The notes under the pieces: model-generated
What the model saw: the letters and a program-made list of their open reading frames with translations, nothing else
Told to the model about the DNA's origin: nothing
Database searches by the model: none
Assembly: GCF_023703775.1 (NCBI RefSeq)
Contig: NZ_CP098514.1
Coordinates: 1,736,001-1,800,000 of the forward strand
Direction: 5' to 3'
DNA length: 64,000 bases
Source of the DNA: Haloplanus sp. GDY1
Lineage (GTDB): Archaea; Halobacteriota; Halobacteria; Halobacteriales; Haloferacaceae
Made by a program: the position numbers and the translations under genes
Shown: positions 1-64,000 of the stretch, one piece after another
Layout of the letters: each line of letters opens with the position of its first letter
Position numbering within the stretch: the first letter of the stretch is position 1

Positions 1-10
1 TCGTTCGGAT

Positions 11-48
11 CATCCGTGCGACACGATACCGATCGACGGCATAAAACC
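11..48 (-). promoter_or_regulatory. Leaderless promoter of a leftward gene starting at the window edge
   Basis: On the minus strand a TTTTATG-type TATA element (41-48) lies about 28 bp before an ATG at 13-11. The reading frame continues off the left edge after only four codons, so the gene cannot be identified. Positions 14-164 hold no other gene, and the stretch is clearly richer in A and T than its surroundings. Confidence 0.35.
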
Positions 49-164
49 TTGGTGGACATACACGTTACTAGTGATAATATTCCTAATAGATTCGTCGCTA
101 TACGTCGGTTCGGCGTTCGTATCGTGGTCGAATCGCTCGTATTTTCGGACGTTCGGTTTCCACT

Positions 165-734
165 TCACCGATCCGAGGGGGACGCAGGGGCCGGTCGGCG
201 GTCGGCCACGGCCCCGCGGACGCCCCGGACGACGAACGTCGCGCGCGCCGCGCCGTCGGGGCCGCCGACGCGCACGTCGACGGCGACGGCGACGAGGGCG
301 GTGGTGTTCGCGCGGGTCTGGGTGACGACTCCGTCCGTGGTGAGACAGGCGCCGAACGCGCGGTGGGGGCCGCGCGGGCAGTGCTCGGCGGCCCATCGAC
401 GCGCCGCGCTGGCGTTGCGGGTCACCTCGACGGCCACGCCCCGCTCCGTCCCGGCGGATTCGACGGCGGCGACGGCCGGATCGAGTCGGTCGGTGGCGAC
501 CTCGACCGCCAGTCGGTGTTCGTCGGCCGCGGTCCCGTTCGACACCGCACCGGTCGTCTCGGCCACCGACCGTTCGAGGACGCGCTTGCTCTCGGTCAGC
601 GTCGTCCGCTCGTCGGCGGTGGCGGCCACGTCGCCCGCGTAGCCGAGTTGGGCGTACGCCAGAAGCATCGGGACGAGCGCGGTGACGACGACGGTGGCCG
701 CGAGCAGGACGAGCTGACCGCGCCGGCGGGTCAT
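165..734 (-). CDS. Pilin-like membrane-anchored protein (DUF7261-type)
   Basis: A protein of 189 residues starting MTRRRGQ, followed by one hydrophobic helix (about residues 7-27) and a soluble alpha/beta-like domain. The charged start, Gln and long hydrophobic run resemble type IV pilin and pseudopilin N-termini, and the pattern matches the haloarchaeal family I recall as DUF7261. ATG 734 is preferred over 743 because it gives an ATGA overlap with the preceding gene, as elsewhere in this operon. It is the last gene of a six-gene leftward operon led by a T2SSF-type platform protein. A role as a minor subunit of a pilus-like surface structure is inferred from context only. Confidence 0.7.
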   Translation of the reverse strand: MTRRRGQLVLLAATVVVTALVPMLLAYAQLGYAGDVAATADERTTLTESKRVLERSVAETTGAVSNGTAADEHRLAVEVATDRLDPAVAAVESAGTERGVAVEVTRNASAARRWAAEHCPRGPHRAFGACLTTDGVVTQTRANTTALVAVAVDVRVGGPDGAARATFVVRGVRGAVADRRPAPASPSDR

Positions 735-1135
735 CCGTACCACACCCAGACGGTGACGGAGCCGTGGCGCGTCGGCACCGTCGTCGATTCGGCGGTCGCC
801 CGCGGCGGTCGGGGGTAGCCGAGCGTCCCGTGGGGCGTGTGGACCCGGAAGGCGACGTCCGCGGGCAGGAGATCCACGATGCGCTCCCTGGTGTCGGGAC
901 GCGCGCGCTCGAACGACTCGGGCGAGCGGGCGAGCGCGACGAGCCGCGAGTCCCTGCCGTTCGGGGTCGGCTCCGAACCGAGGACCGTCGCGGTGTCACG
1001 GGCCAGGGCGTCGAGTCGCGGCTCCGCCGAGGGGTGGTCGGCCACGCCGACGGTGAATCCGGCGGCGATACCGACGACGAGGACGACCCCGATGGCGGCC
1101 TCGACGACCGACAGCGAGAGCTGTGCCCTAGGCAT
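731..1135 (-). CDS. Pilin-like small protein (DUF7262-type)
   Basis: A protein of 134 residues starting MPRAQLSLSVVEAAIG. It has a single N-terminal hydrophobic helix (about residues 8-28) and a short hydrophilic domain. The R-A-Q then hydrophobic start repeats what is seen in the four neighbouring genes, suggesting they are processed or assembled alike. It overlaps the upstream gene by 8 bp and the downstream one by 4 bp, so the genes are almost certainly co-transcribed and coupled. I recall this family as DUF7262, and its function is unknown. Confidence 0.7.
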   Translation of the reverse strand: MPRAQLSLSVVEAAIGVVLVVGIAAGFTVGVADHPSAEPRLDALARDTATVLGSEPTPNGRDSRLVALARSPESFERARPDTRERIVDLLPADVAFRVHTPHGTLGYPRPPRATAESTTVPTRHGSVTVWVWYG

Positions 1136-1799
1136 CGACGGTCACCGTGAGGATCCGCTCGTCGACGACGGGGCGCCGGTAGGTCACCTCGATCCGTCCG
1201 GTGGCGTTCGCTCCGGTGCCGACGCGGAGCGTGGTCGGCTCGTACCGCGAGAGCCGGACGGTCGCCGTGGTGTTCAGCCCCGCCCCGTCGTACAGGACGA
1301 CGCGACCGTCCGCGCTGACGGACCGGACGGTGGTGTTCGGGCCGGGATCGAGCGTGACGTTCGCGCGGCCGACGCCCCGCGGGATCCGGACGGTCGACCG
1401 CCGGGTGAGGTTGGCCGGCGTCACGACGACCCCCGATCGATCGACGACGACGACCGAGCGTCGAACCGTCCAGCCGCCGCCCGGCGACCCGCGGGAGACG
1501 AGGGTCCGACCGCCGAGCGCGACCCGCACGTCCCCCTCGGTCGCGGGGGGCGCGAGTTCGGCCAGTCGGCTCGCGTTCAGGGTCTCGACGCGCGAGTCGT
1601 TGAGCGCGTTCGCCCGCACCGTGATCGGCGAGTCGGCGGCGGTCAGGCGGTCGGCGACCGCGGCCGCGGCGTGGCGCTCGACGGGGTCCCGGTCGGCGCC
1701 GGCGAGCGCCGAGTCGGCGAGGCTCACGCCGACGACCGTCGCCCCCGTCAGCAGGACGAGGGCGACGGCGAGGGCGAGCAGGTTGGTCTGCCCCCTCAC
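1128..1799 (-). CDS. Pilin-like membrane-anchored protein (DUF7263-type)
   Basis: A protein of 223 residues from GTG 1799 (VRGQTNLLALAVALVLLTG), with one N-terminal hydrophobic helix followed by a long beta-rich, Asn/Thr-rich ectodomain with several N-x-S/T sites. GTG 1799 is chosen because it overlaps the upstream stop by 4 bp and puts R-G-Q at the N-terminus like its neighbours. A longer frame upstream has no hydrophobic start and is antisense to other genes. It is probably a minor pilin-like or pilus-tip-associated subunit. I recall the family as DUF7263. Function is inferred from operon context. Confidence 0.7.
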   Translation of the reverse strand: MRGQTNLLALAVALVLLTGATVVGVSLADSALAGADRDPVERHAAAAVADRLTAADSPITVRANALNDSRVETLNASRLAELAPPATEGDVRVALGGRTLVSRGSPGGGWTVRRSVVVVDRSGVVVTPANLTRRSTVRIPRGVGRANVTLDPGPNTTVRSVSADGRVVLYDGAGLNTTATVRLSRYEPTTLRVGTGANATGRIEVTYRRPVVDERILTVTVDA

Positions 1800-2233
1800 G
1801 CGAGGATCACCCGGAGTCGGCCGTCGTCGCCGCGGATCCGGAGGACGGCCCGGTCGTCGCTCCGCCAGGAGCCCTCGACGGCGACGACCCGCGGGGGTAC
1901 CGCGAGGCGGAGGCGCCCGGAGAGGGCGGGGTCGGGGTGATCGAGGACGAGCGAGCGGTTCTCGACCCGGAGTCGGTAGGCCGCGCGGTCGATGGCACCC
2001 GGCAGGTCGACGGTTCGGGTCACGTCGACCCCGCTGCTTGGCGGGGGGATCGACGCCTCGATGTGCGCGGCGGTCGAGGCGAGCGTCCGGTCGCTCACCT
2101 CGGCCGCCGTCGCGGTGCGGTACTCGGGGAGGACGCCGCCGTGGAGGACGGTCACCAGCGAGGTGATATAGAGGACGACGATCACGGCCTCCAGTCCTTT
2201 GCCGACGACGGGCGCGAAGCCGCGGTCCGTCAC
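1796..2233 (-). CDS. Pilin-like small membrane protein (DUF7266-type)
   Basis: A protein of 145 residues starting MTDRGFAPVVGKGLEAVIVVLYIT. One transmembrane helix lies at about residues 10-32, followed by a beta-rich domain. The Glu within the hydrophobic start is reminiscent of the Glu5 of type IV pilins, but no clear prepilin peptidase site is visible. There are 4-bp overlaps on both sides. I recall the family as DUF7266. It is probably a component of the same pilus-like system as the flanking genes. Confidence 0.7.
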   Translation of the reverse strand: MTDRGFAPVVGKGLEAVIVVLYITSLVTVLHGGVLPEYRTATAAEVSDRTLASTAAHIEASIPPPSSGVDVTRTVDLPGAIDRAAYRLRVENRSLVLDHPDPALSGRLRLAVPPRVVAVEGSWRSDDRAVLRIRGDDGRLRVILA

Positions 2234-2931
2234 CGACCCACCTCCAGATCCAGGTCGTGGACGAAGACGTACACCTCGCGAACGTCGGGGAAGCGCACGA
2301 CGACGCTCGGCACGCCGTCGTCGTCGTACGAGCGCCGGATCGTTGTCGCGCCCATGTCCTCGAAGTATCGCTCCCAGACCCCGGGCGTCCGGGTCTCGAC
2401 CGCGAGGCCGAAGCCGCTCCCCGACAGGTGCCGGCGACTGTGGGTGACGTCCGTCCGCAGCGCCACCGTCCCCGTCCCGTCGACGGCGACGTCGCCGGCA
2501 CCGAGGCGGGGGAGAGAGACGAACAGCGTCCGGTCGCGGAGCGACACCGGCGGCGGGGCGTGGACGCGGACGCCGGTCCCGGTGTCGAGGACGGTCGCAC
2601 CGGCGACGTACCGGACCCGTCGGTCGCCGGCGGCGTAGACCAGGCCGCCGACGGCGTACTCGGTCGCGGGGTCGAGTCCGTCGAGGAGTCGGACCGACCG
2701 GTCGACCGTTCGGAGTCGTCCCTCCTGGAGGGTGAGGCGGGTTTCGTGTGGGCCGCTCCGCTCGGGGTCGAGGGCGTCGTCCATCGCCGTCGCGACGCTC
2801 CGTGCCTCGGCGGCGCTCGCGCTCTCGTCGACGACGGAGCCGACGGTGACGGTCAGCGCCGCGACGCTCACCACGGTGATCGCCAGGAGGACGGCCACGC
2901 CGATGGTGGCCGACTGGGCGCGGTCGGTCAT
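2230..2931 (-). CDS. Pilin-like protein (DUF7289-type)
   Basis: A protein of 233 residues starting MTDRAQSATIGVAVLL, with one N-terminal hydrophobic helix (about residues 8-30) and a beta-rich ectodomain. R-A-Q followed by a hydrophobic stretch resembles haloarchaeal archaellin and pilin N-termini. ATG 2931 overlaps the stop of the platform gene by 4 bp. It is the first pilin-like gene after the platform protein, so it could be the major subunit, though nothing in the sequence proves this. Confidence 0.7.
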   Translation of the reverse strand: MTDRAQSATIGVAVLLAITVVSVAALTVTVGSVVDESASAAEARSVATAMDDALDPERSGPHETRLTLQEGRLRTVDRSVRLLDGLDPATEYAVGGLVYAAGDRRVRYVAGATVLDTGTGVRVHAPPPVSLRDRTLFVSLPRLGAGDVAVDGTGTVALRTDVTHSRRHLSGSGFGLAVETRTPGVWERYFEDMGATTIRRSYDDDGVPSVVVRFPDVREVYVFVHDLDLEVGR

Positions 2932-4904
2932 ATCATCCCCACCCCGGCGAAGACGAGATGACAGACGGTGACGAGGGCGCCGGAGTGAAGCAACGCCTCG
3001 TAGCGCCCGCGGCTGGCGGTGCCCGCGAACCAGCCCGAGGCGAGCATCGTCGCCTGCGTGACGACGTAGAGGCGGTAGCGCTCCCGTTCGAGGTCGATGG
3101 CCGAGCCCTCGATGACGTAGCCGCCGGCCCCGCGAACGGAGGCGAGCTGTTCGAAGCCGTCGAAGACGTGGATGCCGACGGCGACGGCGATGCCGACGAC
3201 GAGCAGGGCCGTCGTCCACCCGACGGCGACGTACGCGAGCAGGTTGGCACGGAGTTCCCGCTTCTCGTGATAGAGGCGACCGATCTCGGTCTGGAGCGTA
3301 TCGAAGACGGTCCCCGCGTCGCTGCCGGCGTCGAGAGCGCCCGTGACGAGCCCGACGGTCTGTTCGGCCAGCGGCGTGCCGACGCCGTCGACGAACCGAT
3401 CGAGCGCCGCGGTGCGGACGTTCTCGTCGAGCCCCGTCTCCGGCGAGGTGAAACTCAGGTTGAGCGCCAGGTCGGCCACGTCGGGATCCAGCGGGCCGAA
3501 GTCGACGTCCCGGGCGACGAGTTCGACCGCCTCTGGGAACGGTCGGCCGAGGTTGACGTGGCCGGAGACGGCGTGGACGAAGTCCTTGATCTCGCGATCC
3601 TTGGCGTCGTCGAGGCGGGCGCGCCTGACGCCGACGACGCCGACCGGGAGGGCGTACGCGGCGTACCCGAGCAGGACGACGTCGGCGGGCGGGTAGCCCA
3701 CGGTGTGGAGGGCCGCGAGGGCGCCGAGGGCCGGAACGGCGGCGACGACGGCGGCGCTCGCGGGGTTCAGGGGAGCGGACGCGAGCGTCGCGAGGACGCC
3801 GGACGGACGGCGGTAGTGGACGGTCTGGCCCGGCGGTCGGAGCCCGCCGACGACGATGCTCGCGCCGACGCCGAGGACGAGGACGAACGCGGCGCTGGTG
3901 TAGACGACGACGGCCCGGGGCGTGGTCGTCCCGAGCGGGGTCGAGAAGGGCTCGGAGAGCCCGGGCGAGATGATGGCGAGGACGGTGAGGACGATGACCA
4001 GAAGCGTCGGGAGGACGAGCAACACCATGAACACCTCCGAGAGGAGTTCGAGCAGGCCGGCGGCGCGCTGGCGGGCGCGGTCCTGCCGGTGGGCGAGCAT
4101 CCGGCTCTCCATCCGGAGGTAGTTCGCGAGTTCGGCCTCGCCCTGCTGGGCGTGTTCGCTGAACTTCAGGAGGAAGGGGGCGAGCAGCTCCCGGGACGGC
4201 GTATCGCGGGCGATCCGTCGGAGCCCCTCGTGGAGGCTGCCGGTCAAGGAGGCGGTGTTCAGCACCTTGCGGATCGACACCGCCGTCTCGCCGTAGGGGT
4301 CGGTGGCTGCCACCTTCCGGAGCATCGCGCGGTGGCCGTCGCCGCCGGAGGAGAGGACGTGCAGGTACCGGACGGCGCCGGGGAGGGTGCGCTCGATGTC
4401 GTTCCGGCGCGCGCTCGCCAGCCAGCGGAGATACCACCCGCCGAGGCGGACGGTCGCGGCCTTGGCGAGGCCGCCGGCGACGAGGCCGACGGCGACCGCG
4501 AGGGCCGTCACGGGCGGAACCGGGAGGCTCACGCGAGCGAGCGGCAGCGCGTCGTCGACGGCCGCCGACACCGCGGTCGGCAGGGCGTCGCCGAACGCGA
4601 CGCCGACCACGAGCGTCGGGAGGGTCGCCGCGAGCGCGGCGGCCCAGGACAGCCCGTACACCCGGGCGAGATACACGTCGAAGCTGAGTCGGAGGTCGGT
4701 TCCCCGGTAGCGCTTGCGGTCCCGGACGTGCCGTCGGTCGTCGGCGTGTCGCGCGAAGAGGGCATAGAGGACGCGGTCGAGGGTGGAGGCGTAGCCGGTC
4801 GGCCGGGCCGACGCCGGCGGCGTGGCCGTCGCTGCCGTCGCCTCGCCCCCGTCCGGCGCCGGCGCGGACGCGTCGGCGCCGGCAGAGCGTCGCTCCCGGC
4901 TCAC
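2928..4904 (-). CDS. Type II secretion system F-family (TadC/PilC-like) platform protein
   Basis: A protein of about 658 residues from GTG 4904 that contains two copies of the T2SSF helical module. Cytoplasmic helices followed by hydrophobic segments occur in both halves, and the second half includes the region LNLSFTSPETGLDENVRT. In pilus and type II secretion systems this protein forms the inner-membrane platform driven by a PilB/GspE-type ATPase. GTG 4904 is preferred over ATG 4994 because a GGGGGAG ribosome site precedes it and because the TATA box (4993-5000) abuts ATG 4994, placing that codon upstream of the transcript start. No ATPase gene lies beside it, which is unusual. Confidence 0.85.
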   Translation of the reverse strand: MSRERRSAGADASAPAPDGGEATAATATPPASARPTGYASTLDRVLYALFARHADDRRHVRDRKRYRGTDLRLSFDVYLARVYGLSWAAALAATLPTLVVGVAFGDALPTAVSAAVDDALPLARVSLPVPPVTALAVAVGLVAGGLAKAATVRLGGWYLRWLASARRNDIERTLPGAVRYLHVLSSGGDGHRAMLRKVAATDPYGETAVSIRKVLNTASLTGSLHEGLRRIARDTPSRELLAPFLLKFSEHAQQGEAELANYLRMESRMLAHRQDRARQRAAGLLELLSEVFMVLLVLPTLLVIVLTVLAIISPGLSEPFSTPLGTTTPRAVVVYTSAAFVLVLGVGASIVVGGLRPPGQTVHYRRPSGVLATLASAPLNPASAAVVAAVPALGALAALHTVGYPPADVVLLGYAAYALPVGVVGVRRARLDDAKDREIKDFVHAVSGHVNLGRPFPEAVELVARDVDFGPLDPDVADLALNLSFTSPETGLDENVRTAALDRFVDGVGTPLAEQTVGLVTGALDAGSDAGTVFDTLQTEIGRLYHEKRELRANLLAYVAVGWTTALLVVGIAVAVGIHVFDGFEQLASVRGAGGYVIEGSAIDLERERYRLYVVTQATMLASGWFAGTASRGRYEALLHSGALVTVCHLVFAGVGMI

Positions 4905-4992
4905 GCGACTCCCCCCACCGAGCGGGCGGAATCGCCGGACGGACGGCCGGAGCGCGACCCTGTCGGCATGGGGCGAGGTGTCGCGGCATCGC

Positions 4993-5000
4993 ATATAAAC
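4993..5000 (-). promoter_or_regulatory. TATA box for the pilus-like operon
   Basis: GTTTATAT reads toward the leftward operon. Transcription would begin near 4970, leaving a leader of about 65 nt before GTG 4904. The region 4905-5190 between the divergent operons holds no other convincing gene. Confidence 0.45.
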
Positions 5001-5190
5001 GTTGGACGGGCGTTCTCAGATTTGATTCGCGTCCGGCGGTCGGGTGCCGCCCGTCTCGCCGTCACCGCACCTGAGGGGGTTCGAGGGACGGTGGCCCCCA
5101 CCGCAAGACGTAGATGCGTCCGCGTCGACGGCCCCGTATGTCGCTCACCAGTCGCGTCCGACCGCGGTCGACCGCCGGGGGAGCGCGGGC

Positions 5191-6498
5191 GTGAAGGGGG
5201 TCGTCCTCGCGGGCACGCGCTCGGGCGTCGGCAAGACCGTCGCCACCCTCGCGACGCTCCGGGCGCTCGCCGCCGAGGGCCTGACCGTCCAGCCCGCCAA
5301 GGCCGGCCCCGACTTCGTCGATCCGAGCCACCACGCGGCCGTCGCCGGCCGCCCCTCCCGCACGCTCGACGTGTGGCTCGAGGGCGTCGAGGGCGTCCGC
5401 CGCAACTACCACCGGGGCGAGGGCGACGTCTGCGTCGTCGAGGGGATGATGGGGCTGTACGACGGCGACGTCTCCAGCACCGCCGCCGTCGCCGAGGCGC
5501 TCGACCTGCCGGTCGTCCTCGTCGTCGACGCGTCGGCGGGGATGGAGAGCGTCGCCGCGACGGCGCTGGGGTTCGAACGCTACGCCGCCGCCGCGGACCG
5601 CGACGTCGACGTGGTGGGCGTCCTCGCCCAGCGGGCCCACGGCGGGCGCCACGCCGACGGGATCCGGAGTGCCCTGCCCGAGGGCCTCGACTACCTCGGC
5701 CGGATCCCGCCCGCGGAGGACCTGACGATCCCGGACCGCCACCTCGGCCTCCACATGGGTGACGAGGCGCCGCTGGACGGCGACGCCCTCGATACCGCCG
5801 CGGAGGCGGTGCGAACCGACCGGCTCCGTGCCCTCGCCCGCGCGCCGCCCCGTCCCGACCCGGTCGACGCCGGGGACCCGACCGGCGCGCGCGTCGCCGT
5901 CGCCCGCGGCGACGCCTTCCGGTTTTGCTACCCGGCGACGCTCGACCGCCTCCGGGAGCGGGCGACGGTGACGGCGTTCGCGCCGGCCGCGGGCGACGAC
6001 CTGCCGGCCTGTGACGGCGTCTACCTCCCCGGCGGCTATCCCGAACTCCACGCCGCCGACCTGGCCGCGAGTCCGGCGCTCGCGGCGCTCGCGGACCGGG
6101 CGAGCGAGGGGCTCCCCGTCCTCGGCGAGTGCGGCGGGCTGATGGCGCTCTCGCGGTCGCTGACGACGGCCGCGGGCGAGACGCACGCGATGGCCGGCGT
6201 CCTCCCCGCGGACGTGCGGATGCACGACCGCCACCGGGCGCTTGATCACGTCGAACTCAGGGCGCGACGGGGGACGCTCACCGCCTCGGCGGGCGACCGA
6301 CTCAGAGGCCACGAGTTCCACTACTCGTCGGCCGACGTCGACGCCGACGCCCGCTTCGCCTTCGACGTCGAGCGCGGCACGGGGATCGAGGGCGGTCGCG
6401 ACGGCCTCACCGTCCACCGCACGCTCGGGACGTACTGTCACGTCCACGCCGAGAGCGGGGCGGTCGACGCCTTCCTCGACGCCTGTCAGCCCTCGTAG
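5191..6498 (+). CDS. cbiA: Cobyrinic acid a,c-diamide synthase
   Basis: Catalyses ATP- and glutamine-dependent amidation of the a and c carboxylates of the corrin ring in cobalamin synthesis. The protein has 435 residues. The N-terminal dethiobiotin-synthetase-like ATPase domain has the P-loop GTRSGVGKT (8-16). The C-terminal class-I glutamine amidotransferase domain has LGECGG with nucleophile Cys314 and His417. The start is GTG 5191, preceded by GGGGGAG at suitable spacing, and translation from there begins immediately with the Rossmann strand. No other cobalamin gene is in the window, so it is isolated from the rest of the pathway. Its 3' end overlaps the convergent gene by 13 bp. Confidence 0.92.
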   Translation: MKGVVLAGTRSGVGKTVATLATLRALAAEGLTVQPAKAGPDFVDPSHHAAVAGRPSRTLDVWLEGVEGVRRNYHRGEGDVCVVEGMMGLYDGDVSSTAAVAEALDLPVVLVVDASAGMESVAATALGFERYAAAADRDVDVVGVLAQRAHGGRHADGIRSALPEGLDYLGRIPPAEDLTIPDRHLGLHMGDEAPLDGDALDTAAEAVRTDRLRALARAPPRPDPVDAGDPTGARVAVARGDAFRFCYPATLDRLRERATVTAFAPAAGDDLPACDGVYLPGGYPELHAADLAASPALAALADRASEGLPVLGECGGLMALSRSLTTAAGETHAMAGVLPADVRMHDRHRALDHVELRARRGTLTASAGDRLRGHEFHYSSADVDADARFAFDVERGTGIEGGRDGLTVHRTLGTYCHVHAESGAVDAFLDACQPS

Positions 6499-6764
6499 CG
6501 CCGCACCCGGAACGCGTCGTAGCCGCCGCCGTAGGCGAGTTCGAGCGCGCCGAGCCACCAGTTCCACCGCTCGGCGAGCGACGACCCCTCGGGCGCGTCG
6601 GCGAGTTCCGCGCGGACCGTCTCGACGGTGAGCGGCGACCCCCGGTCGGCGGCCAGCCGTCCGGAGTCGGCCAGGTCGCGGGCACAGCGGACCACCGCCC
6701 GGCGCTCCCCCGCGTCGGCGTCGAACGCGGCGGCGAGTTCGGCGTCGAGGCGCTCGGGGTCCAC
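6486..6764 (-). CDS. Small conserved acidic protein of unknown function
   Basis: A protein of 92 residues, acidic and mainly helical, with no membrane segment or Cys motif. It contains a Trp-rich stretch (ERWNWWLGALELAYGGGY) near residues 65-82. It lies 1 bp downstream of the metalloprotease gene on the same strand, so the two are probably co-transcribed. Codon use and an upstream gene without a gap support its being real. I do not recognise the family. Confidence 0.6.
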   Translation of the reverse strand: MDPERLDAELAAAFDADAGERRAVVRCARDLADSGRLAADRGSPLTVETVRAELADAPEGSSLAERWNWWLGALELAYGGGYDAFRVRRYEG

Positions 6765-6765
6765 G

Positions 6766-7818
6766 CTACTCCCACCACGCGCTCCGGCGCTCCCGGTAGC
6801 TCGCGTCCCGGAAGGGCGGGGGCTTCTCCCCGTCGGCCTCCGCGCCGAAGGCGTGGGCCAGCCAGTAGCCGACGTGCCACCCCACCGCGTCGGTGTCGAG
6901 GCCGACGAGGGTGATCTCGACCCGCGTGTACGTCTCGATGGCGCCGTCGCCGTCGGGATCGGTGCCGTACGTGCTGACGCAGGACCCGCTCGACGCCCGG
7001 CAGGTCGCCGTCTCGCCGAAGCGAACCCTGATCTCCGCGTCCGCGGCGCCCGTCCGCTCGAAGGAGAGGTCGTCGGGCATCCCCGGGGCGCCCGCCTCGT
7101 AGTACGACAGCGCGTGGCCGACCTGTCGGTCGACGCCCGCCGGGTCGGAGGCGTTCTCGGCGTCGACGCGGACGGTGAACTCGCCGTCGGCCCACGGGAA
7201 GGCCCGTTCGGTCGCGTTCGGCTGGGGTTCGGTGTAGATGACCGACCGCGCCCGCATCACGTCCCGGGGGGCGTCGTCGTGGTCGAGGCCGAGCGTGTGC
7301 CCGAGTTCGTGTTTCGTCACGAGCGTCGTCGAGTCGTCGGAGAGACCGGTCTTCACCCACACCGTCTCCGGGCGGTCGACCATCCGGGCGTCGGTGAGTT
7401 TCGGGGCACACCCCACCGCGTCCGCCACGCCGCCGCAGTCGGGGAGGGTGTCGGTGAACGCGACTACGAGGTCCGGGTCCTCGGCGTCGGGGCGTACCTC
7501 GTACCGCACCTCGAAGCCGAGATACGCCCCGTCGTTCGCCTCCCAGAAGGCCGTCGCCTCGCGAACCAGCGAGTCGACGTCCCGGCCGGGTTCGCCCCCG
7601 TTGCGGACGGCGACGACGATGGGATCGCTCCCCCAGGGGTTCGCGCTCGGGGTGGCCGTCGCCGCCGGTGCCGTCGCCGTGGCCGTCGCGCCCGGCGTCG
7701 CCGTCGGGTCGGAGGCCGCCGGAACCGGCGTGTCGGTCGGCGCGGCCGCCGGATCGAACGGCGTCGTACACCCCGCGAGGAGCAACAGGCCGACGAGAAC
7801 CAGCGTTCGGGCCGCCAT
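6766..7818 (-). CDS. Matrixin-type zinc metalloprotease lipoprotein
   Basis: A protein of 350 residues with a lipoprotein signal ending in LLLLAGC (lipid Cys17), then a Thr/Pro/Ala-rich linker (about 20-65) typical of haloarchaeal surface proteins. The catalytic domain carries HELGHTLGLDH (170-180), the extended zinc motif HExxHxxGxxH of metzincins such as matrixins. A C-terminal part of about 150 residues has paired Cys and is unassigned. ATG 7818 is chosen because it places the hydrophobic signal at the N-terminus, while the longer frame only adds an arginine-containing extension. It is probably anchored outside the membrane and cleaves extracellular proteins. The substrate is unknown. Confidence 0.85.
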   Translation of the reverse strand: MAARTLVLVGLLLLAGCTTPFDPAAAPTDTPVPAASDPTATPGATATATAPAATATPSANPWGSDPIVVAVRNGGEPGRDVDSLVREATAFWEANDGAYLGFEVRYEVRPDAEDPDLVVAFTDTLPDCGGVADAVGCAPKLTDARMVDRPETVWVKTGLSDDSTTLVTKHELGHTLGLDHDDAPRDVMRARSVIYTEPQPNATERAFPWADGEFTVRVDAENASDPAGVDRQVGHALSYYEAGAPGMPDDLSFERTGAADAEIRVRFGETATCRASSGSCVSTYGTDPDGDGAIETYTRVEITLVGLDTDAVGWHVGYWLAHAFGAEADGEKPPPFRDASYRERRSAWWE

Positions 7819-7891
7819 ACCACTCACTCGGAGACGGGCGGTCAAAAACCGTTTCCCCTCGGGACGGGAGGCTCCGTCGCCGACTCCGGCG

Positions 7892-10800
7892 TCAGGTCCG
7901 CCGCGTCGCCACGGCCAGCAGGGCGACGACGGCGACCAGCGATCCGAAGCCGGCGCCGCTCCCCTCGGTCGGTTCGGGGGTCGGCGTCGCCCCCGACGCG
8001 TCGGTTCCCGGCGCGCTCGGCGTGGCCGTACCGGTCGCGTCCGGTGACCGTCGGGGCGTCGCCGTCCCCGGCGTCGCCGTCGGCCCCGCCGTCGTTCGGG
8101 CCGTTCGATCCGCCGGGGCGATCACCGCGAACGTGGAGAACCCGGGCGTCTCGGCCGCGAGGACGACCGTCCCGCCGTCGGCGCTGACCACGTCCGTGTC
8201 GAGTCGCCGGAGGCCGTCGTCGCCGCGGTCGAACGCGACGACGCGGAGCGCCGCCGGATCGACGTTCGCGTCCTCGACCGCGGCGCTCGGGACGGCTATC
8301 TCGACGGTCGCGGGACGGCTCGCCGCCTCGTCCGGGACGGTCACGTCGACGGCCGCGAGGGTCCGCCCGTCCGGTTCGGGGGCCACGTCGGGGAGGCCGC
8401 CCACCGGCTCGACCGCCACGGTTCCGGTCGTCGGCCGGTCGAACGCCACGGTCACCCGGCGTGCGGTACCCCCGTACAGCGTCTGGCTCACGGAGCGCTC
8501 GCCGGCGAGGATGGTGCTCCCGACGCCACCCCCGCCGCCGCCCCCGTCGTCGCCGTCGTCGCCGGCGGCGGCGGGGGCGTCACCGATCACGAAGACGGAG
8601 AACCCCGGCGTCTCGAAGGTCAGCCGCACGCTGCTCCCGGTCACGCTCCGAACCTGCGTCGCGAGCGGCCGGTAGCCGCCCCCGTCGCCCGCGTACCGCC
8701 ACACCCGCGTGTCGTTCGGGTCGACGACCGACTCCCGGTCGACGACGAGTTCGACCGTCGCGTTCGCGCCGCCAGTCGGCTCGGGGGCCGTGATCTCGAC
8801 GTACGACGCCACGCGGTTCACGTCCACGCCGCCGGCGTCCGTCGCGTTCGGTACGCTCGACGGCTTCGACGACAGGTCGCTGACCGTCGCCGTGCCGCTT
8901 CGACTCGCCGCGTAGTCGATGCTCGCGTCGACGACGTCCGTCCCGCCGACGTCGAGCGTGCCGGTCGAGGTGCCGTCGACGGTCGTCCCGCCCTCGCCGC
9001 TCTCGGGGTCGCCGAGGATCGCCACCGGCCCGAAGGTCGTGAGGTTGGCCCCGACGGTATCGTCCGTCGAATCGAGCGTGCTCGTGGCCGTCTCGTACGA
9101 CCCGGACCCCGCGTCGTAACGGGCCAGCGCGAGACTCGACTCCCGCAGTCCGAGCGTGTCGGTGGCGGCGTACTCGACGGTCACGTTGGCGAACGCGCCG
9201 GCGTCCAACCGAGTCAGTTTCCCGACAGTCCTGGCCCGCTTCCACCCGTCACCCGGGGACGGGGGCGTAGCCGTCCCCTCGAACGAGACGTTTTTCGCCT
9301 CGATGGCATCGAACGTCGTCGCTCCCACGGTGACGTTCGAGGCGTCGAGCGGCGCCGGCGACACCTCGAAGTCGTCGGTGGTCGGCTGCACGTTCAGCTC
9401 CGACCCGCCGTTCGCGGTCAGCGTCGTGTCGACGATCCGCGACCCGGTCTGCGGGCTGATGTCGATGCCGGCGTCCCCGTTGTCCCGTACCGTCGCGTTG
9501 GCGATCAGGAGCCCCCTGGCGCTTCGGTCCTCGAGGTACACGCCGTCGTCCGAGTTGTTCGCGACCGTGGCGTTCCGCAGGGTCGCGTCGAACCCGTCGT
9601 TGACGATCCTGATCCCGTCGGCGTTGTCCCGGGCGACGACGTCGGTCAGGGTGGCGTTTCGATCCTTGACCCTGAATCCGATCTGACTGTTGTTCCGGGC
9701 GACGACGTCGGTGAGGGTCGCGTTCGGGTTCCGCACGTTGAATCCCTCGGGGCTCCCCGTCGCCGTCACGTTCCGGAGCGTGATGTTCCGTTCGTCCACC
9801 CTGACGCCGGACTCGGAGCCGTCGCCGTTGTTCGACGCACGGCTGTCCGTCAGGACCGTTCCCTTCGAGACGAAGATTCCCGAGTCACCGTTGTCGGCGG
9901 CGGTGACGTTCGAGAGGGCGTTGTCCCCACTCTGGTCGTGCAGGCCGTAGTCGAGGTTGTTCCGGACGCTCACGTCGTCGACGGTCACGTTGCTGGCGTC
10001 GACCGCCAAACCGGTACCGCTACTTCCCTTCTGGGTGAGATTCCGGACGACGACGTTCGCCGCCTCGACGTCGAGACCGTTGCCCCGAACCGTCACGTTC
10101 CGGACGGTGGCGTTCTTTCCTTTCACGAAGATTCCCGAACCGACGAAGGTGTCCTTCGCGTTGTCCCGGACGATGCTGTCGACCAGCGTCCCCCCTTCGC
10201 CGAGTCTGATCCCGGTGCGACCGTGCCGGGTGATCGTCACGTTGTCGAACGTGTTGTTCACGTACCCCGTCGCGCTCACTCCGTAGTCGTCGTTGTTCGT
10301 GACGACCGCGTCCCGAACGGTCGTGTTGGCCGCCCTGATCTCTAGCCCGTCGCCGTTCCGCTTCGCGGTGACGTCGGTGATCGTCGCGCCGTCGGCGTCG
10401 GCCGTGACCTTGATGCCGTCCCCGTCGTTGTCGGTGGCGGTGAGGTGCCGGACCGTCTCCGGGATTTCCAGCCGGACGCCGTGTTCGCCGTTGTCGACGG
10501 CGGTGACGTTCGACAGCAGGACGCCGTCACCCTCGTCGGCGATGATCCCGTCCGCCGCGTTGTCTTCCACGGTCACGTTCCGCAGCGTCGCGTCCGTACT
10601 GGACACCTCCGACTCCCCGACCTCGAACCCTTCGGTGCTGCTGTTCGTGACCGTGACGTTCTCGTAGGTGTTGTTCCGGCCGGCTTCGAGGATCCCCTCG
10701 CCGCTCGTGGTGTCGTTCACCGTCACGTCCCGGATCGTGTGGTTCGCGCTGTTGATCTCGAGGCCGGTGTACTGGGCTTGCCGGATCGTCACGTCGGCGA

Positions 10801-11455
10801 TGGTCGAGCCGTTCGATGTCCCCTGCGAGAGACCGACGTTCCCGCCCCGGATCGTCACGTTCCGTATCGTTCCGTTGGCGAAGTCGACCCCGTTGCTCGC
10901 GCTGTCGAGCGACTCGACGTTGCGGAGCGTCACGTCGTCGGCGTTCAGGCTGTCGATTCCGGTACCCGGGGAGTCGACGACGGTCAGGTCGGTGACCGTC
11001 GCCCCGTCGCTCGTCACGTCGACGGTGTCTCCCCTGCCGGCATCCCCGTCGAGCCGACTGTACCCGCCGTCGAGTGTGAGACCCGTCCTCGATCCGATGT
11101 CGACGCTCCCGTCGAACGTCCCGCCGCCGAGGACGACGGTGTCGTACGTCGCCGTCGCGTTGTCCAGCGCGAACTGAATGGCCGTCGCGCTGTCGGTGTA
11201 CGAGACGTTGACGTCGGGCTTGCTCCCGGCGTAGGAGGCGTTGATCGTCCCCGAGGTGGCGTTGACCCGATACGTCGCGTTCGCGGTGCCGTCGCCGTCG
11301 GTCAGCGAGACGCTGAGCGTTCCGGGATCGGCCGTCGGCGCCGGGTTGCCGCCGGAACTGGCGGCGGCGGTCCCCCCGAACGCCCCGATGGCGCCGACGA
11401 CGAGCAGGAGGGCCATCGCCACCGCCGTCAGGCGCGTCCGCCTCCCACCGGTCAT
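7892..11455 (-). CDS. Secreted right-handed beta-helix surface protein with PGF-pre-PGF domain
   Basis: A protein of 1187 residues. A Sec-type signal (about 1-32, ending TAAAS) is followed by a Pro/Ala-rich segment. A very long parallel beta-helix with NosD/pectate-lyase-like coils (about 85-650) follows, with dozens of short T-[LV]-x-[ND]-V-T-like turns rich in Asn. Next come two PGF-pre-PGF-like modules ending ETPGFSVFVIG and ETPGFSTFAVI, a Thr/Pro linker, and a C-terminal hydrophobic helix ending ATRRT. The tail resembles the archaeosortase sorting signal but reads AGFG rather than PGFG. It is probably a large glycosylated cell-surface adhesin or carbohydrate-active protein. The enzyme activity, if any, is unknown. 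Confidence 0.85.
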   Translation of the reverse strand: MTGGRRTRLTAVAMALLLVVGAIGAFGGTAAASSGGNPAPTADPGTLSVSLTDGDGTANATYRVNATSGTINASYAGSKPDVNVSYTDSATAIQFALDNATATYDTVVLGGGTFDGSVDIGSRTGLTLDGGYSRLDGDAGRGDTVDVTSDGATVTDLTVVDSPGTGIDSLNADDVTLRNVESLDSASNGVDFANGTIRNVTIRGGNVGLSQGTSNGSTIADVTIRQAQYTGLEINSANHTIRDVTVNDTTSGEGILEAGRNNTYENVTVTNSSTEGFEVGESEVSSTDATLRNVTVEDNAADGIIADEGDGVLLSNVTAVDNGEHGVRLEIPETVRHLTATDNDGDGIKVTADADGATITDVTAKRNGDGLEIRAANTTVRDAVVTNNDDYGVSATGYVNNTFDNVTITRHGRTGIRLGEGGTLVDSIVRDNAKDTFVGSGIFVKGKNATVRNVTVRGNGLDVEAANVVVRNLTQKGSSGTGLAVDASNVTVDDVSVRNNLDYGLHDQSGDNALSNVTAADNGDSGIFVSKGTVLTDSRASNNGDGSESGVRVDERNITLRNVTATGSPEGFNVRNPNATLTDVVARNNSQIGFRVKDRNATLTDVVARDNADGIRIVNDGFDATLRNATVANNSDDGVYLEDRSARGLLIANATVRDNGDAGIDISPQTGSRIVDTTLTANGGSELNVQPTTDDFEVSPAPLDASNVTVGATTFDAIEAKNVSFEGTATPPSPGDGWKRARTVGKLTRLDAGAFANVTVEYAATDTLGLRESSLALARYDAGSGSYETATSTLDSTDDTVGANLTTFGPVAILGDPESGEGGTTVDGTSTGTLDVGGTDVVDASIDYAASRSGTATVSDLSSKPSSVPNATDAGGVDVNRVASYVEITAPEPTGGANATVELVVDRESVVDPNDTRVWRYAGDGGGYRPLATQVRSVTGSSVRLTFETPGFSVFVIGDAPAAAGDDGDDGGGGGGGVGSTILAGERSVSQTLYGGTARRVTVAFDRPTTGTVAVEPVGGLPDVAPEPDGRTLAAVDVTVPDEAASRPATVEIAVPSAAVEDANVDPAALRVVAFDRGDDGLRRLDTDVVSADGGTVVLAAETPGFSTFAVIAPADRTARTTAGPTATPGTATPRRSPDATGTATPSAPGTDASGATPTPEPTEGSGAGFGSLVAVVALLAVATRRT

Positions 11456-11478
11456 CGGGGCGCGCCCCCGCTCGGCGA

Positions 11479-11502
11479 TGATAGAAGCCTATCAAGATAT
11501 AC
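11479..11502 (-). promoter_or_regulatory. Promoter and dyad of the beta-helix gene
   Basis: On the minus strand the TATA-like GTATATCT (11495-11502) precedes ATG 11455 by 40 bp. A perfect inverted repeat, TGATAG-AAGC-CTATCA (11479-11494), lies immediately downstream of it, between TATA box and expected transcription start near 11471. This is a typical position for a repressor site. Confidence 0.4.
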
Positions 11503-11561
11503 CACGCTGCTGTCCCCCGATTGCGTCTCCGACATGTCCGCCGCTCAGCAGTTCCGATACT

Positions 11562-11567
11562 AAAAAA
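11562..11567 (-). terminator. U-tract terminator after the P-type ATPase gene
   Basis: A run of six T on the minus strand lies 36 bp downstream of the ATPase stop codon, in otherwise GC-rich DNA. Archaeal transcription terminates at such tracts without needing a hairpin. Confidence 0.4.
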
Positions 11568-11602
11568 GTGGTGTCGTCGACTCGCCGGCGGCCCGACGGG
11601 TG

Positions 11603-14179
11603 TCACTCCTCGGGGTCGACGTTCGCCAGCCGCATCGCGTTGCCCGTCACCGCGAGGCTCATCCCCATGTCGCCGACGACGACGGCGTGGATGACGCTCA
11701 CGAGGCCGAGGGGCGCGCCGGCGGCGAGGACGAGTTTCACGCCCAGCGACGACCAGATGTTCGTCCTGATGACGCCGTTGGCCTTCCGGGAGAGGGCGAC
11801 GAGGTAGGGGAGGCGCTTCAGGTCGTCGCCCATCAGCGCCACGTCGGCCGTCTCGATGGCGGTGTCGGTGCCCGCGGCGCCCATGGCGACCCCCACCGTC
11901 GCGGCCGCGAGCGCCGGGGCGTCGTTGACGCCGTCGCCCACCATCGCCACGCCGCCGGTCGTCCGGTTCCAGGGGAGGCGCACGTCGGCTTCGGCGGCCG
12001 CCGCCTCGGAGTCCGCGGCGAACTCGCGGATCGCCGCCACCTTCTCGTCGGGCAGGAGGTCCGCGCGCACCTCGTCGATCCCCACCTGGTCGGCGATGGC
12101 GCGGGCCGTCCGCTCGTTGTCGCCGGTCAGCATGACGACCCGCTGGATCCCCAGGTCGTGCAGGCGGTCGACGGTCCGCGCGGCCTCCGGGCGGACGGTG
12201 TCAGCGACGGCGACGATCCCCTCCAGTCGCTCGTCGGTCCCCACGAGGACGACGGTCTTGCCCTCGGCCTGCAGGCGGGGCACCACGTCGTTCACCAGGT
12301 CGAGGTAGGTCCCGTGGTCGCAGGGCTCGGGGTCGACGTCCTCGCCGACGGCCATCCCGCCGTCGGTCTCGACGTGGGCGTGTTCGAGGTCGAACCCGAG
12401 GTCCTCGAACAGCGCCGGCTTGCCCGCGTAGTGGGTGACGCCGTCGAGGTCCGCGCGGACGCCCTCGCCGGTGATGGACGCGAAGTCGTCGACCGCTCGA
12501 TCCGTCACCCCCCGCTCGTCGGCGTGGTCGACGATGGCCGTCGCGATGGGGTGTTCGCTCCGCCGCTCCAGCGACGCCGCACACCGGAGGACGTCCGCCT
12601 CGCTCGTGCCGTTCAGCGTCACCACGTCCGTGACGCCGAGTTCGCCCGTCGTGATCGTCCCCGTCTTGTCGAGGGCGACGGTGTCCACCTCGCCCATCGC
12701 CTCCAGTCGGTCGCCGCCCTTGATGAGGACGCCGTTGCGCGCGGCGCTCGTGATGCCCGAGACGACGCTCACGGGCGTGCTGATGACGAACGCACAGGGG
12801 CAGGCGACGACCAGGAGCGTCAGGCCGCGCGTGAACCACGTCTCGAAGGGGGCGCCGACGAGGAGGGGCGGGCCGAGCGTCGTCGCGACCGCCAGCGCCA
12901 CCACCGCCGGCGTGTAGTAGGACGCGAACCGGTCGACGAACCGCTCCCGCTCGGACTTGTCGCGTTCGGCGTCCTCGACGAGTTCGATGACCGTCGCCAG
13001 CGTGGACTCGCCGGCCGGCGCCGTCGCCTCGACCTCCAGATACCCCTCCTCGACGATGCTGCCGGCGTACACCTCGTCGCCCGCCGCGACGTCGACGGGG
13101 ACGCTCTCGCCCGTGATCGGCGACTCGTCGACGGCGCTCGACCCCTCGCGGACGACGCCGTCGACGGGCACCCGATCGCCGGGGCGGACCACCACCACGT
13201 CGCCGACGGCCACCTCGTCGACGGGGACCGTCTCCTCCTCGCCCCCGGCGGCGTCCGTCCCCCCGCGTCGCACCGTCGCCGTGTCGGGCGAGAGGTCCAT
13301 CAACTCCGACATCGACGACCGGGCGCGGTCCATCGAGTAGCGCTCGAGGAGTTCCGACACCGAGAACAGCACCGCGAGCGTCGCCGCCTCGAAGGGCAGG
13401 TCGACCGCGATGGCGCCCACCACCCCCGCGCTCATCAGGAAGTCGATGTCGAGGCTGCGGGTGCGCGCCGAGTACCACCCGTTCCGCAGGATGGCCTGAC
13501 CCGCCACCGCCGCGGCGAGGACGTAGCACACCCAGTCGACGGTGATCGTCCGCCCGAGCGCCGTCGCCAGGGTCGCGTTCGCGCCTGTGAGGGCGTACTC
13601 GAAGGCGACGCCGAGGAGGAGGGCCACGGCGCCGACGCCGGTCTTCAGCGCCCGCCGACTCCGCCAGACGGAGTCGCCCTCGGCCTCGCCGTCGGCCACC
13701 TCGTAGCCCGCGTTCTCGATCGCCGCCACCACGTCCCCCCGACTCGCCCGGCCGGGGTCGTAGGTCACCTCGACCCGGCCCGACGCCGGCCGGGTGTCGT
13801 ACTCGACGACGCCGTCGAGCGCCGACAGCGCCGACTCGACCGTGCCCGCACACGACGCACAGTCCATCGAGGGCACCGCGAACGTCTCCGTCTCCGCCTC
13901 CGCGACGGCGTAGCCCGCCGCCTCGACGCGCTCCCGGATCGCCTCGACCGTCGTCTCCGGGCCGTAGCCGACGACCAGCGTCCCGGACGCCGGACGGGCG
14001 TCGACCGACCGCACGCCCGGGAGCGTCCGGACGCTCCGCTCGACCTTGCCCGCACACGAGGCGCAGTCCATCGCCGGCACCGACAGACGCAGGGTCGCGT
14101 CGCCCGCCGGATCGTCGCCGGCCGTCGTCGCCGGTCCGCGGTCGCCGCCACCCCCGTCGGCGTCACACTCGTCGCTCAT
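11603..14179 (-). CDS. zntA: Heavy-metal P1B-type ATPase, Zn/Cd/Pb class
   Basis: An 858-residue efflux ATPase. Two N-terminal heavy-metal-associated domains carry CASC motifs (Cys39/42 and Cys107/110). They are followed by eight expected membrane helices, the membrane ligand motif CPC (460-462), the phosphorylated Asp504 in DKTGT, and the GDGxNDAPAL hinge near residue 745. CPC followed by AFVISTPVS, and the S-x-TP context, fit the Zn/Cd/Pb exporters (ZntA class) better than the Cu exporters, which usually have CPCALGLATP. The acidic first 30 residues contain one extra Cys. It is monocistronic, with its own promoter and a short leader dyad. It acts in the cytoplasmic membrane, and metal specificity is inferred. 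Confidence 0.9.
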   Translation of the reverse strand: MSDECDADGGGGDRGPATTAGDDPAGDATLRLSVPAMDCASCAGKVERSVRTLPGVRSVDARPASGTLVVGYGPETTVEAIRERVEAAGYAVAEAETETFAVPSMDCASCAGTVESALSALDGVVEYDTRPASGRVEVTYDPGRASRGDVVAAIENAGYEVADGEAEGDSVWRSRRALKTGVGAVALLLGVAFEYALTGANATLATALGRTITVDWVCYVLAAAVAGQAILRNGWYSARTRSLDIDFLMSAGVVGAIAVDLPFEAATLAVLFSVSELLERYSMDRARSSMSELMDLSPDTATVRRGGTDAAGGEEETVPVDEVAVGDVVVVRPGDRVPVDGVVREGSSAVDESPITGESVPVDVAAGDEVYAGSIVEEGYLEVEATAPAGESTLATVIELVEDAERDKSERERFVDRFASYYTPAVVALAVATTLGPPLLVGAPFETWFTRGLTLLVVACPCAFVISTPVSVVSGITSAARNGVLIKGGDRLEAMGEVDTVALDKTGTITTGELGVTDVVTLNGTSEADVLRCAASLERRSEHPIATAIVDHADERGVTDRAVDDFASITGEGVRADLDGVTHYAGKPALFEDLGFDLEHAHVETDGGMAVGEDVDPEPCDHGTYLDLVNDVVPRLQAEGKTVVLVGTDERLEGIVAVADTVRPEAARTVDRLHDLGIQRVVMLTGDNERTARAIADQVGIDEVRADLLPDEKVAAIREFAADSEAAAAEADVRLPWNRTTGGVAMVGDGVNDAPALAAATVGVAMGAAGTDTAIETADVALMGDDLKRLPYLVALSRKANGVIRTNIWSSLGVKLVLAAGAPLGLVSVIHAVVVGDMGMSLAVTGNAMRLANVDPEE

Positions 14180-14181
14180 CG

Positions 14182-14211
14182 GGCGGCCCTAGCCGCCGAT
14201 TCCCTATTAAT
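14182..14211 (-). promoter_or_regulatory. Promoter with dyad at the start of the metal ATPase gene
   Basis: A TATA box, ATTAATAG (14204-14211), on the minus strand predicts transcription starting within a few bases of ATG 14179 (leaderless). Between them lies a perfect 6-4-6 inverted repeat, GGCGGC-CCTA-GCCGCC (14182-14197), a candidate operator for a metal-responsive repressor. Further upstream, 14212-14280 is strikingly AT-rich. Confidence 0.45.
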
Positions 14212-14344
14212 CCTCCTGCCAAAAATAGGGGTTTGAGACAAAAATATTGATAATGTATTAGAGCTATCTTAATAATCAGCGGGGCGAGCGGCGGTGCAGC
14301 GTCACGTGCCACCGGCTGACCGGCGACGCTCGGTTTCGACGTGC

Positions 14345-14351
14345 TTTTTAT
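14345..14351 (+). promoter_or_regulatory. TATA box of the S6e gene
   Basis: TTTTTAT ends 22 bp before the ATG at 14374, so the transcript would start at or next to the start codon. No ribosome binding site is seen, as expected for a leaderless haloarchaeal mRNA. Confidence 0.5.
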
Positions 14352-14373
14352 CGGCGACCGTCTGAATCCGGGC

Positions 14374-14763
14374 ATGGCAGACTTCAAGGTCGTCGTTTCG
14401 GACCCGGACACGGGCCGAACGGAGCAGTTCGAGGTCGACGGACAGGACGCGAACCGGTTTCTCGGGCGCGAACTCGGCGACGAGGTCGACGGCGGCGCCG
14501 TCGGCCTCGACGGCACCACGCTCGAACTGACCGGCGGGTCCGACGACGCCGGCCGTCCCCTGCGTTCGGACGTTGCTGGCCCGGCGCTGAAGGAGGTCCT
14601 GCTGGAAGGCGGCGTCGGCTTCGCCCCGTCGCGCGACGGCGAGCGAAAGCGCGTGACCGTCCGCGGCCGGGAGATCAGCGAGGCCGTCGTCCAGGTCAAC
14701 GCGAAGGTCGTCGACGGCGACGCCGGCTTCGACGCCGACGAGGACGACGAGACCGACGAGTAA
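14374..14763 (+). CDS. rps6e: 30S ribosomal protein S6e
   Basis: A protein of 129 residues starting [16 protein letters not shown], the archaeal/eukaryotic S6e signature, with the conserved [18 protein letters not shown]-like core and a short acidic tail. It lacks the long basic C-terminal helix of eukaryotic S6, as usual in archaea. It is a component of the small ribosomal subunit. The start is leaderless, about 22 bp after a TATA box. The next gene begins 1 bp after its stop, implying co-transcription. Confidence 0.95.
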
Positions 14764-14764
14764 C

Positions 14765-15196
14765 GTGTCCGACCGCGTCGCCAGCGACGGGGATGCGGTG
14801 ACGACGTACCGCGCCGAACTCGCCCGGAGCGGCGGCACCCGTCGGCCCTGTCTGCGCCTCCCCGAGGACGTCGCGCCGGACGCGGGCGACCTGATCCGTC
14901 TCGTCCTCGACGGCGACGAGTACCACGCCCGGATCGAGTCCGACGCGAAGGGCGCCGTGATCCGCGGCGCCTACGACAACCGCCGACTCGCGCGAACCGA
15001 CGGCGAGGGGACGAACCGCCTCGTCGAGTGGGTCCGCGGGGTCGACCTCGAGGTCGGCCGGAGCGTCGACGTCGACGAGGTGACGCCGGGCTACCTCTAC
15101 GGCGTTCGCGTCCCCGGCCGGCGGGCGGTGTACTCGGTCACCCGACGGCCCGACTCCTCGCTCTCCTCGATCGCCGAGGGGCTCGACGACCGCTAG
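14765..15196 (+). CDS. Haloarchaeal conserved protein (DUF7112-type)
   Basis: A protein of 143 residues from GTG 14765, a beta-rich soluble protein with no Cys cluster except a single PCLRL. It starts 1 bp after rps6e and is probably translated from the same mRNA, suggesting a housekeeping role. I recall the haloarchaeal family as DUF7112, and its function is unknown. Its end overlaps the convergent membrane-protein gene by 4 bp. Confidence 0.7.
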   Translation: MSDRVASDGDAVTTYRAELARSGGTRRPCLRLPEDVAPDAGDLIRLVLDGDEYHARIESDAKGAVIRGAYDNRRLARTDGEGTNRLVEWVRGVDLEVGRSVDVDEVTPGYLYGVRVPGRRAVYSVTRRPDSSLSSIAEGLDDR

Positions 15197-15498
15197 ATCC
15201 GGAGCGCCGCCCCCGCGAGCAGCAGACAGCCGCCCAGCGCGAGCGACAGCACGGCCCACGCCGGTTGCTCGCCGACGCCGACCCGCATCCCGAGGACGGT
15301 CGCCTCCGGCCGGACGGCGTCGAGCAGGCACCCGACGAGGACGCCGAGCCCGCACGCGATCAACAGCGCGGCGAAGGCCGGTTCCGACGCGCGCGAGGCG
15401 ACGACCCCCTCGGCCAGGAGGCCGGCGCCGAACAGGGCGTAGGCCGTCCGCGTGAGTCCTCGTCCGGACACGACCGGGACGACGGCTCGCCGGACCAA
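15193..15498 (-). CDS. Small membrane protein of unknown function
   Basis: A protein of 101 residues with three probable hydrophobic helices (about 17-37, 41-62 and 77-98) and no charged active-site motif. The strand and frame are supported by the hydrophobic pattern and by the acidic proteins on either side using other frames. I do not recognise a family. Confidence 0.55.
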   Translation of the reverse strand: MVRRAVVPVVSGRGLTRTAYALFGAGLLAEGVVASRASEPAFAALLIACGLGVLVGCLLDAVRPEATVLGMRVGVGEQPAWAVLSLALGGCLLLAGAALRI

Positions 15499-15565
15499 AA
15501 ACCCCGTCCCCCCGTCTCGCGTCCCGAAGCGACCCTTCTTTAGGCCTCGGCGGTCTGGGGGCGGT

Positions 15566-15994
15566 ATGAGCGACCCCGAACTCGACGCCTTCCTCGCGGG
15601 CGAGCGTCTCGACCACGTCGCCCTCTTTCTGACCGACGACTACCTCGACGACGAGGGCGCCCTCGCGGACCACGGCGCGCCCGTCGACGGCGGCGTCGTC
15701 CTCGTCGTCCCGGGCGAGAAGGGGCGACGGCTGTTCTCCGCCGGCACCGGCATGGACGCCATGGCCTTCGCGAAGGAGGCGATGGACGCCGAGGGCGACA
15801 TCGATCCCGGCCTGACCGGGGGGGTCTGTCCCGACTGCGGCGAGGGCGCCGCGTTCGTCCTGGCGTTCGCCGAGGCGCAAAACGAGGAGGTCGGCGGCAT
15901 CTACGCCGAGGGCGACGTGATCCACGCCTACGCCGCCTGTCCGGCCGGCACCGCCTTCTCGGATCGCTGGGTCGTCGGCGACGCCGACGCGTAG
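15566..15994 (+). CDS. Haloarchaeal conserved protein (DUF5807-type)
   Basis: A protein of 142 residues starting MSDPELDAFLAGERLDHVAL. It contains a CPDC pair near residues 91-94 and a further Cys near the C-terminus (AACPAG), which may bind zinc. It is a soluble acidic protein that I recall as DUF5807. The true start is ATG 15566, since the longer frame adds only an arginine-rich untranslated-looking stretch. It stands alone on the plus strand between convergent neighbours. Confidence 0.75.
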   Translation: MSDPELDAFLAGERLDHVALFLTDDYLDDEGALADHGAPVDGGVVLVVPGEKGRRLFSAGTGMDAMAFAKEAMDAEGDIDPGLTGGVCPDCGEGAAFVLAFAEAQNEEVGGIYAEGDVIHAYAACPAGTAFSDRWVVGDADA

Positions 15995-15995
15995 G

Positions 15996-17192
15996 TCACG
16001 CCTCGGCGTCGGCCGCCGCGTCCGCCTCCTCGGCCAGTCGCTCGAACGCCGCGAGGATCACCTGCCGGGCCGCGTAGCCCTCCGTCGTCCAGTGGTGGGC
16101 GTAATCCAGCATGTCGTCGTAGACGTCGGGCTTGCAGCCCGCGGCCCGGGGATGGCCGCCGCCGTTCACCTGTCCGGCCACCTCGTGACACCGCTCGAAC
16201 CCCTCGCTGCCGCGGATGCTGGCGCTGCCCGCGGGCTTGACGATCACGGCGGCGTCCGCGCCCCGTTCGCGCAGCCGTTCGGCCACCTCGTTCTGCGAAC
16301 ACCGGCCGTAGGTGACGCCGACGGTCCACGGTCCCACCGAGCGCAGTTCGGCCCGGTCGACTGCCGCCTCGATCAACTGCTCTTTCTCGACGCGCCGGTG
16401 CTCCAGGTAGTCGACGACCGGCTCCGGCAGGGCGGGTCCGTACCGACCCACGACGGTCACGTACTCCTCGGGACTCGCCCAGTGGGCGTAGTCCGCCAGG
16501 TCGTCGCTCCGGGGGTCCTCCTTGATCCAGAGGTCGTGATCCCGGGTGACCGCCGCGAGGTCGACGAGGTGGTCGGGGAAGTCGTACGCGAGGGAGCGAC
16601 GCGTCACGTCCGCCGTACACTCCTCGTCGCTCTCGCCGACGACCAGGTCGACCCCCGCCTCGCGGACGGCCGCGGCCACCGCGTCGTCCCACTGGTGGTG
16701 GTCGAACCAGCGGACCAGTTCGGCGCGGTCGACGACCGACTCGACCGTCTCGACGATCGATTCGTCGTCCGGGCAGAGGTCACAGACGTAGACGTCGACG
16801 CCGGGGTCGGCGTACTCCGCGACGCGTTCGAGGGCCTCGGGCAGGGAGTGAGGGCTCGCGGTGACGAGGCCGACGGGGGAGTCCTCGGGCTCCCCGTCCG
16901 CGTCCTCGTCCGCGTCGTCCGCCAGGTTCGGATCGGTTCGCGCCGCGAGCGACTCCTCGAACGGCGCCACGTCGAGGGCGGCGTCGTACAGTTCCCGGAG
17001 GAGGGCGACGCAGGCGAGGCCGTCGGCGTCGCCGTCGGCGACCACGACCGCCTCGGCGCCCTCGATGGCCTCCCGGGCGCGCCGGTCGGCGTACTCCTCG
17101 TCGAGCGAGTCCGGGTAGAAAAAGCCCGCACCGGGCAGCCGCGACTTCCGCGAGAGGGAGCGTCCGTCGTCGTCGATCAGGGCGTCGTCCAT
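15996..17192 (-). CDS. DHH-family phosphoesterase (RecJ-like)
   Basis: A protein of 398 residues. The DHH domain has ADGDADGLA (near 51-59) and the signature WFDHHQ (near 165-170). The C-terminal DHHA1 domain has GGGHPRAAGC (near 345-354), which binds the nucleic acid or nucleotide substrate. Such proteins are Mn-dependent exonucleases or nanoRNA/cyclic dinucleotide phosphodiesterases, and the sequence does not settle which. A short acidic insert (near 95-107, DDADEDADGEPEDS) is typical of halophilic adaptation. It is cytoplasmic. Confidence 0.85.
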   Translation of the reverse strand: MDDALIDDDGRSLSRKSRLPGAGFFYPDSLDEEYADRRAREAIEGAEAVVVADGDADGLACVALLRELYDAALDVAPFEESLAARTDPNLADDADEDADGEPEDSPVGLVTASPHSLPEALERVAEYADPGVDVYVCDLCPDDESIVETVESVVDRAELVRWFDHHQWDDAVAAAVREAGVDLVVGESDEECTADVTRRSLAYDFPDHLVDLAAVTRDHDLWIKEDPRSDDLADYAHWASPEEYVTVVGRYGPALPEPVVDYLEHRRVEKEQLIEAAVDRAELRSVGPWTVGVTYGRCSQNEVAERLRERGADAAVIVKPAGSASIRGSEGFERCHEVAGQVNGGGHPRAAGCKPDVYDDMLDYAHHWTTEGYAARQVILAAFERLAEEADAAADAEA

Positions 17193-17306
17193 ACCGGCCG
17201 GATGGGGGCCGGCCCGAAGTATCCCGCGGTTCCGCCGGTCGCGTCGCTCTCGTACGGTGTCTCGTACGTCAGTACCGAGACGGGCCGGTGACCAGTTACA
17301 GTAGTT

Positions 17307-17780
17307 TCAGGCGCTCGCGGCCGCGTCGCCGACGCCGTCGGCGTCGTCGCGCTCCCGGTCGTCCAGCTGTCGCACCGTCAACACGGGCACCGGGCAGGTC
17401 CGCACCACCCGCTCGGCGACGCTGCCGATGAGGAATCGGTTCTCGCCGTGGCGGCCGCGGGTCCCCATCGCCACCACGTCGGCGCCGCGGTCGGTCGCGT
17501 ACTCCCGAATCTCGGTCGCCGGCCGCCCCTCGCGGACGGCGGTCGTCACCGGCCGGTCCGCGGCTTCCGCCACCGCCGAGAGGGCCTCCTCGCCGGAGTC
17601 GTCGAGGGCGGCGCGCATCTCCTCGCGCACCCGTTCGGGGGAGCTCTCGACTTCCCCCTCGTCGACGACGTACAGCGCGTGGACCGTCGCGTCGAACCGC
17701 TCGGCCAGGTCGAGGGCGACGCTGACGGCCCGGCGGACGCTCTCCGACCCGTCCGTCGCGATGACGATGGTGTCGAACAT
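17307..17780 (-). CDS. Universal stress protein (UspA family)
   Basis: A protein of 157 residues starting MFDTIVIATDGSESVRRAV. It carries the nucleotide-binding signature of ATP-binding USPs, MGTRGRHGENRFLIGSVAERVV (G-x2-G-x9-G-S/T). The long upstream extension of the frame is arginine-rich and unlikely to be translated. It is divergent from another USP gene at 17870, and the two share an 89-bp intergenic region. It probably acts in stress signalling, but the partner is unknown. Confidence 0.88.
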   Translation of the reverse strand: MFDTIVIATDGSESVRRAVSVALDLAERFDATVHALYVVDEGEVESSPERVREEMRAALDDSGEEALSAVAEAADRPVTTAVREGRPATEIREYATDRGADVVAMGTRGRHGENRFLIGSVAERVVRTCPVPVLTVRQLDDRERDDADGVGDAAASA

Positions 17781-17869
17781 GGCGACGGCTTCGGTCGGTC
17801 GGGACATAAACCCGGTGTCCCGTCGGACAGGGGGGAGCGTTTTTGCCCGTGGCCCGCGCACGCCCGTCC

Positions 17870-18322
17870 ATGACCGATCCGCTCTCGCCGTCGCTCGTCC
17901 TCGTGCCCGTGGACGGGAGCGAGGAGTCGCTCGTGGCCGTCGAGTACGCCGCGGCCATCGCCGAGGAGTACGACGCGACGGTCCACGCGCTGTACGTCGT
18001 CGACGACGAAGTGTCGCGCGCGTTCGACGCGGGCACCGTCGACGACGCGGCACTGGCGGCCGACAGCCAGGCGTTCCTGGAGGCGGTGATCGACGTCGTC
18101 GACGACGCGGGCGTCCCGCTGTCTACCTCGATGGCCGCCGGCTTCTCGACGGCCCGCCTCACCCAGCATCCCGGGAGCGTCGTCCTCGACACCGCGGAGG
18201 AACTGGGCGCCGACTTCGTGGTCGTCCCCCGTCACCCCGTCTCGGGCGACAGCGACGAGGTGCTGGCGAAGGCCGCCGAGTACGTCCTGCTCTACGCCAG
18301 CCAGCCGGTCCTCTCCGTCTAG
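17870..18322 (+). CDS. Universal stress protein without the ATP-binding glycine motif
   Basis: A protein of 150 residues with the USP fold: N-terminal SPSLVLVPVDGSEESLVAVEYA, the strand HALYVVDDEV, and a C-terminal AEYVLLYASQPVLSV. The G-x2-G-x9-G-S loop is replaced by VPRHPVSGDSDEVLAKAA, so ATP binding is doubtful. It is divergent from the ATP-type USP at 17307-17780 and overlaps the GNAT gene end by 4 bp. The two USPs might form heterodimers, but this is inference only. Confidence 0.8.
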   Translation: MTDPLSPSLVLVPVDGSEESLVAVEYAAAIAEEYDATVHALYVVDDEVSRAFDAGTVDDAALAADSQAFLEAVIDVVDDAGVPLSTSMAAGFSTARLTQHPGSVVLDTAEELGADFVVVPRHPVSGDSDEVLAKAAEYVLLYASQPVLSV

Positions 18323-18840
18323 GCCAGGCGCAGCGTCATCTCGTGTTCGAAGCTCTCGGTGTCGCTGGCGCGGAAGCCCACCTTCTCGTAGAGGCTGATG
18401 GCGGGGTCGTTCCAGCGCTCGACGGAGAGCCACACGCGGTCGAAGCCGGCCGCCGCGCCGGCGCCGAGGAGCGTCTCCAGGAGCCGGGTGCCGATGCCCG
18501 CGTGCTGGTAGGCCTGCAGGACGAAGATGGCGAGTTCGGCGGTCCCCTCGGGGTCGTCGGGGACGAGCGTCGCGTGGCCGACGACGTCGTCGCCGTGGGC
18601 CGCGACGACGTTCACCGTCCCGTCGCCAGTGATGGTGTCCAGCCAGTTCGCGATGCGCTCCTCGCTCGTCGGCGGGATGCCCTGTGCGCGGTCCGCGGGG
18701 TCGAACGCCTCGTACATCGCCGTCAGCGCCGGCCGGTCGTCGGGGTCGTAGTCCCGGACGGTGATCGATCGCCCCTCGCGGTCCTCGAACGTCCGCGGCG
18801 GTTCGGGGAACGGACCCGCCACCTCGTTGTCGTCGGTCAT
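18319..18840 (-). CDS. GNAT-family N-acetyltransferase
   Basis: A protein of 173 residues. It has the GNAT core, with beta4 ELAIFVLQAYQHAGIG followed by the acetyl-CoA pyrophosphate loop Q-x2-G-I-G (near 123-129) and the C-terminal WNDPAISLYEKVGF motif. It probably acetylates a small molecule or a protein N-terminus. It lies 4 bp overlapping downstream of a small USP gene on the same strand, so the two are co-transcribed. A regulatory link between acetylation and the USP is speculative. Confidence 0.8.
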   Translation of the reverse strand: MTDDNEVAGPFPEPPRTFEDREGRSITVRDYDPDDRPALTAMYEAFDPADRAQGIPPTSEERIANWLDTITGDGTVNVVAAHGDDVVGHATLVPDDPEGTAELAIFVLQAYQHAGIGTRLLETLLGAGAAAGFDRVWLSVERWNDPAISLYEKVGFRASDTESFEHEMTLRLA

Positions 18841-19205
18841 CGGACCAGCGTCACCGAGACGTGGGAGTTCAGCAGGACGAACTCCGCGATGCTGCCCAGT
18901 TTGATCTTCCCCATCGGACTGGTCTCGCCGCCGCCGAGGACGATCCGATCGAACCCCTCCCCCTCCGCCAGTTCGACCAGCCGGCTCCCCGGATCCCCGT
19001 CGAGATGGCGGATCGACGCCGCCACGCCCGCGTCGTCGAGGACGTCCCGCGCGCGGCGTTCGATCCCCTCCGGATCCGCCTCAGTCGCCGGGTTTCGGAG
19101 GATGGCGACCGTCAGGTCGTCGCCCGTCTCGGCGACGCGGGCGACGGTGCGCTCCAGCGCACGCAGCGAGTCGTCGCTCCCGCCGATGCCCAGCAGTAGC
19201 TTCAT
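18837..19205 (-). CDS. Short universal stress protein
   Basis: A protein of 122 residues starting MKLLLGIGGSDDSLRALE. It retains the C-terminal G-x2-G-like loop GGGETSPMGKIKLGSIAEFV, so it may bind a nucleotide. It is shorter than standard USPs (about 140-150 residues) because the central loop is reduced. It is the first gene of a two-gene unit with the GNAT acetyltransferase (4-bp overlap), the third USP within 2 kb. Confidence 0.8.
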   Translation of the reverse strand: MKLLLGIGGSDDSLRALERTVARVAETGDDLTVAILRNPATEADPEGIERRARDVLDDAGVAASIRHLDGDPGSRLVELAEGEGFDRIVLGGGETSPMGKIKLGSIAEFVLLNSHVSVTLVR

Positions 19206-19310
19206 GTGCGCTCCCTCGGCACGGCGAGTGAAAAAGGTACGCGCCCCGCCGTCAGACGGCCGGCAGACGGCGACGGAACCCTTTTGCGTCGGCGCGCGGA
19301 ACCCCGGCGC

Positions 19311-19913
19311 ATGAGCGACGACGCGCCGACGGCCGGCGAGGGCGTGGAGCGCGACCCCGCGAACGACCGGGGGGCGTCCGGCGACGCGGACGGCGCCGCC
19401 GGGTCGTCGTCGGCCGACGACTCGGTCCCCGACGACGTGCGCAAGTACGAGCGCTTCAAGAAGATGGACGGCGCCCAGTACGACCGCGTCAACTCCTTCC
19501 TCCGCGACCGGACGTACATCACGGCCCGCGAGTGGGCCATCGCCCGCCTCTGTGTCGACTTCCGCACCGAGACCGGGGTCGAGATGACGAAGATCGGCGA
19601 GAACCTGCCCGACCTCGTCCCCTTCATGACCGACACCTACACGCCACAGGCGGTCAACCAGGCCCGATCGTCGTTCGAGGACAAGGTCCAGAAGGCCGGC
19701 GCGACCTTCCTCTACGGCGCCATGTCCGGCTTCTTCACCGCCGAAGAACTCGACGAGATGATGTACGAGGTGACCGAGATCGCGAAGTTCCTGCTGGAGG
19801 TGGAGGGCGTCGACCTCTCGGTCGCCGAGGAACTCGACGCCGAGGATCGCATCTCCGAGGTGATGCGCGAGGTCCGGGAGTCCAGCGAGGAGCTGCGGGA
19901 CGACCTGGATTAG
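19311..19913 (+). CDS. Haloarchaeal conserved protein (DUF5806-type)
   Basis: A protein of 200 residues. The first 45 residues are low-complexity Asp/Gly/Ala/Ser. The conserved domain (about 45-200) is helical and begins DDVRKYERFKKMDGAQYDRV. There is no membrane segment. I recall it as DUF5806, and its function is unknown. ATG 19311 is chosen since the upstream in-frame sequence is arginine-rich and AT-poor leader DNA. It overlaps the convergent pyrC gene by 4 bp. Confidence 0.75.
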   Translation: MSDDAPTAGEGVERDPANDRGASGDADGAAGSSSADDSVPDDVRKYERFKKMDGAQYDRVNSFLRDRTYITAREWAIARLCVDFRTETGVEMTKIGENLPDLVPFMTDTYTPQAVNQARSSFEDKVQKAGATFLYGAMSGFFTAEELDEMMYEVTEIAKFLLEVEGVDLSVAEELDAEDRISEVMREVRESSEELRDDLD

Positions 19914-21211
19914 CGAACGTTCCCGCCCGCCGCCGTCCCGGCGGTGCCCGTCGCGGCGTCGTAGACGCGGCGGCCGCACACCAGCGTCCACTCGGGGAAG
20001 ACGCCCGGCTCCCCCTCGAACGGCGTCCACCCGCACTTCGAGTGGAGTCGCTCGCCCGCGATCGGTCGCGTCCCGCCGAGGTCGTACAGCGCCAGATCGG
20101 CGTCCATCCCCGGCTCGATCCGCCCCTTCCGCGCCAGTCCGAACGTCGACGCCGGCGCCGCCGCCGTCAGGTCGCGGACCCGCTCGACGGAGAGCGGGCC
20201 GTCCAGCGTCTCGGCCAGCAGGAGCGGCACCATCGTCTCGACGCCGGGGACGCCGCTCGGCGCGTCCAGCAGCGGCGCCTCCTTCTCCGCGCGGGTGTGG
20301 GGCGCGTGGTCCGTGGCCAGCAGGTCGACCCGGCCGTCGACCACCCGGTCGTAGAGGGCGGCCCGCCGCTTCTCGCTCCGGAGCGGGGGGTTCATCCGCC
20401 CGTAGGTGCCGAGGTCGTCCAGATCCGCCCGCGAGAGCAGGCAGTGGTGCGGGGTCACCTCGCAGGTCACCCGCTCCGGCGCGTCGGCGACGAGGTCGAC
20501 CGCCTCCGGCGTGCTGGTGTGGGCGACGTGGAGGCGCGCGCCGGCGTCGGCGCCGATCTCGACGGCGCGCTCGACGGCCGCGATTTCGGCCTCGGCGGTC
20601 CGGTAAGCGCTCCACGCGTCGGCGTCGGCGTCGACCCCAACCCCGTCGCCGGCGGCGTCACGGGCCGCCTCGTCGAACAGCGTCGCGTCCTCCGCGTGGA
20701 CGGTCACGGGGACGCCGGCCTCGGTGGCGCGGTGGACCGCGTCCTCGAACAGGTCGCCGTTGATGCCCATGTCGCCGGTGGAGTCGGCGAGGAAGACCTC
20801 GCCGAGGGCGAACAGGGGGCGGTCGAACAGCGTCTCGGGGTCCCAGTCAGCCGTGACGCCGCCGTTGATGCCGTAGTCGACGAGCGAGTCGCCGGCACAC
20901 AGCTCCTTCCGATCGTACGCGGCGCCGGTGGTCGTCGGCGGGTCGGTGTTCGGCTGGTCGACGACGGTCGTGACGCCGCCCGCGGCGGCGCTTCGGGACC
21001 CGGTGCGCCACGTCTCCTTGTGTGGTGCGCCGGGCTCCCGGAAGTGGACGTGGGCGTCGACGGCGCCGGGGAGGAGGAGTCGCTCCCGGGCGTCGACGAC
21101 CTCCCCCTCGGACTCGGCGTCGAGACCGGCCCCGACGGCGGCGATCCGCTCCCCCTCGATCCGAACGTCGCGGACGCGGCCGTCGGCCAGCCGTGCGTTC
21201 CTGACGAGCAT
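19910..21211 (-). CDS. pyrC: Dihydroorotase
   Basis: Third step of pyrimidine synthesis: reversible cyclisation of carbamoyl-aspartate to dihydroorotate. The protein has 433 residues. Metal ligands DAHVHFREPG occur near 49-58, with further His in VTVHAEDA, LHVAHTST and ATDHAPHT, the class I amidohydrolase pattern. The carboxylated Lys typical of other amidohydrolases is not obvious at its usual place. ATG 21211 gives the common start MLVRNARLADG, and GTG 21220, three codons upstream, is an alternative. It appears to stand alone, apart from other pyr genes. Confidence 0.9.
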   Translation of the reverse strand: MLVRNARLADGRVRDVRIEGERIAAVGAGLDAESEGEVVDARERLLLPGAVDAHVHFREPGAPHKETWRTGSRSAAAGGVTTVVDQPNTDPPTTTGAAYDRKELCAGDSLVDYGINGGVTADWDPETLFDRPLFALGEVFLADSTGDMGINGDLFEDAVHRATEAGVPVTVHAEDATLFDEAARDAAGDGVGVDADADAWSAYRTAEAEIAAVERAVEIGADAGARLHVAHTSTPEAVDLVADAPERVTCEVTPHHCLLSRADLDDLGTYGRMNPPLRSEKRRAALYDRVVDGRVDLLATDHAPHTRAEKEAPLLDAPSGVPGVETMVPLLLAETLDGPLSVERVRDLTAAAPASTFGLARKGRIEPGMDADLALYDLGGTRPIAGERLHSKCGWTPFEGEPGVFPEWTLVCGRRVYDAATGTAGTAAGGNVR

Positions 21212-21249
21212 ACCCCCCACCTGTCACCCGGCCGCCGTAAGTGTCCCGC

Positions 21250-21933
21250 TCACGCCGCCCCGACGCGCTCGACGGTCGTCGGGTCGTCGCCGACGAGTGC
21301 CCGTTCGACCGCGTCCCGGACCTGTCCGGCGTCGGCCGGCCCGCCCGCGGCCGCGACGCTCCCGACGCTCCCCGGATCGAACGGCTGGTCGAGGGCGTCG
21401 TACACCGCCGCGAGGACCGACGCCAGTTCGTCGCGGTCGGCGACGACGACGCAGCCGGCGACGAGCGCCGCGTCCGCCCGCACCCGCTGGGCGATGCCCG
21501 CCACCTTGCCGGCCGCCTGCAGCGAGTGGGTGCCGGGACAGAACGACGCCGCCGGTTCGCCGGGCGTCGCGTCGATGCCGAAGTCGGCAAGCGCCCGCCG
21601 GACCCGCTCGGTCGCCGCCTCGTAGCGGTCGTGCAGGCCGGTGCGGGCGTCGTCGACGGGAACCGCGTGGGCGAAGGCGAGGGTCGACCCGGTGTAGGCG
21701 GCGGCGCGGCCGCCGACGCGGCGCTCGACCGGCTCGAATCCCCGCTCTCGGGCGGCGGCGCGGGCGCGGTCGTACCCCGGCTCGACGGCGTCGCGGCGGC
21801 CGAAGGCGACCTGCCTGTGGGGCGTCCACACCCGCACCGCGGGCTCGCCCGTCTCCCCCGTCCGGGTCAGCATCGCGCCGGTTCGCTCGCGGTCGGCGTC
21901 GACCGTCGCCGCCCGACCCCTGAGGACGCGCAT
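21250..21933 (-). CDS. lplA: Lipoate-protein ligase A family protein
   Basis: A protein of 227 residues of the BPL/LPL fold. The motif RRVGGRAAAYTGSTLAFAHA (near 71-90) matches the R-R-x-G-G-[GR]-x-V-x-H-x2-G lipoyl-binding loop with A/Y instead of V/H. A conserved Lys occurs in AAGKVAGIAQRV (Lys near 142). It may attach lipoate or octanoate to 2-oxoacid dehydrogenase or glycine cleavage H proteins. It lies 38 bp upstream of pyrC on the same strand, though joint function is unlikely. Start ATG 21933. Confidence 0.75.
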   Translation of the reverse strand: MRVLRGRAATVDADRERTGAMLTRTGETGEPAVRVWTPHRQVAFGRRDAVEPGYDRARAAARERGFEPVERRVGGRAAAYTGSTLAFAHAVPVDDARTGLHDRYEAATERVRRALADFGIDATPGEPAASFCPGTHSLQAAGKVAGIAQRVRADAALVAGCVVVADRDELASVLAAVYDALDQPFDPGSVGSVAAAGGPADAGQVRDAVERALVGDDPTTVERVGAA

Positions 21934-22026
21934 GCGGAATCCTGGAAGTGCAGGTACATAATCCCGCCGCGTGACCGATCGCTCACTTAGCTTTCGGGGG
22001 CTTCTCCCGCCGTCCAGTAATGTAAA

Positions 22027-22055
22027 TTATATATCCGTTGCCGAACGCCGTTCGG
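22027..22055 (+). promoter_or_regulatory. TATA box and dyad before the PPOX-fold gene
   Basis: TATA element TTATATAT (22027-22034) is followed by the perfect inverted repeat CCGAAC-GCC-GTTCGG (22041-22055). The repeat ends 4 bp before ATG 22059, over the expected transcription start. The mRNA is probably leaderless and the dyad is a plausible operator. Confidence 0.45.
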
Positions 22056-22058
22056 GAC

Positions 22059-22499
22059 ATGACCGCCGACGCGATGAGTCGAGCCGAAGTCGACGACGCG
22101 CTCCGGGCGGCCGGAGCGGGCGTGCTGTCGCTGACGGACGGGGCGGAGACGTACGCCGTCCCCGAAGCCTTCGGCTACGACGGGGAACACGTCTACTTCC
22201 AGTTCGTGTACGGCGCGGACAGCGACAAGATGGCGTTCGTCGAGACGACCGATATCGCGACGCTCACCGTCTTCACCGAACGGCCGGCGCGGAGCGTGAT
22301 CGTCCGCGGCCGACTCCAGCCGGTTGGGGACGAGGACGCGGACGTCGCGATGCGGGCCATCGCGGCCAACGCCGACATCCCGACGGTCGACGTGAGCCTG
22401 GACGCCGACCCCGACGCGCTCGAGTTCGACCTCTATCGGCTGGTTCCCGAGGAGCGCTCGGGGCGCACGTTCGGCGTCGCCCCGGCCGTCGACATCTGA
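22059..22499 (+). CDS. PPOX-fold flavin-binding protein (pyridoxamine phosphate oxidase family)
   Basis: A protein of 146 residues with a split-barrel flavin-binding fold. It has the strand GVLSLTDGAETYAVPEAFGY, the segment VYFQFVYGADSDKMAFV and the tail LYRLVPEERSGRTFG, a pattern common in haloarchaeal PPOX proteins that bind FMN or F420. It probably handles a small-molecule redox reaction or deazaflavin. The substrate is unknown. The start is set by a leaderless promoter. The next gene follows after 46 bp on the same strand. Confidence 0.8.
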   Translation: MTADAMSRAEVDDALRAAGAGVLSLTDGAETYAVPEAFGYDGEHVYFQFVYGADSDKMAFVETTDIATLTVFTERPARSVIVRGRLQPVGDEDADVAMRAIAANADIPTVDVSLDADPDALEFDLYRLVPEERSGRTFGVAPAVDI

Positions 22500-22545
22500 C
22501 GCCCGACGCCGGGGTCTATAAGCCGACCCGCACGAACCCCCCGGT

Positions 22546-23364
22546 ATGGTCACGGTCCCGGCCGCGACGCTGTCGCACTTCCGGCGGTTCTCCCTGTTCA
22601 ACTCCCCGTACGCCGCCCACGACCGCGGATGTGCGATCGACTGCTACCCCGAGTCGAACCGCGGGCTCTCGCCCGTCGCGGGGACCGTCGTCGACACCCG
22701 AACCGTGCGCGCCCCCGAGCGCCCCTACGCCGTCGCCGAGGACCACCTGATCCTGATCGACACCGGGGATCACGTCGCCCGGATCCTGCACGTCGACCCG
22801 GACGTCGCGGCCGGCGACCGGATCGCCGTCGGCGACGACCTGGGTGGGATGGTTCGCTCCGGCTTCTTCGGCCCGTGGGTCGACAACCACGTCCATCTCG
22901 GCTTTCGCGACCCGGACGCGAACCCCTACCGCGCCGCCGGCTCGCTGCCAGTCGAGGTGGACGTGTCGGTCCGGGCGCTCGACTGGGACGGCGGCGGCGT
23001 CGTCCGCGAGGCGGCCGAGACGTACGTCGTCCTCGACCGGCCGAGGCATCCCGACCCGGGGTCGTGGGCGGGGCTCGCCGTCGCCCCGGGGGTCGTCCTC
23101 GACGGCGGCTGTCCCCACTACGAGGGGGGCGGGGTCCTGCCCGCGCTCGGCGATGCCGTGCCCGTCGAGGTGGCGGGAACCCGCGTCGGCGTCGCCGACG
23201 GCCGCGCGGTGACGTGGGACGACGTGACCCTCCGGGCGAACGGCCGGCCGATCACCGGGCTCTCGCTGTTCGTCGCGCGGGACGCCGACGTCGGCGCGAA
23301 GCTCGTCTGTCCGGGCCACGACTTCGCCCCCGGCGACCGGATCCGCGTGTCGGCGACGCGGTAG
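22546..23364 (+). CDS. Protein with an M23-metallopeptidase-like domain
   Basis: A protein of 272 residues without signal peptide or membrane helix. Residues 20-125 show the order of conserved elements of lysostaphin-type M23 domains. These are an H-x6-D motif (His25, Asp32) followed by SPVAGTVV, a strand with a lone His in ILHVDP (His82), a GD-x4-GD-x-G turn, and HVH (His115, His117) where M23 enzymes have HxH. The remaining 140 residues are a beta-rich domain I do not recognise. M23 enzymes cut peptidoglycan, which haloarchaea lack, so the activity must differ or be lost. I read this from motif order alone, so the assignment is tentative. Confidence 0.6.
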   Translation: MVTVPAATLSHFRRFSLFNSPYAAHDRGCAIDCYPESNRGLSPVAGTVVDTRTVRAPERPYAVAEDHLILIDTGDHVARILHVDPDVAAGDRIAVGDDLGGMVRSGFFGPWVDNHVHLGFRDPDANPYRAAGSLPVEVDVSVRALDWDGGGVVREAAETYVVLDRPRHPDPGSWAGLAVAPGVVLDGGCPHYEGGGVLPALGDAVPVEVAGTRVGVADGRAVTWDDVTLRANGRPITGLSLFVARDADVGAKLVCPGHDFAPGDRIRVSATR

Positions 23365-23419
23365 CCCCGGCGCACGGGCACGGGAGACTTTTCAGCCTCC
23401 TCGCCGAACGGGCCGTACG

Positions 23420-24109
23420 ATGAGCGACGACCCCGATGCGCCCGACCGGCCGGCCGACCGGGAGTCACCGGTGGGCGAACCGGTCGTCCGAGCCGATCCG
23501 TCGGTGACGGGGGAGCGGGCCGAGGAGGCCGTCGGCTTCGACCCGGACGACCCCGAGAGCGTGCGACTCGCCGCGGACGTGGTGCGCTCCTTCTCGGAGA
23601 ACACGGTCGGCTCCGAGGATCACGTCTACATGCTCCGCGGGGCGGCGGCGTGTGCCGCGCTGGTTCGCGGCGTCGGGTCGTACAAGACCGCCGCGGAGCG
23701 CGCCGGCGGCGACGTGTCCGTCGCCTTCATCCGGAAGTGGGCGCGGGTCCACGACCTGCCACAGGCGATCCGTCGGCACGTCGCCCGCGGCACCATCGCA
23801 CCGACGGCGGCGAAACACATCGCCCGCGTCTCGGGCGACGACCGCTACGCGCTGGCGTGGGCGACGCTCGAACACGACCTCACCGTCCGGGAGATCCGTC
23901 GCCTCGCGAGCGAGGTGAGCGACGGGCGGACCGTCGAGGCGGCCCTCGACGACCGCGGCCTCACCTTCGGCCGGATCGACCTGACCCTGCCGCCGGATCA
24001 GTACATCGAACTCCGGCGGCGGGCGTCGGTCGAGAACCGCGACCCCGACGACCTGGTGGCCGAAGCCCTGTCGGCGTATCTGGACGTGTCGGATTCCTCC
24101 CACGGCTAA
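23420..24109 (+). CDS. ParB-like helix-turn-helix protein (DUF7119-type) ending in a transposon-type hairpin
   Basis: A protein of 229 residues. A disordered acidic N-terminus (1-45) precedes a helical core with YKTAAERAGGDVSVAFIRKW and RGTIAPTAAKHIARVSGDD, resembling the KorB/ParB helix-turn-helix. A short C-terminal domain includes LTLPPDQYIELRRRA. It probably binds DNA. I recall the family as DUF7119. The last codons (DSSHG) and the TAA stop lie inside a palindrome typical of IS200/IS605-type ends (24095-24127), so the natural C-terminus has probably been replaced by an insertion. Confidence 0.75.
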   Translation: MSDDPDAPDRPADRESPVGEPVVRADPSVTGERAEEAVGFDPDDPESVRLAADVVRSFSENTVGSEDHVYMLRGAAACAALVRGVGSYKTAAERAGGDVSVAFIRKWARVHDLPQAIRRHVARGTIAPTAAKHIARVSGDDRYALAWATLEHDLTVREIRRLASEVSDGRTVEAALDDRGLTFGRIDLTLPPDQYIELRRRASVENRDPDDLVAEALSAYLDVSDSSHG

Positions 24110-24127
24110 AGCCGTGGGCTTCCTCCT
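24095..24127. mobile_element. IS200/IS605-type terminal hairpin remnant
   Basis: A hairpin of 8-bp arms, CCCACGGC-TAAA-GCCGTGGG (24099-24118), is flanked by TTCCTCC and CTTCCTCC. From memory this sequence recurs at the ends of haloarchaeal IS200/IS605-type elements carrying tnpB. No tnpA, tnpB or opposite end is present here, so this is a solitary end or a palindrome-based miniature element. It forms the 3' end of the DUF7119-type gene. Confidence 0.6.
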
Positions 24128-24155
24128 TGCCACCTGTGATCGGCCGCCGGTGGCT

Positions 24156-24170
24156 GAAAACGCTTATACC
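24156..24170 (+). promoter_or_regulatory. Promoter of tRNA-Lys
   Basis: A purine-rich BRE (GAAAA) is followed by CGCTTATACC, 25 bp before the mature 5' end of the tRNA. This is the standard archaeal spacing. Confidence 0.55.
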
Positions 24171-24194
24171 GTAGCGTCGGATACGGTCCCACGA

Positions 24195-24246
<52 letters not shown>

Positions 24247-24268
<22 letters not shown>

Positions 24269-24381
24269 CTTCTGCTCCGAACGAACGTGAGGAGCGAAGC
24301 GGTTACGGAGGAGTTGAACCAGGGAGGTCGCGCGCAGCGAAGCGAGCACGTCCGACCGTGGTTCAACTCCCTCCCGACCCG
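24247..24381. repeat. Direct and inverted copies of the tRNA-Lys 3' end (att-like)
   Basis: The last 22 bp of the tRNA gene (24247-24268) recur at 24360-24381 with one mismatch. An inverted partial copy of 14 bp lies between them (24307-24320). Duplication of a tRNA 3' end is the footprint of integration by a tRNA-targeting tyrosine recombinase. No integrase gene remains nearby. The stretch 24269-24424 otherwise holds no gene that I can support. Confidence 0.6.
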
Positions 24382-24424
24382 AGCCGGCTCCTCTCGACCC
24401 CGAGAGGTCGGCGGGCGGCGTCGC

Positions 24425-24820
24425 CTACGCCACCGTGTAGTCGCCGCCCGAGGTTCGCTCGACCGCAGCGGCGTCGAGATACGCGTCGACCCGCGACTCG
24501 CTCCGCATACAGCCGGCGTTGGCGGCCTCGTAGCTCTTGCCCGCGACGGCCTGACAGACACGGTCCTGTTCCGGAATCACGACGACGCCGAGCACGCTTC
24601 CGTCGGTCATCCCGCCGACCGCCGTCGGCGGCACGACTATCGTGTGAATCTCCGCTCCGGAGACCGTCCGGTGTTCGTACAGTTCGACTCCGCCCGGATC
24701 GGTAGCGTCCGCGACCGGCGGGTTCTCGGCCAGCGTCACGCCCGACCCGCCGGCCAGTACGGCCAGTACCACCACTGCGACCACGACGCTTCCGGTTCGA
24801 ATGCCGATGTGTTCGTTCAC
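24425..24820 (-). CDS. Membrane-anchored or secreted protein of unknown function
   Basis: About 131 residues if translated from GTG 24820 (VNEHIGIRTGS). One N-terminal hydrophobic helix (about 9-30) is followed by a soluble domain with two Cys (CQAV, GCMR) that could form a disulfide. A TTATAT box at 24836-24841 on the minus strand is close to this start, so the true start may be a few codons further in. The gene lies just beyond the tRNA-Lys repeats and could be cargo of a past integration. Family not recognised. Confidence 0.5.
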   Translation of the reverse strand: MNEHIGIRTGSVVVAVVVLAVLAGGSGVTLAENPPVADATDPGGVELYEHRTVSGAEIHTIVVPPTAVGGMTDGSVLGVVVIPEQDRVCQAVAGKSYEAANAGCMRSESRVDAYLDAAAVERTSGGDYTVA

Positions 24821-24952
24821 GTCGGGTCCTATCCGGGATATAACTGAAAAGTGTGGCGTAGATACACGTAGTAGTGTTATCATCGCTTAGTAATTCCTAA
24901 AATATCCAAACGTTCCTGAGATTCTATTCGGCCGGATCGGGGGTCGGCCCAC

Positions 24953-25564
24953 TCAGCCCAGCACGACCAGCCGCGCCGCCGTCAGCCGTTCGCCGTTTAC
25001 CACCACGTCGACCGTGTGACGGCCGCCGGCCGGGTTCCGGGTGACGCCGTACTCCACGAACAGGGCACCGTCGGTCGGCGGGTCGTCGAAGCGCACGACG
25101 AACGCGCCGTCGTCGGCGACGCGCCACGAGACGCCGTCGACCCGCCGCCCGTCGTCGGTTCGCACCCGGACGGCGTGGTCCGACGTCGCCGCCGCGTCGA
25201 GCGATCCGTAGTCGACCCGGACGGTCCGCACCGGACCCTCGACGTCCAGCACGAGCGTGTGGTCGACGGCGACGTCGAGGTCGCCCGGAATCGCCGGGTC
25301 AGCCAGGAGCGTCGCCATCGGCTCCGGGGCGGGGTCACCGCCCGTCTCGGGGGCGTCCGCCGCAGCGACGTCGCCGAGCGGCGTCCAGCAGGTCACGTCG
25401 ACGGTGGCGGGTCGCGGCGACGGGCGGCGGATCGCCGGCGGGCTCCCCGCGCCGTCGAGCGCCCGATCCCGGAGGGAGGGCGGCGGCGAGTCGACGAGGG
25501 CTTCGAGGGTCGCTCGCGGCGACCGGCCGTCCGAGGGCGTCACGGACGGTCGGTCGACGCCCAT
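24953..25564 (-). CDS. Conserved protein of unknown function
   Basis: A protein of 203 residues from ATG 25564. The N-terminal 80 residues are Pro/Ala/Asp-rich and probably flexible. The C-terminal half is a beta-sandwich-like domain (from about residue 95, LDVAVDHTLVLDVEGPVRTV). There is no signal peptide, membrane helix or catalytic motif. It lies between a hypothetical membrane protein and dUTPase, all on the minus strand with separate spacing. Family not recognised. Confidence 0.5.
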   Translation of the reverse strand: MGVDRPSVTPSDGRSPRATLEALVDSPPPSLRDRALDGAGSPPAIRRPSPRPATVDVTCWTPLGDVAAADAPETGGDPAPEPMATLLADPAIPGDLDVAVDHTLVLDVEGPVRTVRVDYGSLDAAATSDHAVRVRTDDGRRVDGVSWRVADDGAFVVRFDDPPTDGALFVEYGVTRNPAGGRHTVDVVVNGERLTAARLVVLG

Positions 25565-25631
25565 CCCCGTCAGTAACCGCTGCCTGTGTGTCGGTAAGGG
25601 GCGATTACGGCGGCCGCGAGGGGACGACCGA

Positions 25632-26099
25632 TCACTCGACGTTCTCGCCCTGGTAGCTCCCGTCGTAGGTCCCGTCGTGGGTCGCCTCCGCGAGGACGAG
25701 CTGGGCCACCCGGGCGTCGGGCTCGATCTCGATCCCCGCGTGGACGGCCAGCAGTCCCTCGCCCCGGCCCTCGTAACCGGCGTCCCAGACGGCCGTGTGG
25801 AGCATGGCGGCGTTGCGCATGAGCGACGACCGGGGGTAGACGAAGCCGACGTGTCCCTCGGGGATCCGCACCCGCTCGCCGTAGCGGAGGACGTACCCAC
25901 CCGGGGGGAGGCTCCACGCCCCGGCGTCCGCGTCGGGGTCGACGGGCTCGCGATCCCCGATTCGCTTGCCGTCGCGCCCGATCCGGCCGCCGGCCGTCTC
26001 GAAGACGGCGTCGGCGGTCAGGTCGACGCCGTTCGGCTGGACCTGTTCGGGGGCGACGGGGCTCACGTGTTCGGCGACGAACGATCCGGCGCGGAACAT
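25632..26099 (-). CDS. dut: dUTP diphosphatase / dCTP deaminase-family protein
   Basis: A protein of 155 residues of the trimeric dUTPase/DCD fold. It has QVQPNGVDLTAD near the N-terminus, the nucleotide-binding PRSSLMRNAAMLHTAVWDAGYEG region (split here as PRSSLMRN and WDAGYEGRGEG), and VAQLVLAE near the C-terminus. Haloarchaea carry this short form as the enzyme that hydrolyses dUTP to dUMP and keeps uracil out of DNA. A dCTP deaminase usually has a Glu in a RSS-[ML]-[AG]-R-x-G context followed by a longer tail, which is absent. dUTPase is therefore preferred. Confidence 0.8.
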   Translation of the reverse strand: MFRAGSFVAEHVSPVAPEQVQPNGVDLTADAVFETAGGRIGRDGKRIGDREPVDPDADAGAWSLPPGGYVLRYGERVRIPEGHVGFVYPRSSLMRNAAMLHTAVWDAGYEGRGEGLLAVHAGIEIEPDARVAQLVLAEATHDGTYDGSYQGENVE

Positions 26100-26273
26100 A
26101 CCGGCGTGTCGGCTGGGGGTGGCAAAACCGTGCCGATCCGTCGGGCGGCCGGGGCCGTCGCGCGGCGCGGACGCGACGCGGCGAGTTGCGACACGGACGT
26201 ACTCCCCGAGATGGTCTAAAACTTGTGGTAGAAGCCCCCCGTGGCCGGATTTCGGGGTTCGAAAGGCGCGGGA

Positions 26274-26280
26274 TTTATAT
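26274..26280 (+). promoter_or_regulatory. TATA box of the first aconitase gene
   Basis: TTTATAT ends 26 bp before ATG 26307, predicting a nearly leaderless mRNA. The 26100-26270 stretch between dut and this promoter contains no gene I can support. Confidence 0.5.
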
Positions 26281-26306
26281 CCGTCGGCGCGCGATGGCCG
26301 GACGTT

Positions 26307-28283
26307 ATGGGACAGACGCTCACAGAGAAGATCCTCGACGACCACCTCGTCGAGGGGGATCTCGAACCCGGCGAGGAGATCGGGATCGAGATCGATCAGG
26401 TGCTCACACAGGACACGACCGGCACGATGGTCTGGCTCCAGTTCGAGGCGCTCGACCTCGACGAGGTCCAGACCGAACTCGCCGCGCAGTACTGTGACCA
26501 CCAGACCTACCAGTTCGACTTCAAGAACACCGACGACCACCGCTTCCTCCGCTCCGCGGCCGGCACGTACGGGGCGTACTTCTCCCGGCCGGGCAACGGC
26601 ATCTGTCACAACGTCCACAAGGAGAACTTCGCCGCCCCCGGCAAGACGATGCTCGGATCGGACTCCCACACGCCGACGCCCGGCGGCCTGGGCGAACTCG
26701 CCATCGGCGCCGGCGGCCTCGACGTCGCCGTCGCGATGGGCGGCGGGCCGTACTTCGTCGAGATGCCGGAGGTCGTGAACGTCCGTCTGGAGGGCGAACT
26801 GCCCGACTGGGCGAGCGCGAAGGACCTCATCCTCGAGATGCTGCGTCGCCTCTCGGTCAAGGGCGGCGTCGGCAAGGTGTTCGAGTACACCGGCCCGGGC
26901 GTCGAGAGCCTCTCGGTCCCCGAGCGCACCACGATCACGAACATGGGGACGGAACTCGGCGCGACCACCTCCATCTTCCCGACCGACGAGCGGACGAAGG
27001 AGTACCTCGAACGCCAGGATCGCGGCGAGGAGTTCGTCGACCTCTCGCCCGACGAGGACGCGGAGTACGCCGACGAAATCGTCGTCGACCTCTCGGAACT
27101 CGAACCGCTCATCTCCCAACCCTCGATGCCGGACAACGTCGTGCCGGTCCGCGAGGTGGCGGGCACCGACGTCGAGCAGGTCATCATCGGCTCCTGCACC
27201 AACGGCGGCTACGAGGACATCCTCCCCGCGGCGAAGATGCTCAAGGGCCGCGAGATCCAGAAGGACCTCGAGATGATCGTCGCGCCCGGATCGAAGCAGG
27301 CCGGCGAACTCCTCGCGCGCGAGGGGTGGACCGCCGAGATGATGGCCGCCGGCGTCAACGTCTCCGAGGCGACGTGTGGCCCCTGCATCGGCATCGGCCA
27401 CGTCCCCGCCTCCGACTCCGTCTCGCTGCGGACGTTCAACCGCAACTTCGAGGGTCGCTCGGGCATCGAGGACGACTCCGTCTACCTCTGCTCGCCGCAG
27501 GTGGCCGCCGCGGCCGCCATCAAGGGCGAGATCGTCGACCCGCGCGACCTGGCCGAGGAACTCGGCGACCTGGAGCCCCCGGGCGTCGAACTCCCCGAGA
27601 AGTACGACGGCTCGAAGGCCGACATCATCACCCCCGACGAGGCCGTCGACGACGAACTCATCAAGGGCCCGAACATCGGCGACGTGCCGCTGAAGGACCC
27701 GCTGGGCGCCGACATCGGCGGCGAGACGCTGCTGAAGATGCCGGACAACATCACGACCGACCACATCATCCCGGCCACGTCGGACATCCTGAAGTTCCGC
27801 TCGAACATCGAGCGGCTCTCGGAGTTCACCCTCTCCCGTGTCGACGAGACGTTCGCGGAACGCGCCAAGGAGACGGACCACGGCGTCCTCGTCGCCGGCG
27901 AGAACTACGGGCAGGGCTCCTCCCGCGAACACGCCGCGATGTGTCCGATGTATCTCGGCGTCGAGGCCGTCCTCGCGCAGTCGTTCGCCCGCATCCACAA
28001 GGCGAACCTGTACAACTTCGGCCTCCTGCCGCTGACCATCGACCAGGAGACGTACGACCGGATCGAGCAAGGCGACTACGTCGAAGTCGTCGACGACGTC
28101 GCCGCGGCCGTCCAGTCCGGCGCGGAAGAGTTCACCATCCGCGTCAACGACGACTGGGAGGCCACCGCCGAGTTCGACGCCTCCGAGCGCGAGCGAGAGA
28201 TCCTCGCGGCCGGCGGCAAGCTCACCCTGACGAAACAGCAGTACGAAGAGGACGGTAGCGGCGCGACGCCCGCCGACGACTAG
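26307..28283 (+). CDS. acn: Aconitate hydratase
   Basis: Interconverts citrate and isocitrate through cis-aconitate in the TCA cycle. The protein has 658 residues, the length of the archaeal/bacterial single-chain family. The three [4Fe-4S] ligands are Cys297 (SCTN), Cys357 and Cys360 (CGPC). The swivel domain has GENYGQGSSREHAA near 530-543, where substrate carboxylates bind. The start is fixed by the leaderless promoter. A close paralogue lies 8.8 kb downstream in the same direction. It ends with a 4-bp overlap on the convergent membrane-protein gene. Confidence 0.93.
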   Translation: MGQTLTEKILDDHLVEGDLEPGEEIGIEIDQVLTQDTTGTMVWLQFEALDLDEVQTELAAQYCDHQTYQFDFKNTDDHRFLRSAAGTYGAYFSRPGNGICHNVHKENFAAPGKTMLGSDSHTPTPGGLGELAIGAGGLDVAVAMGGGPYFVEMPEVVNVRLEGELPDWASAKDLILEMLRRLSVKGGVGKVFEYTGPGVESLSVPERTTITNMGTELGATTSIFPTDERTKEYLERQDRGEEFVDLSPDEDAEYADEIVVDLSELEPLISQPSMPDNVVPVREVAGTDVEQVIIGSCTNGGYEDILPAAKMLKGREIQKDLEMIVAPGSKQAGELLAREGWTAEMMAAGVNVSEATCGPCIGIGHVPASDSVSLRTFNRNFEGRSGIEDDSVYLCSPQVAAAAAIKGEIVDPRDLAEELGDLEPPGVELPEKYDGSKADIITPDEAVDDELIKGPNIGDVPLKDPLGADIGGETLLKMPDNITTDHIIPATSDILKFRSNIERLSEFTLSRVDETFAERAKETDHGVLVAGENYGQGSSREHAAMCPMYLGVEAVLAQSFARIHKANLYNFGLLPLTIDQETYDRIEQGDYVEVVDDVAAAVQSGAEEFTIRVNDDWEATAEFDASEREREILAAGGKLTLTKQQYEEDGSGATPADD

Positions 28284-28879
28284 TCGGCCTCCGCGCCCCC
28301 GTCGTTATGCAGGTGGTCCGCGACCGGCCGGTACAGCAACGCGAGCGGCACCCAGCCGAGGAGGACGCCGTGAGAGACGGTGTTGCCGACGACGCTCACC
28401 AGCGCCGCACCCGGGGACGACCCGGACGCGAACAGGAGGAAGGCCACGCCCTCGAAGGCCGCCTGCCCGAACGCCCCGAGGACCGCCGCGATCAGTTGTG
28501 CCCGCGTGCGCCCCGGGTCGGCGGCGACCCGGTGGAGATACCACCCGAACAGCGTGAACCCGACGACGTACCCGATGAAGCCGAGGGGGTCGTCGAGTTC
28601 GTACCCCTCGGTGAGGTCCAGTACCCCCTCGCCGACGGCGGCCCCCAGTCCGGCCGAGAGCGTCGGCATGCCGTACCGGAACGCGGCGACGAGCAGGTAC
28701 GGGACGAAGAAAGGCTTCAGGTCCACGTCCAGCGCGAGTTCCCCCGGCGCCTCCGTGACGAGGAGGCCGACGGCGAACAGGAGGCCGCTCGCGACGCCGA
28801 TGGCGACGACCTGGAGGGGGTCGCCCCGCCGATAGCCGACGTCGGTCCCCACCGCTCGTTCCGCTGGATCCTCGGACAT
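28280..28879 (-). CDS. Multi-spanning membrane protein of unknown function
   Basis: A protein of 199 residues with five or six hydrophobic helices between about residues 20 and 185. The glycine-rich, small-residue helices (for example YGMPTLSAGLGAAVGEGVLD) resemble substrate-capture subunits of ECF transporters or CbiM-like permeases, but no ATPase partner is adjacent. ATG 28879 is preferred over GTG 28894. The call is by topology only. Confidence 0.6.
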   Translation of the reverse strand: MSEDPAERAVGTDVGYRRGDPLQVVAIGVASGLLFAVGLLVTEAPGELALDVDLKPFFVPYLLVAAFRYGMPTLSAGLGAAVGEGVLDLTEGYELDDPLGFIGYVVGFTLFGWYLHRVAADPGRTRAQLIAAVLGAFGQAAFEGVAFLLFASGSSPGAALVSVVGNTVSHGVLLGWVPLALLYRPVADHLHNDGGAEAD

Positions 28880-28952
28880 CGGGTTGGGGTTCACGCCGTG
28901 TGACTAAAGCGTCGGCCTCCGATTATCAGCCGGGAGACCGGCACAGGAGCAC

Positions 28953-28973
28953 TATATAGGCCTCATACGAGGC
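28953..28973 (+). promoter_or_regulatory. TATA box and dyad before the sensor kinase
   Basis: TATATA (28953-28958) is followed by the perfect inverted repeat GCCTC-ATAC-GAGGC (28960-28973). The dyad lies between the TATA box and the expected start of transcription near 28980, about 30 bp ahead of ATG 29007. Confidence 0.4.
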
Positions 28974-29006
28974 TTCTTTGCGACGTGCCGGATCCGTCCG
29001 AACACG

Positions 29007-30167
29007 ATGAGTTCCGTCGGCCGATGGCTGCGACGCGATCCGGGGCGTGTCGGAATGTGGTCGCTGTGGTCGGTGTTTCTGGGCGCCTACGTGCTCTTTT
29101 TCTATCGCTACAACGGAGCCCGCGAAATCGCCGACGCGGAACTCGACGGCTACCTCGAAGTGATCCTCCTCGGGGTGCCGCTGGTCGTCCTGTTCGGCGC
29201 CACCGTCTGGATGTCCGAGTCCGACGTGGACCGGTCGCTCCACCACCGGGTCGTCGCCTGGACCGTGGGCGTGTCGGTCCTGTTCCTGGTGGCGGTGTCG
29301 ACCGCCCTGTTCGTCCTCGACCCGCAGTACGACCGGGGGGAACACCTGCTCATGCTGTTGATGTCGACGGGGTTCGGGGCGTCGATGGGGACGGTCACCG
29401 GCATCGTCGAGACCCGGTCCATCCACTACGGACGCGCCCGGGAGCGGGCGGCCGTCGAGGCCCGGCGGCGGAAACACGAGCAGCGGCGCCTGGAGTATCT
29501 GAACCAGTACCTCCGCCACGAGGTGTTGAACGAGGTGAACAAGATCAACGGCTACGCGGGGCTGGTGGCGTCCCGCCTGGACGACGACGACGTCCGCGAG
29601 TGGGTCGAGGTCATCGAGCGGTCGAGCGACGAGGTGGGGACGTTCATCGGATCGATCCGCACCATCGTGAACGACGACCGCGAGAGCCTCGAGGTGCGGC
29701 CGACCGACGTGACCGCCGTCGCCGAGACGACGGCCGACCGGGTGGGAACGACCGACGACGACACGGACGTCGTCGTCGACGCACCGGGGCCGGTGTACGC
29801 CGCCGCGGGCGACCTGCTCGACCGGGTGTTCGTCAACCTCGTCGAGAACGCCGTCGAGCACTGTTCCGGGCCGACGGTTCGGATCGTCGTCCGCGACGAG
29901 GGCGACACCGTCACCGCCCGGGTGAGCGACGACGGGTCGGGCATCCCCGAGGCCGTGCGCGCGACGCTGTTCGAACCGCCCGAGTCCGGGGACCACGGCT
30001 ACGGCCTCTTCCTGAGCCGGCATCTCGTCGAACTGTACGGCGGTCACCTGGAACTCGAGGAGACGGGACCGGACGGGACGACGTTCGCACTGTGCCTCGA
30101 GGCGGCACGGGCGCCCGAGCGTCGGGGGGACGAGACGGCGGACGGGGCGGTGCCGGCTGCGCCGTGA
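29007..30167 (+). CDS. Membrane sensor histidine kinase
   Basis: A protein of 386 residues. Four hydrophobic segments (about 17-34, 50-69, 83-104 and 113-134) are followed by a coiled linker. The H-box is YLRHEVLNEVNKI with phospho-acceptor His171. The HATPase domain has the N-box NLVENAVEHC (near 277-286), G1 DDGSGIPE and G2 GDHGYGLFLS. No response regulator is adjacent, so the partner is unknown. The four-helix sensor is short, with no large extracellular loop, suggesting that it senses something in the membrane. Confidence 0.88.
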   Translation: MSSVGRWLRRDPGRVGMWSLWSVFLGAYVLFFYRYNGAREIADAELDGYLEVILLGVPLVVLFGATVWMSESDVDRSLHHRVVAWTVGVSVLFLVAVSTALFVLDPQYDRGEHLLMLLMSTGFGASMGTVTGIVETRSIHYGRARERAAVEARRRKHEQRRLEYLNQYLRHEVLNEVNKINGYAGLVASRLDDDDVREWVEVIERSSDEVGTFIGSIRTIVNDDRESLEVRPTDVTAVAETTADRVGTTDDDTDVVVDAPGPVYAAAGDLLDRVFVNLVENAVEHCSGPTVRIVVRDEGDTVTARVSDDGSGIPEAVRATLFEPPESGDHGYGLFLSRHLVELYGGHLELEETGPDGTTFALCLEAARAPERRGDETADGAVPAAP

Positions 30168-30208
30168 CGCCCCGAGGGCTTTTGCTCCCGTCGCCCGTAG
30201 CCGGACGC

Positions 30209-30724
30209 GTGGCCGTTCCCACCGAACCCGCCGACGTGACCGTTCGCGGCGTCGAGGAGTCGGATCTGGGGTCGGTCGTACGGATCGAACGGGCCGCGTT
30301 CGGCCAGCCGTGGCCCTACACCGCCTTCGAGCGCTTCCTCGACGAACCCGCGTTCCTGGTCGCCATCCGCGACCGCGATGGGGCGGACGGCCCGGGACGC
30401 GACGGCGACGTCGTCGGCTACGTCGTCGGCGACGTGACCCCCTCCTTCGGCCGCGACGTCGGCCACGTGAAGGATCTGGCCGTCGCGGAGTCGGCCCGCG
30501 GGCGGGGAATCGGCCGCTCGCTGCTCGTGCGGGCGCTCGTCTCCCTCGCAATCGAGGGGGCAAAGCTGGTGAAGTTGGAGGTACGGGAGAGCAACGCCGC
30601 CGCGCAGTCGCTCTACCGCGACGTGGGGTTCGAGACGGCGCGACGGGTGGATCGCTACTACCGCGACGGCGAGGACGCCCTCGTGATGGTGCTCGACGTG
30701 CCCGAGTGGCAGGCCGAGCGGTAG
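30209..30724 (+). CDS. rimI: Ribosomal-protein-alanine N-acetyltransferase (RimI-like)
   Basis: A protein of 171 residues from GTG 30209. The GNAT fold has the acetyl-CoA loop ESARGRGIGRSLL (R-x2-R/G-x-G-x-G, near 94-106) followed by EVRESNAAAQSLYRDVGF, the RimI/Ard1 signature. Archaeal homologues acetylate protein N-termini. It starts 41 bp after the kinase gene and 38 bp before the next gene, in a run of plus-strand genes that may form one transcript. Confidence 0.85.
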   Translation: MAVPTEPADVTVRGVEESDLGSVVRIERAAFGQPWPYTAFERFLDEPAFLVAIRDRDGADGPGRDGDVVGYVVGDVTPSFGRDVGHVKDLAVAESARGRGIGRSLLVRALVSLAIEGAKLVKLEVRESNAAAQSLYRDVGFETARRVDRYYRDGEDALVMVLDVPEWQAER

Positions 30725-30762
30725 CCGCCGAACGTTTCACGCCGGAGCGCCTACGGCGTCCC

Positions 30763-31170
30763 ATGGGACTCGCCTGTCCGGTGTGCGAGACGCCTCAGCG
30801 CGACGCCGAACATCTCGCCAACCACCTCGCCTTCACCGCCATGCTCCACGGCGACGCCCACGAGCGGTGGCTGGACGAGACGGTCCCCGGGTGGGAGAGC
30901 GAGGGCGCCGCGGAACTGGCGCCCGTGGTCGCCGACCACGCCGAGTCGGCCGACTACGACGAGGTGTTCGAGGAGTCGCTCCCGGAGGGGCGACGTGACC
31001 ACGACCACGACCACGGCGTCCCGACCGGCACCGACGCCGCGCCGTCGTTCGACGGGGGCGACCTGGACGACGACGCCCGGCGCACCCTCGCGGAGGCCCG
31101 CGAGATGACGCGGGCGATGCTGGGCGAGGCGGACGACGACGGGGCGACCGACGACGACGGAAAGGCGTAA
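30763..31170 (+). CDS. Zinc-finger-containing conserved protein (DUF5810-type)
   Basis: A protein of 135 residues starting MGLACPVCETPQRDAEHLANHL. A C-x2-C pair (5 and 8) and two His 10-14 residues later form a C2H2-like zinc-finger pattern. A His-rich run, RDHDHDHG, lies near residue 80 and the tail is very acidic. I recall it as DUF5810, usually encoded next to a DUF5809 protein, as it is here. Function unknown; DNA or protein binding is possible. Confidence 0.75.
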   Translation: MGLACPVCETPQRDAEHLANHLAFTAMLHGDAHERWLDETVPGWESEGAAELAPVVADHAESADYDEVFEESLPEGRRDHDHDHGVPTGTDAAPSFDGGDLDDDARRTLAEAREMTRAMLGEADDDGATDDDGKA

Positions 31171-31195
31171 ACCCGACCGCCGGGAGGGGACAGGT

Positions 31196-31609
31196 ATGGA
31201 GAGGGAGGGAGTCTTCGATCCCGAGACGCTCGCGGCGGCCCGCGAGGCCTACGAATCGGTCGGTCCGGCGGCCCAGACGGCCGTCCGCGAGACGGCGACG
31301 GCGATGGACTTCGACCGCGAGGAGTACGAGGACCGCGTGACGAGCGACGTGGTGGAGACGGCCCGGGACGCCATCTTCGCCTCGCTGCTCGTCGTCCGGG
31401 TCGGCGACCGCGACGAGTTCGAGTCCTGGCGCGAGGACGCCGCCGTCGAGGTGACGGTGCTGGGTAGCCCGGACGTCGAGCGGGTTGTCTGGCACGTCGC
31501 ACCGTTCGCGGACGGCGCCGTCGCCGCGACGTTCCAGGCGGAGCGGGACGCGGCGGTCGCCACCCTCCGTCGGCAGGCGTTCGGACGGCTCTACCGCGAC
31601 CGGCTGTAG
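31196..31609 (+). CDS. Haloarchaeal conserved protein (DUF5809-type)
   Basis: A protein of 137 residues, soluble and acidic, with alternating helices and strands and no Cys. It begins 25 bp after the DUF5810-type gene, consistent with co-transcription and a shared role. I recall the family as DUF5809. Function unknown. ATG 31196 is preceded by GGGGA at the usual ribosome-site distance. Confidence 0.75.
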   Translation: MEREGVFDPETLAAAREAYESVGPAAQTAVRETATAMDFDREEYEDRVTSDVVETARDAIFASLLVVRVGDRDEFESWREDAAVEVTVLGSPDVERVVWHVAPFADGAVAATFQAERDAAVATLRRQAFGRLYRDRL

Positions 31610-31655
31610 CCGGGCGGGCGAAACCCGTTTACCCGCACCGCTCCAAGCCGATTCC

Positions 31656-32033
31656 GTGCGACAGATCACGCGCCGTGCGGTCCTCGGGTTCGCCGTCGTC
31701 GTCCTCGCGTTGCTCGCACTCGGCGCCCTCCCCTCGTTGCTGGGGTCGGGCGAGCCGTACTACCTGACCGCGACGCCGACGGACGCCGACGGGCCGGCGG
31801 TCAACGTCACGGGTCTCTCGGAGCGTCGCTACCCCTATCTCACCGAGGCGCTGGCCTCGGGGCGGTCGGCTCCCTACCGCCGGGGGCCGGTCGGCCTGAA
31901 GGAGGCGTTCTCGCACTCGCCGTTCGACGAGCGCCAGGGGTTGGTCGCCCGGAACCCCGACGCACGGGCGAACGGCGGCGTGGTCGTCGTCGACGGCGGC
32001 GACCGGTATCTGGTGGAGGTGACGCGGGCGTGA
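31656..32033 (+). CDS. Small membrane-anchored protein of unknown function
   Basis: A protein of 125 residues from GTG 31656. One N-terminal hydrophobic helix (about 8-27) is followed by a soluble domain without recognised motifs. Its stop overlaps the NUDIX gene start (GTG 32030) by 4 bp, indicating translational coupling. The soluble part is likely outside the cell (positive-inside rule: RQITRR precedes the helix). I do not recognise the family. Confidence 0.6.
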   Translation: MRQITRRAVLGFAVVVLALLALGALPSLLGSGEPYYLTATPTDADGPAVNVTGLSERRYPYLTEALASGRSAPYRRGPVGLKEAFSHSPFDERQGLVARNPDARANGGVVVVDGGDRYLVEVTRA

Positions 32034-32563
32034 CCGACGGCGAGTGGTCGGTGATCGAGTCGGTGACCGAGTACGAGACCGGCTGGTACACCGGCGGCTA
32101 CGACCTCGTGGAACAGCCGGACGGGTCGACCAAGCGGTACTACTGGGCGGAACTCCCGCCGGCCGTGGTGATCGTCGCGGTCGTCGACGGGGAGGTCCTC
32201 CTCGTCGAGCAGTTCCGGCCGGCGATCCGCGAGACCCACCTCGAACTCCCCGCGGGCATCGTCGAGTCCGGCGAGTCGTTCTCGACGGCCGGGGCGCGCG
32301 AACTCCGCGAGGAGACGGGCTTCGAGCCCGACTCGACCGCGCTCCTGCAGGAGTTCTGGACGTGTACCGGCGTCCTCCGCCACCGCCGCGGCGTCGTCTT
32401 CGCCGAGGGGTTGACGCCGGCGGACCGCGACCTGGACGGCAACGAGTTCCTCACGCCACGCCCGGTCCCGGTCGCGGACGCCCTCGACGTGGCGCGCCGA
32501 CAACCCGCCAACGACGCCACCATCGAGGGGCTGTTGCTGGCTCGCGAGGAGGGCCTGCTGTAG
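32030..32563 (+). CDS. NUDIX hydrolase (ADP-ribose pyrophosphatase-like)
   Basis: A protein of 177 residues from GTG 32030. The NUDIX box runs from GIVESGESFSTAGARELREETGF (near 83-105; G-x5-E-x7-R-E-x2-E-E-x-G), giving the Mg-binding Glu residues. The preceding LPAG and RYYWAEL context resembles ADP-ribose pyrophosphatases, so it probably cleaves ADP-ribose or a related nucleoside diphosphate derivative. It is coupled by a 4-bp overlap to the small membrane protein upstream. Confidence 0.87.
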   Translation: MTDGEWSVIESVTEYETGWYTGGYDLVEQPDGSTKRYYWAELPPAVVIVAVVDGEVLLVEQFRPAIRETHLELPAGIVESGESFSTAGARELREETGFEPDSTALLQEFWTCTGVLRHRRGVVFAEGLTPADRDLDGNEFLTPRPVPVADALDVARRQPANDATIEGLLLAREEGLL

Positions 32564-32602
32564 GCCCCCCGTCACCGCCGCTCCGCCGCGCCCCCGCGTA
32601 TG

Positions 32603-32611
32603 CCATATTTT
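32603..32611 (+). promoter_or_regulatory. TATA-like element before the DUF502 gene
   Basis: CCATATTTTTG lies about 27 bp before ATG 32638, in otherwise GC-rich DNA. The position suits a nearly leaderless transcript. Confidence 0.35.
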
Positions 32612-32637
32612 TGTAACCGCGGCGCACAGGGAACGGT

Positions 32638-33498
32638 ATGTCCTCCGGTCCCCCCGGTCGGTCGGAACGGCTCGCCTCCGCCGCGAAGGAGACTGGCGGA
32701 TCGTTCTACGACCGGGCGCGGCAGACCTTGCTGACGGGCGTCGCCATCACGATTCCGCTGGTCGTCACGCTGTACATCCTCACCATCGCCCTCAACTTCG
32801 TCTCCAGTGCGCTCGACCCCTTCATCACCGTGTTGCAGTGGTTCGGGATCATCGAGGAGTTCGAGCGGGTTCGCTTCATCAGCCTCCTGATCGAACTCGG
32901 GATCTACGGCTTCGTCGTCGACTTCTTCACCGAACTCGTCGCGCTGATCGTCCTCTTTCTGCTCGTCGCGGCCGTCGGGACGGTCGGCCGCCACCACTAC
33001 GGCGAGCGGGTCATCGACTACGTCGACCTCGCCATCACGTCGGTTCCCGGCGTGGGAACGGTGTACAAGAGCTTCCGGCGGATGGGCGACGTGATGCTCG
33101 ACGAGGGGGGCGAGAACTTCCAGGAGATCAAGCTCATCCAGTGTTTCGAGGAGGACATCTACGTCCTCGGGTTCAAGACGAGCGACTCCCCGAAGACGAT
33201 CGAGAACTCGACCGGCCACGACGACATGGTGTCGATGTTCCTCCCGCTGGCGCCCAACCCGGTCACCGGCGGCCTGCTCACCTACGTCCCCGAAAGCCAG
33301 GTCTACGACATCGACATGACGGTCGAGGAGGGGGTCCGGAGCATCCTGACGAGCGGCGTCGCCACCGGCGAGGGCGCCCAGGAGCCGACACAGCTCACCA
33401 TGGACGACCTCAGGAAGGTCACCGACCTCCAGGGCCTCGGCGACGCGATCCGAACCGACGAGGGCGAGGACGGGGAGTCGACGGGGGAGGGGAAGTGA
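32638..33498 (+). CDS. DUF502-family membrane protein
   Basis: A protein of 286 residues. Two strongly hydrophobic helices (about 34-57 and 99-121) are followed by the conserved DUF502 core with DYVDLAITSVPGVGTVYKSFRR and FLPLAPNPVTGGLLTYVP. The C-terminal 50 residues are acidic and hydrophilic. Family members occur in bacteria, archaea and plants (LIKE-COV), but the biochemical role is not established. The gene is probably monocistronic, with its own TATA-like element. Confidence 0.85.
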   Translation: MSSGPPGRSERLASAAKETGGSFYDRARQTLLTGVAITIPLVVTLYILTIALNFVSSALDPFITVLQWFGIIEEFERVRFISLLIELGIYGFVVDFFTELVALIVLFLLVAAVGTVGRHHYGERVIDYVDLAITSVPGVGTVYKSFRRMGDVMLDEGGENFQEIKLIQCFEEDIYVLGFKTSDSPKTIENSTGHDDMVSMFLPLAPNPVTGGLLTYVPESQVYDIDMTVEEGVRSILTSGVATGEGAQEPTQLTMDDLRKVTDLQGLGDAIRTDEGEDGESTGEGK

Positions 33499-33650
33499 CC
33501 GTCGGCCGGCGTAACGAAAATCTCGATTCCTCCCATCCAACAACATAAGTCCCGGTGGAGCCGAGGGACCGGTAATGGTTCCCGAGGTAGTGTCTCGAAA
33601 CGTCGGAACAGTCACCGTCGTCGAGCGATTCGGTTCGCAGCGGTGTCGCC

Positions 33651-35174
33651 ATGTCTGACCGGCCGCCGCTCGCCGTCCTCGCGCTGGTCGTCGCCCTGAC
33701 GACCAGCGCGGTCACGCTCGGCGCGGGCGTCGCGTCGGCGGACAGCCAGCTCGTCGTCCAGTCGGCCACCGTCGACCCGTCGTCGCCCCGCGTCGGCGAG
33801 GACGTGACGATCACCGCGACGATAACGAACTTCGAGAGCAGCGAAGACGCGGCCCGAATCAACCAGGTGTCGCTCCGCTCCGGAACGCGGACCCTCACCA
33901 CGGCGAAGGACCTGGGGTCGCTCGGTCCCGGCGGCACGCTCGAGCTCCCGCTCACGACCGACTTCGACACGCCGGGACGAAAGAGCCTCACCCTCTACGT
34001 CTACGGCCAGAGCGAGAGCGGCAGCGTGTTCAACGTCCAGTATCCGGTGTCGGTGTCGGTGAACGAGCGCGACAGCGACGTGCAGTTGTCCCTGGAGACG
34101 CCGAGCGAACCCTCGACCGAGAGCCGGGTGAACGTCACCGTCGCCAACGGCGCACCCTCGAACATCTCCAACCTCCAGTTGACGCTCTCGGGACCGAACG
34201 CCACCGTCGACGACGACAGCCGCGTGAACGCCTCGCTGCCCAGCGGCCGCGAGCGGATCGTCGAGTACGACGTCACCTTCGACGGACCCGGTCGACACCC
34301 GCTGACGGCGACGCTTGAGTACCGCGACCCCGACGGTGATCGGCAGACGGTCACCGCCTCCCGGACGTTCGACGTCGATCCGCCCCGGGTCGACGCCGAA
34401 CTCGACGCGGAGGTGGTCCGCGAGAACGGGACGGCCCGCATCGACGCCTCGCTCACCAACTTCGGCAACGTCCCGCTGGAGGACGTCCGGCTGCGCGCCG
34501 AGGCGGACGGCGAGACGGTCGCCCGGAAACTCGTCGCCGACGTGACCACCGAGTCCACGCGAGAGGTGTCGATCAGCGAGTCCAGCCTGCCGGCCGGTCC
34601 CGTGACGCTCCGGGCGGTCTACGAGGCCAACGGCCAGCGCCACGAGACGGCGACGGCCGTCGACTTCACGCCGACGACCGACGGCAACATCACGCTGACC
34701 GGCATCGAGGTGATCCCGACCGGCGGGTCGATCAGGCTGGCCGGCAGCGCCTCGAACACCGGGGAGACGGCCGTGACCGGCGCCGTCGTGAGCGTCGTCG
34801 GGACGGAGCGAGTGACGCCGGTGTCGCCCGCGAAGAGCTACTTCGTCGGCAACGTCCCCGCGGGCGAGTTCACGTCGTTCGAACTGACGGCGCGGCTGGC
34901 GGGCAACCGGACCGACACGGTGCCCGTCCGCATCAGTTACATCGCCGACGGCGAGCAACACTCGCGGGTGGTCGAACTGACGATCACCGACGTCGGCGGC
35001 GCCCCCGCCGGCCCGCCCGCGGATGCCCAGCCCGACGGGCCGCCCGGCGGTGGCGGCTTCCTCGGCTTCGGCCGGATCGACGTGTTCGGACTCCTGGTTC
35101 GCCTCGCCGCCGTCGTCGCCGTGGGCGGCGGGCTGATCTACTGGTGGCAACGCCGCGGCGACGACGAGGAATGA
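33651..35174 (+). CDS. Secreted, membrane-anchored CARDB-type protein of an ABC exporter
   Basis: A protein of 507 residues. A Sec signal (1-30, ending VASA) is followed by at least three beta-sandwich repeats of the COG1361/CARDB type, each with a phrase like SPRVGEDVTITATITNF or RIDASLTNFGNVPLEDV. A Pro/Gly linker and a C-terminal helix (about 474-497, FGLLVRLAAVVAVGGGLIYW) end in RRGDDEE. It overlaps the ABC ATPase gene by 4 bp. Its position matches MacA in bacterial MacAB systems, but the fold is unrelated, so an extracellular partner or substrate-capture role is inferred. Confidence 0.82.
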   Translation: MSDRPPLAVLALVVALTTSAVTLGAGVASADSQLVVQSATVDPSSPRVGEDVTITATITNFESSEDAARINQVSLRSGTRTLTTAKDLGSLGPGGTLELPLTTDFDTPGRKSLTLYVYGQSESGSVFNVQYPVSVSVNERDSDVQLSLETPSEPSTESRVNVTVANGAPSNISNLQLTLSGPNATVDDDSRVNASLPSGRERIVEYDVTFDGPGRHPLTATLEYRDPDGDRQTVTASRTFDVDPPRVDAELDAEVVRENGTARIDASLTNFGNVPLEDVRLRAEADGETVARKLVADVTTESTREVSISESSLPAGPVTLRAVYEANGQRHETATAVDFTPTTDGNITLTGIEVIPTGGSIRLAGSASNTGETAVTGAVVSVVGTERVTPVSPAKSYFVGNVPAGEFTSFELTARLAGNRTDTVPVRISYIADGEQHSRVVELTITDVGGAPAGPPADAQPDGPPGGGGFLGFGRIDVFGLLVRLAAVVAVGGGLIYWWQRRGDDEE

Positions 35175-35872
35175 CCGAGCGCACGGACGGCGCCGACGCG
35201 GACGCCGCCCCCGGTCGCGTCGCCGAACTCGACGACGTGACCAAGGAGTACCGGAGCGGCGGCGAGACGATCGCCGCCCTCTCCCACGTCGACTTCGGCG
35301 TCGAGCCCGGCGAGATGGTCGCCGTCATCGGCCCCAGCGGCTCCGGCAAGAGCACGCTGCTCAACGTGCTCGGCCTCCTCGACGTGCCCACCTCGGGGAC
35401 GGTGCGCCTCGACGGCGACGACGTGACCGACTACGACGACGAGGCGCGCACGATGGCCCGCCGCCGGACCATCGGCTTCGTCTTCCAGTCGTTCCACCTC
35501 GTGCCCATGCTGACGGCCACCGAGAACGTGCTCGTGCCCACGATGTTCGTCGACGGGGACCGGACCCCGCGGGCGCGGACGCTGCTGGAGCGGATGGGGC
35601 TCGGCGACCGCCTCGACCACCGACCCGACCAGCTCTCGGGCGGACAGCGCCAGCGCGTCGCCATCGCCCGGGCGCTGGTGAACGAGCCGCGACTCGTGCT
35701 CGCGGACGAACCGACCGGGAACCTGGACCGGGACACCGGCCGGCGCATCCTGGAGGAGTTCGAGCGCATCAGCACGGAGGAGGAGGTCGGCGTGGTGGCG
35801 GTCACACACGACGAACTGGTGACGGAGTTCACCGACCGCACGGTCGAACTGGTCGACGGGGTGATCCAGTGA
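35171..35872 (+). CDS. ABC transporter ATP-binding protein (MacB/LolD type)
   Basis: A protein of 233 residues. Walker A is GPSGSGKST (near 57-65), Q-loop [18 protein letters not shown], signature [15 protein letters not shown] (near 156-170), Walker [13 protein letters not shown] (near 176-187) and H-loop VAVTHD. The ENV and GNLD motifs are typical of the MacB/LolD/FtsE subfamily that acts with FtsX-fold permeases by a mechanotransmission mechanism. It sits in a three-gene unit with 4-bp overlaps on both sides. Confidence 0.92.
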
Positions 35873-36999
35873 CCGTGATCGATCCGCTGGACTTCCCGGC
35901 GCTCCGGCTGGCGTGGCTCAACCTCTGGCGGAACAAGCTCCGGACCGGGCTGGCGACCCTGGGCATCGTCATCGGCGTCATCGCCATCGCGGCCATCGGC
36001 ATCACGGGGACGGCGCTCCAGTACGGCGCCACGCAGGAACTCGGCGGGCTCTCGAACACCGTCACGGTGTTCCCGGGCGAGGAGAACGAGGAAGGGGTCA
36101 TCACCGACGCACAGGTCGACTCGATAGAGCGGGTGGCGACCGGCGCCGTGGTCGCCCCGCAGCGCACCGAGACGATGGAGGTGGCCTCCCGCTCGGAGCG
36201 CCGGCAGGTGAACGTCCAGGCCGTCTCCCGGCCCGCGGCGCTCTACGACGCCGCCGAGGGGACCATCCCCTCGCCGATGCGGAGCGGCGCCCTCCTCAAC
36301 GCCGAAATCGCGGCGGAACTCGGGGTGGAACTCGGCCAGACCGTCTCCATCGGCGGCCGCTCCTACCGCGTCATCGCCATCCTCGACGAACAGGGCGGGT
36401 TCGGACAGGGCGTCTCCGTGGTCGTCCCGCTCGACGACGTCGACATGGTCGGCTACGATCAGGTGACCGTGGTCGCGGCGGACGGCGAGGACGCCCAGCG
36501 ACTCGCCGAGGAGATTCCGGCGGAGGTGAACCAGCGCGAGGAGGTGGTCGGTACCTTCACGCCCGCGGACATCCAGGAGAGCGTCAGCGGCTTCTTCGCC
36601 ACGCTCAACGCCGCCCTGCTCGGCGTCGGCTCCATCTCCCTGCTCGTCGCCGGCGTCAGCATCCTGAACGTCATGTTGATGAGCGTGATCGAGCGCCAGG
36701 CCGAAATCGGCGTGTTCCGCGCCGTCGGCATCCGGCGCCGGGAGGTGATGCGGATGATCGTCGCCGAGGCCGCCCTGCTCGGCGTCGTCGGCGGCGCCGT
36801 CGGCGTCGCCCTGTCGACGCTGATCGGCTACATCGTCACCGGACAGCTCACCGGCCAGCCGATGCTCGTCTTCCAGCCCCGCAACCTCGAGTTCCTCGCG
36901 CTCGGCTTCGGCTTCGCGGTGGCCGCGAGCACGCTCAGCGGCCTCTATCCCGCCTGGAAGGCGTCGACGGCCAACCCGGTCGAGGTGCTGCGGGGATAG
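35869..36999 (+). CDS. ABC transporter permease (MacB/FtsX family)
   Basis: A protein of 376 residues from GTG 35869. One N-terminal helix (about 27-50) is followed by a periplasmic-type MacB_PCD domain (about 55-230) and three C-terminal helices (about 245-270, 295-320 and 335-358). The final motif [18 protein letters not shown] is the hallmark of MacB/LolCE permeases. It probably forms a homodimeric exporter, or a lipoprotein-handling complex, with the upstream ATPase and the secreted CARDB protein. Confidence 0.9.
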
Positions 37000-37040
37000 G
37001 CCGGTCCCTCCGAGCGCGCCGCTCGCGCCCTCCACGGGTG

Positions 37041-37053
37041 GAAACGGTTATGT
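37041..37053 (+). promoter_or_regulatory. Possible promoter of the second aconitase gene
   Basis: GAAACGGTTATGT looks like a BRE followed by a weak TATA box. It lies 33-45 bp before ATG 37086, which allows a short leader. It differs from the strong TTTATAT box of the other copy. Confidence 0.3.
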
Positions 37054-37085
37054 TACGCAGTACGCAAGGCCCGGGTAGATCGACC

Positions 37086-39047
37086 ATGGGACACACACTC
37101 ACGGAGAAGATCCTGGCGGACCACCTCGTCGACGGCGAGGTCGAGACCGGGGCGGAGGTCGGCATCGAGGTCGACCAGACCATCGCCCACGACCTGACGG
37201 GGACGATGGCGTGGCTCCAGTTCGAGGCGCTGGGGCTCGACGAGGTGCAAGTCGAGGTGGCGGGCCAGCACTGCGACCACCAGACCTACCAACCCGACTT
37301 CAAGGTCTCCGACGACCACCGCTTCCTCCGGTCGGCGGCGGGCACCTACGGCGCGTACTTCGCGCGGCCGGGCACCGGCATCCTGCACCAGGTTCACAAG
37401 GAGAACTTCACCGCGCCGGGCAAGACGCTGCTCGGCGCCGACTCGCACACGCCGACGGCGGGCGGCCTCGGCTGTCTCGGCATCGGCACCGGCGGCCTCG
37501 ACGTGGCCACCGCGATGGGCGGCGCGCCGTTCTACCTCGACGTGCCCGAGGTCGTCGAGGTCCGCCTGGAGGGCGAACTGTCCGAGTGGTCGACCGCGAA
37601 GGACGTCATCCTCGAACTCCTCCGGCGGTTCTCGGTCAAGTACGGCGTCGGCAAGGTGTTCGAGTACACCGGCCCGGGCGTCGAGAGCCTCTCGGCACAC
37701 GAGCGCACCGTCATCACGAACATGGGGACGGAACTCGGCGCGACCACCTCCATCTTCCCGACCGACGAGCGGACGAAGGAGTTCTTCGAGCGACTGGGGC
37801 GCCCCGAGGACTACGTCGAGGTGCGACCCGACGCGGACGCGGAGTACGACGACCGGATCGTCGTCGACCTCGCCGAGATCGAGCCGCTGATCGCCTGTCC
37901 GTCGATGCCGGACAACGTCGTGCCGGTTCGCGAGGTGGCGGGCACCGACGCCGATCAGGTGCTCGTCGGCTCCTGCACCAACGGCGCCTACGAGGACGTC
38001 CTCCCGGTGGCGAAGATGCTCGACGACCGCGAGGTGGCCAAGCGGGTCGAGACCATCGTCGCTCCCGGATCGAAGCAGGCCGCCGAGATGCTCGCGCGCA
38101 ACGGGTTCACGGCCGAACTGATGGCCGCGGGCGTCAACGTCTCCGAGGCGACGTGTGGCGCCTGCATCGGTGCCGGTCACGTCCCCGCCTCGGACTCGGT
38201 GAGCGTCCGCACATTCAACCGCAACTTCGAGGGGCGCTCGGGGATGGAAGACGACGCCGTCTACCTCTGCTCTCCGGAGGTAGCGGCGGCGACGGCGCTC
38301 ACGGGCGAGATCACGGACCCCCGCGACCTGGACGGCGTCGAGGCGCCGGGCTTCGAGATGCCCGAGTCGTACATCGGCACCAGCGAGTCCGATCTCATCA
38401 TGCCCGACGAGGCCGTCGACGACGAACTCGTCAAGGGGCCGAACATCGACGAGGTGCCGCTGAAGGAGCCGCTGGGGAGCGATCTGACGGGGGCGGCGCT
38501 GCTGAAGATGCCCGACAACATCACGACCGACCACGTGATTCCGGCGACGCAGGAGGTGTCGGTCTACCGCTCGAACGTGCCGAAGCTCTCGGAGTTCACG
38601 CTCGCGCGCGTCGACGAGACGTTCGCCGAGCGGGCCATGGACGCGGACGGCGGCTTCCTCGTGGCGGGCGAGAACTACGGACAGGGCTCCTCCCGCGAAC
38701 ACGCCGCGCTCTGTCCCATGTATCTGGGCATCCACGCCGTCCTCGCGCGGTCGTTCGCCCGCATCCACAGGTCCAACCTGATCAACTTCGGGCTCCTGCC
38801 GCTGACCATCGACGAGGCGACCTACGAGCGGATCGAGCAGGGCGACGACGTCGAGATCGTCGACGACGCCGTCGCGGCCGTCCGGTCCGGCGCGGAGGAG
38901 TTCACCATCCGCGTCAACGACGACTGGGAGGCGACGGTCGGCCTCGACGCCAACGAGCGCGAACGCGAACTGCTCGCCGCGGGCGGGAAGCTCCCCCACA
39001 CCCGCCAGCAGTTCGCGGGCGGGGCCTCGGGGAGCGAAGGGGCCTGA
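37086..39047 (+). CDS. Aconitase paralogue
   Basis: A protein of 653 residues that aligns end to end with the aconitase at 26307-28283. It keeps the cluster ligands at identical positions (Cys297, Cys357, Cys360) and the GENYGQGSSREHAA loop. Local differences include CGACIGAGH for CGPCIGIGH and LTGEI for IKGEI. It may be a second aconitase expressed under other conditions, or may have drifted to a related hydroxy-acid dehydratase activity. Sequence alone does not decide. Long tracts are identical to the first copy at the DNA level, including silent positions. Confidence 0.85.
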   Translation: MGHTLTEKILADHLVDGEVETGAEVGIEVDQTIAHDLTGTMAWLQFEALGLDEVQVEVAGQHCDHQTYQPDFKVSDDHRFLRSAAGTYGAYFARPGTGILHQVHKENFTAPGKTLLGADSHTPTAGGLGCLGIGTGGLDVATAMGGAPFYLDVPEVVEVRLEGELSEWSTAKDVILELLRRFSVKYGVGKVFEYTGPGVESLSAHERTVITNMGTELGATTSIFPTDERTKEFFERLGRPEDYVEVRPDADAEYDDRIVVDLAEIEPLIACPSMPDNVVPVREVAGTDADQVLVGSCTNGAYEDVLPVAKMLDDREVAKRVETIVAPGSKQAAEMLARNGFTAELMAAGVNVSEATCGACIGAGHVPASDSVSVRTFNRNFEGRSGMEDDAVYLCSPEVAAATALTGEITDPRDLDGVEAPGFEMPESYIGTSESDLIMPDEAVDDELVKGPNIDEVPLKEPLGSDLTGAALLKMPDNITTDHVIPATQEVSVYRSNVPKLSEFTLARVDETFAERAMDADGGFLVAGENYGQGSSREHAALCPMYLGIHAVLARSFARIHRSNLINFGLLPLTIDEATYERIEQGDDVEIVDDAVAAVRSGAEEFTIRVNDDWEATVGLDANERERELLAAGGKLPHTRQQFAGGASGSEGA

Positions 39048-39097
39048 TCCGCGCGAGGACCCGTAGTTTCAATTGCCCGCCGCACGGTGGCCCGGGT

Positions 39098-39940
39098 ATG
39101 ACCTCCGTTCCGACGCGGACGCTGCCGAGCGGCGACGAACTGCCACGCCTCGGGTTCGGCACGTGGGACCTGCACGGCGAGACCGCCGAGGAGGCGGTGC
39201 GGACGGCCCTCGACGCCGGCTACACCCACGTCGACACCGCCGAGGGGTACGGCAACGAGGCCGCCGTCGGCGCGGGGCTGGCGGACGCCGACCGCGACGA
39301 CCTGTTTCTCACCTCGAAGGTGCTGCCAAGCAACCTCGGCTACGAGTCGCTGATCGAGGCCTGCGAGGCCTCGCTGGACCGACTCGGGGTGGAGTATCTC
39401 GACCTGTACCTGATCCACTGGCCCAACCCGGCCGTCTCGCTGCGGGAGTCGCTCGACGCGATGGCGACGCTCCACGACCGGGGGCTGGTCCGGAACGTCG
39501 GCGTCTCGAACTTCAGCGCGTACCAGCTCGGCTGTGCCCAGCGGGTCACGGACGTGCCCATCGCGGTCAATCAGATCGAGTTCCACCCCTGGTTCCAGCG
39601 GCCGGCCCTCGTCGACTACTGCCGCGAGACGGACGTGGCCGTCGAGGCGGCCGCCCCGCTCGCCAGGACGGAAATCTTCGACGACGAGGTCGTGCAGGAC
39701 CTGGCGGCGACGTACGACCGATCCCCGGCCGCGGTCGTGTTGCGGTGGGCGCTCCAGCGCGGCGTCACGGTGGTGCCGAAGTCGTCGACGCCGGCCCACA
39801 TCCGCGCGAACGCCGACGTCCTCGACTGGGAACTCGACGAGGACGACCTGGCTCGACTCGACGACCGGGATCGGAACCACCCCGTCTACGACACGCCGAC
39901 GCGGGACTGGACCGACGACGTCTACGGCATCGCGGAGTGA
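39098..39940 (+). CDS. Aldo/keto reductase
   Basis: A protein of 280 residues. The TIM-barrel AKR pattern includes LGFGTWDL, DAGYTHVDTAEGYGNE (catalytic Asp and Tyr, near 46-56), the Lys in LTSKVLP, the His in DLYLIHWPNP, and the NADPH-binding VVPKSSTPAHIRAN (near 226-239). It probably reduces aldehydes or ketones with NADPH. It starts 50 bp after the aconitase paralogue and may be co-transcribed with it. The substrate is unknown. Confidence 0.9.
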   Translation: MTSVPTRTLPSGDELPRLGFGTWDLHGETAEEAVRTALDAGYTHVDTAEGYGNEAAVGAGLADADRDDLFLTSKVLPSNLGYESLIEACEASLDRLGVEYLDLYLIHWPNPAVSLRESLDAMATLHDRGLVRNVGVSNFSAYQLGCAQRVTDVPIAVNQIEFHPWFQRPALVDYCRETDVAVEAAAPLARTEIFDDEVVQDLAATYDRSPAAVVLRWALQRGVTVVPKSSTPAHIRANADVLDWELDEDDLARLDDRDRNHPVYDTPTRDWTDDVYGIAE

Positions 39941-39979
39941 GGCCGTCGCTCGCGGACCGGGCGCGCGGCGCGGGACGGG

Positions 39980-40240
39980 CTACGCCAGGAGGTCCTCGTC
40001 GCACTCGATGCAGACCTGCATGTCGTTGACGGATCGCGTCGCCGGGTTCTCGCCACAGAGTTCGCACTGCTCGACCGCCCTGGTCGGTGGGGGGCGGACG
40101 CCGTCGTCCTCCGTCGGCCCCGGTTCGCCCTCCGACGGCGCCGTCTCGTGGGGAAGGCTCGGTCCTCGAATCCGCGTGACGTAGAGGACCACCCCGAGGA
40201 TCGCGAGCGACCCGACGAGGAAGCCGAGTTCGAAGGCCAT
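39980..40240 (-). CDS. Small membrane protein with a C-terminal zinc ribbon
   Basis: A protein of 86 residues. One N-terminal helix (about 5-22) and a short acidic linker precede a four-Cys ribbon, CELCGENPATRSVNDMQVC with a final Cys two residues on (C-x2-C, C-x2-C, about residues 59-79). It is probably a membrane-tethered zinc-binding domain facing the cytoplasm. I do not recognise the family. Confidence 0.65.
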   Translation of the reverse strand: MAFELGFLVGSLAILGVVLYVTRIRGPSLPHETAPSEGEPGPTEDDGVRPPPTRAVEQCELCGENPATRSVNDMQVCIECDEDLLA

Positions 40241-40283
40241 CGGTCCACCTACGTGCTGGACGTTCGTTAGGCTTTCCCACGGC

Positions 40284-40517
40284 TCACGGGCCGAGTCCCC
40301 ACGCGATCCGGTCCCACAGCCGTTCGTACGCGTAGTAGGTCCCCGTCTTGACGAGGTTGGCGACGAGGCCGACGCTCACCGCGTCGCCGACGTCGCCGAC
40401 GACGACCCACGCGACGACCACCGTGACGGCGACCATCAGGGCCCGATAGCAGAGAGTCTTGACGAGCGCCCGGCGCCGCGCCTGTCTCGGCCGTCGGACC
40501 GCAACGCTCGATGACAT
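40284..40517 (-). CDS. DUF2061-family small membrane protein
   Basis: A protein of 77 residues. A basic N-terminus (RRPRQARRRALVKTLCYR) is followed by two hydrophobic helices (about 26-42 and 48-62) and the ending YYAYERLWDRIAWG, which is the DUF2061 signature. Function unknown. It is followed by the zinc-ribbon membrane protein 43 bp downstream on the same strand. Confidence 0.8.
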   Translation of the reverse strand: MSSSVAVRRPRQARRRALVKTLCYRALMVAVTVVVAWVVVGDVGDAVSVGLVANLVKTGTYYAYERLWDRIAWGLGP

Positions 40518-40623
40518 GTCTCACAGTACGGACGTCCGATACCTAAATGTAACCACTAGCAATAACATATCTTCCTCGAAGTAACCTCGAACGGTTATCT
40601 CCCGGCCGAAACAGCGGCTCCCG

Positions 40624-42237
40624 CTAGTCGAGGTCGGGCCGCGAGAGTTCCGTGTACTTGGCGGTCAGGAACTCCAGCAGGACCGGGGTCCCCTCTTTGG
40701 TCTTCTCGACGCCGCGCTCGATGGCGGCGGCGACGTCGCTCGGATCCTCGACGCGTTCGCCGTAGCCGCCCATGGACTCGGCGAAGTCGGCGTAGTGACC
40801 CGAGAACGGCGTGTCGTAGCTCGCCATCTCGAAGTTGTTGAGGACGATCTCGAGGACGGGGATGTCCTCGCGGACGGCCGTCTCGAAGTCCATGCCGACC
40901 ATGCCGATGGCGCCGTCGCCCATGACGTGGACGCAGGTCTTCTCGGGCTTGGCGAGTTTCGCGCCCATCATGAGGCCGAGTCCGTAGCCCAACTGCGTCG
41001 TCTTGCCCCAGCCGAGATAGGAGAGGGGCTCGGTCACGTTGAAGAAGGGGGCCATGAAGTCGCGGGCGTTGCCGGCGTCGGCGGTGGCGACGACCTCCGA
41101 TTTGTCGAGGGTCCGGTCGAGTTCGTGGACGACGCGGTAGGGGTTGATCGGCGTCTCGTCGGATTCGAGGGCGTGGCGCCAGTCGTCGAGCCACGCCGCC
41201 TCGATGGTCGCTATCTCGTCGGTCACGTCGTCGTACCGGCCGAAGTTCTCGTCGTCGATCCGGTCCCGGATCTCGTCGACGACGGCTTCGAGGACGAGTT
41301 TCGCGTCGCCGATCACCGCGAGGTCCGATTTCACGTCCTTGTCCACGTCGCCGGGGTCGTTCGTGGAGTGGATGAGGGTGTTGTCCTCGGTCGGCGGCGT
41401 GATGCCGTAGGCGGTCTTGGTGAAGCTACAGCCGATGCCGAAGAGGACGTCGGCCTCGGTGACGAAGTGGTTGAGCTGTCGGGGCTCGCTCTTCGACCCG
41501 GCGCCGAGCGAGAGCGGGTGGTCCTCGGGGAAGGCGCTCTTGCCGTTGAGCGTGGTCGCGACGGGCGCCTCCAGCAGTTCGGCGAGTTCCTGCAGGGGCT
41601 CCCACGCCTTCGCGTAGTGGACGCCCTGCCCGGCGTTGATGACCGGCAGGTCGGCGTCGAGGAGGGCGTCGACCGCGTCGTCGACGGCCGCGGGGTCGGG
41701 CGCCGTCCGCGTCGACGAGGTGGGCTCGTAGTCGACGTCGCCGGCATCCATGCCGAACACGTCCTTCGGAATCTCGACGAGACCGGGGCGCTGACGCCCG
41801 TTGCGCGCCGCCTGGAAGGCCCGCCGGATCGTCTCCTCGGTCGCGTCGGGGTCGGTCAACTGCTCTGTGGTCTTCGTGACCGCCTGGTAGTTGATCAGCG
41901 AGCTGAACTTGGGGTCGGTGTTGGTCTTGGCACGCGAGTAGCCCGCCGGGAGCGCGACGATGGGCGCCGACTCCGCGTAGGCCTGTGCGATCCCGCCGAC
42001 CGAGTTCTCGGTTCCGGGGCCGTGCTGACAGGCGAACGCCTCGACCTGATCGCCGGAGGTGATGCGCGCGATGCCGTCGAGCATGTGGGCACCGGTTCGC
42101 TCCTGCCGGACGACGATGGATCGGATGCCCGCCTCCTCCGCCGCGTTCTCGTCGAAGAGGGGGTTGCTCGGGAAACCGATCAGGTGTTCGACACCTTCCT
42201 CGGCCAGGATTTCCGCGATTGCATCGGTTACGTTCAT
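40624..42237 (-). CDS. Thiamine-diphosphate-dependent enzyme (acetolactate-synthase-like)
   Basis: A protein of 537 residues with the three-domain layout of the ALS/POX/benzoylformate decarboxylase superfamily. It has the catalytic Glu46 in VVRQERTGAHM, a central Rossmann domain, and the ThDP/Mg motif from GDG (440-442) to NN (467-468). There is no partner small subunit nearby, so a true acetohydroxyacid synthase is less likely. It might be a 2-oxoacid decarboxylase or an acyl-CoA-type lyase. It is divergent from a D-2-hydroxyacid dehydrogenase across a 167-bp region with repeated sites, which suggests linked 2-oxoacid metabolism. Confidence 0.8.
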   Translation of the reverse strand: MNVTDAIAEILAEEGVEHLIGFPSNPLFDENAAEEAGIRSIVVRQERTGAHMLDGIARITSGDQVEAFACQHGPGTENSVGGIAQAYAESAPIVALPAGYSRAKTNTDPKFSSLINYQAVTKTTEQLTDPDATEETIRRAFQAARNGRQRPGLVEIPKDVFGMDAGDVDYEPTSSTRTAPDPAAVDDAVDALLDADLPVINAGQGVHYAKAWEPLQELAELLEAPVATTLNGKSAFPEDHPLSLGAGSKSEPRQLNHFVTEADVLFGIGCSFTKTAYGITPPTEDNTLIHSTNDPGDVDKDVKSDLAVIGDAKLVLEAVVDEIRDRIDDENFGRYDDVTDEIATIEAAWLDDWRHALESDETPINPYRVVHELDRTLDKSEVVATADAGNARDFMAPFFNVTEPLSYLGWGKTTQLGYGLGLMMGAKLAKPEKTCVHVMGDGAIGMVGMDFETAVREDIPVLEIVLNNFEMASYDTPFSGHYADFAESMGGYGERVEDPSDVAAAIERGVEKTKEGTPVLLEFLTAKYTELSRPDLD

Positions 42238-42305
42238 CCTACGGCTACCGACGAACTCCGGGATTGTAAAGTTAATTTTTATTAAAGATAAGGACAGTTA
42301 CCTAA

Positions 42306-43343
<1,038 letters not shown>

Positions 43344-43370
43344 CGGCGAGACACGGGGACGGCGGCCGCC

Positions 43371-43514
43371 TCAGAAGCTGATCAGGTCGTCGAACTCGAC
43401 CTCGTCGACGCGCTCCCCACAGACCGCACACTCGTCGACGTCGTCCGGGCCGGCCCCACCTTCCATGTGAACGTTGCCACAGTCGCGACACACTTCGAGT
43501 TCCGCCTGGAGCAT
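43371..43514 (-). CDS. Very small zinc-ribbon protein
   Basis: A protein of 47 residues starting MLQAELEVCRDCGNVHMEGG. Two C-x2-C pairs (9 and 12, 30 and 33) form a rubredoxin/zinc-ribbon-like knuckle pair, and the rest is acidic. Haloarchaea encode many such micro-proteins. The start is set by the hydrophilic start and the absence of an alternative ATG close by. Role unknown. Confidence 0.7.
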   Translation of the reverse strand: MLQAELEVCRDCGNVHMEGGAGPDDVDECAVCGERVDEVEFDDLISF

Positions 43515-43596
43515 ACACGCCCGGGTTCCGCCGGCAGGGAGATAGGTCTTGGGGCGAGTGGAAACCTCCAAGACGCCGCCGCGGTAACGGCGCTCG

Positions 43597-45018
43597 ATGG
43601 CCGGCTCTCCCCTCGATGCGCTCGCCCGCGCCCTCGACCGGGCCGGCGTCATCGACCCCCGTCGCCTCCGCGAGACGGTCGACCTGGCGTGGCCCCGGAT
43701 CGTCACCGGCCTCGCCATCATGTCCAAGTCCACCGTGGACCTGGCGATGGTCGGGTGGGACGTGGGCGCCGCGGCCGTCGCCGGCCTCGCGTTCGCCAAC
43801 GCCTACTGGCAGGTGGGGAAGTTCCTCGGCATCGGCCTCGCGGGCGGGACGGTCACGCTCGTCTCGCAGGCCTACGGCGCCGAGGACGCCGCCCGGGCGA
43901 GCGCCGCCGTCGGCGTCTCCCTCGTCGCCGCGCTCGTCCTCGCGGCGCCCATCGCCGCCACGTACGCCGCCTTCGCGCCCGACCTGGTGGCCGTCCTCGG
44001 CTCCGAACCGGCCCCGCTCGGCCACGCCGCCACCTACCTCGCCCTCGTCGCGCCCGCCCTGCTCTTCGAGTTCCCGAACCTGATCGCCAGTCGCACCTAC
44101 GCCGGCGTCGGCGACACGCTGACGCCGATGGCCGTCCGCGCCGGGGGTGCGCTCGCGAACGTCGCCCTCTCGGCGACCCTGATCTTCGGCTACGGCCTCG
44201 GCGTCGCCGGCGCCGCCCTCGGGACGTCGGTTTCGACGGGCGTCGTCGCCCTCGTCTTCGCGTGGGGGCTGTCCGGCCGCTCGTACCTCGGCCGCGGGGC
44301 CTGCCCCGTCGCCGTCACCCGTGAGACGCTCCGGTTCGACGGGATCGGCCACCTCAGCCGTCGGCTGCTCGGCGTCTCGGCGCCCCTGATGGCCCGACGC
44401 CTCGCGGAGACGCTCGTCGCCTTCCCCCTCGTGGCCATCGCGGCGACCTTCGGCCCGGCCGTCGTCGCCGCCTACGAGGTGGCCCGCCGCGTCCGCACCC
44501 TGATCGACAGTTTCTCGTGGGGCTTCTCCATCGCCGCGAGCACGCTCGTCGGCCAGCGTCTCGGCGCCGGCGACGAGGCGGAGGCGGAGGCCTACGCCCG
44601 GGCCATCGTCCGCCTCTCCGCGACGGTGTACGTCGTCGCCGCGGCCGTCGTCCTCGCGCTCTCGGGGCACGTCGCCGGCCTGTTCGTCGACGACGCGGCA
44701 GTCCTCGCCGTCGCCGACCCCTTCGTCGCCACCGCGGCCGCCAGCGTCGTCTTCCTCGGCGTCGACGGCTCCGCGACCGGGACGCTCCGCGGCGCGGGCG
44801 ACACCCGCTACCCCTTCCTGGCCTCCCTCCTCGGCCGGTACGGCTGTGCGCTCCCCGTCGCGGCGCTCGGCCTCGTCACGCCGCTCGGCGCGGCGGCGCT
44901 GCTGGCCGCGATGGTCGTCGAGGCGGCCGTCCCCGCCGCGTGCAACGTCGCCCGCGTTCGCTCGAACCGCTGGAAGGCGGTCGGGCGGACGCACGCGGCG
45001 GCCGGCGCCGACGACTAG
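43597..45018 (+). CDS. MATE-family multidrug efflux protein
   Basis: A protein of 473 residues with twelve expected membrane helices in two MatE halves. The first half starts RRLRETVDLAWPRIVTGLAIMSKSTVDLAMVG and the second contains RLAETLVAFPLVAI. Conserved small-residue turns such as GFSIAASTLVGQRLGAGD are typical. It probably exports cationic compounds using a Na+ or H+ gradient. The stop overlaps the convergent tenA gene by 4 bp. Confidence 0.9.
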   Translation: MAGSPLDALARALDRAGVIDPRRLRETVDLAWPRIVTGLAIMSKSTVDLAMVGWDVGAAAVAGLAFANAYWQVGKFLGIGLAGGTVTLVSQAYGAEDAARASAAVGVSLVAALVLAAPIAATYAAFAPDLVAVLGSEPAPLGHAATYLALVAPALLFEFPNLIASRTYAGVGDTLTPMAVRAGGALANVALSATLIFGYGLGVAGAALGTSVSTGVVALVFAWGLSGRSYLGRGACPVAVTRETLRFDGIGHLSRRLLGVSAPLMARRLAETLVAFPLVAIAATFGPAVVAAYEVARRVRTLIDSFSWGFSIAASTLVGQRLGAGDEAEAEAYARAIVRLSATVYVVAAAVVLALSGHVAGLFVDDAAVLAVADPFVATAAASVVFLGVDGSATGTLRGAGDTRYPFLASLLGRYGCALPVAALGLVTPLGAAALLAAMVVEAAVPAACNVARVRSNRWKAVGRTHAAAGADD

Positions 45019-45692
45019 TCGTAGGCCGCCTCGAAGAAGTCCCGCTCCAGTTCGACCGTCCGCCGGAACAGCGCGTCGATGCGGCGCTGGCGGCGCGGCG
45101 AGGCGGCCGCCGTCTCCCGGTCCAGTTCCTCGCGGAGCCACCCCACGAAGTCGACGAACTCGGGGGTGGCGTGCAGGTCGACCCACTCCGACAGGTAGAA
45201 CCGCGCCGGCGGCGATTCGACCGCCCCGGCCCACGTCGCGTACACCCACTCGGCGGGCACCAGCACCGCGAGCGTCTCGGCGTACCCGCCCTCGCGGCCG
45301 GCGCGTTCCAGCAGGTCGACGAAGGCCCGCGTGGTCGCCGTCGGGTCGGCGTTTCGGTCCCCGTCGAGGGCGTCCAGCGACCGCTCGAAGTAGTCGTTCT
45401 CCTCGTCGGTGAGCGTCCCGAGGAAGCCGACGAGGCGCGCCTTCGCGGCCATCGACGGCGCCTCGCCGACGGCGTGGCCGAAGGTGCCCACCAGCGTCTC
45501 CACGAAGGCGAAATCCTGCTCCAGATACCGGCGGAAGGCGTCGTCGGAGAGGTCGCCGGCGGCGAGTTCGCGGACGAACCGGCCGTCGACGGCCGCGGTC
45601 CAGTCCGGTTCCGAGCGCTCGCGGAGCCAGTCGGTCGGCCGGGCGCTTTCCGTCCCCTCGGCGTACGCGTCGAACGTGTCCGGCGGAGCCAT
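45015..45692 (-). CDS. tenA: TenA-family protein (thiaminase II-like)
   Basis: A protein of 225 residues, all helical. The TenA/PqqC core has FRRYLEQDFAFVETLVGTFG and a conserved EWVYATWA near 150. Bacterial TenA hydrolyses aminopyrimidine breakdown products in thiamine salvage. The catalytic Cys of TenA is not visible, so this may belong to the TenA_E group that uses Glu, or may be a diverged member. Start ATG 45692. The opposite-strand FAD gene starts 72 bp away. Confidence 0.75.
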   Translation of the reverse strand: MAPPDTFDAYAEGTESARPTDWLRERSEPDWTAAVDGRFVRELAAGDLSDDAFRRYLEQDFAFVETLVGTFGHAVGEAPSMAAKARLVGFLGTLTDEENDYFERSLDALDGDRNADPTATTRAFVDLLERAGREGGYAETLAVLVPAEWVYATWAGAVESPPARFYLSEWVDLHATPEFVDFVGWLREELDRETAAASPRRQRRIDALFRRTVELERDFFEAAYD

Positions 45693-45764
45693 ACGCGACG
45701 CTCCGGCGGCGACCGACAAAGAGTTTGGTCCGTGGCGTTTTGTCCCTCCGGCCGTAGTGAGGAT

Positions 45765-46841
45765 ATGACCGACATCGGCATCGTGGGCGCGGGGGCGGCC
45801 GCCGCCGCGGCGACGTACGTCCTCGACGGCGCGGTTCCCGACGCCTCCGTCACCGTCCTGGAGAAGTCGGGCGGGCTGTGTGGCCGCGCGGCGACGCGCC
45901 GCCGCGGCGACGTCACCTACGACTACGGCGCCAACTACCTCAGGGACGACGACGATCAGGTGGTCGACCTCGTCACGACGTTCGACGACGGCCTCGTCGA
46001 CGTCGTGGGCGACGTCTACGCCTTCGACCGCACCGGGACCGTGAGCGAGGGCCGCGATACCGACGGGCGCAAGTGGACCTACCGCACCGGGCTGACGCGC
46101 CTCGCGAAACACCTCTTCGGCGCCACCGACGCGACGGTCCACCGCCGAACGCGGGTCGAGGGGCTCACGAGAACCGGGGACGCGTGGACGCTCGCCGACG
46201 ACGCGGGCGAGCGGTGGGGCCCCTTCGACGTCGTCCTCCTCAACCCGCCGGCGCCAGGGACCGCGGCGCTGCTCGAAGCCGCGGACTGGGAGCAGGAGGC
46301 CCGGACCGACCTGCTGGCGGCCGCCCGGGACGTCGACTACCGCGCCGTCTGGACCGCCGTGCTGGGCTACGGGTTCGACCTCGACCGGCCGTACTACGCG
46401 CTCGTGAACGCCGACAAGGAACACGCGGTGGGGTGGGTCGCCCGCGAGTCGTGCAAGCCCGGCCACGTCCCCGACGGCGAGTCGGTGCTCGTCGTGCAGG
46501 CGAACCACGAGTGGTCGGTCGAGCGCTCGGACGCCGACCCGAGCGAGAACGTCGCCGCTCTGGCCGACCACGCGGCCGCACTGCTCGACGACGAGCGGCT
46601 CTCGGACCCCGCTTGGACCGACCACCAGGACTGGCGGTACGCGCTCCCCGAGTCGGGGCTCCGGCGCGGCGCCCGGGGCGCGGCCGAGGACGCCGGGTGT
46701 TACGTCGTCGGCGACTGGGTGGCGGGCGAGGCGCGCCTGCACGCCGCGCTCCGGAGCGGCCTCGACACCGGCGAGCGGGTCGCGGACGCTCTAACCGCTC
46801 TCGGCCGTCGGCCCGCGCTCGACCCGCAGGAACGCCGGTAG
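45765..46841 (+). CDS. FAD-dependent amine oxidase/renalase-like protein
   Basis: A protein of 358 residues. The N-terminal FAD dinucleotide-binding motif is GIVGAGAAAAAATYVLD (G-x-G-x2-A, near 4-20), then VTVLEKSGGLCGRAATRR (Glu binds ribose; G-G-L-C-G-R loop). The tail has YVVGDWVAGEARLHAALRSG, the second FAD site. The layout fits renalase-like or protoporphyrinogen-oxidase-like flavoproteins. The substrate is unknown. Its last 51 bp overlap the convergent MFS gene, an unusually long antisense coding overlap here. Confidence 0.85.
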   Translation: MTDIGIVGAGAAAAAATYVLDGAVPDASVTVLEKSGGLCGRAATRRRGDVTYDYGANYLRDDDDQVVDLVTTFDDGLVDVVGDVYAFDRTGTVSEGRDTDGRKWTYRTGLTRLAKHLFGATDATVHRRTRVEGLTRTGDAWTLADDAGERWGPFDVVLLNPPAPGTAALLEAADWEQEARTDLLAAARDVDYRAVWTAVLGYGFDLDRPYYALVNADKEHAVGWVARESCKPGHVPDGESVLVVQANHEWSVERSDADPSENVAALADHAAALLDDERLSDPAWTDHQDWRYALPESGLRRGARGAAEDAGCYVVGDWVAGEARLHAALRSGLDTGERVADALTALGRRPALDPQERR

Positions 46842-47972
46842 CGTCGCCGCCGCCAGCGCGAGTTCGAGGCCGCCGACCGCCAGGAACGCCGTCCGATAGC
46901 CGTAGGCGTCGGCGACCAGGCCGCCGGCGACGATGCCGACGAGGAAGCCGACGCTCCCGGCGATGTTGAACCCGGCCATGGCGACGCCGCGCTCCGTCGG
47001 GTCCGCGAGGTCCGTCACCAGCGCGAGCGTCGCCGGCACCATGAGCGCCCCGAGGACGCCCACCAGCACCATCCCCGCCTGCGCGGCCCGGAGGGAGGGC
47101 ACGACGCCGACGAGGATCACCGCGCCGCCGTACAGCGCCGACCCCGCGACGATGGGGACGGTGCGCCCGATCCGATCCGAGACGACGCCGAAGGGGTACT
47201 GCAGGAGGGCGAAGGGGGCGAAAAACAGCGCGAGCGTCGCGCCCGTCGCGGCGGGGCTCAACCCGAAGACGGTGCGGAAGTAGAGCGTCCCGACCAGGGA
47301 GAAGAAGCCGGCGGTGAGTCGGTCGACGAAGCCGAAGGCGTAGGGGAGCGCGAGCCGGGGCGTCCGCCGGAGGCCGGCGAACGGCGACTCCCGGTCGGTG
47401 GCCGACGGCGCCCGGTCGACGACGAAGGGCACGCAGAGGGCGACGAGGAGGAAGACCCCGCTCGCGGCGTACAGCGGGACGAACGGTCCGAAGCCGTAGA
47501 GGACGCCGCCGAGTGGCGCGCCGGTGGCCGTCCCGAGGCCGATGGCGATGCCCGTCGCTCCCATGTTGCGGCCGTGTGTCCCCTCCAGATCCATGAGCAT
47601 CGTCATGGCCAGCGAGAAGGCGCCGACGGTCGCCGCGCCCTGGAACGCCCGGAGCGCCAGCACGGCGGCGAAGGGGAGGTCGAAACTGACCGGCAGAGTC
47701 GCCAGCAGCAGGTAGCCGACGGCGCCGAGGAGGGCGCCCGCGGCGACGAAGGGGATCCGCCGGCCGGCGGCGTCGCTCGCCATCCCCCAGGGGACGGCGA
47801 AGACGACGAAGGCCGCGAACTCGGCGGCCAGGAACCACATGCTCGCGTCGAGGTCGGTCTCGGCGCCGAGCGCGCCGACGAGCGCGTCGATCCCGGGGTA
47901 GAGGAGGACCTGTGCCAGCAGGGTGGCGTACACGACGCCGGCGAGCGCGACGCGACTGCGAGTTCGGGACAC
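46791..47972 (-). CDS. Major facilitator superfamily transporter
   Basis: A protein of 393 residues with twelve hydrophobic helices. The MFS loop motif occurs as GMASDAAGRRIPF after helix 2 and again as GVVSDRIGRTVPI after helix 8 (G-x3-D-x2-G-R). Composition and length fit drug:H+ antiporters of the DHA1 group, but the substrate cannot be inferred. The C-terminus is encoded opposite the end of the FAD oxidoreductase gene. Confidence 0.88.
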   Translation of the reverse strand: MSRTRSRVALAGVVYATLLAQVLLYPGIDALVGALGAETDLDASMWFLAAEFAAFVVFAVPWGMASDAAGRRIPFVAAGALLGAVGYLLLATLPVSFDLPFAAVLALRAFQGAATVGAFSLAMTMLMDLEGTHGRNMGATGIAIGLGTATGAPLGGVLYGFGPFVPLYAASGVFLLVALCVPFVVDRAPSATDRESPFAGLRRTPRLALPYAFGFVDRLTAGFFSLVGTLYFRTVFGLSPAATGATLALFFAPFALLQYPFGVVSDRIGRTVPIVAGSALYGGAVILVGVVPSLRAAQAGMVLVGVLGALMVPATLALVTDLADPTERGVAMAGFNIAGSVGFLVGIVAGGLVADAYGYRTAFLAVGGLELALAAATLPAFLRVERGPTAESG

Positions 47973-48161
47973 GACTCTCCGTCGTCGGAAGGCCGTGATC
48001 CACCCCCTACTGTCTTTCGGGCTCGAAGTTGCGACGAATTCTAGACGGAGTTCGGGCGAACCTTGGAAAATCGCTTACTCCGTCGCTCGCGTCCGGGGCA
48101 GTATGGACCCCACACACGACCCGGGACGACGCGCCAGTGACCCGCGGCCGGAGGGGACGCC

Positions 48162-49631
48162 GTGACCCCGGCGGCGTGGCGGCGACGCCTCCTCGCCGCC
48201 GCCGTCGCCCTCGCGGGCGGCGTCGCCGCCGTCGCCGGATCGTACGCCGTCGTCGGCGACGCCCCCGCCTTCGTCGCGGCGCCGATAGCGAACCTGACCG
48301 TCACGCTCGCGCCCGGCGTCCTCGTCACGTTCGCCATCACCGTCCTCGGCGACCTGGGGAGCAAACTGGCGTACGCGTCGGGGCTTGCGGTCACCGCGGC
48401 CCTCCTCGGCGTCGTCGTCGCGGCCGGCCGCCTGGCCGCGGCCCGGATCGACCGCCCGCTGCTCGCGCCCGCGGCCGTCGCCCTCGCCGTCGGCGCCGTC
48501 GCCGGCGTCCTCGCCGGCGCGCTCGACTCGGCGGTCGGCGCGGCGGTCGGCGCGGCGCTCGTCGCGACCGTCGCGGACCTCGGGGGCGACGCGGGCACCC
48601 CGACCGACGACGGTCGGCGCGCGCTCCTCTCGGGGGCGGCCGCCCTCGCCGTCGCCGCCCTCGGGGTCGGCGGCCGACGGGCGTTCGCACCCTCGGACCC
48701 GACCCCGACGACGCCGGTCCCCGACGACGTGGCGGCCCTCCTCGCGGAGGCGGAGGGGAAGTCGCTCGCAGTCGAGGGGCTGGAACCCCTCGTCAGCGAT
48801 CACTTCTACCGGGTGGACATCGCCAACGTCGACCCCGATCCCGCCCGCGAGGACTGGTCGCTGCGGATCCACGGCGCCGTCGGCGAGGAGACGACCTACA
48901 CCTTCGCGGACGTCGAGGCGATGGAACACGAACACCGGTTCGAGACGCTTCGCTGCGTCGGCGAGTCGCTCAACGGGCGCAAACTCGACACCGCCGTCTG
49001 GACGGGCGTCCCGCTGATGGGCCTGCTGGAGCCGGCCGACCTCCAGGGGGAGTACGTGATGCTCCGGGCGGCCGACGGCTACTACGAGGAGTTCCCGGTC
49101 GCGGCGCTCGAAACCGGCTTCCTCGCGGTGGGGATGAACGGACAACCGCTCCCCCGCGCCCACGGCGCGCCCGCCCGGGCGCTCATCCCGGGCCACTGGG
49201 GCGAGATCAACGTCAAGTGGCTCACCGAGATCGAGATTCTGGACGAACCGGCGACGGGCTACTGGGAGGAGCGCGGCTGGCACGGCACCGGCCCCGTGAA
49301 CACCGTCGCGAAGCTGTGGGCGACGAACCGCCTCGACGACGGCCGGATCGAAGTGGCCGGGCCGGCCTACGCCGGCACCCGGGGGATCGAGTCGGTCGAG
49401 GTGTCGACCGACGGCGGCGACACCTGGACCGAGGCCGACCTCTCCACCCCGCTCCCCGGCGAGGACGTGTGGCGCCAGTGGGTGTATCGCTACGAGGCCA
49501 CTGGCCCCCACGAGGTGGTCGTCCGTGCTATCGACGGCACCGGCACCCTCCAGCCCGAAGACGAGCGGCGGGCCTTCCCCAGCGGGCCGAGCGGGTGGGT
49601 CAGCCGGTCGGTCGACCCCGACGCGCTGTGA
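48162..49631 (+). CDS. Membrane-anchored sulfite-oxidase-family molybdoenzyme
   Basis: A protein of 489 residues from GTG 48162. Four hydrophobic helices occur in the first 170 residues, with low-complexity Ala/Gly/Val. A linker (DPTPTTPVP) leads to the SUOX molybdopterin domain (about 190-370) with the Mo-binding Cys265 in LRCVGESLNG, GVPLMGLLEP and PGHWGEINVKWL. A Mo-co dimerisation domain (about 385-480) follows. The catalytic domain has no Tat signal of its own, so its side of the membrane is unclear. The electron donor could be sulfite or another oxo-acceptor. It is a candidate partner of the reductase operon to its right. Confidence 0.85.
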   Translation: MTPAAWRRRLLAAAVALAGGVAAVAGSYAVVGDAPAFVAAPIANLTVTLAPGVLVTFAITVLGDLGSKLAYASGLAVTAALLGVVVAAGRLAAARIDRPLLAPAAVALAVGAVAGVLAGALDSAVGAAVGAALVATVADLGGDAGTPTDDGRRALLSGAAALAVAALGVGGRRAFAPSDPTPTTPVPDDVAALLAEAEGKSLAVEGLEPLVSDHFYRVDIANVDPDPAREDWSLRIHGAVGEETTYTFADVEAMEHEHRFETLRCVGESLNGRKLDTAVWTGVPLMGLLEPADLQGEYVMLRAADGYYEEFPVAALETGFLAVGMNGQPLPRAHGAPARALIPGHWGEINVKWLTEIEILDEPATGYWEERGWHGTGPVNTVAKLWATNRLDDGRIEVAGPAYAGTRGIESVEVSTDGGDTWTEADLSTPLPGEDVWRQWVYRYEATGPHEVVVRAIDGTGTLQPEDERRAFPSGPSGWVSRSVDPDAL

Positions 49632-49681
49632 GCCGGGCGAACAGTTTTGCCCGCGCCACCACCACCACACCACGGCCGCCG

Positions 49682-49954
49682 ATGGAGAAGGCACTCTGGT
49701 ATCTGCTCGCCGGGACGCGCGGCGGGAAGAACCGCGCGCGCATCATCCGCCTCCTCGACGAGCGGCCGCGCAACGCCAACCAGTTGCACGAGGAACTCGG
49801 CCTCGATTACAACTCGGTCCGCCACCACCTCGACATGCTCGAAGACCACGGCGTGATCGAGAGCGGCGACCAAGAGTACGGCCGACTCTACTTCCTCACC
49901 GACCGGTTCGACAGCCATCGCGACCGGTTCGAGGAGATCACGGAGCACGTCTGA
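49682..49954 (+). CDS. Winged-helix transcriptional regulator (ArsR-like)
   Basis: A protein of 90 residues. The wHTH core reads NRARIIRLLDERPRNANQLHEELGLDYNSVRHHLDMLEDHGVIE, with recognition helix at NSVRHHLDML and wing KE-x-G-R-LYFLT-like residues. It is followed 1 bp later by a small membrane-protein gene, a pairing common in haloarchaea. It may regulate that gene. No effector-binding Cys is present. Confidence 0.8.
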   Translation: MEKALWYLLAGTRGGKNRARIIRLLDERPRNANQLHEELGLDYNSVRHHLDMLEDHGVIESGDQEYGRLYFLTDRFDSHRDRFEEITEHV

Positions 49955-49955
49955 C

Positions 49956-50255
49956 ATGGCACCCATGACCCCCACCCTGACCATCGCGAGCGCCCTCTCG
50001 GCGCTGAACATCGCGCTGCTCGCCGCCCTGCTTTCCGTCTGGTGGCGCAACTACCGGCAGTTCGGCACACCGCTCACGCTCGGCCTCGTCGCCTTCGCCC
50101 TCGTCCTCGCCGTCGAGAACGTCGTGGCCATCGGCTTTTTCTTCAGCTCCGGGATGCTCTACGCCGCCGATCCGGGCGCCCAGACGGCCGTCCTCGCGAT
50201 GCGCGCCCTCCAGTTCGTCGCGCTCGCCTTCCTCACCTACGTGACGATGCGGTGA
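49956..50255 (+). CDS. Small membrane protein (DUF7521-type)
   Basis: A protein of 99 residues with three hydrophobic helices (about 9-30, 40-62 and 75-98). It directly follows the winged-helix gene (1 bp), the arrangement I recall for the DUF7521 family. It might be the membrane sensor or target of that regulator. Function unknown. Confidence 0.65.
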   Translation: MAPMTPTLTIASALSALNIALLAALLSVWWRNYRQFGTPLTLGLVAFALVLAVENVVAIGFFFSSGMLYAADPGAQTAVLAMRALQFVALAFLTYVTMR

Positions 50256-50285
50256 GGTGAAGTGGCTCGGCCCCCGTCTCCCGGT

Positions 50286-50477
50286 ATGGCTCGTGACGCC
50301 CTCCTCACGACCGAGACGAAGGTGATCGTCCTGTTCATGGTTCTCGGGCTCACCGCCTGGTACCTGGTCCAGCAGGTCACGACGAACTCCGTCCTCGATT
50401 TCGTCGCGCTGATCGGTATCGGCGTCCTCGCCCCCACGCTCGTCAACGAGTGGCGGCGGCGACGCTCGGCGGACTAA
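50286..50477 (+). CDS. Short two-helix membrane protein
   Basis: A protein of 63 residues. Two hydrophobic helices (about 12-28 and 36-53) end in the basic tail NEWRRRRSAD. ATG 50286 is preceded by a purine-rich stretch and the upstream extension is Pro/Ser-rich leader. It overlaps the end of the reductase operon on the other strand by 4 bp. Family not recognised. Confidence 0.55.
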   Translation: MARDALLTTETKVIVLFMVLGLTAWYLVQQVTTNSVLDFVALIGIGVLAPTLVNEWRRRRSAD

Positions 50478-50911
50478 CCCGTTTCGAGCCGTTCGTACTC
50501 CTCGATGCGTTCGCCCGCCGCCAGCGCCACGGGTTCGAGCCGGCGCACTCGCTTGACCGTCCGCGCGCCGACGATCCGGGGTGCGACGAACCGCGGCCAC
50601 CCGCCGTCGCCCGCCCGCGCCGGGCCGTCGACCCGCGCCTCGGCGAGGACCCCGCCGACGGCGTCCGCGAGGGCGACGCAGGCGACGTGCTCGTCGGGGC
50701 CGTGGATCCGGAGGTGGGTGGCCGGACACCCCTCCGGCAGTCGGTCGAGCACCCACCCGACCGGGACGCCCCGCCACTCGCCGGTCCACCGGTCGCCGCT
50801 CGCACACCGGAAGGAGGCGCTCACGGCCGTCCGCGGCGCCGCCCCGAGGTCGACGGGACCGACGCCGTCGAGCGTCACGCGCCGGTCGGCGGCGGCCTCA
50901 CTCCCCGCCAC
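50474..50911 (-). CDS. Minimal sulfite-oxidase-type molybdopterin-binding domain protein
   Basis: A protein of 145 residues. FRCASGDRWTGEWRGVPVGWVL (near 34-55) aligns with the Mo-binding Cys motif of sulfite oxidases (LRC-x-GE...W-x-GVP), so Cys36 could bind molybdenum. The last part, PRFVAPRIVGARTVKRVRRLE, matches the end of that domain. The dimerisation domain and most of the substrate pocket are missing, making it about half the size of YedY-type proteins. It is the last gene of the type II reductase operon (14-bp overlap with the Mrp gene). A role in cofactor handling is possible. Confidence 0.65.
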   Translation of the reverse strand: MAGSEAAADRRVTLDGVGPVDLGAAPRTAVSASFRCASGDRWTGEWRGVPVGWVLDRLPEGCPATHLRIHGPDEHVACVALADAVGGVLAEARVDGPARAGDGGWPRFVAPRIVGARTVKRVRRLEPVALAAGERIEEYERLETG

Positions 50912-52217
50912 GGGCGGTCACCTCCCCGGCACCGGCACCGGCGTCGCTCTCGGCGGGCAGTTCGAGCAGCCACCGCTCGGGGCCGAGGCGGTCGATCACC
51001 CGGGGGTCGTCCCCGTCCGGGAGCGCCTCGCGGACCGCCGCCGGCGCCGTCGCGGTGACGAACCGCAGCGACTCGCCGGGGTCGAGCGCCGCCCGCTCGG
51101 CGCCGAGTTGCTCCCGGGCCGCCCGCGCGGGCACGCCCCGGAGGTCGAGCGCCTCCGGCGGGACGGGGTCGGTCGCCGTCGCCTCGCGGACGGCCCGCGC
51201 CAGTTCCGCCGCCCGGTCGCCGGCCGTCTCCGGGTCCGCGAGCGCCGGGTCGACCGGGAAGGAGTCGAGGACCGGCGCCGAGAACGCCTCGCCGACGTCG
51301 CTCGTCGGGAAGACGGCGTGTTCGGTCCCGCAGTCCGGACACGTCGCCGCGGTCATGTTGGGGACGACGCCGAGGACGGGGACGCCCTCCTCGCGGAACA
51401 GGCGTTCGCTGCGGACGGTGTCGCCGACGGCCGAGGGATCGGGCGTCGTCACGAGGACGGCCCCGGTGAGCGGGAGCGCCGACAGGCTCGTCAGCACCAC
51501 GTCGCCCGTCCCCGGCGGGAGGTCGACCACCAGCGTGTCGAGGTCGCCCCACGCCGTCTCGGCACAGAGGTCCGTCAGCGCCTCGTGGGCCATCGCCCCC
51601 CGCCACGCCACCGGGTCGTCGCCAGCGAGCAACCCGACGCTCATGGTCGCGATTCCGTCGGCGTCGACGGGCGCCGCGTCCCCGGCCTCCGTCGTCGTCA
51701 CGGGGCCGGAGACGCCGAGGCGCGCCGGCACGTTCGGCCCGTGGAGGTCGGCGTCGAACAGCCCCACCGACTCGCCCGCGGCGTCGAGCGCCCGGGCCAG
51801 CGCGACGGCCACCGTGGTCTTCCCGACGCCGCCCTTCGCGCTGGCGACGGCGACGACGCGGTCGACGTCCGGGAGCGGGACCGTCCCGTCGCCCCGTCCC
51901 GCGTCGTGACCCTGCGGCCGGCCGCTCGCGGGGCGCTCCCCGTCGTCAACGCGGACGCCCTCGACGCCCGGCACCGAGAGGACCGCCTCCCGGACGGACG
52001 CCTCGACCTCCTCGGCCGCCGGCGCGGGGAGTCCCGCGAACTCGACGGCGACCCGAACCTCGCCGTCGCGACACGACAGGCCGGTCACGAGCCCCGACTC
52101 CAGCACCCCGGCGCCGAGGTCCGGATCCTCGACGTCCGAGAGCGCCGCCTCGATCCGGTCGCGGAGCGAGGGGTCGTCGCCGTCCCCGTGCCCGCCACAG
52201 CCACACTCCTCGCGCAT
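50898..52217 (-). CDS. Mrp/NBP35-family Fe-S ATPase fused to DUF2249
   Basis: A protein of 439 residues. The N-terminal CGCGG and MIP18-like domain (about 16-90, SLRDRIEAALSDVEDPDL) are followed by a ParA/Mrp ATPase (about 120-345) with the deviant Walker A AKGGVGKTT (127-135) and a metal-binding CPDC near 294. The C-terminal DUF2249 domain (about 355-430, starting LDLRGVPARAAREQL) is unusual. Mrp proteins carry Fe-S clusters to target enzymes, so this one may load clusters on the reductase encoded upstream. That role is inferred from operon position. Confidence 0.82.
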   Translation of the reverse strand: MREECGCGGHGDGDDPSLRDRIEAALSDVEDPDLGAGVLESGLVTGLSCRDGEVRVAVEFAGLPAPAAEEVEASVREAVLSVPGVEGVRVDDGERPASGRPQGHDAGRGDGTVPLPDVDRVVAVASAKGGVGKTTVAVALARALDAAGESVGLFDADLHGPNVPARLGVSGPVTTTEAGDAAPVDADGIATMSVGLLAGDDPVAWRGAMAHEALTDLCAETAWGDLDTLVVDLPPGTGDVVLTSLSALPLTGAVLVTTPDPSAVGDTVRSERLFREEGVPVLGVVPNMTAATCPDCGTEHAVFPTSDVGEAFSAPVLDSFPVDPALADPETAGDRAAELARAVREATATDPVPPEALDLRGVPARAAREQLGAERAALDPGESLRFVTATAPAAVREALPDGDDPRVIDRLGPERWLLELPAESDAGAGAGEVTARGGE

Positions 52218-52218
52218 C

Positions 52219-52824
52219 TCACCACACCTCCCCCTCGGGGACGCCGCCGTCGTCCTCGTCCACCAGGGTCCCGCCGTAGGGCCGGAAGTCGACGTCGTAG
52301 GCCCCGTCGACGGCCTCGAGGGCGTCCTCGCGCTCGGCGATGGTGTCGGTGTCGAAGCCGACGGCTTCGAGCGCACCGACCAGGTCCGACTCGTCGAGGC
52401 GGCCGGCCGCGAACCCGTCGGCGACCCCGTCGCGGATGCGGTCGGCGTTGCGCCGGCACCGCTTCGCGTCCGCGAACCGCTCGCGGGCCTCGCCCGACAG
52501 GTCCGCCCGGTCCAGCGGGACGGCCGCCAGTCGCTCGACCGCGCGCTCGTCGTACTCGGCCGCCATCTCCAGCAGTTCGGCCGCCTGCTCGCGGGCCGAG
52601 AGCGCCGCCCACGCCTCGCGGGCGTCGTCCGCGACGACGCTCTCGACCACCTCGGCCCAGTCGGTGTCCCGCTCCGCGTCCTCGAACGCCTCGGCGACGA
52701 ACGCCGCGACGTGGTCGTCGGGGACGGCGACGCCGAGGGACTCCCGCGCGCCGTCGCCGTCCGCGTCGCCGCCGTTCTCGCCGCCCGATCCGCCGGTCGC
52801 GTCGAGTTCGTACTCCTCGGTCAT
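52219..52824 (-). CDS. Acidic helical protein of the reductase operon
   Basis: A protein of 201 residues, very acidic and mainly helical, with a flexible first 30 residues and no Cys cluster or membrane helix. Its ATG overlaps the HEAT-gene stop by 4 bp and the Mrp gene follows after 1 bp, so it is part of the operon. It might be a chaperone or assembly factor. I do not recognise the family, and a function is only guessed from context. Confidence 0.6.
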   Translation of the reverse strand: MTEEYELDATGGSGGENGGDADGDGARESLGVAVPDDHVAAFVAEAFEDAERDTDWAEVVESVVADDAREAWAALSAREQAAELLEMAAEYDERAVERLAAVPLDRADLSGEARERFADAKRCRRNADRIRDGVADGFAAGRLDESDLVGALEAVGFDTDTIAEREDALEAVDGAYDVDFRPYGGTLVDEDDGGVPEGEVW

Positions 52825-53675
52825 GGTCTGTCACTCCGCGGTGATCGGTCGACCGCACGGGGCGTGCTCCCCGTCTCGAACTGCGGGCCCTCGCCGTCGC
52901 CCCCGCCGGGCGGCGCCGGCGACGGAACCTCCACGTCCACCGCGTCGGGGTCGCGACCCCGTGCGTCGGCGATGGCCCGCTTCGCCGCCCGCTGGACGTC
53001 GCTGGATCGGTCGTCGATTCCCTGGGTCTCCAGCGCCTCGACGGCGCGGTCGGTGCCGAGGCGGCCGAGGCTCGTCGCCGCGTTCGCCCGCACCAGCGCC
53101 TCGGGGTCCCGCGCCAGCACCGCCGCGAGCACCGTCACCGTCTCCGCGACGGTCCCGGGGGTGTGACCCAGGAACTCCGCGGCGTACTCCCGGACCGAGG
53201 CGTGGCCGTCGGTCTTCAGGCACTCGCGGAGCAGGTCCGCGTCGGCCGCCCCGAGCTTGCCGAGCGCGACCAGCGCGTTCCGCCGGACGAACCCGCTCGG
53301 GTCGTCGAGGCGGTTCCGGAGCGGGTCGGTCGCCGCCTCGCCCTCGGCCCGCGAGAGCGCGACGACCGCCTCCGCGCGCACCCACTCGTCGTCGTCGCCG
53401 GTCGCCGCCCGGAGCCGTTCCGGCGCGGCGCCGGCGTTGCCGAGCGCCTCGACCGCGAACTGCCGCACGTCGGCGTCGGGGTCGTCCCCGACGCGGGCGG
53501 CGAGGGCGTCGACCGTCGCGGCGTCGAGGCCGTCCGTCGCGGCGTCGACGAGACCCAGCGCCGCCTCGCGCCGCGCCGCCGCGTCGTCGGCGTCGAGGCG
53601 GTCACGCAGCGCCGCCTCGTCGGCCGCCGGCGCCCGCCCCCGCGCGCTCCAGTTGGCGTGTGGGTCGTCGGTCAT
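52821..53675 (-). CDS. HEAT-repeat protein of the reductase operon
   Basis: A protein of 284 residues with about six tandem PBS-lyase-type HEAT repeats (about residues 20-235), each with a phrase like DDEWVRAEAVVALSRA or DPSGFVRRNALVALGKLG. The C-terminus is Pro/Gly/Asp-rich. Such solenoids bind proteins. Its position between the gamma subunit and the Mrp ATPase suggests that it holds assembly intermediates of the molybdoenzyme. It overlaps both neighbours by 4 bp. Confidence 0.82.
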   Translation of the reverse strand: MTDDPHANWSARGRAPAADEAALRDRLDADDAAARREAALGLVDAATDGLDAATVDALAARVGDDPDADVRQFAVEALGNAGAAPERLRAATGDDDEWVRAEAVVALSRAEGEAATDPLRNRLDDPSGFVRRNALVALGKLGAADADLLRECLKTDGHASVREYAAEFLGHTPGTVAETVTVLAAVLARDPEALVRANAATSLGRLGTDRAVEALETQGIDDRSSDVQRAAKRAIADARGRDPDAVDVEVPSPAPPGGGDGEGPQFETGSTPRAVDRSPRSDRP

Positions 53676-54715
53676 CCGTCCCTCCTGATGCTCCGGTAGG
53701 CGAAGGCCCACGCGACGACGGTGGCGACGAGGACCGCCAGCAGGCCGTCGCGGAACTGTTCGGAGATGAAGGGCGCGTCTCCCGAGGTGGCCGCGTCGCC
53801 GCCCGTCGAGGCGGCGGTGGCGCCACCGCCACCGCTCGCACCGCCGCCACCGCCGGAGCCGCCGCCCGCGGCCGCGAGTTCGCCGGACGACGGATCGAGC
53901 GTGCTGAACTGGAGCGTGATGGACTTCTGACCGTTCACCTCGTCCGCGCTCCCGTTCCAGACCGCGAAGGCGAGATACACCTGCTCGCCGTTCAGGCTCG
54001 CGTCGTACTGGCCGTCCGTCGAGCGCTCGCGGACGAACACCACCTCCCAGCCGTCGGCCGTGCGCGTGGCGTCCGCCCGGACGTTCTGGGCGGGGGCGTG
54101 GCTCAGGGAGCCGTACCCCTTGGCGTAGTAGTTCTGTGCGAGGCGGTCGTACTCCCGCTTCGAGAGGGGATTGCCCGCGGCGGCACCGGGTTTCGTCGTC
54201 TCGTTCGGGTGGGGGTAGGCGTACATGTCGCCGGTCCAGTCGGCGGTGCCGTCGCGGGGCCCGTACTCCCAGCTCGCCCGCCAGTACCAGATGTCGACGG
54301 GCGTGCCGGCGGCGCCCATCGTGATGGGGGGTTGCGAGCCGGTGCGGAGCATGACGGCGGCGGCGTCGGCGTAGGACCGCGGCGCCGCGATGCTCGTGTC
54401 GTTCGTCGGGTCGGTCCACGAGAGCTTGATGGCGACGTGGCTCTCGTTGCCCATCGCCCGAACCGTCAGTTCGTCGACGCTCCCGCCGCCGAAGGGGAGC
54501 GCCATCCGCTGTCTGCTGAGCTGGACCGTCCGGCTCGGCGCCTCGGACCACGCCGGCGCCGTCGCCTGCCGGGGCACCGTGTCGGCCACCGCCATCGGCT
54601 GCTGGCCGCTCGTCGCCACGGCCGCGACGCCCACCTGCGCCGTCGAGACGCCGAGGGCGACGACGAGGGCGACGACCGTCGCACGGGCCGCCGCCCGCCG
54701 GTCGAGAGCGATCAC
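53672..54715 (-). CDS. Ethylbenzene-dehydrogenase gamma-like heme subunit with membrane anchor
   Basis: A protein of 347 residues. A Sec-type signal (about 12-34) is followed by an EB_dh domain (about 45-280), the fold that binds heme b in EbdC, DdhC, ClrC and SerC, with AIKLSWTDPTND and VWNGSADEVNGQKSITLQF. A Gly/Ala/Ser-rich linker (about 285-318) precedes a C-terminal helix (about 324-342) ending YRSIRRDG. EB_dh subunits of bacteria are soluble. Here the added anchor could hold the complex on the outer face of the membrane. Met and Lys heme ligands are not assigned with certainty. Confidence 0.8.
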   Translation of the reverse strand: MIALDRRAAARATVVALVVALGVSTAQVGVAAVATSGQQPMAVADTVPRQATAPAWSEAPSRTVQLSRQRMALPFGGGSVDELTVRAMGNESHVAIKLSWTDPTNDTSIAAPRSYADAAAVMLRTGSQPPITMGAAGTPVDIWYWRASWEYGPRDGTADWTGDMYAYPHPNETTKPGAAAGNPLSKREYDRLAQNYYAKGYGSLSHAPAQNVRADATRTADGWEVVFVRERSTDGQYDASLNGEQVYLAFAVWNGSADEVNGQKSITLQFSTLDPSSGELAAAGGGSGGGGGASGGGGATAASTGGDAATSGDAPFISEQFRDGLLAVLVATVVAWAFAYRSIRRDG

Positions 54716-55575
54716 GGCGCCTCACCCCCCTCGTCGTCCGGGACCGCCAGCCCCGGCGGGTGGGCCTCGACGTCCGTCTCGACCAGCGCCTCCGCGAGGT
54801 CGACCGTCGCGCGGTAGGCGGTCGCCGCGGGGCCGAGGGCGTCGTCGTCCGCGCCGCCCCCGTGGCGGTCGGCCAGCGCCGCCCGCACCTCCGCGGCGAA
54901 GGCCGGCACGAAGCTCCGGAGGTGCTGAGAGAGGAGCGTCGCCTCCGCCTCCCGGAGCGTCGACGCCTCGTCGTCCAGGTCGGCGTCGGCGGCGACCGCC
55001 CGCCGCCCCGCCAACACCTGCATCAGTTCGAGTTCGAGCGCCACGTGGTCGTGGCGCTCGTCGAACCCGTCGGACAGGTCGAGGCCGAAGGCGTCGAGCA
55101 GGCCGGAGACGGTCGCCACGCGCCGCTGCTTGTGGCTCACCTCGTCGCCGACGGTGTACTCGGCCTCGTAGGGGACGACCGGGTAGCCGTCGCCGTCGGG
55201 CACGCCGAACAGGTCGTCGTACACCCGCCTGAGCCCCTCGGCGTCGACGGCCGCGAACGCGTCGACGAACCCCTCGACCTCGTCGTCGAGGCCGTCGAGC
55301 GTCTCGGCCGCCCCCCGCAGGCCGTCCGCCGTCTCGTCGGCCGTCAGTTCGGCGACGGCGACGTCGTCGGGGTAGCCGAGCGCGCCCGCGAGGGCGGCGT
55401 ACACCGCCGCTCGGGCCGCGTGGCGGGTCGGGTCGCCGTCCGTTCCCGAGGACCGTCGCTCCTCGCCGTCCGTTCCCGAGGACCGTCGCTCCTCGCCGTC
55501 CGTTCCCGAGGACCGTCGCTCCTCGCCGCCCGCTGCCTCGTCCGCGTCGTGGTGGTCTGACATGGGTCTGCTCAT
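54712..55575 (-). CDS. TorD/DmsD-family molybdoenzyme chaperone with N-terminal tandem repeat
   Basis: A protein of 287 residues from ATG 55575, chosen for its ATGA overlap with the Fe-S subunit gene. ATG 55563 is an alternative. The helical TorD domain (about 50-270) includes YTVGDEVSHKQRRVATVSGLL and ERHDHVALELELMQVLA. Such chaperones bind the Tat signal of the catalytic subunit and hold it until the cofactor is inserted. Residues 16-45 are three copies of a 10-residue unit, [GD]GEERRSSGT, from a 30-bp DNA repeat. Confidence 0.82.
   Translation of the reverse strand: MSRPMSDHHDADEAAGGEERRSSGTDGEERRSSGTDGEERRSSGTDGDPTRHAARAAVYAALAGALGYPDDVAVAELTADETADGLRGAAETLDGLDDEVEGFVDAFAAVDAEGLRRVYDDLFGVPDGDGYPVVPYEAEYTVGDEVSHKQRRVATVSGLLDAFGLDLSDGFDERHDHVALELELMQVLAGRRAVAADADLDDEASTLREAEATLLSQHLRSFVPAFAAEVRAALADRHGGGADDDALGPAATAYRATVDLAEALVETDVEAHPPGLAVPDDEGGEAP
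55441..55530. repeat. Three tandem 30-bp repeats inside the TorD-like gene
   Basis: The 30-bp unit CGTTCCCGAGGACCGTCGCT plus CCTCGCCGTC occurs three times in a row (55441-55470, 55471-55500, 55501-55530). Only the last copy differs, by one base near its end. The unit is a multiple of three, so copy number can change without breaking the frame. Confidence 0.95.
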
Positions 55576-56753
55576 GGCTGGTTGGTCCACAGTTCGCCCT
55601 CGCGCACCTCCATCTCCTCCTGGAAGGGCACGTCGACCACCTTCTTCCCGCGGCGGTCGTACCCCTTCACCCGGGTCTCCTTGACCGTGTACGTCTCGAT
55701 GAGCCGGGTGGTCGCGCCGAACAACTGGAGGATGCCGAGGACGTGGTGGCTCGGGTTTCGCACCCGATCCTGTACGATCTCGATGCTCTCGCGGTAACTC
55801 CCTCCGGGCCAGTCGTTGCGCTTTTGCGCCGTGTTCGGGGTGAACATCTGCGTCAGGAAGTCGGGCGGGACGTGGTAGGGAGGCATGTAGAACACCTGCG
55901 GCCGGGTGCCGAACTGGGGGTACAGCGGCAGCGCCACCTTCTCGTCGGAGTGGACGAGGTAGTTGATCGGCGACCGGCCGCCCGGCGCCGAGTTCGACCC
56001 GCCCGGTGGGCCGGCGTCCGGCCCGCGGTTGATGTTGCCGTGCAGCCGCGTCTTCCCGATGCAGGAGGAGACACACCGCGGGACGTTCCCCTCCTCGATC
56101 CGGGGGTAACAGCCGACCGGCTTCTCGGTCACCCCCGTCTCGGGGTTGTACATCGGCTTGTGGTACGGACAGGCCTTCACGCACTTGCGGTAGCCGCGAC
56201 ACCGCTCCTGATCGAGGAGGACGATGCCGTCCTCCTCGCGCTTGTAGATGGCCTGACGCGGGCAGGCGGCGAGGCAGGCCGCGTTCTTGCAGTGGTTGCA
56301 GAGCCGGGGCAGGTAGAACTGCCACATGTCGTGGTACTCGCCCTCCTCGAGGTCCGACTCGACCACGTCGCCCGCGGGGTACTCGCCGTGGGCCATGTCG
56401 TCGCCGAGCGCGGGGTACTCCCACTCCTCCTCGCGGGCGACGTAGCCGTGGACGCGTTCGCCCTGCTCCGCGGCCTCGAACACCGTCTGCTCGCCGTCCA
56501 GGTCGTCGAGCAGGCGCATGTCCCACCCCATCGGGTAGCCGCCGTACGGCTCCGTCTCGACGTTCATCCACCACATGTACTCCTCGCCCTTCCCGCTGGT
56601 CCAGGTGGACTTGCAGGCAAACGAGCAGGTGTTGCAGTTGATACACCGGTTCACGTTGACGATCATCCCCCAGTGCCAGTCCCGCTCCTCCTCGCGGTGT
56701 TCGTAGGGGTAGTCGTGCTCGCGGCCGAGCTGTGGGTTGTAGACCTGTGGCAT
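55572..56753 (-). CDS. NarH-like Fe-S electron-transfer subunit with one missing cluster ligand
   Basis: A protein of 393 residues, the beta subunit of a type II DMSO-reductase-family complex. Cluster motifs are C-x2-C-x2-C-x3-C (37-47), CNHCKNAACLAACP, CRGYRKCVKACP (Tyr at the place of the Trp that makes FS4 a [3Fe-4S] in NarH), and CYPRIEEGNVPRCVSSC (215-231). NarH has EKCIFC before CYPRI; here it reads EKPVGC, so Pro212 replaces one FS2 Cys. No Tat signal is present, so it should be exported together with the catalytic subunit. It overlaps the upstream stop as TGATG. Confidence 0.88.
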   Translation of the reverse strand: MPQVYNPQLGREHDYPYEHREEERDWHWGMIVNVNRCINCNTCSFACKSTWTSGKGEEYMWWMNVETEPYGGYPMGWDMRLLDDLDGEQTVFEAAEQGERVHGYVAREEEWEYPALGDDMAHGEYPAGDVVESDLEEGEYHDMWQFYLPRLCNHCKNAACLAACPRQAIYKREEDGIVLLDQERCRGYRKCVKACPYHKPMYNPETGVTEKPVGCYPRIEEGNVPRCVSSCIGKTRLHGNINRGPDAGPPGGSNSAPGGRSPINYLVHSDEKVALPLYPQFGTRPQVFYMPPYHVPPDFLTQMFTPNTAQKRNDWPGGSYRESIEIVQDRVRNPSHHVLGILQLFGATTRLIETYTVKETRVKGYDRRGKKVVDVPFQEEMEVREGELWTNQP

Positions 56754-59700
56754 CAGTCGTCACCTCCGCGCAGGGGGTTGTACCGGCTGCTCGTCGTCCC
56801 GTTCGTGGCCGTGTCGTCGCCGCCATCGCTCGACCCGTCGGACTGCAGCGACCCGTTCACGTACCCCTGGAACAGGTCGTCCTTCCGGGCGTCGCCGGGC
56901 CACCAGTCCGCCTCCGCGTACTTCTCGACCTCCACGAGGTCGTCGCGGTTCGTCCCCGTCGGCGCCCACACCGTCTCCTCGTAGCCCGCTTCGAGGGTCG
57001 CGCCGTGCCAGGCGATCTCCTCCTCGATCTCCTCGGAGATGTTGGGGTCGCCGAACACCCCCTTGTGAACCAGGTCGTCGGTCTCCTGTGCGGGGTCGAG
57101 CCAGATGTTCGTCGTCACGTTGTACCCCTTGATGCCGTCCTCGTTCTCCTCGTCGTCGGCGAAATGTTGGGGCCACCAGCCGTGCCAGATGGTCAACTGG
57201 CCCATGTCGCCGGCCGAGCGGGGGCGCTGGCGGTCGCTGACCATCACCCGCACCACGAGGTCGCCGCGCTTGCCGGTGATGCGGACGTAGTCGCCGTTCT
57301 CGACGTCGATGTCGGCGGCGTCCTCGGGGTGCATCTCGACGAACGCCTCGCCCAGCGGCGGGGCGTCGTTGGTCTCGCCCTCGCCCGTCGGGAACGAGAA
57401 GTCCTCGACGAGGCGGTCGGTGCCGTCCGGGTCCGCCGAGGTGGAGCCGAAGTCCCGCGCCGACCAGATCAGGTTCCAGTCCGTCATCCCCCACGAGGAG
57501 TGGGTGCGGTACTTCGGATGCGGGGTGTTGTAGTAGAACTGGTAGCCCTGGTCGTGATACAGCGGGTTCTCCTCGTCTTTGGCCTCGTCCCACTTCTCGT
57601 TCACCCCGTAGGGCGTCCCCTCCGGACTCTCGATGTGGTCCAGGTCGTCGCGGCCGAGTTCGAGGAACCGGTCCTCCTCCTTGTGGAACTCCATCCGGCC
57701 GGTCTTGGTGTAGAACGGCCGATCCTCGTGGATCTGCGAGTAGAAGGGGATCCGGGGGTAGGTCTTGAGTTGTAAGCGGACCGGCCCGTCCTCCAGATCC
57801 GGGACGTCGATGTCGCGGGTGGTCATGCCCGCGTCGAGCGTCTCCTGGATGTAGTTGCGCACGTCGCCGTCGTCGTCGAGGAACTCCGCGAAGTAGGAGC
57901 GATAGGAGTCGACGGTGCGCTCCTCGGGCGGGATCTTCTCGTCGAGTTTCTCGGCGACGAGCGCACAGATTTCGCCGTCCTGCTTGGTGTCGTAGATGGG
58001 ATCCATCACCCCGCTGTCCATCTGGAGGAAGGGGTTCTCCGGGCCGACCGTGATGTCGGGGTACTCACACTCGAGCCACGAGGGAACCGGGAGGACGATG
58101 TCGGCGTGTCGGGCCGAGTAGGTCATGTGCATGTCCGACACGATAAGCAGTTCGTTGCCCGTGTCGGGGTGTTTGACGAAGTTCTCGACGACGTGCTCCT
58201 GGTGTTTGGTCTGGTTCAGGAGGTTGCAGTTCATCGTCCACAGGATCGCCGGCCGCGACATGGTGTAGGAGTCGGCGTTCTCCGGCAGCACCGGCTCGGC
58301 GGCGTCGCCCTGGGGCACCAGATCCAGGTCGCCGTCGAAGTCCCCGCGGATCGAGTGGGGGTCGAGTTGCTCGCCGCCGAAGAAGGCGAAGGCGTAGCCG
58401 GGGTACATCCCGTGGGCGCTGTGGCCGTCGGGGTTGACGTACGTCGGGTAACCGTCCAGGAGTTCGATCTTGTACTGGCCGGAGTAGTTGTAGTAGCCCG
58501 CGCCGCGCTTGCCGACGTTGCCGAGCATCGACTGGACGAAGAAGATGGTGCGCTGGAGCGAGTCGTTGGAGTGGAACCAGTGGTTGATCCCCTCGCCGGT
58601 GAACCACTGGCCCTTCTCCGCGGCGGCGAACTCGCGGGCGGTCTCACGGAGCTTCTCCGCCGGGATGGTCGTGATGTCCTCGACCGTCTCCGGGTCGTAG
58701 CGCTCCACGATGTTCGCCTTCTGTCGGGCGAAGTCGGTGTGGACGGCGACGCTCGTGCCGTCCGCGAGGCTCACCTCGCGGTCGACCTCCAGTTGCGCGT
58801 CGGCCGGCGTCTCCGACCCCACCTCCTCGCGGGTGACGGGGACGAGTTCCCCGTCGCCGTCGACGGCGACGAAGTCGCCCCAGTCGTCGCCGCCGCCGTG
58901 GTGGGCCAGCCCCGCCTCGCCCTCCGTGCCGCCCTCGGGCGGTTCGTGCTCCGGGAACACCTCGTGAGCGCGGAGGTACTTCCCGGTGTCCTGCCGGATC
59001 AGGAGGGGCAAGCTGGTGAACTGCCGCATGAACTCCGGATCGTACAGCTCCTCCCGGATGATGACGTGGGCGACGCCGAGCGCGAAGGCGGGGTCGCTCC
59101 CCGGGCGGATGGGGAGCCACCGGTCACACTTCTGGACGGTCGGCGAGTAGTCGGGGTAGACGCCGACCATCTCGCCGCCGCGCTCGCGGGTCTCCTGGAG
59201 CCAGTGGTTGTCCGCGAGCTTGTTGTGGATCAGGTTCTTCCCCTGCATGATGGTGTAGTCGGCGGCGCGCCACGCCGAGGCGTCGGCGTCGCTGGTCTGG
59301 TAGCCCGTGGTGATGACGTGCCCCGGCGGCAGGTCGGCGTACCAGTCGTACTCCGTCCACTCGCAACCGCCGAAGATCGAGGCCAGCCGCCGGCCGGCGC
59401 CGTGACGCGTGATCAGGCCGTCGGCCTTGATGGCGTTGAAGACGTGGAACCGTTTTTCGTCCTCCAGATTCGCCATCTTCTCGGCGATGAGGTCGATGGC
59501 CTCGTCCCACGAGACCCGCTCGAACTCGTCTTCACCCCTCCCTTCGGGGCTGGGGTCCTCGGGGTCCCAGCCCTTCCGGACCATCGGGTACTTGATCCGC
59601 GAGGGCTCGAAGGTGCGGCGATGCAGGGTCAGCCCCTTCATGCAGCCCCGCGGGTTCCAGTGGCGGCTGACGCCCGCCTCCTCGTACCCGCCGGGGCTGC

Positions 59701-60007
59701 CCGGCCCGGGACTCCCCTCCTCCTCGTGGTAGATCTGTTCGGCCCGGATCGGCACCCCGTTTTTCATGTAGAAGTTGAGCGCACACGACTGGGTGCAGTT
59801 CGGGTGACAGACCGTCCAGTCCACCCGGTCGTACGCGTAGATGTCGTGGTACACCTGCTCCCAGTCGCGGTTGGGGTAGGACTTCAGCGGGTTGTCGACC
59901 GACGTCACGGGGTCGACGGACTGGGTCGCCCCCCACCCGCTCGTGAGCAGCGCACCCAGGGATCCCGCGCCGGCGGCCTTGATGAAGTCCCGCCGTCCGA
60001 GACTCAC
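56753..60007 (-). CDS. Type II DMSO-reductase-family molybdopterin catalytic subunit
   Basis: A 1084-residue Tat-exported enzyme. The signal is GRRDFIKAAGAGSLGALLT (4-22). FS0 ligands are Cys67, Cys71, Cys75 and Cys122. The Mo ligand is expected to be Asp221 in YDWYADLPPG, as in NarG. MGD-binding motifs (SPDYSPTVQ-like YPDYSPTVQKCDRWLP; GQLTIWHGWWP) follow. These place it with NarG, DdhA, EbdA, SerA and ClrA. It could reduce nitrate, chlorate, selenate or DMSO, or oxidise a sulfur compound; the sequence does not tell. It is the first gene of an eight-gene operon. Length is near the NarG range but shorter than its about 1250 residues. Confidence 0.9.
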   Translation of the reverse strand: MSLGRRDFIKAAGAGSLGALLTSGWGATQSVDPVTSVDNPLKSYPNRDWEQVYHDIYAYDRVDWTVCHPNCTQSCALNFYMKNGVPIRAEQIYHEEEGSPGPGSPGGYEEAGVSRHWNPRGCMKGLTLHRRTFEPSRIKYPMVRKGWDPEDPSPEGRGEDEFERVSWDEAIDLIAEKMANLEDEKRFHVFNAIKADGLITRHGAGRRLASIFGGCEWTEYDWYADLPPGHVITTGYQTSDADASAWRAADYTIMQGKNLIHNKLADNHWLQETRERGGEMVGVYPDYSPTVQKCDRWLPIRPGSDPAFALGVAHVIIREELYDPEFMRQFTSLPLLIRQDTGKYLRAHEVFPEHEPPEGGTEGEAGLAHHGGGDDWGDFVAVDGDGELVPVTREEVGSETPADAQLEVDREVSLADGTSVAVHTDFARQKANIVERYDPETVEDITTIPAEKLRETAREFAAAEKGQWFTGEGINHWFHSNDSLQRTIFFVQSMLGNVGKRGAGYYNYSGQYKIELLDGYPTYVNPDGHSAHGMYPGYAFAFFGGEQLDPHSIRGDFDGDLDLVPQGDAAEPVLPENADSYTMSRPAILWTMNCNLLNQTKHQEHVVENFVKHPDTGNELLIVSDMHMTYSARHADIVLPVPSWLECEYPDITVGPENPFLQMDSGVMDPIYDTKQDGEICALVAEKLDEKIPPEERTVDSYRSYFAEFLDDDGDVRNYIQETLDAGMTTRDIDVPDLEDGPVRLQLKTYPRIPFYSQIHEDRPFYTKTGRMEFHKEEDRFLELGRDDLDHIESPEGTPYGVNEKWDEAKDEENPLYHDQGYQFYYNTPHPKYRTHSSWGMTDWNLIWSARDFGSTSADPDGTDRLVEDFSFPTGEGETNDAPPLGEAFVEMHPEDAADIDVENGDYVRITGKRGDLVVRVMVSDRQRPRSAGDMGQLTIWHGWWPQHFADDEENEDGIKGYNVTTNIWLDPAQETDDLVHKGVFGDPNISEEIEEEIAWHGATLEAGYEETVWAPTGTNRDDLVEVEKYAEADWWPGDARKDDLFQGYVNGSLQSDGSSDGGDDTATNGTTSSRYNPLRGGDD

Positions 60008-60139
60008 GACCGGTCACCTCCCCGTACCTGCCGTCCGCGGTGCTCGCGTGACATGCGTGAGCCTCACCCACGACGGACGGAAAACCCGGACGCGCGATGT
60101 CAGCGGCTGGGAAGCCACGCGAACCGCTTCGTGGCGGGG

Positions 60140-60146
60140 TTTATAC
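60140..60146 (-). promoter_or_regulatory. TATA-like element of the reductase operon
   Basis: GTATAAA on the minus strand lies 133 bp before the catalytic-subunit ATG 60007, implying a leader of roughly 100 nt. That is long for a haloarchaeal mRNA and leaves room for a regulatory site. No other gene is seen in 60008-60194. Confidence 0.3.
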
Positions 60147-60194
60147 GGAGTCCGGAGGCGGGAGGTCGGACGCGGCGGAAAGAGAGGAGACGCG

Positions 60195-60362
60195 TTACTG
60201 CGTCGGCTCGACCGTCAGGTCGCTCGCGATCCAGCCGTCGGTGTTGCCGGATTCCATGAAGACGGTGCGGCCGGGACAGCTCTCACAGACCGACACCGTC
60301 GGCCGCTCGGGCAGCTCCGGCTCCCCCTCGTCGTCCGTCCCCGACTGGGTTCCAGTGGGCAT
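60195..60362 (-). CDS. Small Cys-pair protein of the haloarchaeal micro-protein type
   Basis: A protein of 55 residues starting MPTGTQSGTDDEGEPELPER, then a C-x2-C pair (CESC, near 26-29) and the ending NTDGWIASDLTVEPTQ. The ending resembles haloarchaeal micro-proteins with E-N-T-D-x-W-I-x-SD tails. The frame keeps acidic codons throughout. It is preceded by an iron-box-like palindrome (60371-60386). Role unknown, possibly zinc or iron binding. Confidence 0.65.
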   Translation of the reverse strand: MPTGTQSGTDDEGEPELPERPTVSVCESCPGRTVFMESGNTDGWIASDLTVEPTQ

Positions 60363-60370
60363 CGACCGTG

Positions 60371-60386
60371 TTTAGGGAAACCTAAA
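60371..60386. promoter_or_regulatory. Iron-box-like palindrome
   Basis: TTTAGG-GAAA-CCTAAA is a perfect 6-4-6 inverted repeat resembling sites bound by DtxR/IdeR-type metal repressors. It lies 9 bp before the start of the 60195-60362 gene and 57 bp before the divergent gene at 60443. A further half-site-like TTTAGGTT occurs at 60430. Similarity to known iron boxes is judged from memory. Confidence 0.45.
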
Positions 60387-60442
60387 ATAAAAAGGGTGCG
60401 GTTCGCGGCGTCGCGTCGACCGCGGCGCATTTAGGTTCGGGA

Positions 60443-60748
60443 ATGGATGCGCTCGACATGTACCGCGACGTGCTCGGGTGGGTGGCGACCGTCCTCGCCG
60501 TCACGATGTTCGCACCGATCTTCCTGTATCTGATCACCGGCGCGGCCGTCGGCTTTCTGGTCTCCTGTTCCGGGGGACCGGCGGGGACGATGGTCGTCGG
60601 CGCCTCCGGCGCGGAGAGCCTGGAACTCTCGTGTCCGGCGGTTCGGACGCTCGTGAAGACGGCCGTCGCCGTCGGCGGCGGCGCCGCGGCGACGGTGAGC
60701 GTCGCCGTCGTCGCCGTGGGCGACCTCATCAGGGGGACCTACCGGTGA
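60443..60748 (+). CDS. Small membrane protein of unknown function
   Basis: A protein of 101 residues with two hydrophobic helices (about 10-40 and 70-92) and a short loop that carries two Cys, SCSGG and LSCPAV, possibly a disulfide outside the cell. It is divergent from the Cys-pair micro-protein across an iron-box-like palindrome. Family not recognised. Confidence 0.6.
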   Translation: MDALDMYRDVLGWVATVLAVTMFAPIFLYLITGAAVGFLVSCSGGPAGTMVVGASGAESLELSCPAVRTLVKTAVAVGGGAAATVSVAVVAVGDLIRGTYR

Positions 60749-60760
60749 CCGGCGGGACGT

Positions 60761-60765
60761 TTTTG
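60761..60765 (+). terminator. Short T-tract after the 60443-60748 gene
   Basis: A T5 run in GC-rich DNA 13 bp past the stop codon is a weak candidate for archaeal intrinsic termination. Confidence 0.25.
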
Positions 60766-60803
60766 AGTCAGGCTGCCGTCACGTACGCGCGGGGTGACGG
60801 CAG

Positions 60804-60920
60804 ATGACCCTCGTACCACACGTCCCAGCGGACGAACCGAGACGCGACCGTACGCCACCGGACCTCGACGAGATCGTCGAGCGAATCGTGTACGGCGACT
60901 CGCGGGCGACGGGTGGCTGA
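60804..60920 (+). CDS. Possible 38-residue acidic micro-protein
   Basis: ATG 60804 opens a short frame (MTLVPHVPADEPRRDRTP then PDLDEIVERIVYGDSR) with haloarchaeal-type acidic codons and a plausible amphipathic helix. There is no alternative gene on this stretch. It is too short to be sure, and conservation in related genomes would decide. Confidence 0.3.
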   Translation: MTLVPHVPADEPRRDRTPPDLDEIVERIVYGDSRATGG

Positions 60921-60978
60921 CGGGGCGATCGGTCACCCTCGGCGGCCGTCGCCGTCGGGGTCACCCGTGAGCCACCGG

Positions 60979-60996
60979 GTCACGGGCTCCCGTGAC
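60979..60996. repeat. Strong inverted repeat between two short genes
   Basis: GTCACGGG-CT-CCCGTGAC pairs perfectly over eight bases, with a loop too tight to form fully. Overlapping partial copies (TCACCCGTGA at 60961, CCGGGTCACGGG at 60975) allow alternative foldings. It lies in the 101-bp gap 60921-61021, where no gene is seen. Confidence 0.5.
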
Positions 60997-61021
60997 GACG
61001 TGCCCGCCACACCCGGTGTCG

Positions 61022-61147
61022 CTACGCCGGCGACACCGGATGCACTTCCCAACAGTCGGGACACTCCGCGTAGGGCGGTCGACCGTCCTCGGGAGCGACG
61101 ATCCGCCAGCCCGGAATGCTCGTCCCGCAGTTCGGACACTGTGACAT
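61022..61147 (-). CDS. Very small zinc-ribbon protein
   Basis: A protein of 41 residues starting MSQCPNCGTSIPGWRIVAPE. Two C-x2-C pairs (CPNC at 4-7, CPDC at 29-32) make a complete zinc-ribbon knuckle pair. Haloarchaea have many such one-domain proteins. A TATA-like GATTAACTA on the minus strand near 61203-61211 may drive it. Role unknown. Confidence 0.65.
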   Translation of the reverse strand: MSQCPNCGTSIPGWRIVAPEDGRPPYAECPDCWEVHPVSPA

Positions 61148-61272
61148 GGGGGGAGGGGAGCGTGTGACGGTGTCCCCATCGGCGGATCCGGCCGCTGGGG
61201 GTTAGTTAATCGGTACTTACCGGTCTTCGGGCCGAGCGTGAACCGGCCGTTCCACGGGAATCGTCCCCCGCG

Positions 61273-61716
61273 TCAGAGCAGGACCCCGCCGAGGACGAGC
61301 AATCCGACGGCCGCGACGGCCGCCGCGGTGAGAAACGGCGCCGCCCGCCGGGCGGGGTCGCGGACCTTCCGCTCGTCGAGGCCGTCGATCAGTCGCCCCG
61401 AACCCACCTCGACCAGGCCGGTCAGGACGACCCAGAGCACCACCATCGCGACGACGAGGTATCCCCGGGTCGATCCGAGCAGGGTCTCGGCGGTGTAGCG
61501 CGTTCCGGCGAGGTGGCCGCCGGTCAGAAAGAGCGCCAGCGACGAGACGCGCGACCACGTCCGGAACCGACCGACGAGGGACCGGAGCGGCGTCGCGTCG
61601 AGGTTCCCGTCGCGGGCCTCGGGCACCAGCCCCCTCGCGACGAAGAGCACGCTTCCGGCCCACAGTCCGGCGAACAACAGGTGGATCGCGTTTACCGCCG
61701 TGTCGATGGTCGCCAT
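61273..61716 (-). CDS. CopD-like four-helix membrane protein
   Basis: A protein of 147 residues with four hydrophobic helices (about 8-28, 50-68, 84-106 and 125-145). HLLFAGLWAGSVLFVARGLVPEA and a mid-helix TGGHLAGTRY resemble CopD/DUF2269-type domains that bind heme or copper with His. ATG 61716 gives MATIDTAVNAIHLL. A second CopD partner such as CopC is not nearby. Confidence 0.6.
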   Translation of the reverse strand: MATIDTAVNAIHLLFAGLWAGSVLFVARGLVPEARDGNLDATPLRSLVGRFRTWSRVSSLALFLTGGHLAGTRYTAETLLGSTRGYLVVAMVVLWVVLTGLVEVGSGRLIDGLDERKVRDPARRAAPFLTAAAVAAVGLLVLGGVLL

Positions 61717-61830
61717 GTCCGCCGCTGGGGACGCGGGCGACTTGAATCCGCCGGGACGCTCGCGAGCGACGAGCGCGGAGACCGGGGCGTCGAACCGCCG
61801 GGCGTCGAACCGCCGCCCGGCACCGAACCG

Positions 61831-61843
61831 AAACCGATTAAAC
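61831..61843 (+). promoter_or_regulatory. Promoter of tRNA-Ser
   Basis: AAACCGATTAAAC, a BRE-like purine run followed by a TATA-like ATTAAA, ends 24 bp before the tRNA 5' end, at normal archaeal spacing. Confidence 0.45.
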
Positions 61844-61867
61844 GCCCGCTCCCCCACGTTCGGGTGA

Positions 61868-61952
61868 GCCGAGGTAGCCTAGCCCGGCCAAGGCGGTTGC
61901 TTCGAGAGCAACTGTCCGTCAGGACTCGTGAGTTCAAATCTCACCCTCGGCG
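61868..61952 (+). tRNA. tRNA-Ser (CGA)
   Basis: An 85-nt class II tRNA. The acceptor stem is GCCGAGG/CCTCGGC (61868-61874 with 61945-61951), discriminator G. Anticodon stem GTTGC/GCAAC with loop TTCGAGA gives anticodon CGA. A long variable arm (TGTCCGTCAGGACTCG) is typical of serine tRNA. T arm GTGAG/CTCAC. CCA is not encoded. The 3' 19 nt overlap the end of the osmC gene on the other strand. Confidence 0.94.
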
Positions 61953-62458
61953 CTTTCCTCGAAGGTCCACTCGGTAGCCACGCCCGGCGACGCCACGAGC
62001 GTCCGGTACACCACGCAGTACCGCTCGGTCGCGTCCCGGATCGACGCCGCCGTCTCGGGGTCCAGCTCGCCGGTCAGCGTCACGTCGAGGCGGATGTCCT
62101 GAAAGCCGACCGGCACGTCCGCGACGCCCATCGTGCCCCGGAGGTCCAGGTCGCCCTCGACGGCGACCGACACGTCCGCGTCGACGCCGAAGTTCTCGAT
62201 CACGGCCTGGGCGGTCAACTGCGAGCAGGCCGCGAGCGCCCCGAGCAACAGGTCGCCGGAACACGCCGCGGTCCCGGATCCCCCGGCCCCCTCGTGGAGC
62301 TGTGCCTCGTAGACGGCCTCGCCGACTTCGACGCTACAGCTCGTCGCGTCCGCCGCCTCGTCGCCCGTGGCCGAGAGCGTGATCCGGGCCGCCTCGGGGT
62401 CGTCCTCGTATCGTTCCTTCAGCGGTGCCTGCGTCTCGCGGAGGTCGCCGTCCGTCAT
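61934..62458 (-). CDS. OsmC-family protein
   Basis: A protein of 174 residues. The OsmC/YhfA core contains the resolving-Cys region LLLGALAACSQLTAQAVIENFG (Cys near 78, helix after it) and CVVYRTLVAS near the C-terminus (second Cys near 151), the pair used for thiol peroxidase activity. The N-terminal strand ITLSATGDEAADATSCSVEVG is typical. It probably reduces organic hydroperoxides, or is a ligand-binding relative. Its stop codon lies inside the antisense tRNA-Ser gene. Confidence 0.85.
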   Translation of the reverse strand: MTDGDLRETQAPLKERYEDDPEAARITLSATGDEAADATSCSVEVGEAVYEAQLHEGAGGSGTAACSGDLLLGALAACSQLTAQAVIENFGVDADVSVAVEGDLDLRGTMGVADVPVGFQDIRLDVTLTGELDPETAASIRDATERYCVVYRTLVASPGVATEWTFEESAEGEI

Positions 62459-62534
62459 GCGCTCACGTGGGGCACGGGGAGTAAAAAGGGTCCCGTAGGC
62501 GCGCCGGCGACCGCAGCGTGGACCGCCGAGGGCG

Positions 62535-62572
62535 GTTAATGGCCGATTGACGCCGTCAATGCCCCGATTAAC
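62535..62572 (+). promoter_or_regulatory. Nested inverted repeats before the Tat-signal gene
   Basis: An outer pair, GTTAAT (62535-62540) and ATTAAC (62567-62572), encloses the inner perfect repeat ATTGAC-GCC-GTCAAT (62546-62560). The block ends 31 bp before ATG 62603, where a promoter would be expected, so it may bind a dimer or tetramer regulator. It could also control the divergent osmC gene at 62458. Confidence 0.45.
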
Positions 62573-62602
62573 GAAGTGCCTTCGAGTCGTCGCTGTGGTG
62601 AG

Positions 62603-63364
62603 ATGGACGACGACGGACTCGCGGTGACGCGACGACGGGCGCTGGGCGCCGTCGCCGCCGGCGCCGCGTCGGTCGGCGTGAGCGTCGGCACCGACGCGTT
62701 CCTCGCCGACGACGAATCCTTCGACGGGACCCGGATCGCGGCCGGGGAATTCGACCTCGAAGTCGCGTGGCACGCGGTCGTGGAGTCGGCGACGACCCGC
62801 GTGCGGACGAGCGAGGGGTGGCCGACGCTCCGTTCGGACGCCGCCGCCCCGGTCTGTGACCTCTCGGGGCTGACCCCGGGCGACGGTGGCCGACTCACGC
62901 TCGCCCTGCGGATCGGCGGGGACTCCGGCTACCTCTCCCTGCTGGGCCGGGAGCGAACCGACGCGGAGAACGGCCAATCGGAGCCCGAAACCGGCGCCCT
63001 CCGGGAGTCGATCCCCGCGCACCGCGAGGGCGAACTCGACGAGTTGACGACCGTCCGGGTGTCGTACCTCGACCCCGACGACCCGACCGACCCCGCGGCG
63101 ACGGGGACGACGACGCCCGTCTGGACCGCGTCGCTCGCGTCGCTCGTCGGCCTCGGCGGCCTCGGCGACGGGGTCCCCCTCGACGGCGGCGAGACGGCGA
63201 GCGCGGCCGACCTCCTCGTCGCCGACGCGGCGCGGGGAGCGTACCCCGCCGGCGAGACGCGCTACCTGCGCCTCGACTGGACCGTCCCGACGTGGGTCGG
63301 CGCCGGCGTCGCGAGCGACGGGTTCGCCTGCACGTTCGGCCTGTACGGGGAGGAGCGGCGATGA
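62603..63364 (+). CDS. Tat-signal exported protein of unknown function
   Basis: A protein of 253 residues. The N-terminus AVTRRRALGAVAAGAASVGVSVG is a twin-arginine-type signal. DAFLADDESFDGTRIAAGEFDLEVAWHAVV follows, with features of the SipW/TasA-like camelysin family that often has D-N-x-I-x-A-G-x-[FL]-x-L. A single Cys pair (VCDLSG, ACTFG) may be oxidised. It overlaps the next gene by 4 bp, so the pair is probably one transcript with a shared surface role. Confidence 0.7.
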   Translation: MDDDGLAVTRRRALGAVAAGAASVGVSVGTDAFLADDESFDGTRIAAGEFDLEVAWHAVVESATTRVRTSEGWPTLRSDAAAPVCDLSGLTPGDGGRLTLALRIGGDSGYLSLLGRERTDAENGQSEPETGALRESIPAHREGELDELTTVRVSYLDPDDPTDPAATGTTTPVWTASLASLVGLGGLGDGVPLDGGETASAADLLVADAARGAYPAGETRYLRLDWTVPTWVGAGVASDGFACTFGLYGEERR

Positions 63365-64000
63365 CCGACGACCGCACGCGCCGACGCCAGGAGGCCTTCC
63401 TCCGCCGGAACCGGGCCGCGCGCCACCAGTTGCTCGACGCGCCGGTTCGGGGTCCCCCGTCCGACGCGGCCGGCGACGACGGTCCGGTGACCAACTACGG
63501 CAAGGGGCTGACCCACCGCGAGGACGGGGTGCCGACGGCGGCGGGCTACCGGAGCCTCGTCGAGGCGCTAGCGACCGGAACGGTCGCGGCCTACAACGCC
63601 GTCGACCTGGACGCGTCGCCCGAGGCGCGCCCCCTCGCGGAACCCCACGGCGCCCACGGCTTCGAGGGGATGGGCGCGGACCCCCACCAGGTAGCCCTCG
63701 CCCCACCCCCCTCGTTCGATTCCCCGACCACGGGCGCGGAACTGGTCGAACTCTACTGGCGCGCGCTCTGTCGGGACGTACCCTTCGGCGCGTTCGACGA
63801 CGACGGGACCGTCGCGGCGGCCGTCTCGGAACTGGCCGGGACGGCCGGCTACGCCGGTCCCGGGAGCGACGCCGACCCGCGGACTCGGTCCCCCTCGCCC
63901 CGCGGGGCCTTCCGGGGACTCCTACCCGGCGCGGGAGTCGGCCCCCGCGTCTCGCAGTTCCTCTGGAAGGACGTCCCGCGGGGTGCCGTCCCGCAGAGCG
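63361..64000 (+). CDS. Probable vanadium-dependent haloperoxidase (N-terminal part, cut by the window)
   Basis: The first 213 residues of a protein running past the right edge. NYGKGLTHREDGVPTAAGY, EPHGAHGFEGMGADPHQVAL, AELVELYWRALCRDVPFG and GPRVSQFLWKDVP match the N-terminal helical part of haloperoxidase/PAP2-like proteins in haloarchaea and bacteria. The vanadate-binding residues would lie beyond the edge and cannot be checked. There is no signal peptide, although the 4-bp-overlapping upstream gene has one. ATG 63361 is fixed by that overlap. Confidence 0.7.
   Translation, partial: MTDDRTRRRQEAFLRRNRAARHQLLDAPVRGPPSDAAGDDGPVTNYGKGLTHREDGVPTAAGYRSLVEALATGTVAAYNAVDLDASPEARPLAEPHGAHGFEGMGADPHQVALAPPPSFDSPTTGAELVELYWRALCRDVPFGAFDDDGTVAAAVSELAGTAGYAGPGSDADPRTRSPSPRGAFRGLLPGAGVGPRVSQFLWKDVPRGAVPQS

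Follow-up and report, generated by a model that had tools for sequence, protein, structure and literature searches.

The window, a stretch of 64,000 nucleotides (G000:C1:1736001-1800000, where G000 is the window's own genome), appears from its sequence and its relatives to be part of a haloarchaeal chromosome. It contains a tRNA-Lys(ttt) gene whose 3' tail is repeated a short distance downstream, within a compact unit that has the following features:

24195..24269, + strand: tRNA-Lys(ttt) gene; the copied tail, 24247-24268, begins with the T loop and runs to the acceptor end
24266..24302, + strand: first hairpin, adjoining the tRNA 3' end, from folding z-scores
24310..24319, - strand: inverted arm, with complementarity to the tail of the tRNA and to the direct copy, the latter extending to 24321
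24320..24326, + strand: conserved motif CAGGGAG, from comparison across units
24327..24352, + strand: variable inner part, its place taken in many other units by an unrelated self-complementary sequence
24353..24359, + strand: conserved motif CGACCGT, abutting the direct copy
24360..24381, + strand: direct copy of the tRNA-Lys(ttt) tail, 21/22 identical
24307..24373, + strand: whole second hairpin; covariance model R1 gives 49.2 bits on the + strand and 22.8 on the - strand
24425..24883, - strand: ORF of 152 aa without a Pfam match

The first-pass annotation of this DNA had described the tail as present in two direct copies and one inverted copy, and this observation is confirmed, both in its coordinates and in the repeat itself. 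The 22-bp direct copy placed 113 bp downstream was reproduced, with one mismatch in 22 positions between 24247-24268 and 24360-24381 and a start-to-start spacing of 113. The inverted copy, given as 14 bp, is about that size; it lies at 24310-24324, where 11 bases match the tRNA exactly and complementarity to the distal copy is 93% over 15 bases. Absent from the earlier description is the conserved core at 24320-24364, which the Lys(ttt) unit also holds. The covariance model R1, which was built from 26 units with short inner hairpins, matches the unit at 49.2 bits (rough E 3e-11 for the window). In an Rfam search of 24150-24500 the tRNA alone reached the cut-off, and no Rfam family was found there for the unit. 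The stretch 24264-24304, which covers the first hairpin, folds with z-scores of -3.6 as DNA and -4.6 as RNA. As a general feature this hairpin is weak, with a mean z of -1.31 behind 19 tRNAs that have a tail copy vs. -0.45 behind 25 that do not, and we rejected it as a general part of the unit. Elsewhere in the window, ARAGORN called a tRNA-Trp at 17952-18043, which sits inside an ORF, has no corresponding match among the RF00005 matches listed, and is probably false.

The genes just beyond the unit had been proposed as leftover cargo, a suggestion that holds for one of them in part. The 152-aa ORF (24425-24883) has relatives in 5 of 36 genomes, its own included, all belonging to one genus; the relatives lie behind tRNA-Lys(ctt) in three of the four other genomes (G002, G004, and G007), and no tRNA was found at the G010 locus. 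The next ORF does not bear the suggestion out. DNA matching 24962-25407, which is inside that ORF, is located behind tRNA-Lys(ttt) of G009 at 71.5%, and the gene therefore looks like an ordinary neighbour. At the tRNA-Lys(ctt) gene of G000, about 1 kb with a DUF433 and a DUF5615 gene (L063:847-1524) separates the tRNA from the next tail copy, and we presume that this gene pair may be toxin-antitoxin-like.

Units behind tRNA genes of Halobacteria

We looked for copies of each tRNA's own tail (up to 3 mismatches in 18) around the tRNA genes of G000. Such copies are present within 300 nt downstream in 19 of the 44 genes tested, and in none of the 44 within 300 nt upstream, while the tails of other tRNAs, used as a foreign-tail control, matched in 3 of 1588 tests. 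The inverted 11-base core (up to 2 mismatches) is likewise found behind 14 of these 44 tRNAs and upstream of none. The own-tail repeat is thus far above chance. G009, a member of the same genus, has own-tail copies behind 20 of 45 tRNAs, and a comparison of the name lists shows 11 anticodon types with copies in both genomes and 7 private to each. Left out of these counts for G000 and G009 were exact duplicates, the tRNA-Trp call mentioned above and a tRNA-Ser call in L088, both regarded as false, and any ARAGORN candidate of more than about 130 nt, which we took for a false intron-bearing call.

All 60 genomes searched with window positions 24150-24425 had a match, which in many cases covered just the tRNA. 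Among the best 30 loci, 25 align through the second copy (the window's own and 24 from other genomes), and ARAGORN found a tRNA-Lys in 22 of those 24. The first-pass annotation had read the repeats as a scar of repeated integration and excision at the tRNA, and had named conservation of the arrangement across genera as a finding against that reading. The arrangement does recur across genera, with 24 of the 29 other-genome loci aligning through the second copy.

The loci share a common order. Behind the tRNA there is often a first hairpin, and then come the inverted arm, CAGGGAG, the variable inner part, CGACCGTG, and the direct tail copy; the units are mostly about 85-150 bp long. When flanks are compared side by side, the direct copy starts at GTTC of the T loop. 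The inner parts between the two fixed motifs include CAGC..GCTG, GAGC..GCTC, CGGC..GCCG, and CAAATC..GATTTG, and DNA-type GNA loops are present in 6 of 42 inner sequences. By eye, we also distinguished a variant resembling CAGACGAG..CTCGGCGAGG at Val(tac) and at Leu(tag) of G009, an acceptor-end type at Ala(cgc) and Arg(tct), which has TAGTCCC..GGGACTCC, and another type at Val(gac) with the end GTCCGCCAGC. At these last three tRNAs in G000, L069 (Ala cgc), L071 (Arg tct), and L074 (Val gac), the units have other conserved motifs and other boundaries around the T loop, again by eye.

Using a strict core pattern, CAGGGAG-N(6-30)-CGACCGTGGTTC, we found matches in 129 of 194 Halobacteria genomes and in 50 of 65 genera. 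The remaining 65 genomes have no strict core, the pattern being one that misses variants, and the backward-read pattern used as a control gave 0 in every row of the 194-genome search. In a separate draw over the phylum, the strict core is present in 23 of 43 genomes of the same order and in 0 of 203 genomes of other classes, which were labelled only "same phylum". The unit family has so far been seen only in Halobacteria.

Each of the 30 pattern loci inspected, which are part of all matches, has a tRNA 38-358 bp upstream on the same strand, and the tRNAs represent 12 amino-acid types (Thr, Met, Arg, Ile, His, Lys, Leu, Ser, Trp, Val, Cys, and Gln). With R1 at E up to 0.1, sense loci are located behind tRNAs in 12 of 12 cases in G000 and 14 of 15 in G009. 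In G054, four of six R1 matches are within 400 bp of a same-strand tRNA; of the other two, one is about 1.5 kb behind a tRNA and one is on the opposite strand.

Two observations from these searches stand apart. The G009 exception, L241 (G009:C1:1471926-1472471), consists of eleven 50-bp tandem copies of a short hairpin form with no tRNA beside it, in a gap between two protein genes that by eye encode AdoMet synthetase and ThiI. G054 has a dense one-strand cluster of tRNA genes at G054:C27:216765-223762, which is perhaps viral.

Arm pairing and differences between species

In 46 non-redundant units (of 53), 6.72 of 8 positions beyond the motif are paired between the inverted arm and its own direct copy (G-T counted), compared to 5.70 +- 0.14 for the same arms against copies from other tRNA types (2000 permutations, maximum 6.11). 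This set is biased because many of its loci had been collected for having a tRNA; the 30 loci L113-L142 were obtained by the core pattern alone. Across 26 units, 57 cells are changed on both sides; shuffles give 19.0 +- 3.5, and controls with slid partners no more than 19. In the 26-unit structure, 84.9% vs. 76.5% of cells are paired. Two of five covariation measures fail to exceed shuffles; pairs with a double change number 9 vs. 7.5 (56 of 500 shuffles as high), and further pair types 28 vs. 26.2 (126 of 500 as high).

In three units (L129, L138, and L142), both arms match each other at positions where both depart from the tRNA, which indicates that the hairpin there is maintained in its own right, either by selection or by hairpin-templated correction. 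In seven others (L077, L113, L132, L133, L135, L136, and L137), the direct copy contains an additional base, close to the T loop, that the inverted arm lacks, and this breaks the register of the arms. Second hairpins fold far better than shuffled sequence in the four units folded as DNA and the two folded as RNA. We attempted to tell from wobble counts whether RNA or DNA is the folded strand, and the mismatches (18 G-T vs. 14 A-C, with no clear G-U preference) do not separate the two. We also considered the inverted arm of the G000 tRNA-Glu unit, which is Lys-like, as proof of movement between tRNA types and set it aside, as about three substitutions from a Glu arm suffice to produce it.

One explanation for such pairing is that the unit forms a functional RNA hairpin in the 3' trailer of the pre-tRNA, acting in processing, termination, or control, and that it is selected, with arms that track the tail for pairing. 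It would account for the covariation of the arms, for the sense orientation of all 30 pattern loci to their tRNAs, for the higher score on the sense strand in the window (49.2 vs. 22.8 bits), and for the folding of the tested hairpins as RNA far better than shuffles. It sits poorly with the 25 of 44 tRNAs of the same cell that have no own-tail copy within 300 nt, with the difference between two congeners in which anticodon types have copies (7 each way, 11 common), and with the lack of an Rfam family and of a clear preference for G-U over A-C. On balance we consider a trailer RNA unlikely.

Comparison between species shows how the units differ in number. In six between-species comparisons, one genome has one unit more than the other right at the tRNA, and the old flank or unit is displaced outward. 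Among 41 anticodon types compared between G000 and G009, the flank is displaced by 95-180 bp in five. The displaced flanks are identical at 34 of 35 positions for Asp, 34 for Met, 32 for Arg(gcg), 29 for Pro, and 29 for Glu(ttc), compared to 8-13 of 35 directly behind the tRNA. The displaced flank begins within 1 bp of a tail copy in four of the five; at Arg(gcg), only about 13 tail bases precede it. Weaker alignments of this kind were found for His, Leu(caa), and Lys(ctt), and tandem repeats make the comparisons ambiguous for Arg(tct), Val(tac), and Leu(taa). Counting against the pattern, the flank is displaced at Ser(cga) and Ala(cgc), yet there is no tail copy where the flank begins.

A further example comes from Arg(cct) in another genus, where G117 has a 115-bp unit between the tRNA and 1.1 kb that is collinear with G097 (88.6%). 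In the Arg(cct) array of G181, a 95% identical stretch is located further out, and the order of units differs between G117 and G181. The G181-G097 comparison at this tRNA is a counter-case to the polarity, with the extra unit beyond a first unit common to both. Two-genome comparisons such as these do not distinguish a gain in one genome from a loss in the other. The tail of the tRNA in G117 and the copy that follows it differ at one base, as would suit an imported tail, but a single mutation also accounts for this. Tandem duplications are present in G009 at His (two units) and Leu(taa) (three units), and the unit adjoining the tRNA can be unlike its neighbour, an example being Asp of G009.

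The units could also arise and spread with no dedicated enzyme. Template switching in replication at the tRNA tail, correction on a hairpin template, unequal crossing-over involving tail copies, and the exchange of tRNA loci among cells would then be responsible. A direct-inverted-direct order is the mark of a double template switch, and the copies have this order; the tandem copies at His and Leu(taa) of G009 and the different unit order in G117 and G181 are in keeping with such a process. Local template switching would not predict a fixed core (CAGGGAG..CGACCGTG) shared by many tRNA types in 50 of 65 genera, and unlike adjoining units such as those at Asp of G009 also speak against it. We regard this enzyme-free route as rather doubtful, though it deserves more weight than a trailer RNA.

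Islands, mobile elements, and recombinases

The tRNA 3' ends are preferred entry points for foreign DNA in archaea, and the T loop is among the known crossover regions in the tRNA attachment-site duplications of tyrosine-integrase elements (excerpts of PMC8371274). To place the units relative to such elements, we inspected eight tRNAs of G000 and G009 for islands. At four of them, an island separates the tRNA from a far copy of its tail. In G000 these are Leu(tag), with an island of about 8.6 kb, Gly(tcc), with one of 7.6 kb, and Val(cac), with one of about 29.7 kb; in G009 it is Arg(cct), with one of about 15 kb. Three of these islands contain a PF00589 match, and the Gly(tcc) island does not. 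At Gln(ctg), Ile(gat), and Cys(gca) we found no far copy within the 20-40 kb searched, and at Arg(tcg) a unit alone lies behind the tRNA. The far copies vary in their boundaries, beginning near the anticodon at Leu(tag) and Gly(tcc), partial at Val(cac), and consisting of the plain tail at Arg(cct) of G009. Neither a unit nor a core was found at the element ends in any of the four islands; the unit or units lie beyond the far copy instead. At Leu(tag) and Val(cac) the unit there carries a further own-tail copy, and at Gly(tcc) and Arg(cct) it is of the acceptor-end type (by eye), the Arg(cct) one being present also in G000. Each island thus lies nearer the tRNA than the units do, and the units are therefore not the attachment sites of these islands.

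Origins in viruses and plasmids were considered as well. The 12 core-pattern matches in viral contigs were judged from their flanks to be chance matches, with no attachment site containing the core, and viral origin was rejected. A search of plasmids and phages gave no match to the Lys unit, and we rejected an origin from either of them too.

These results bear on the view of the first-pass annotation that the repeats are attachment-site scars left by integrated and excised elements. Tail copies at tRNA 3' ends are typical of integration, the far copy of the G009 Arg(cct) island is a plain tail, and the approximately 1 kb with DUF433 and DUF5615 genes before the next tail copy at tRNA-Lys(ctt) of G000 would suit such an origin. 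In the duplications made by tyrosine integrases (excerpts of PMC8371274), a copy of the tRNA 3' end also lies behind the tRNA. Unlike those duplications, the Lys unit has no element or integrase between its copies, and it has an inverted arm and a fixed core that is common to many tRNA types. The window has no PF00589 match that could stand for an integrase next to the copy, the nearest one listed being at G000:C1:1834533. The four islands between tRNA and unit, two of them with other boundaries in that those at Leu(tag) and Gly(tcc) have duplications starting close to the anticodon and not at the T loop, and the results from viral contigs, plasmids, and phages likewise argue against scars, which we consider improbable. 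The earlier interpretation is thus partly supported: repeated insertion at the tRNA stands in outline, given the six between-species comparisons, and the scar of elements does not.

A family 2 casposase integrates beside and partly over a tRNA-Pro gene and recognises TCAAATC, a motif that by our own reading would lie in the T loop (excerpts of PMC6614799). An insertion by a casposase or a Cas1-like enzyme, with the tRNA tail duplicated as target site, would be like casposon and CRISPR spacer integration in duplicating a target at a tRNA gene or repeat, and insertion beside the "leader" would give polarity. Cas1 (PF01867) is absent from four genus members drawn (G000, G006, G009, and G010), all of which have the core, and a Cas1 match is found in 77 of 194 Halobacteria; Cas1 is not needed for the units. 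No constant terminal inverted repeats were found in the units, where the sequence behind the tRNA end varies by tRNA while the core is constant. Further, the casposon motif lies upstream of the duplication in the excerpts of PMC6614799, whereas in the units the T loop is inside the duplicated part. We consider this the least probable of the alternatives, and very improbable in itself.

Among possible enzymes, we compared the PF00589 proteins of G000, G009, and G006 (26 of 30 matches). One of them is conserved in all three genomes at 78-84%, while other families are common at 50% or less. This tyrosine recombinase (L202:358-1509; G000:C1:991357-992505) is placed in PF00589 by Pfam; at E up to 1e-40, all 194 Halobacteria examined contain a relative, mostly in single copy. 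As it is present in all 194 genomes whether or not they have the core, its presence does not discriminate, and it is a candidate for the unit enzyme and nothing more.

Proposed tail-matched cassettes and likeness to known systems

With the anatomy of the units, their place behind tRNAs, the own-tail specificity, the covariation, and the one-unit differences at the tRNA established, we somewhat favour the interpretation that they are small tail-matched hairpin cassettes accreting at tRNA 3' ends. Units would be gained at the tRNA by site-specific insertion in the T loop or tail, which would either duplicate the target tail or import a tail of its own. The recognised substrate may be a folded single strand, with DNA favoured, much as for integron attC sites, and arm complementarity may be kept by hairpin-templated repair or by selection. 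Arrays would also enlarge via tandem duplication and be reshuffled.

The attI/attC arrays of integrons have folded sites with conserved structure and variable sequence, differences beside a fixed site, and a changing order. The units resemble them in outline in each of these respects. For addition next to a fixed site, which is an integron trait, six cases fit and one does not, gain and loss being inseparable in them. Unlike integron cassettes, the units read carry no gene, and their arms follow the host tRNA; we do not count the family as a member of that system. The units may work somewhat like integron cassettes. In a more far-reaching and tentative version, to which we give clearly less credence, Halobacteria would possess an integron-like, gene-poor system in which tRNA 3' ends are the fixed entry site, a host recombinase inserts single-stranded hairpin cassettes at the T loop, the arms are rewritten for each tRNA, and ordered arrays result, with cargo such as toxin-antitoxin-like pairs.

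If true, tail-copying units that are added at the tRNA would give repeats a novel means of spreading and would preserve the order of insertions as a natural record, and they would testably connect tRNA attachment sites, integron-like folded sites, and repeat arrays. A practical warning is that a short tRNA-tail copy in a haloarchaeon does not on its own count as evidence for a lost provirus or plasmid. Searches of open PubMed Central papers turned up no recognisable description of tail-matched units.

Other repeats offer partial parallels. The 178-bp repeats of E. coli tyrT, which are connected with rtT RNA, lie behind a tRNA gene and each hold the tRNA 3' end, and the units resemble them in both respects. 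The tyrT repeats occupy one locus, and we know of no inverted arm or common core in them. Short non-coding elements with palindromes are known from REP-type repeats. The palindrome-associated elements (PATEs) and IS605 relatives of Haloquadratum (excerpts of PMC3119063) are like the units in being such elements, and PATEs are stated there to cause no target duplication; the units differ in sitting behind tRNAs and in carrying a tail copy, and so do not share that lack of a target duplication. In Methanopyrus kandleri, the excerpts of PMC5217627 describe a short, species-specific motif without mention of a tail copy, which is unlike the units; like them, it is a palindrome that follows tRNA genes, about half of those in this archaeon, at a distance of about 10 bp.

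Follow-up and report, generated by a model that had tools for sequence, protein, structure and literature searches.

An eight-gene operon in a 64,000-nucleotide stretch of the Haloplanus sp. GDY1 genome (hereafter the window) probably encodes an outward-facing respiratory nitrate reductase that belongs to a distinct lineage related to nitrite oxidoreductase (NXR) and is fed by a mobile carrier, a reading to which we assign a probability of roughly two in three. The evidence documented below comprises the gene content, the phylogeny and motifs, the signals for export and anchoring, the gene linkage and the absence of alternatives; we infer the substrate, the direction of the reaction, the electron donor and the roles of the accessory proteins. 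Several archaea are known to respire nitrate without the usual nitrate reductase, and this enzyme probably fills that gap.

The operon occupies positions 50474-60007 on the minus strand of the window. It encodes a catalytic (alpha) subunit of 1084 aa (56753..60007; Pfam Molybdopterin and Molydop_binding), a four-cluster Fe-S (beta) subunit of 393 aa (55572..56753; Fer4_11), a TorD/NarJ-type assembly chaperone of 287 aa (54712..55575; Nitrate_red_del, PF02613), a gamma subunit with an EB_dh haem-b domain (53672..54715; EB_dh), a HEAT-repeat protein of 284 aa (52821..53675; HEAT_2), an acidic all-helical protein of 201 aa without a Pfam match (52219..52824), an Mrp/NUBPL Fe-S carrier ATPase (50898..52217; ParA/NUBPL and FeS_assembly_P) and a mini-SUOX domain protein of 145 aa (50474..50911; Oxidored_molyb). 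As read from the sequence, the alpha and beta genes overlap by 1 bp, the next four junctions (beta/TorD, TorD/gamma, gamma/HEAT and HEAT/acidic) are 4-bp ATGA/GTGA overlaps, a 1-bp gap separates the acidic protein and Mrp genes, and the Mrp and mini-SUOX genes overlap by 14 bp. These junctions and the Pfam assignments agree with an earlier note on this DNA, which had described eight genes with overlapping or nearly touching ends. Orthologues in approximately 30 other genomes keep the same order, and the eight genes can therefore be taken as genuine despite the spurious open reading frames of GC-rich DNA. The operon itself contains neither NarI nor NrfD, as that note had also stated, nor any cytochrome b gene, and the NarB/NarC quinol module is absent from all the operons of this clade that were read.

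An Asp molybdenum ligand, an Fe-S beta subunit and a TorD-type chaperone place the enzyme in the type II DMSO reductase family; NCBIfam type II models also match (E 2.5e-125), all below their curated cut-offs. The alpha subunit carries a Tat signal (RRDFIK), and no signal peptide was seen in the beta subunit. Asp225 of alpha aligns with the molybdenum ligand of NXR (Asp275) and with the corresponding Asp of PcrA and is invariant in two alpha alignments, and the substrate Asn is conserved in the alignment with NXR. The FS0 motif CHPNCTQSC (residues 67-75, including Asn70) is invariant in every full-length clade orthologue read, and a Cys occupies the position of NXR Asp71 in the alignment. The clade thus presents four candidate cysteine ligands at FS0, in contrast to the 3Cys/1His pattern of NarG and the 3Cys/1Asp pattern of NXR, a geometry that was derived from alignment, the AlphaFold model of alpha (pLDDT 43) having been left unused. 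A His or Asp at FS0 has been described as a rule of the family (PMC8387239), and all seven canonical NarG proteins compared have His at this site.

Among solved structures, the closest chains to alpha, beta and gamma are Kuenenia NxrA (7b04_B, E 7e-130), NXR subunit B (7b04_A, E 1.5e-83) and NXR-C (7b04_C, E 2e-22), respectively. The alpha proteins form a tight clade (77-90% identity) found in 35 of 391 haloarchaeal genomes; frameshifted copies were observed in N. pallidum and in one further genome. The resulting tree places this clade, with support of 100, as the deepest branch on the NXR side, on which Kuenenia NxrA is the sole verified NXR in the tree, and apart from canonical haloarchaeal NarG, which defines its own clade with support of 100; PcrA, ClrA and EbdA also fall outside. 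A tree built with a different set of rows kept the clade separate from canonical NarG, and an AU test rejected joining the two (p ~1e-140, lnL difference 167). The two groups share 33-36% identity across a clean gap without intermediates. The tree check that the note had set as a refutation of its suggestion puts alpha outside the characterised haloarchaeal clade and so does not refute it. The note's phrase "undescribed respiratory system" is fair for the enzyme, which falls in no characterised clade, but the likely substrate is nitrate rather than anything new.

The NXR of Kuenenia and Nitrospira shares with the clade a haem-b gamma subunit with Met and Lys ligands and the active-site Asn and Asp, but differs in its 3Cys/1Asp FS0 (CxxNCxxxC in the clade), in sequence (approximately 36% identity to the clade alpha over the Kuenenia stretch aligned) and in that the haloarchaeal gamma is membrane-tailed and accompanied by a haloarchaeal accessory kit. 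Cys-type alphas from Chloroflexota and Poribacteria MAGs share a CxPNCTHxC motif and the alpha-beta-TorD-gamma order, but are only 29-33% identical to the clade in the best segment, and profile searches beside them found no HEAT, acidic or mini-SUOX proteins. The perchlorate, chlorate and ethylbenzene enzymes (PcrA, ClrA and EbdA) have the type II fold and, by homology, an Asp-ligated molybdenum, and ClrABC and EbdABC resemble the clade further in having a haem-b gamma and a chaperone of TorD type, but all three catalytic subunits have His at FS0.

The earlier description of the assembly and anchoring kit as unusual did not survive comparison with the canonical haloarchaeal nar operon, in which an EB_dh protein with a C-terminal helix, TorD, HEAT, Mrp and mini-SUOX proteins are ordinary components. 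Like the clade operon, canonical pNar of the Haloferax type combines a Tat-exported alpha, a beta and a membrane-tailed EB_dh gamma (Orf7). It differs in having NarA, the Rieske protein NarB, the cytochrome b NarC and a hydrophobic protein without an assigned function, in its FS0 motif (HxxNCTGSC) and in its gene order, which is alpha-beta-gamma-TorD, whereas the clade has the alpha-beta-TorD-gamma order of its Chloroflexota relatives. Set against canonical nar, the clade operon has one accessory of its own, the acidic protein, and lacks nothing but the Rieske/cytochrome b module and other membrane genes. In Halosimplex, NarB and NarC genes do lie near the clade operon, but as parts of a canonical nar operon that adjoins it in divergent orientation.

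The gamma subunit has an N-terminal hydrophobic signal and a C-terminal membrane helix, and its predicted haem ligands, Met133 and Lys264, are invariant in a 15-row alignment. The chaperone matches TIGR03482 below cut-off, and homologues of the HEAT protein occur in canonical nar operons. The AlphaFold model of the acidic protein has a pLDDT of 75 overall and above 85 in most of its helical core; it found no fold match in the PDB, and a relationship of this protein to TorD was considered and not detected. In canonical nar operons the corresponding position is taken by a gene whose hydrophobic product looks like a membrane protein instead. The C-terminal DUF2249 domain of the Mrp ATPase is weak in the window copy and strong in orthologues, and mini-SUOX is an optional member, present in only some clade and canonical operons and also adjoining the canonical Haloferax nar operon.

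The genomic context of the operon points to denitrification. In Halobaculum sp. CBA1158 it runs directly into norZ and nirK, and in H. magnesiiphilum and H. roseum it is adjoined by norZ, nirK, halocyanin and formate/nitrite transporter genes. Within 15 kb of the operon, nirK was found in 8 of 35 clade genomes, and it also lies near the operon in Halorussus; genome-wide, it is present in 30 of the 35 clade genomes and 179 of the 356 others (Fisher p 5e-5, uncorrected for kinship). A literature search yielded no usable nitrate phenotype for Halobaculum. Strain AJ2 of Natrinema altunense uses nitrate for anaerobic growth and forms N2 (PMC5333441), and N. altunense and N. versiforme are listed among nitrate respirers without NarG (PMC8400030). 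Both carry the operon, and canonical NarG was found in neither N. versiforme nor the AJ2 draft, which amounts to 3.77 Mb against a stated size of 4.4 Mb and may possibly have left a NarG unassembled. Their other PF00384 enzymes are NasA in both, two formate dehydrogenases in N. versiforme and a DmsA-like enzyme in AJ2, so that no NarG/NXR-type enzyme other than that of the clade was found in either species. A search at E 1e-80 detected no nirK in N. versiforme, which counts against the nitrate reductase reading. A NarC-like cytochrome b was detected in none of 10 Natrinema and Natrialba genomes, and another electron route must therefore exist there; a Natrinema alternative complex III was considered and weakened, its two NrfD genes lying far apart, one of them beside ferredoxin and Mrp genes.

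In the mechanism that we propose, alpha and beta would fold in the cytoplasm with TorD, while Mrp, HEAT and the acidic protein, together with mini-SUOX in the operons that have it, may aid maturation. The folded pair would be exported through Tat on the alpha signal and dock with the separately exported gamma, which would bind haem b and be anchored in the membrane through its tail helix. Because the operon lacks a quinol-oxidising partner, the donor would most likely be a mobile extracytoplasmic carrier, such as a halocyanin-type blue copper protein, or a quinol dehydrogenase of the host. Electrons would pass from the gamma haem b through clusters FS4-FS1 to FS0, nitrate would be reduced to nitrite outside the cell at the Asp-ligated Mo-bis-MGD, and nitrite would proceed to NirK and NorZ. 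The resemblance of all three subunits to NXR A, B and C argues for this reading insofar as the Kuenenia enzyme also reduces nitrate (PMC8387239), and the conserved Mo-ligand Asp, substrate Asn and gamma haem Met and Lys support it too. Against it, a canonical nar operon that includes Rieske and cytochrome b genes lies elsewhere in the Haloplanus genome (C1, approximately 533-544 kb), so that a further nitrate reductase would be redundant or serve another role; a His-to-Cys change at FS0 of E. coli NarG is cited in PMC8301774 as abolishing activity, which by analogy may speak against a Cys at this site.

The enzyme might instead reduce another oxyanion (chlorate, perchlorate or selenate) or an N- or S-oxide and take nitrate as a side substrate at most; type II enzymes as a whole cover these substrates, and canonical NarG is already present in many host genomes. 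We consider this unlikely, since alpha scores 438 bits against NXR and 260 against PcrA, PcrA, ClrA and EbdA lie outside the clade, the neighbouring genes are nir and nor, and the annotation of the three Halobaculum regions read shows no chlorite dismutase. Slightly less probable still is the NXR direction, in which nitrite would be oxidised outside the cell and electrons passed from the gamma haem b through a blue copper protein to an oxidase. The structural and phylogenetic proximity to NXR, the separate nitrate reductase of many hosts and the halocyanin genes near several loci are consistent with it, but the hosts whose physiology was consulted are heterotrophs, nirK and norZ adjoin the operon in several, the operon is the main nitrate-reductase candidate in Halobaculum and Natrinema, the NXR-type FS0 is absent, and no nitrite-oxidising haloarchaeon was found in the papers searched. 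It is improbable that the enzyme acts as an NXR in living, heterotrophic haloarchaea under oxic conditions; if it does, nitrite oxidation would be known for the first time from Archaea. A diverged canonical NarGH copy that lost narBC, as the shared accessory kit might suggest, is very doubtful and already disfavoured by the identity gap, the AU test, the FS0 motif that differs without exception and the Chloroflexota-like gene order.

By alignment, the FS0 of the clade is a third natural ligand pattern in the type II family. Read as an outward-facing nitrate reductase, the operon is the clear candidate for nitrate respiration without NarG in N. altunense and N. versiforme, and counting organisms such as these, which gene surveys keyed on NarG miss, would enlarge the number of haloarchaea equipped to begin denitrification.

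The operon consists of eight genes with touching ends on the minus strand (50474-60007), in which the first junction overlaps by 1 bp and the next four by 4 bp each; a gap of 1 bp follows, and the last two genes overlap by 14 bp. Family searches agreed with the earlier note's calls of an eight-gene type II operon, identifying a molybdopterin catalytic subunit (alpha) that bears a Tat signal, a four-cluster Fe-S subunit (beta), a TorD/NarJ chaperone, an EB_dh subunit (gamma), a HEAT protein, an acidic protein that matched no family, an Mrp/NUBPL ATPase, which ended in a DUF2249 domain in both orthologues scanned, and a 145-aa SUOX-type domain (mini-SUOX). Convergent with the operon on the plus strand (48162-49631) is a gene whose SUOX-type, sulfite-oxidase-like product carries a multi-helix membrane domain at its N-terminus; this gene showed no conservation next to the operon in orthologous loci.

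The earlier description of this assembly and anchoring kit as unusual did not hold. Genes for Rieske, cytochrome b, NarG, NarH, EB_dh, TorD, HEAT and Mrp are all found in the nar operons of Haloferax larsenii, Halarchaeum and Halomicrobium, and that of Haloferax includes mini-SUOX as well. Canonical gamma subunits, too, combine a signal with a C-terminal membrane helix. The operon's kit is therefore the standard haloarchaeal nar kit, lacking the Rieske/cytochrome b module and the remaining membrane genes and with a single clade-specific acidic protein added. A canonical nar operon is also present on the same contig, at approximately 533-544 kb.

Among solved structures, Kuenenia nitrite oxidoreductase (NXR) was the closest to alpha, beta and gamma (E 7e-130, 1.5e-83 and 2e-22, respectively), outranking PcrA, NarG and EbdA wherever these matched. 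In the maximum-likelihood tree, alpha and its orthologues diverge deepest on the NXR side, with a support of 100; canonical haloarchaeal NarG, PcrA, ClrA, EbdA and E. coli NarG all fall outside their clade. AU tests, with the two longest rows left out, rejected joining the clade with canonical NarG (lnL difference 167) or with the other NXR-like haloarchaeal group. It falls in no characterised clade. Given the 'quick' tree method and the long branches of the outgroups, the separation is surer than the exact root position.

Every full-length alpha orthologue carries the motif CHPNCTQSC at its Fe-S cluster FS0, in contrast with H[SG][VI]NCTGSC in canonical haloarchaeal NarG and the NXR-type Asp pattern C[TR]PNDTHNC in a third haloarchaeal group. 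FS0 ligands are 3Cys/1Asp or 3Cys/1His according to the NXR structure paper (PMC8387239); the clade sequences present four candidate cysteines, counting downstream Cys122. The clade's Cys/Cys pattern is also seen in Chloroflexota MAGs, whose loci share the operon's alpha-beta-TorD-gamma order, in Poribacteria MAGs and in one Nitrospirota MAG. The third, NarG-like group (L073, L075-L078, L131 and L151; largely Natrialbaceae, with ~1200-aa alpha subunits) nests among bacterial Asp-type enzymes near one from Thiomargarita. Its loci have TorD and often Mrp, and profile searches found no EB_dh gamma there; two haloarchaeal NarG sequences that PMC8301774 noted as departing from the His motif may belong to it.

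We found no description of the clade in open-licence papers. We would class it as a variant within the type II outward-facing nitrate reductase/NXR kind: its context suggests that it works like a pNar, yet it departs from canonical pNar and from NXR in defining features of each.

Alpha orthologues (77-90% identity) occur in 35 of 391 haloarchaeal genomes, the window's included, with next-best matches at ≤37%; hosts include Halobaculum, Natrinema, Natrialba, Haloarcula, Halorussus, Halosimplex and Halostella. The alpha-to-Mrp set is kept in nearly all loci read far enough; in a few, Mrp lies elsewhere or was not observed. Mini-SUOX is an optional member. Within Haloplanus, only the window's genome of eight sampled has the operon, suggesting recent horizontal gain or repeated loss. 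A frameshift, reflecting either decay or sequencing error, splits the catalytic gene in Natrinema pallidum (L104) and in G091 (L072). Directly upstream in two Halobaculum loci (L005 and L006, at 8-11 kb) lie a radical-SAM/RiPP cassette (TIGR04053, TIGR04347, Htur_1727 family) and halocyanin and MoaD/ThiS genes; some of the cassette's components also occur in Halostella and Natrinema.

From linkage, co-occurrence, exclusion and phenotype, we infer that the enzyme reduces nitrate. In Halobaculum, norZ and nirK come after the operon, and 8/35 genomes have nirK no more than 15 kb away. Furthermore, nirK is present in 30/35 clade genomes versus 179/356 others (Fisher p 5e-5, uncorrected for kinship). 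At the threshold used, about half of the hosts have no other NarG-like gene. PMC8400030 lists N. altunense and N. versiforme among nitrate respirers that lack NarG, and N. altunense AJ2 grows anaerobically on nitrate, producing N2 (PMC5333441); the only PF00384 enzymes found are NasA, a DmsA-like enzyme and the clade enzyme in the draft AJ2 genome, and NasA, two formate dehydrogenases and the clade enzyme in N. versiforme.

On the route of electrons, which the earlier note called unexplained, NarC-family cytochrome b is present in Halobaculum and the window's genome, which have no NrfD-type genes, and in 0/10 operon-bearing Natrinema and Natrialba genomes, where NrfD-type genes do occur; their arrangement does not fit alternative complex III in the one genome inspected. 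In Halosimplex salinum (L089) and H. pelagicum (L105), the immediate upstream neighbour is a divergently oriented canonical nar operon (narA, Rieske, cytochrome b, NarG), so both systems may share one quinol module there. Blue copper proteins gave 6 to 15 matches per genome in all 16 genomes tested. The simplest common denominator among hosts would be a mobile carrier bridging the host's quinol dehydrogenase, whichever is present, and the gamma haem b.
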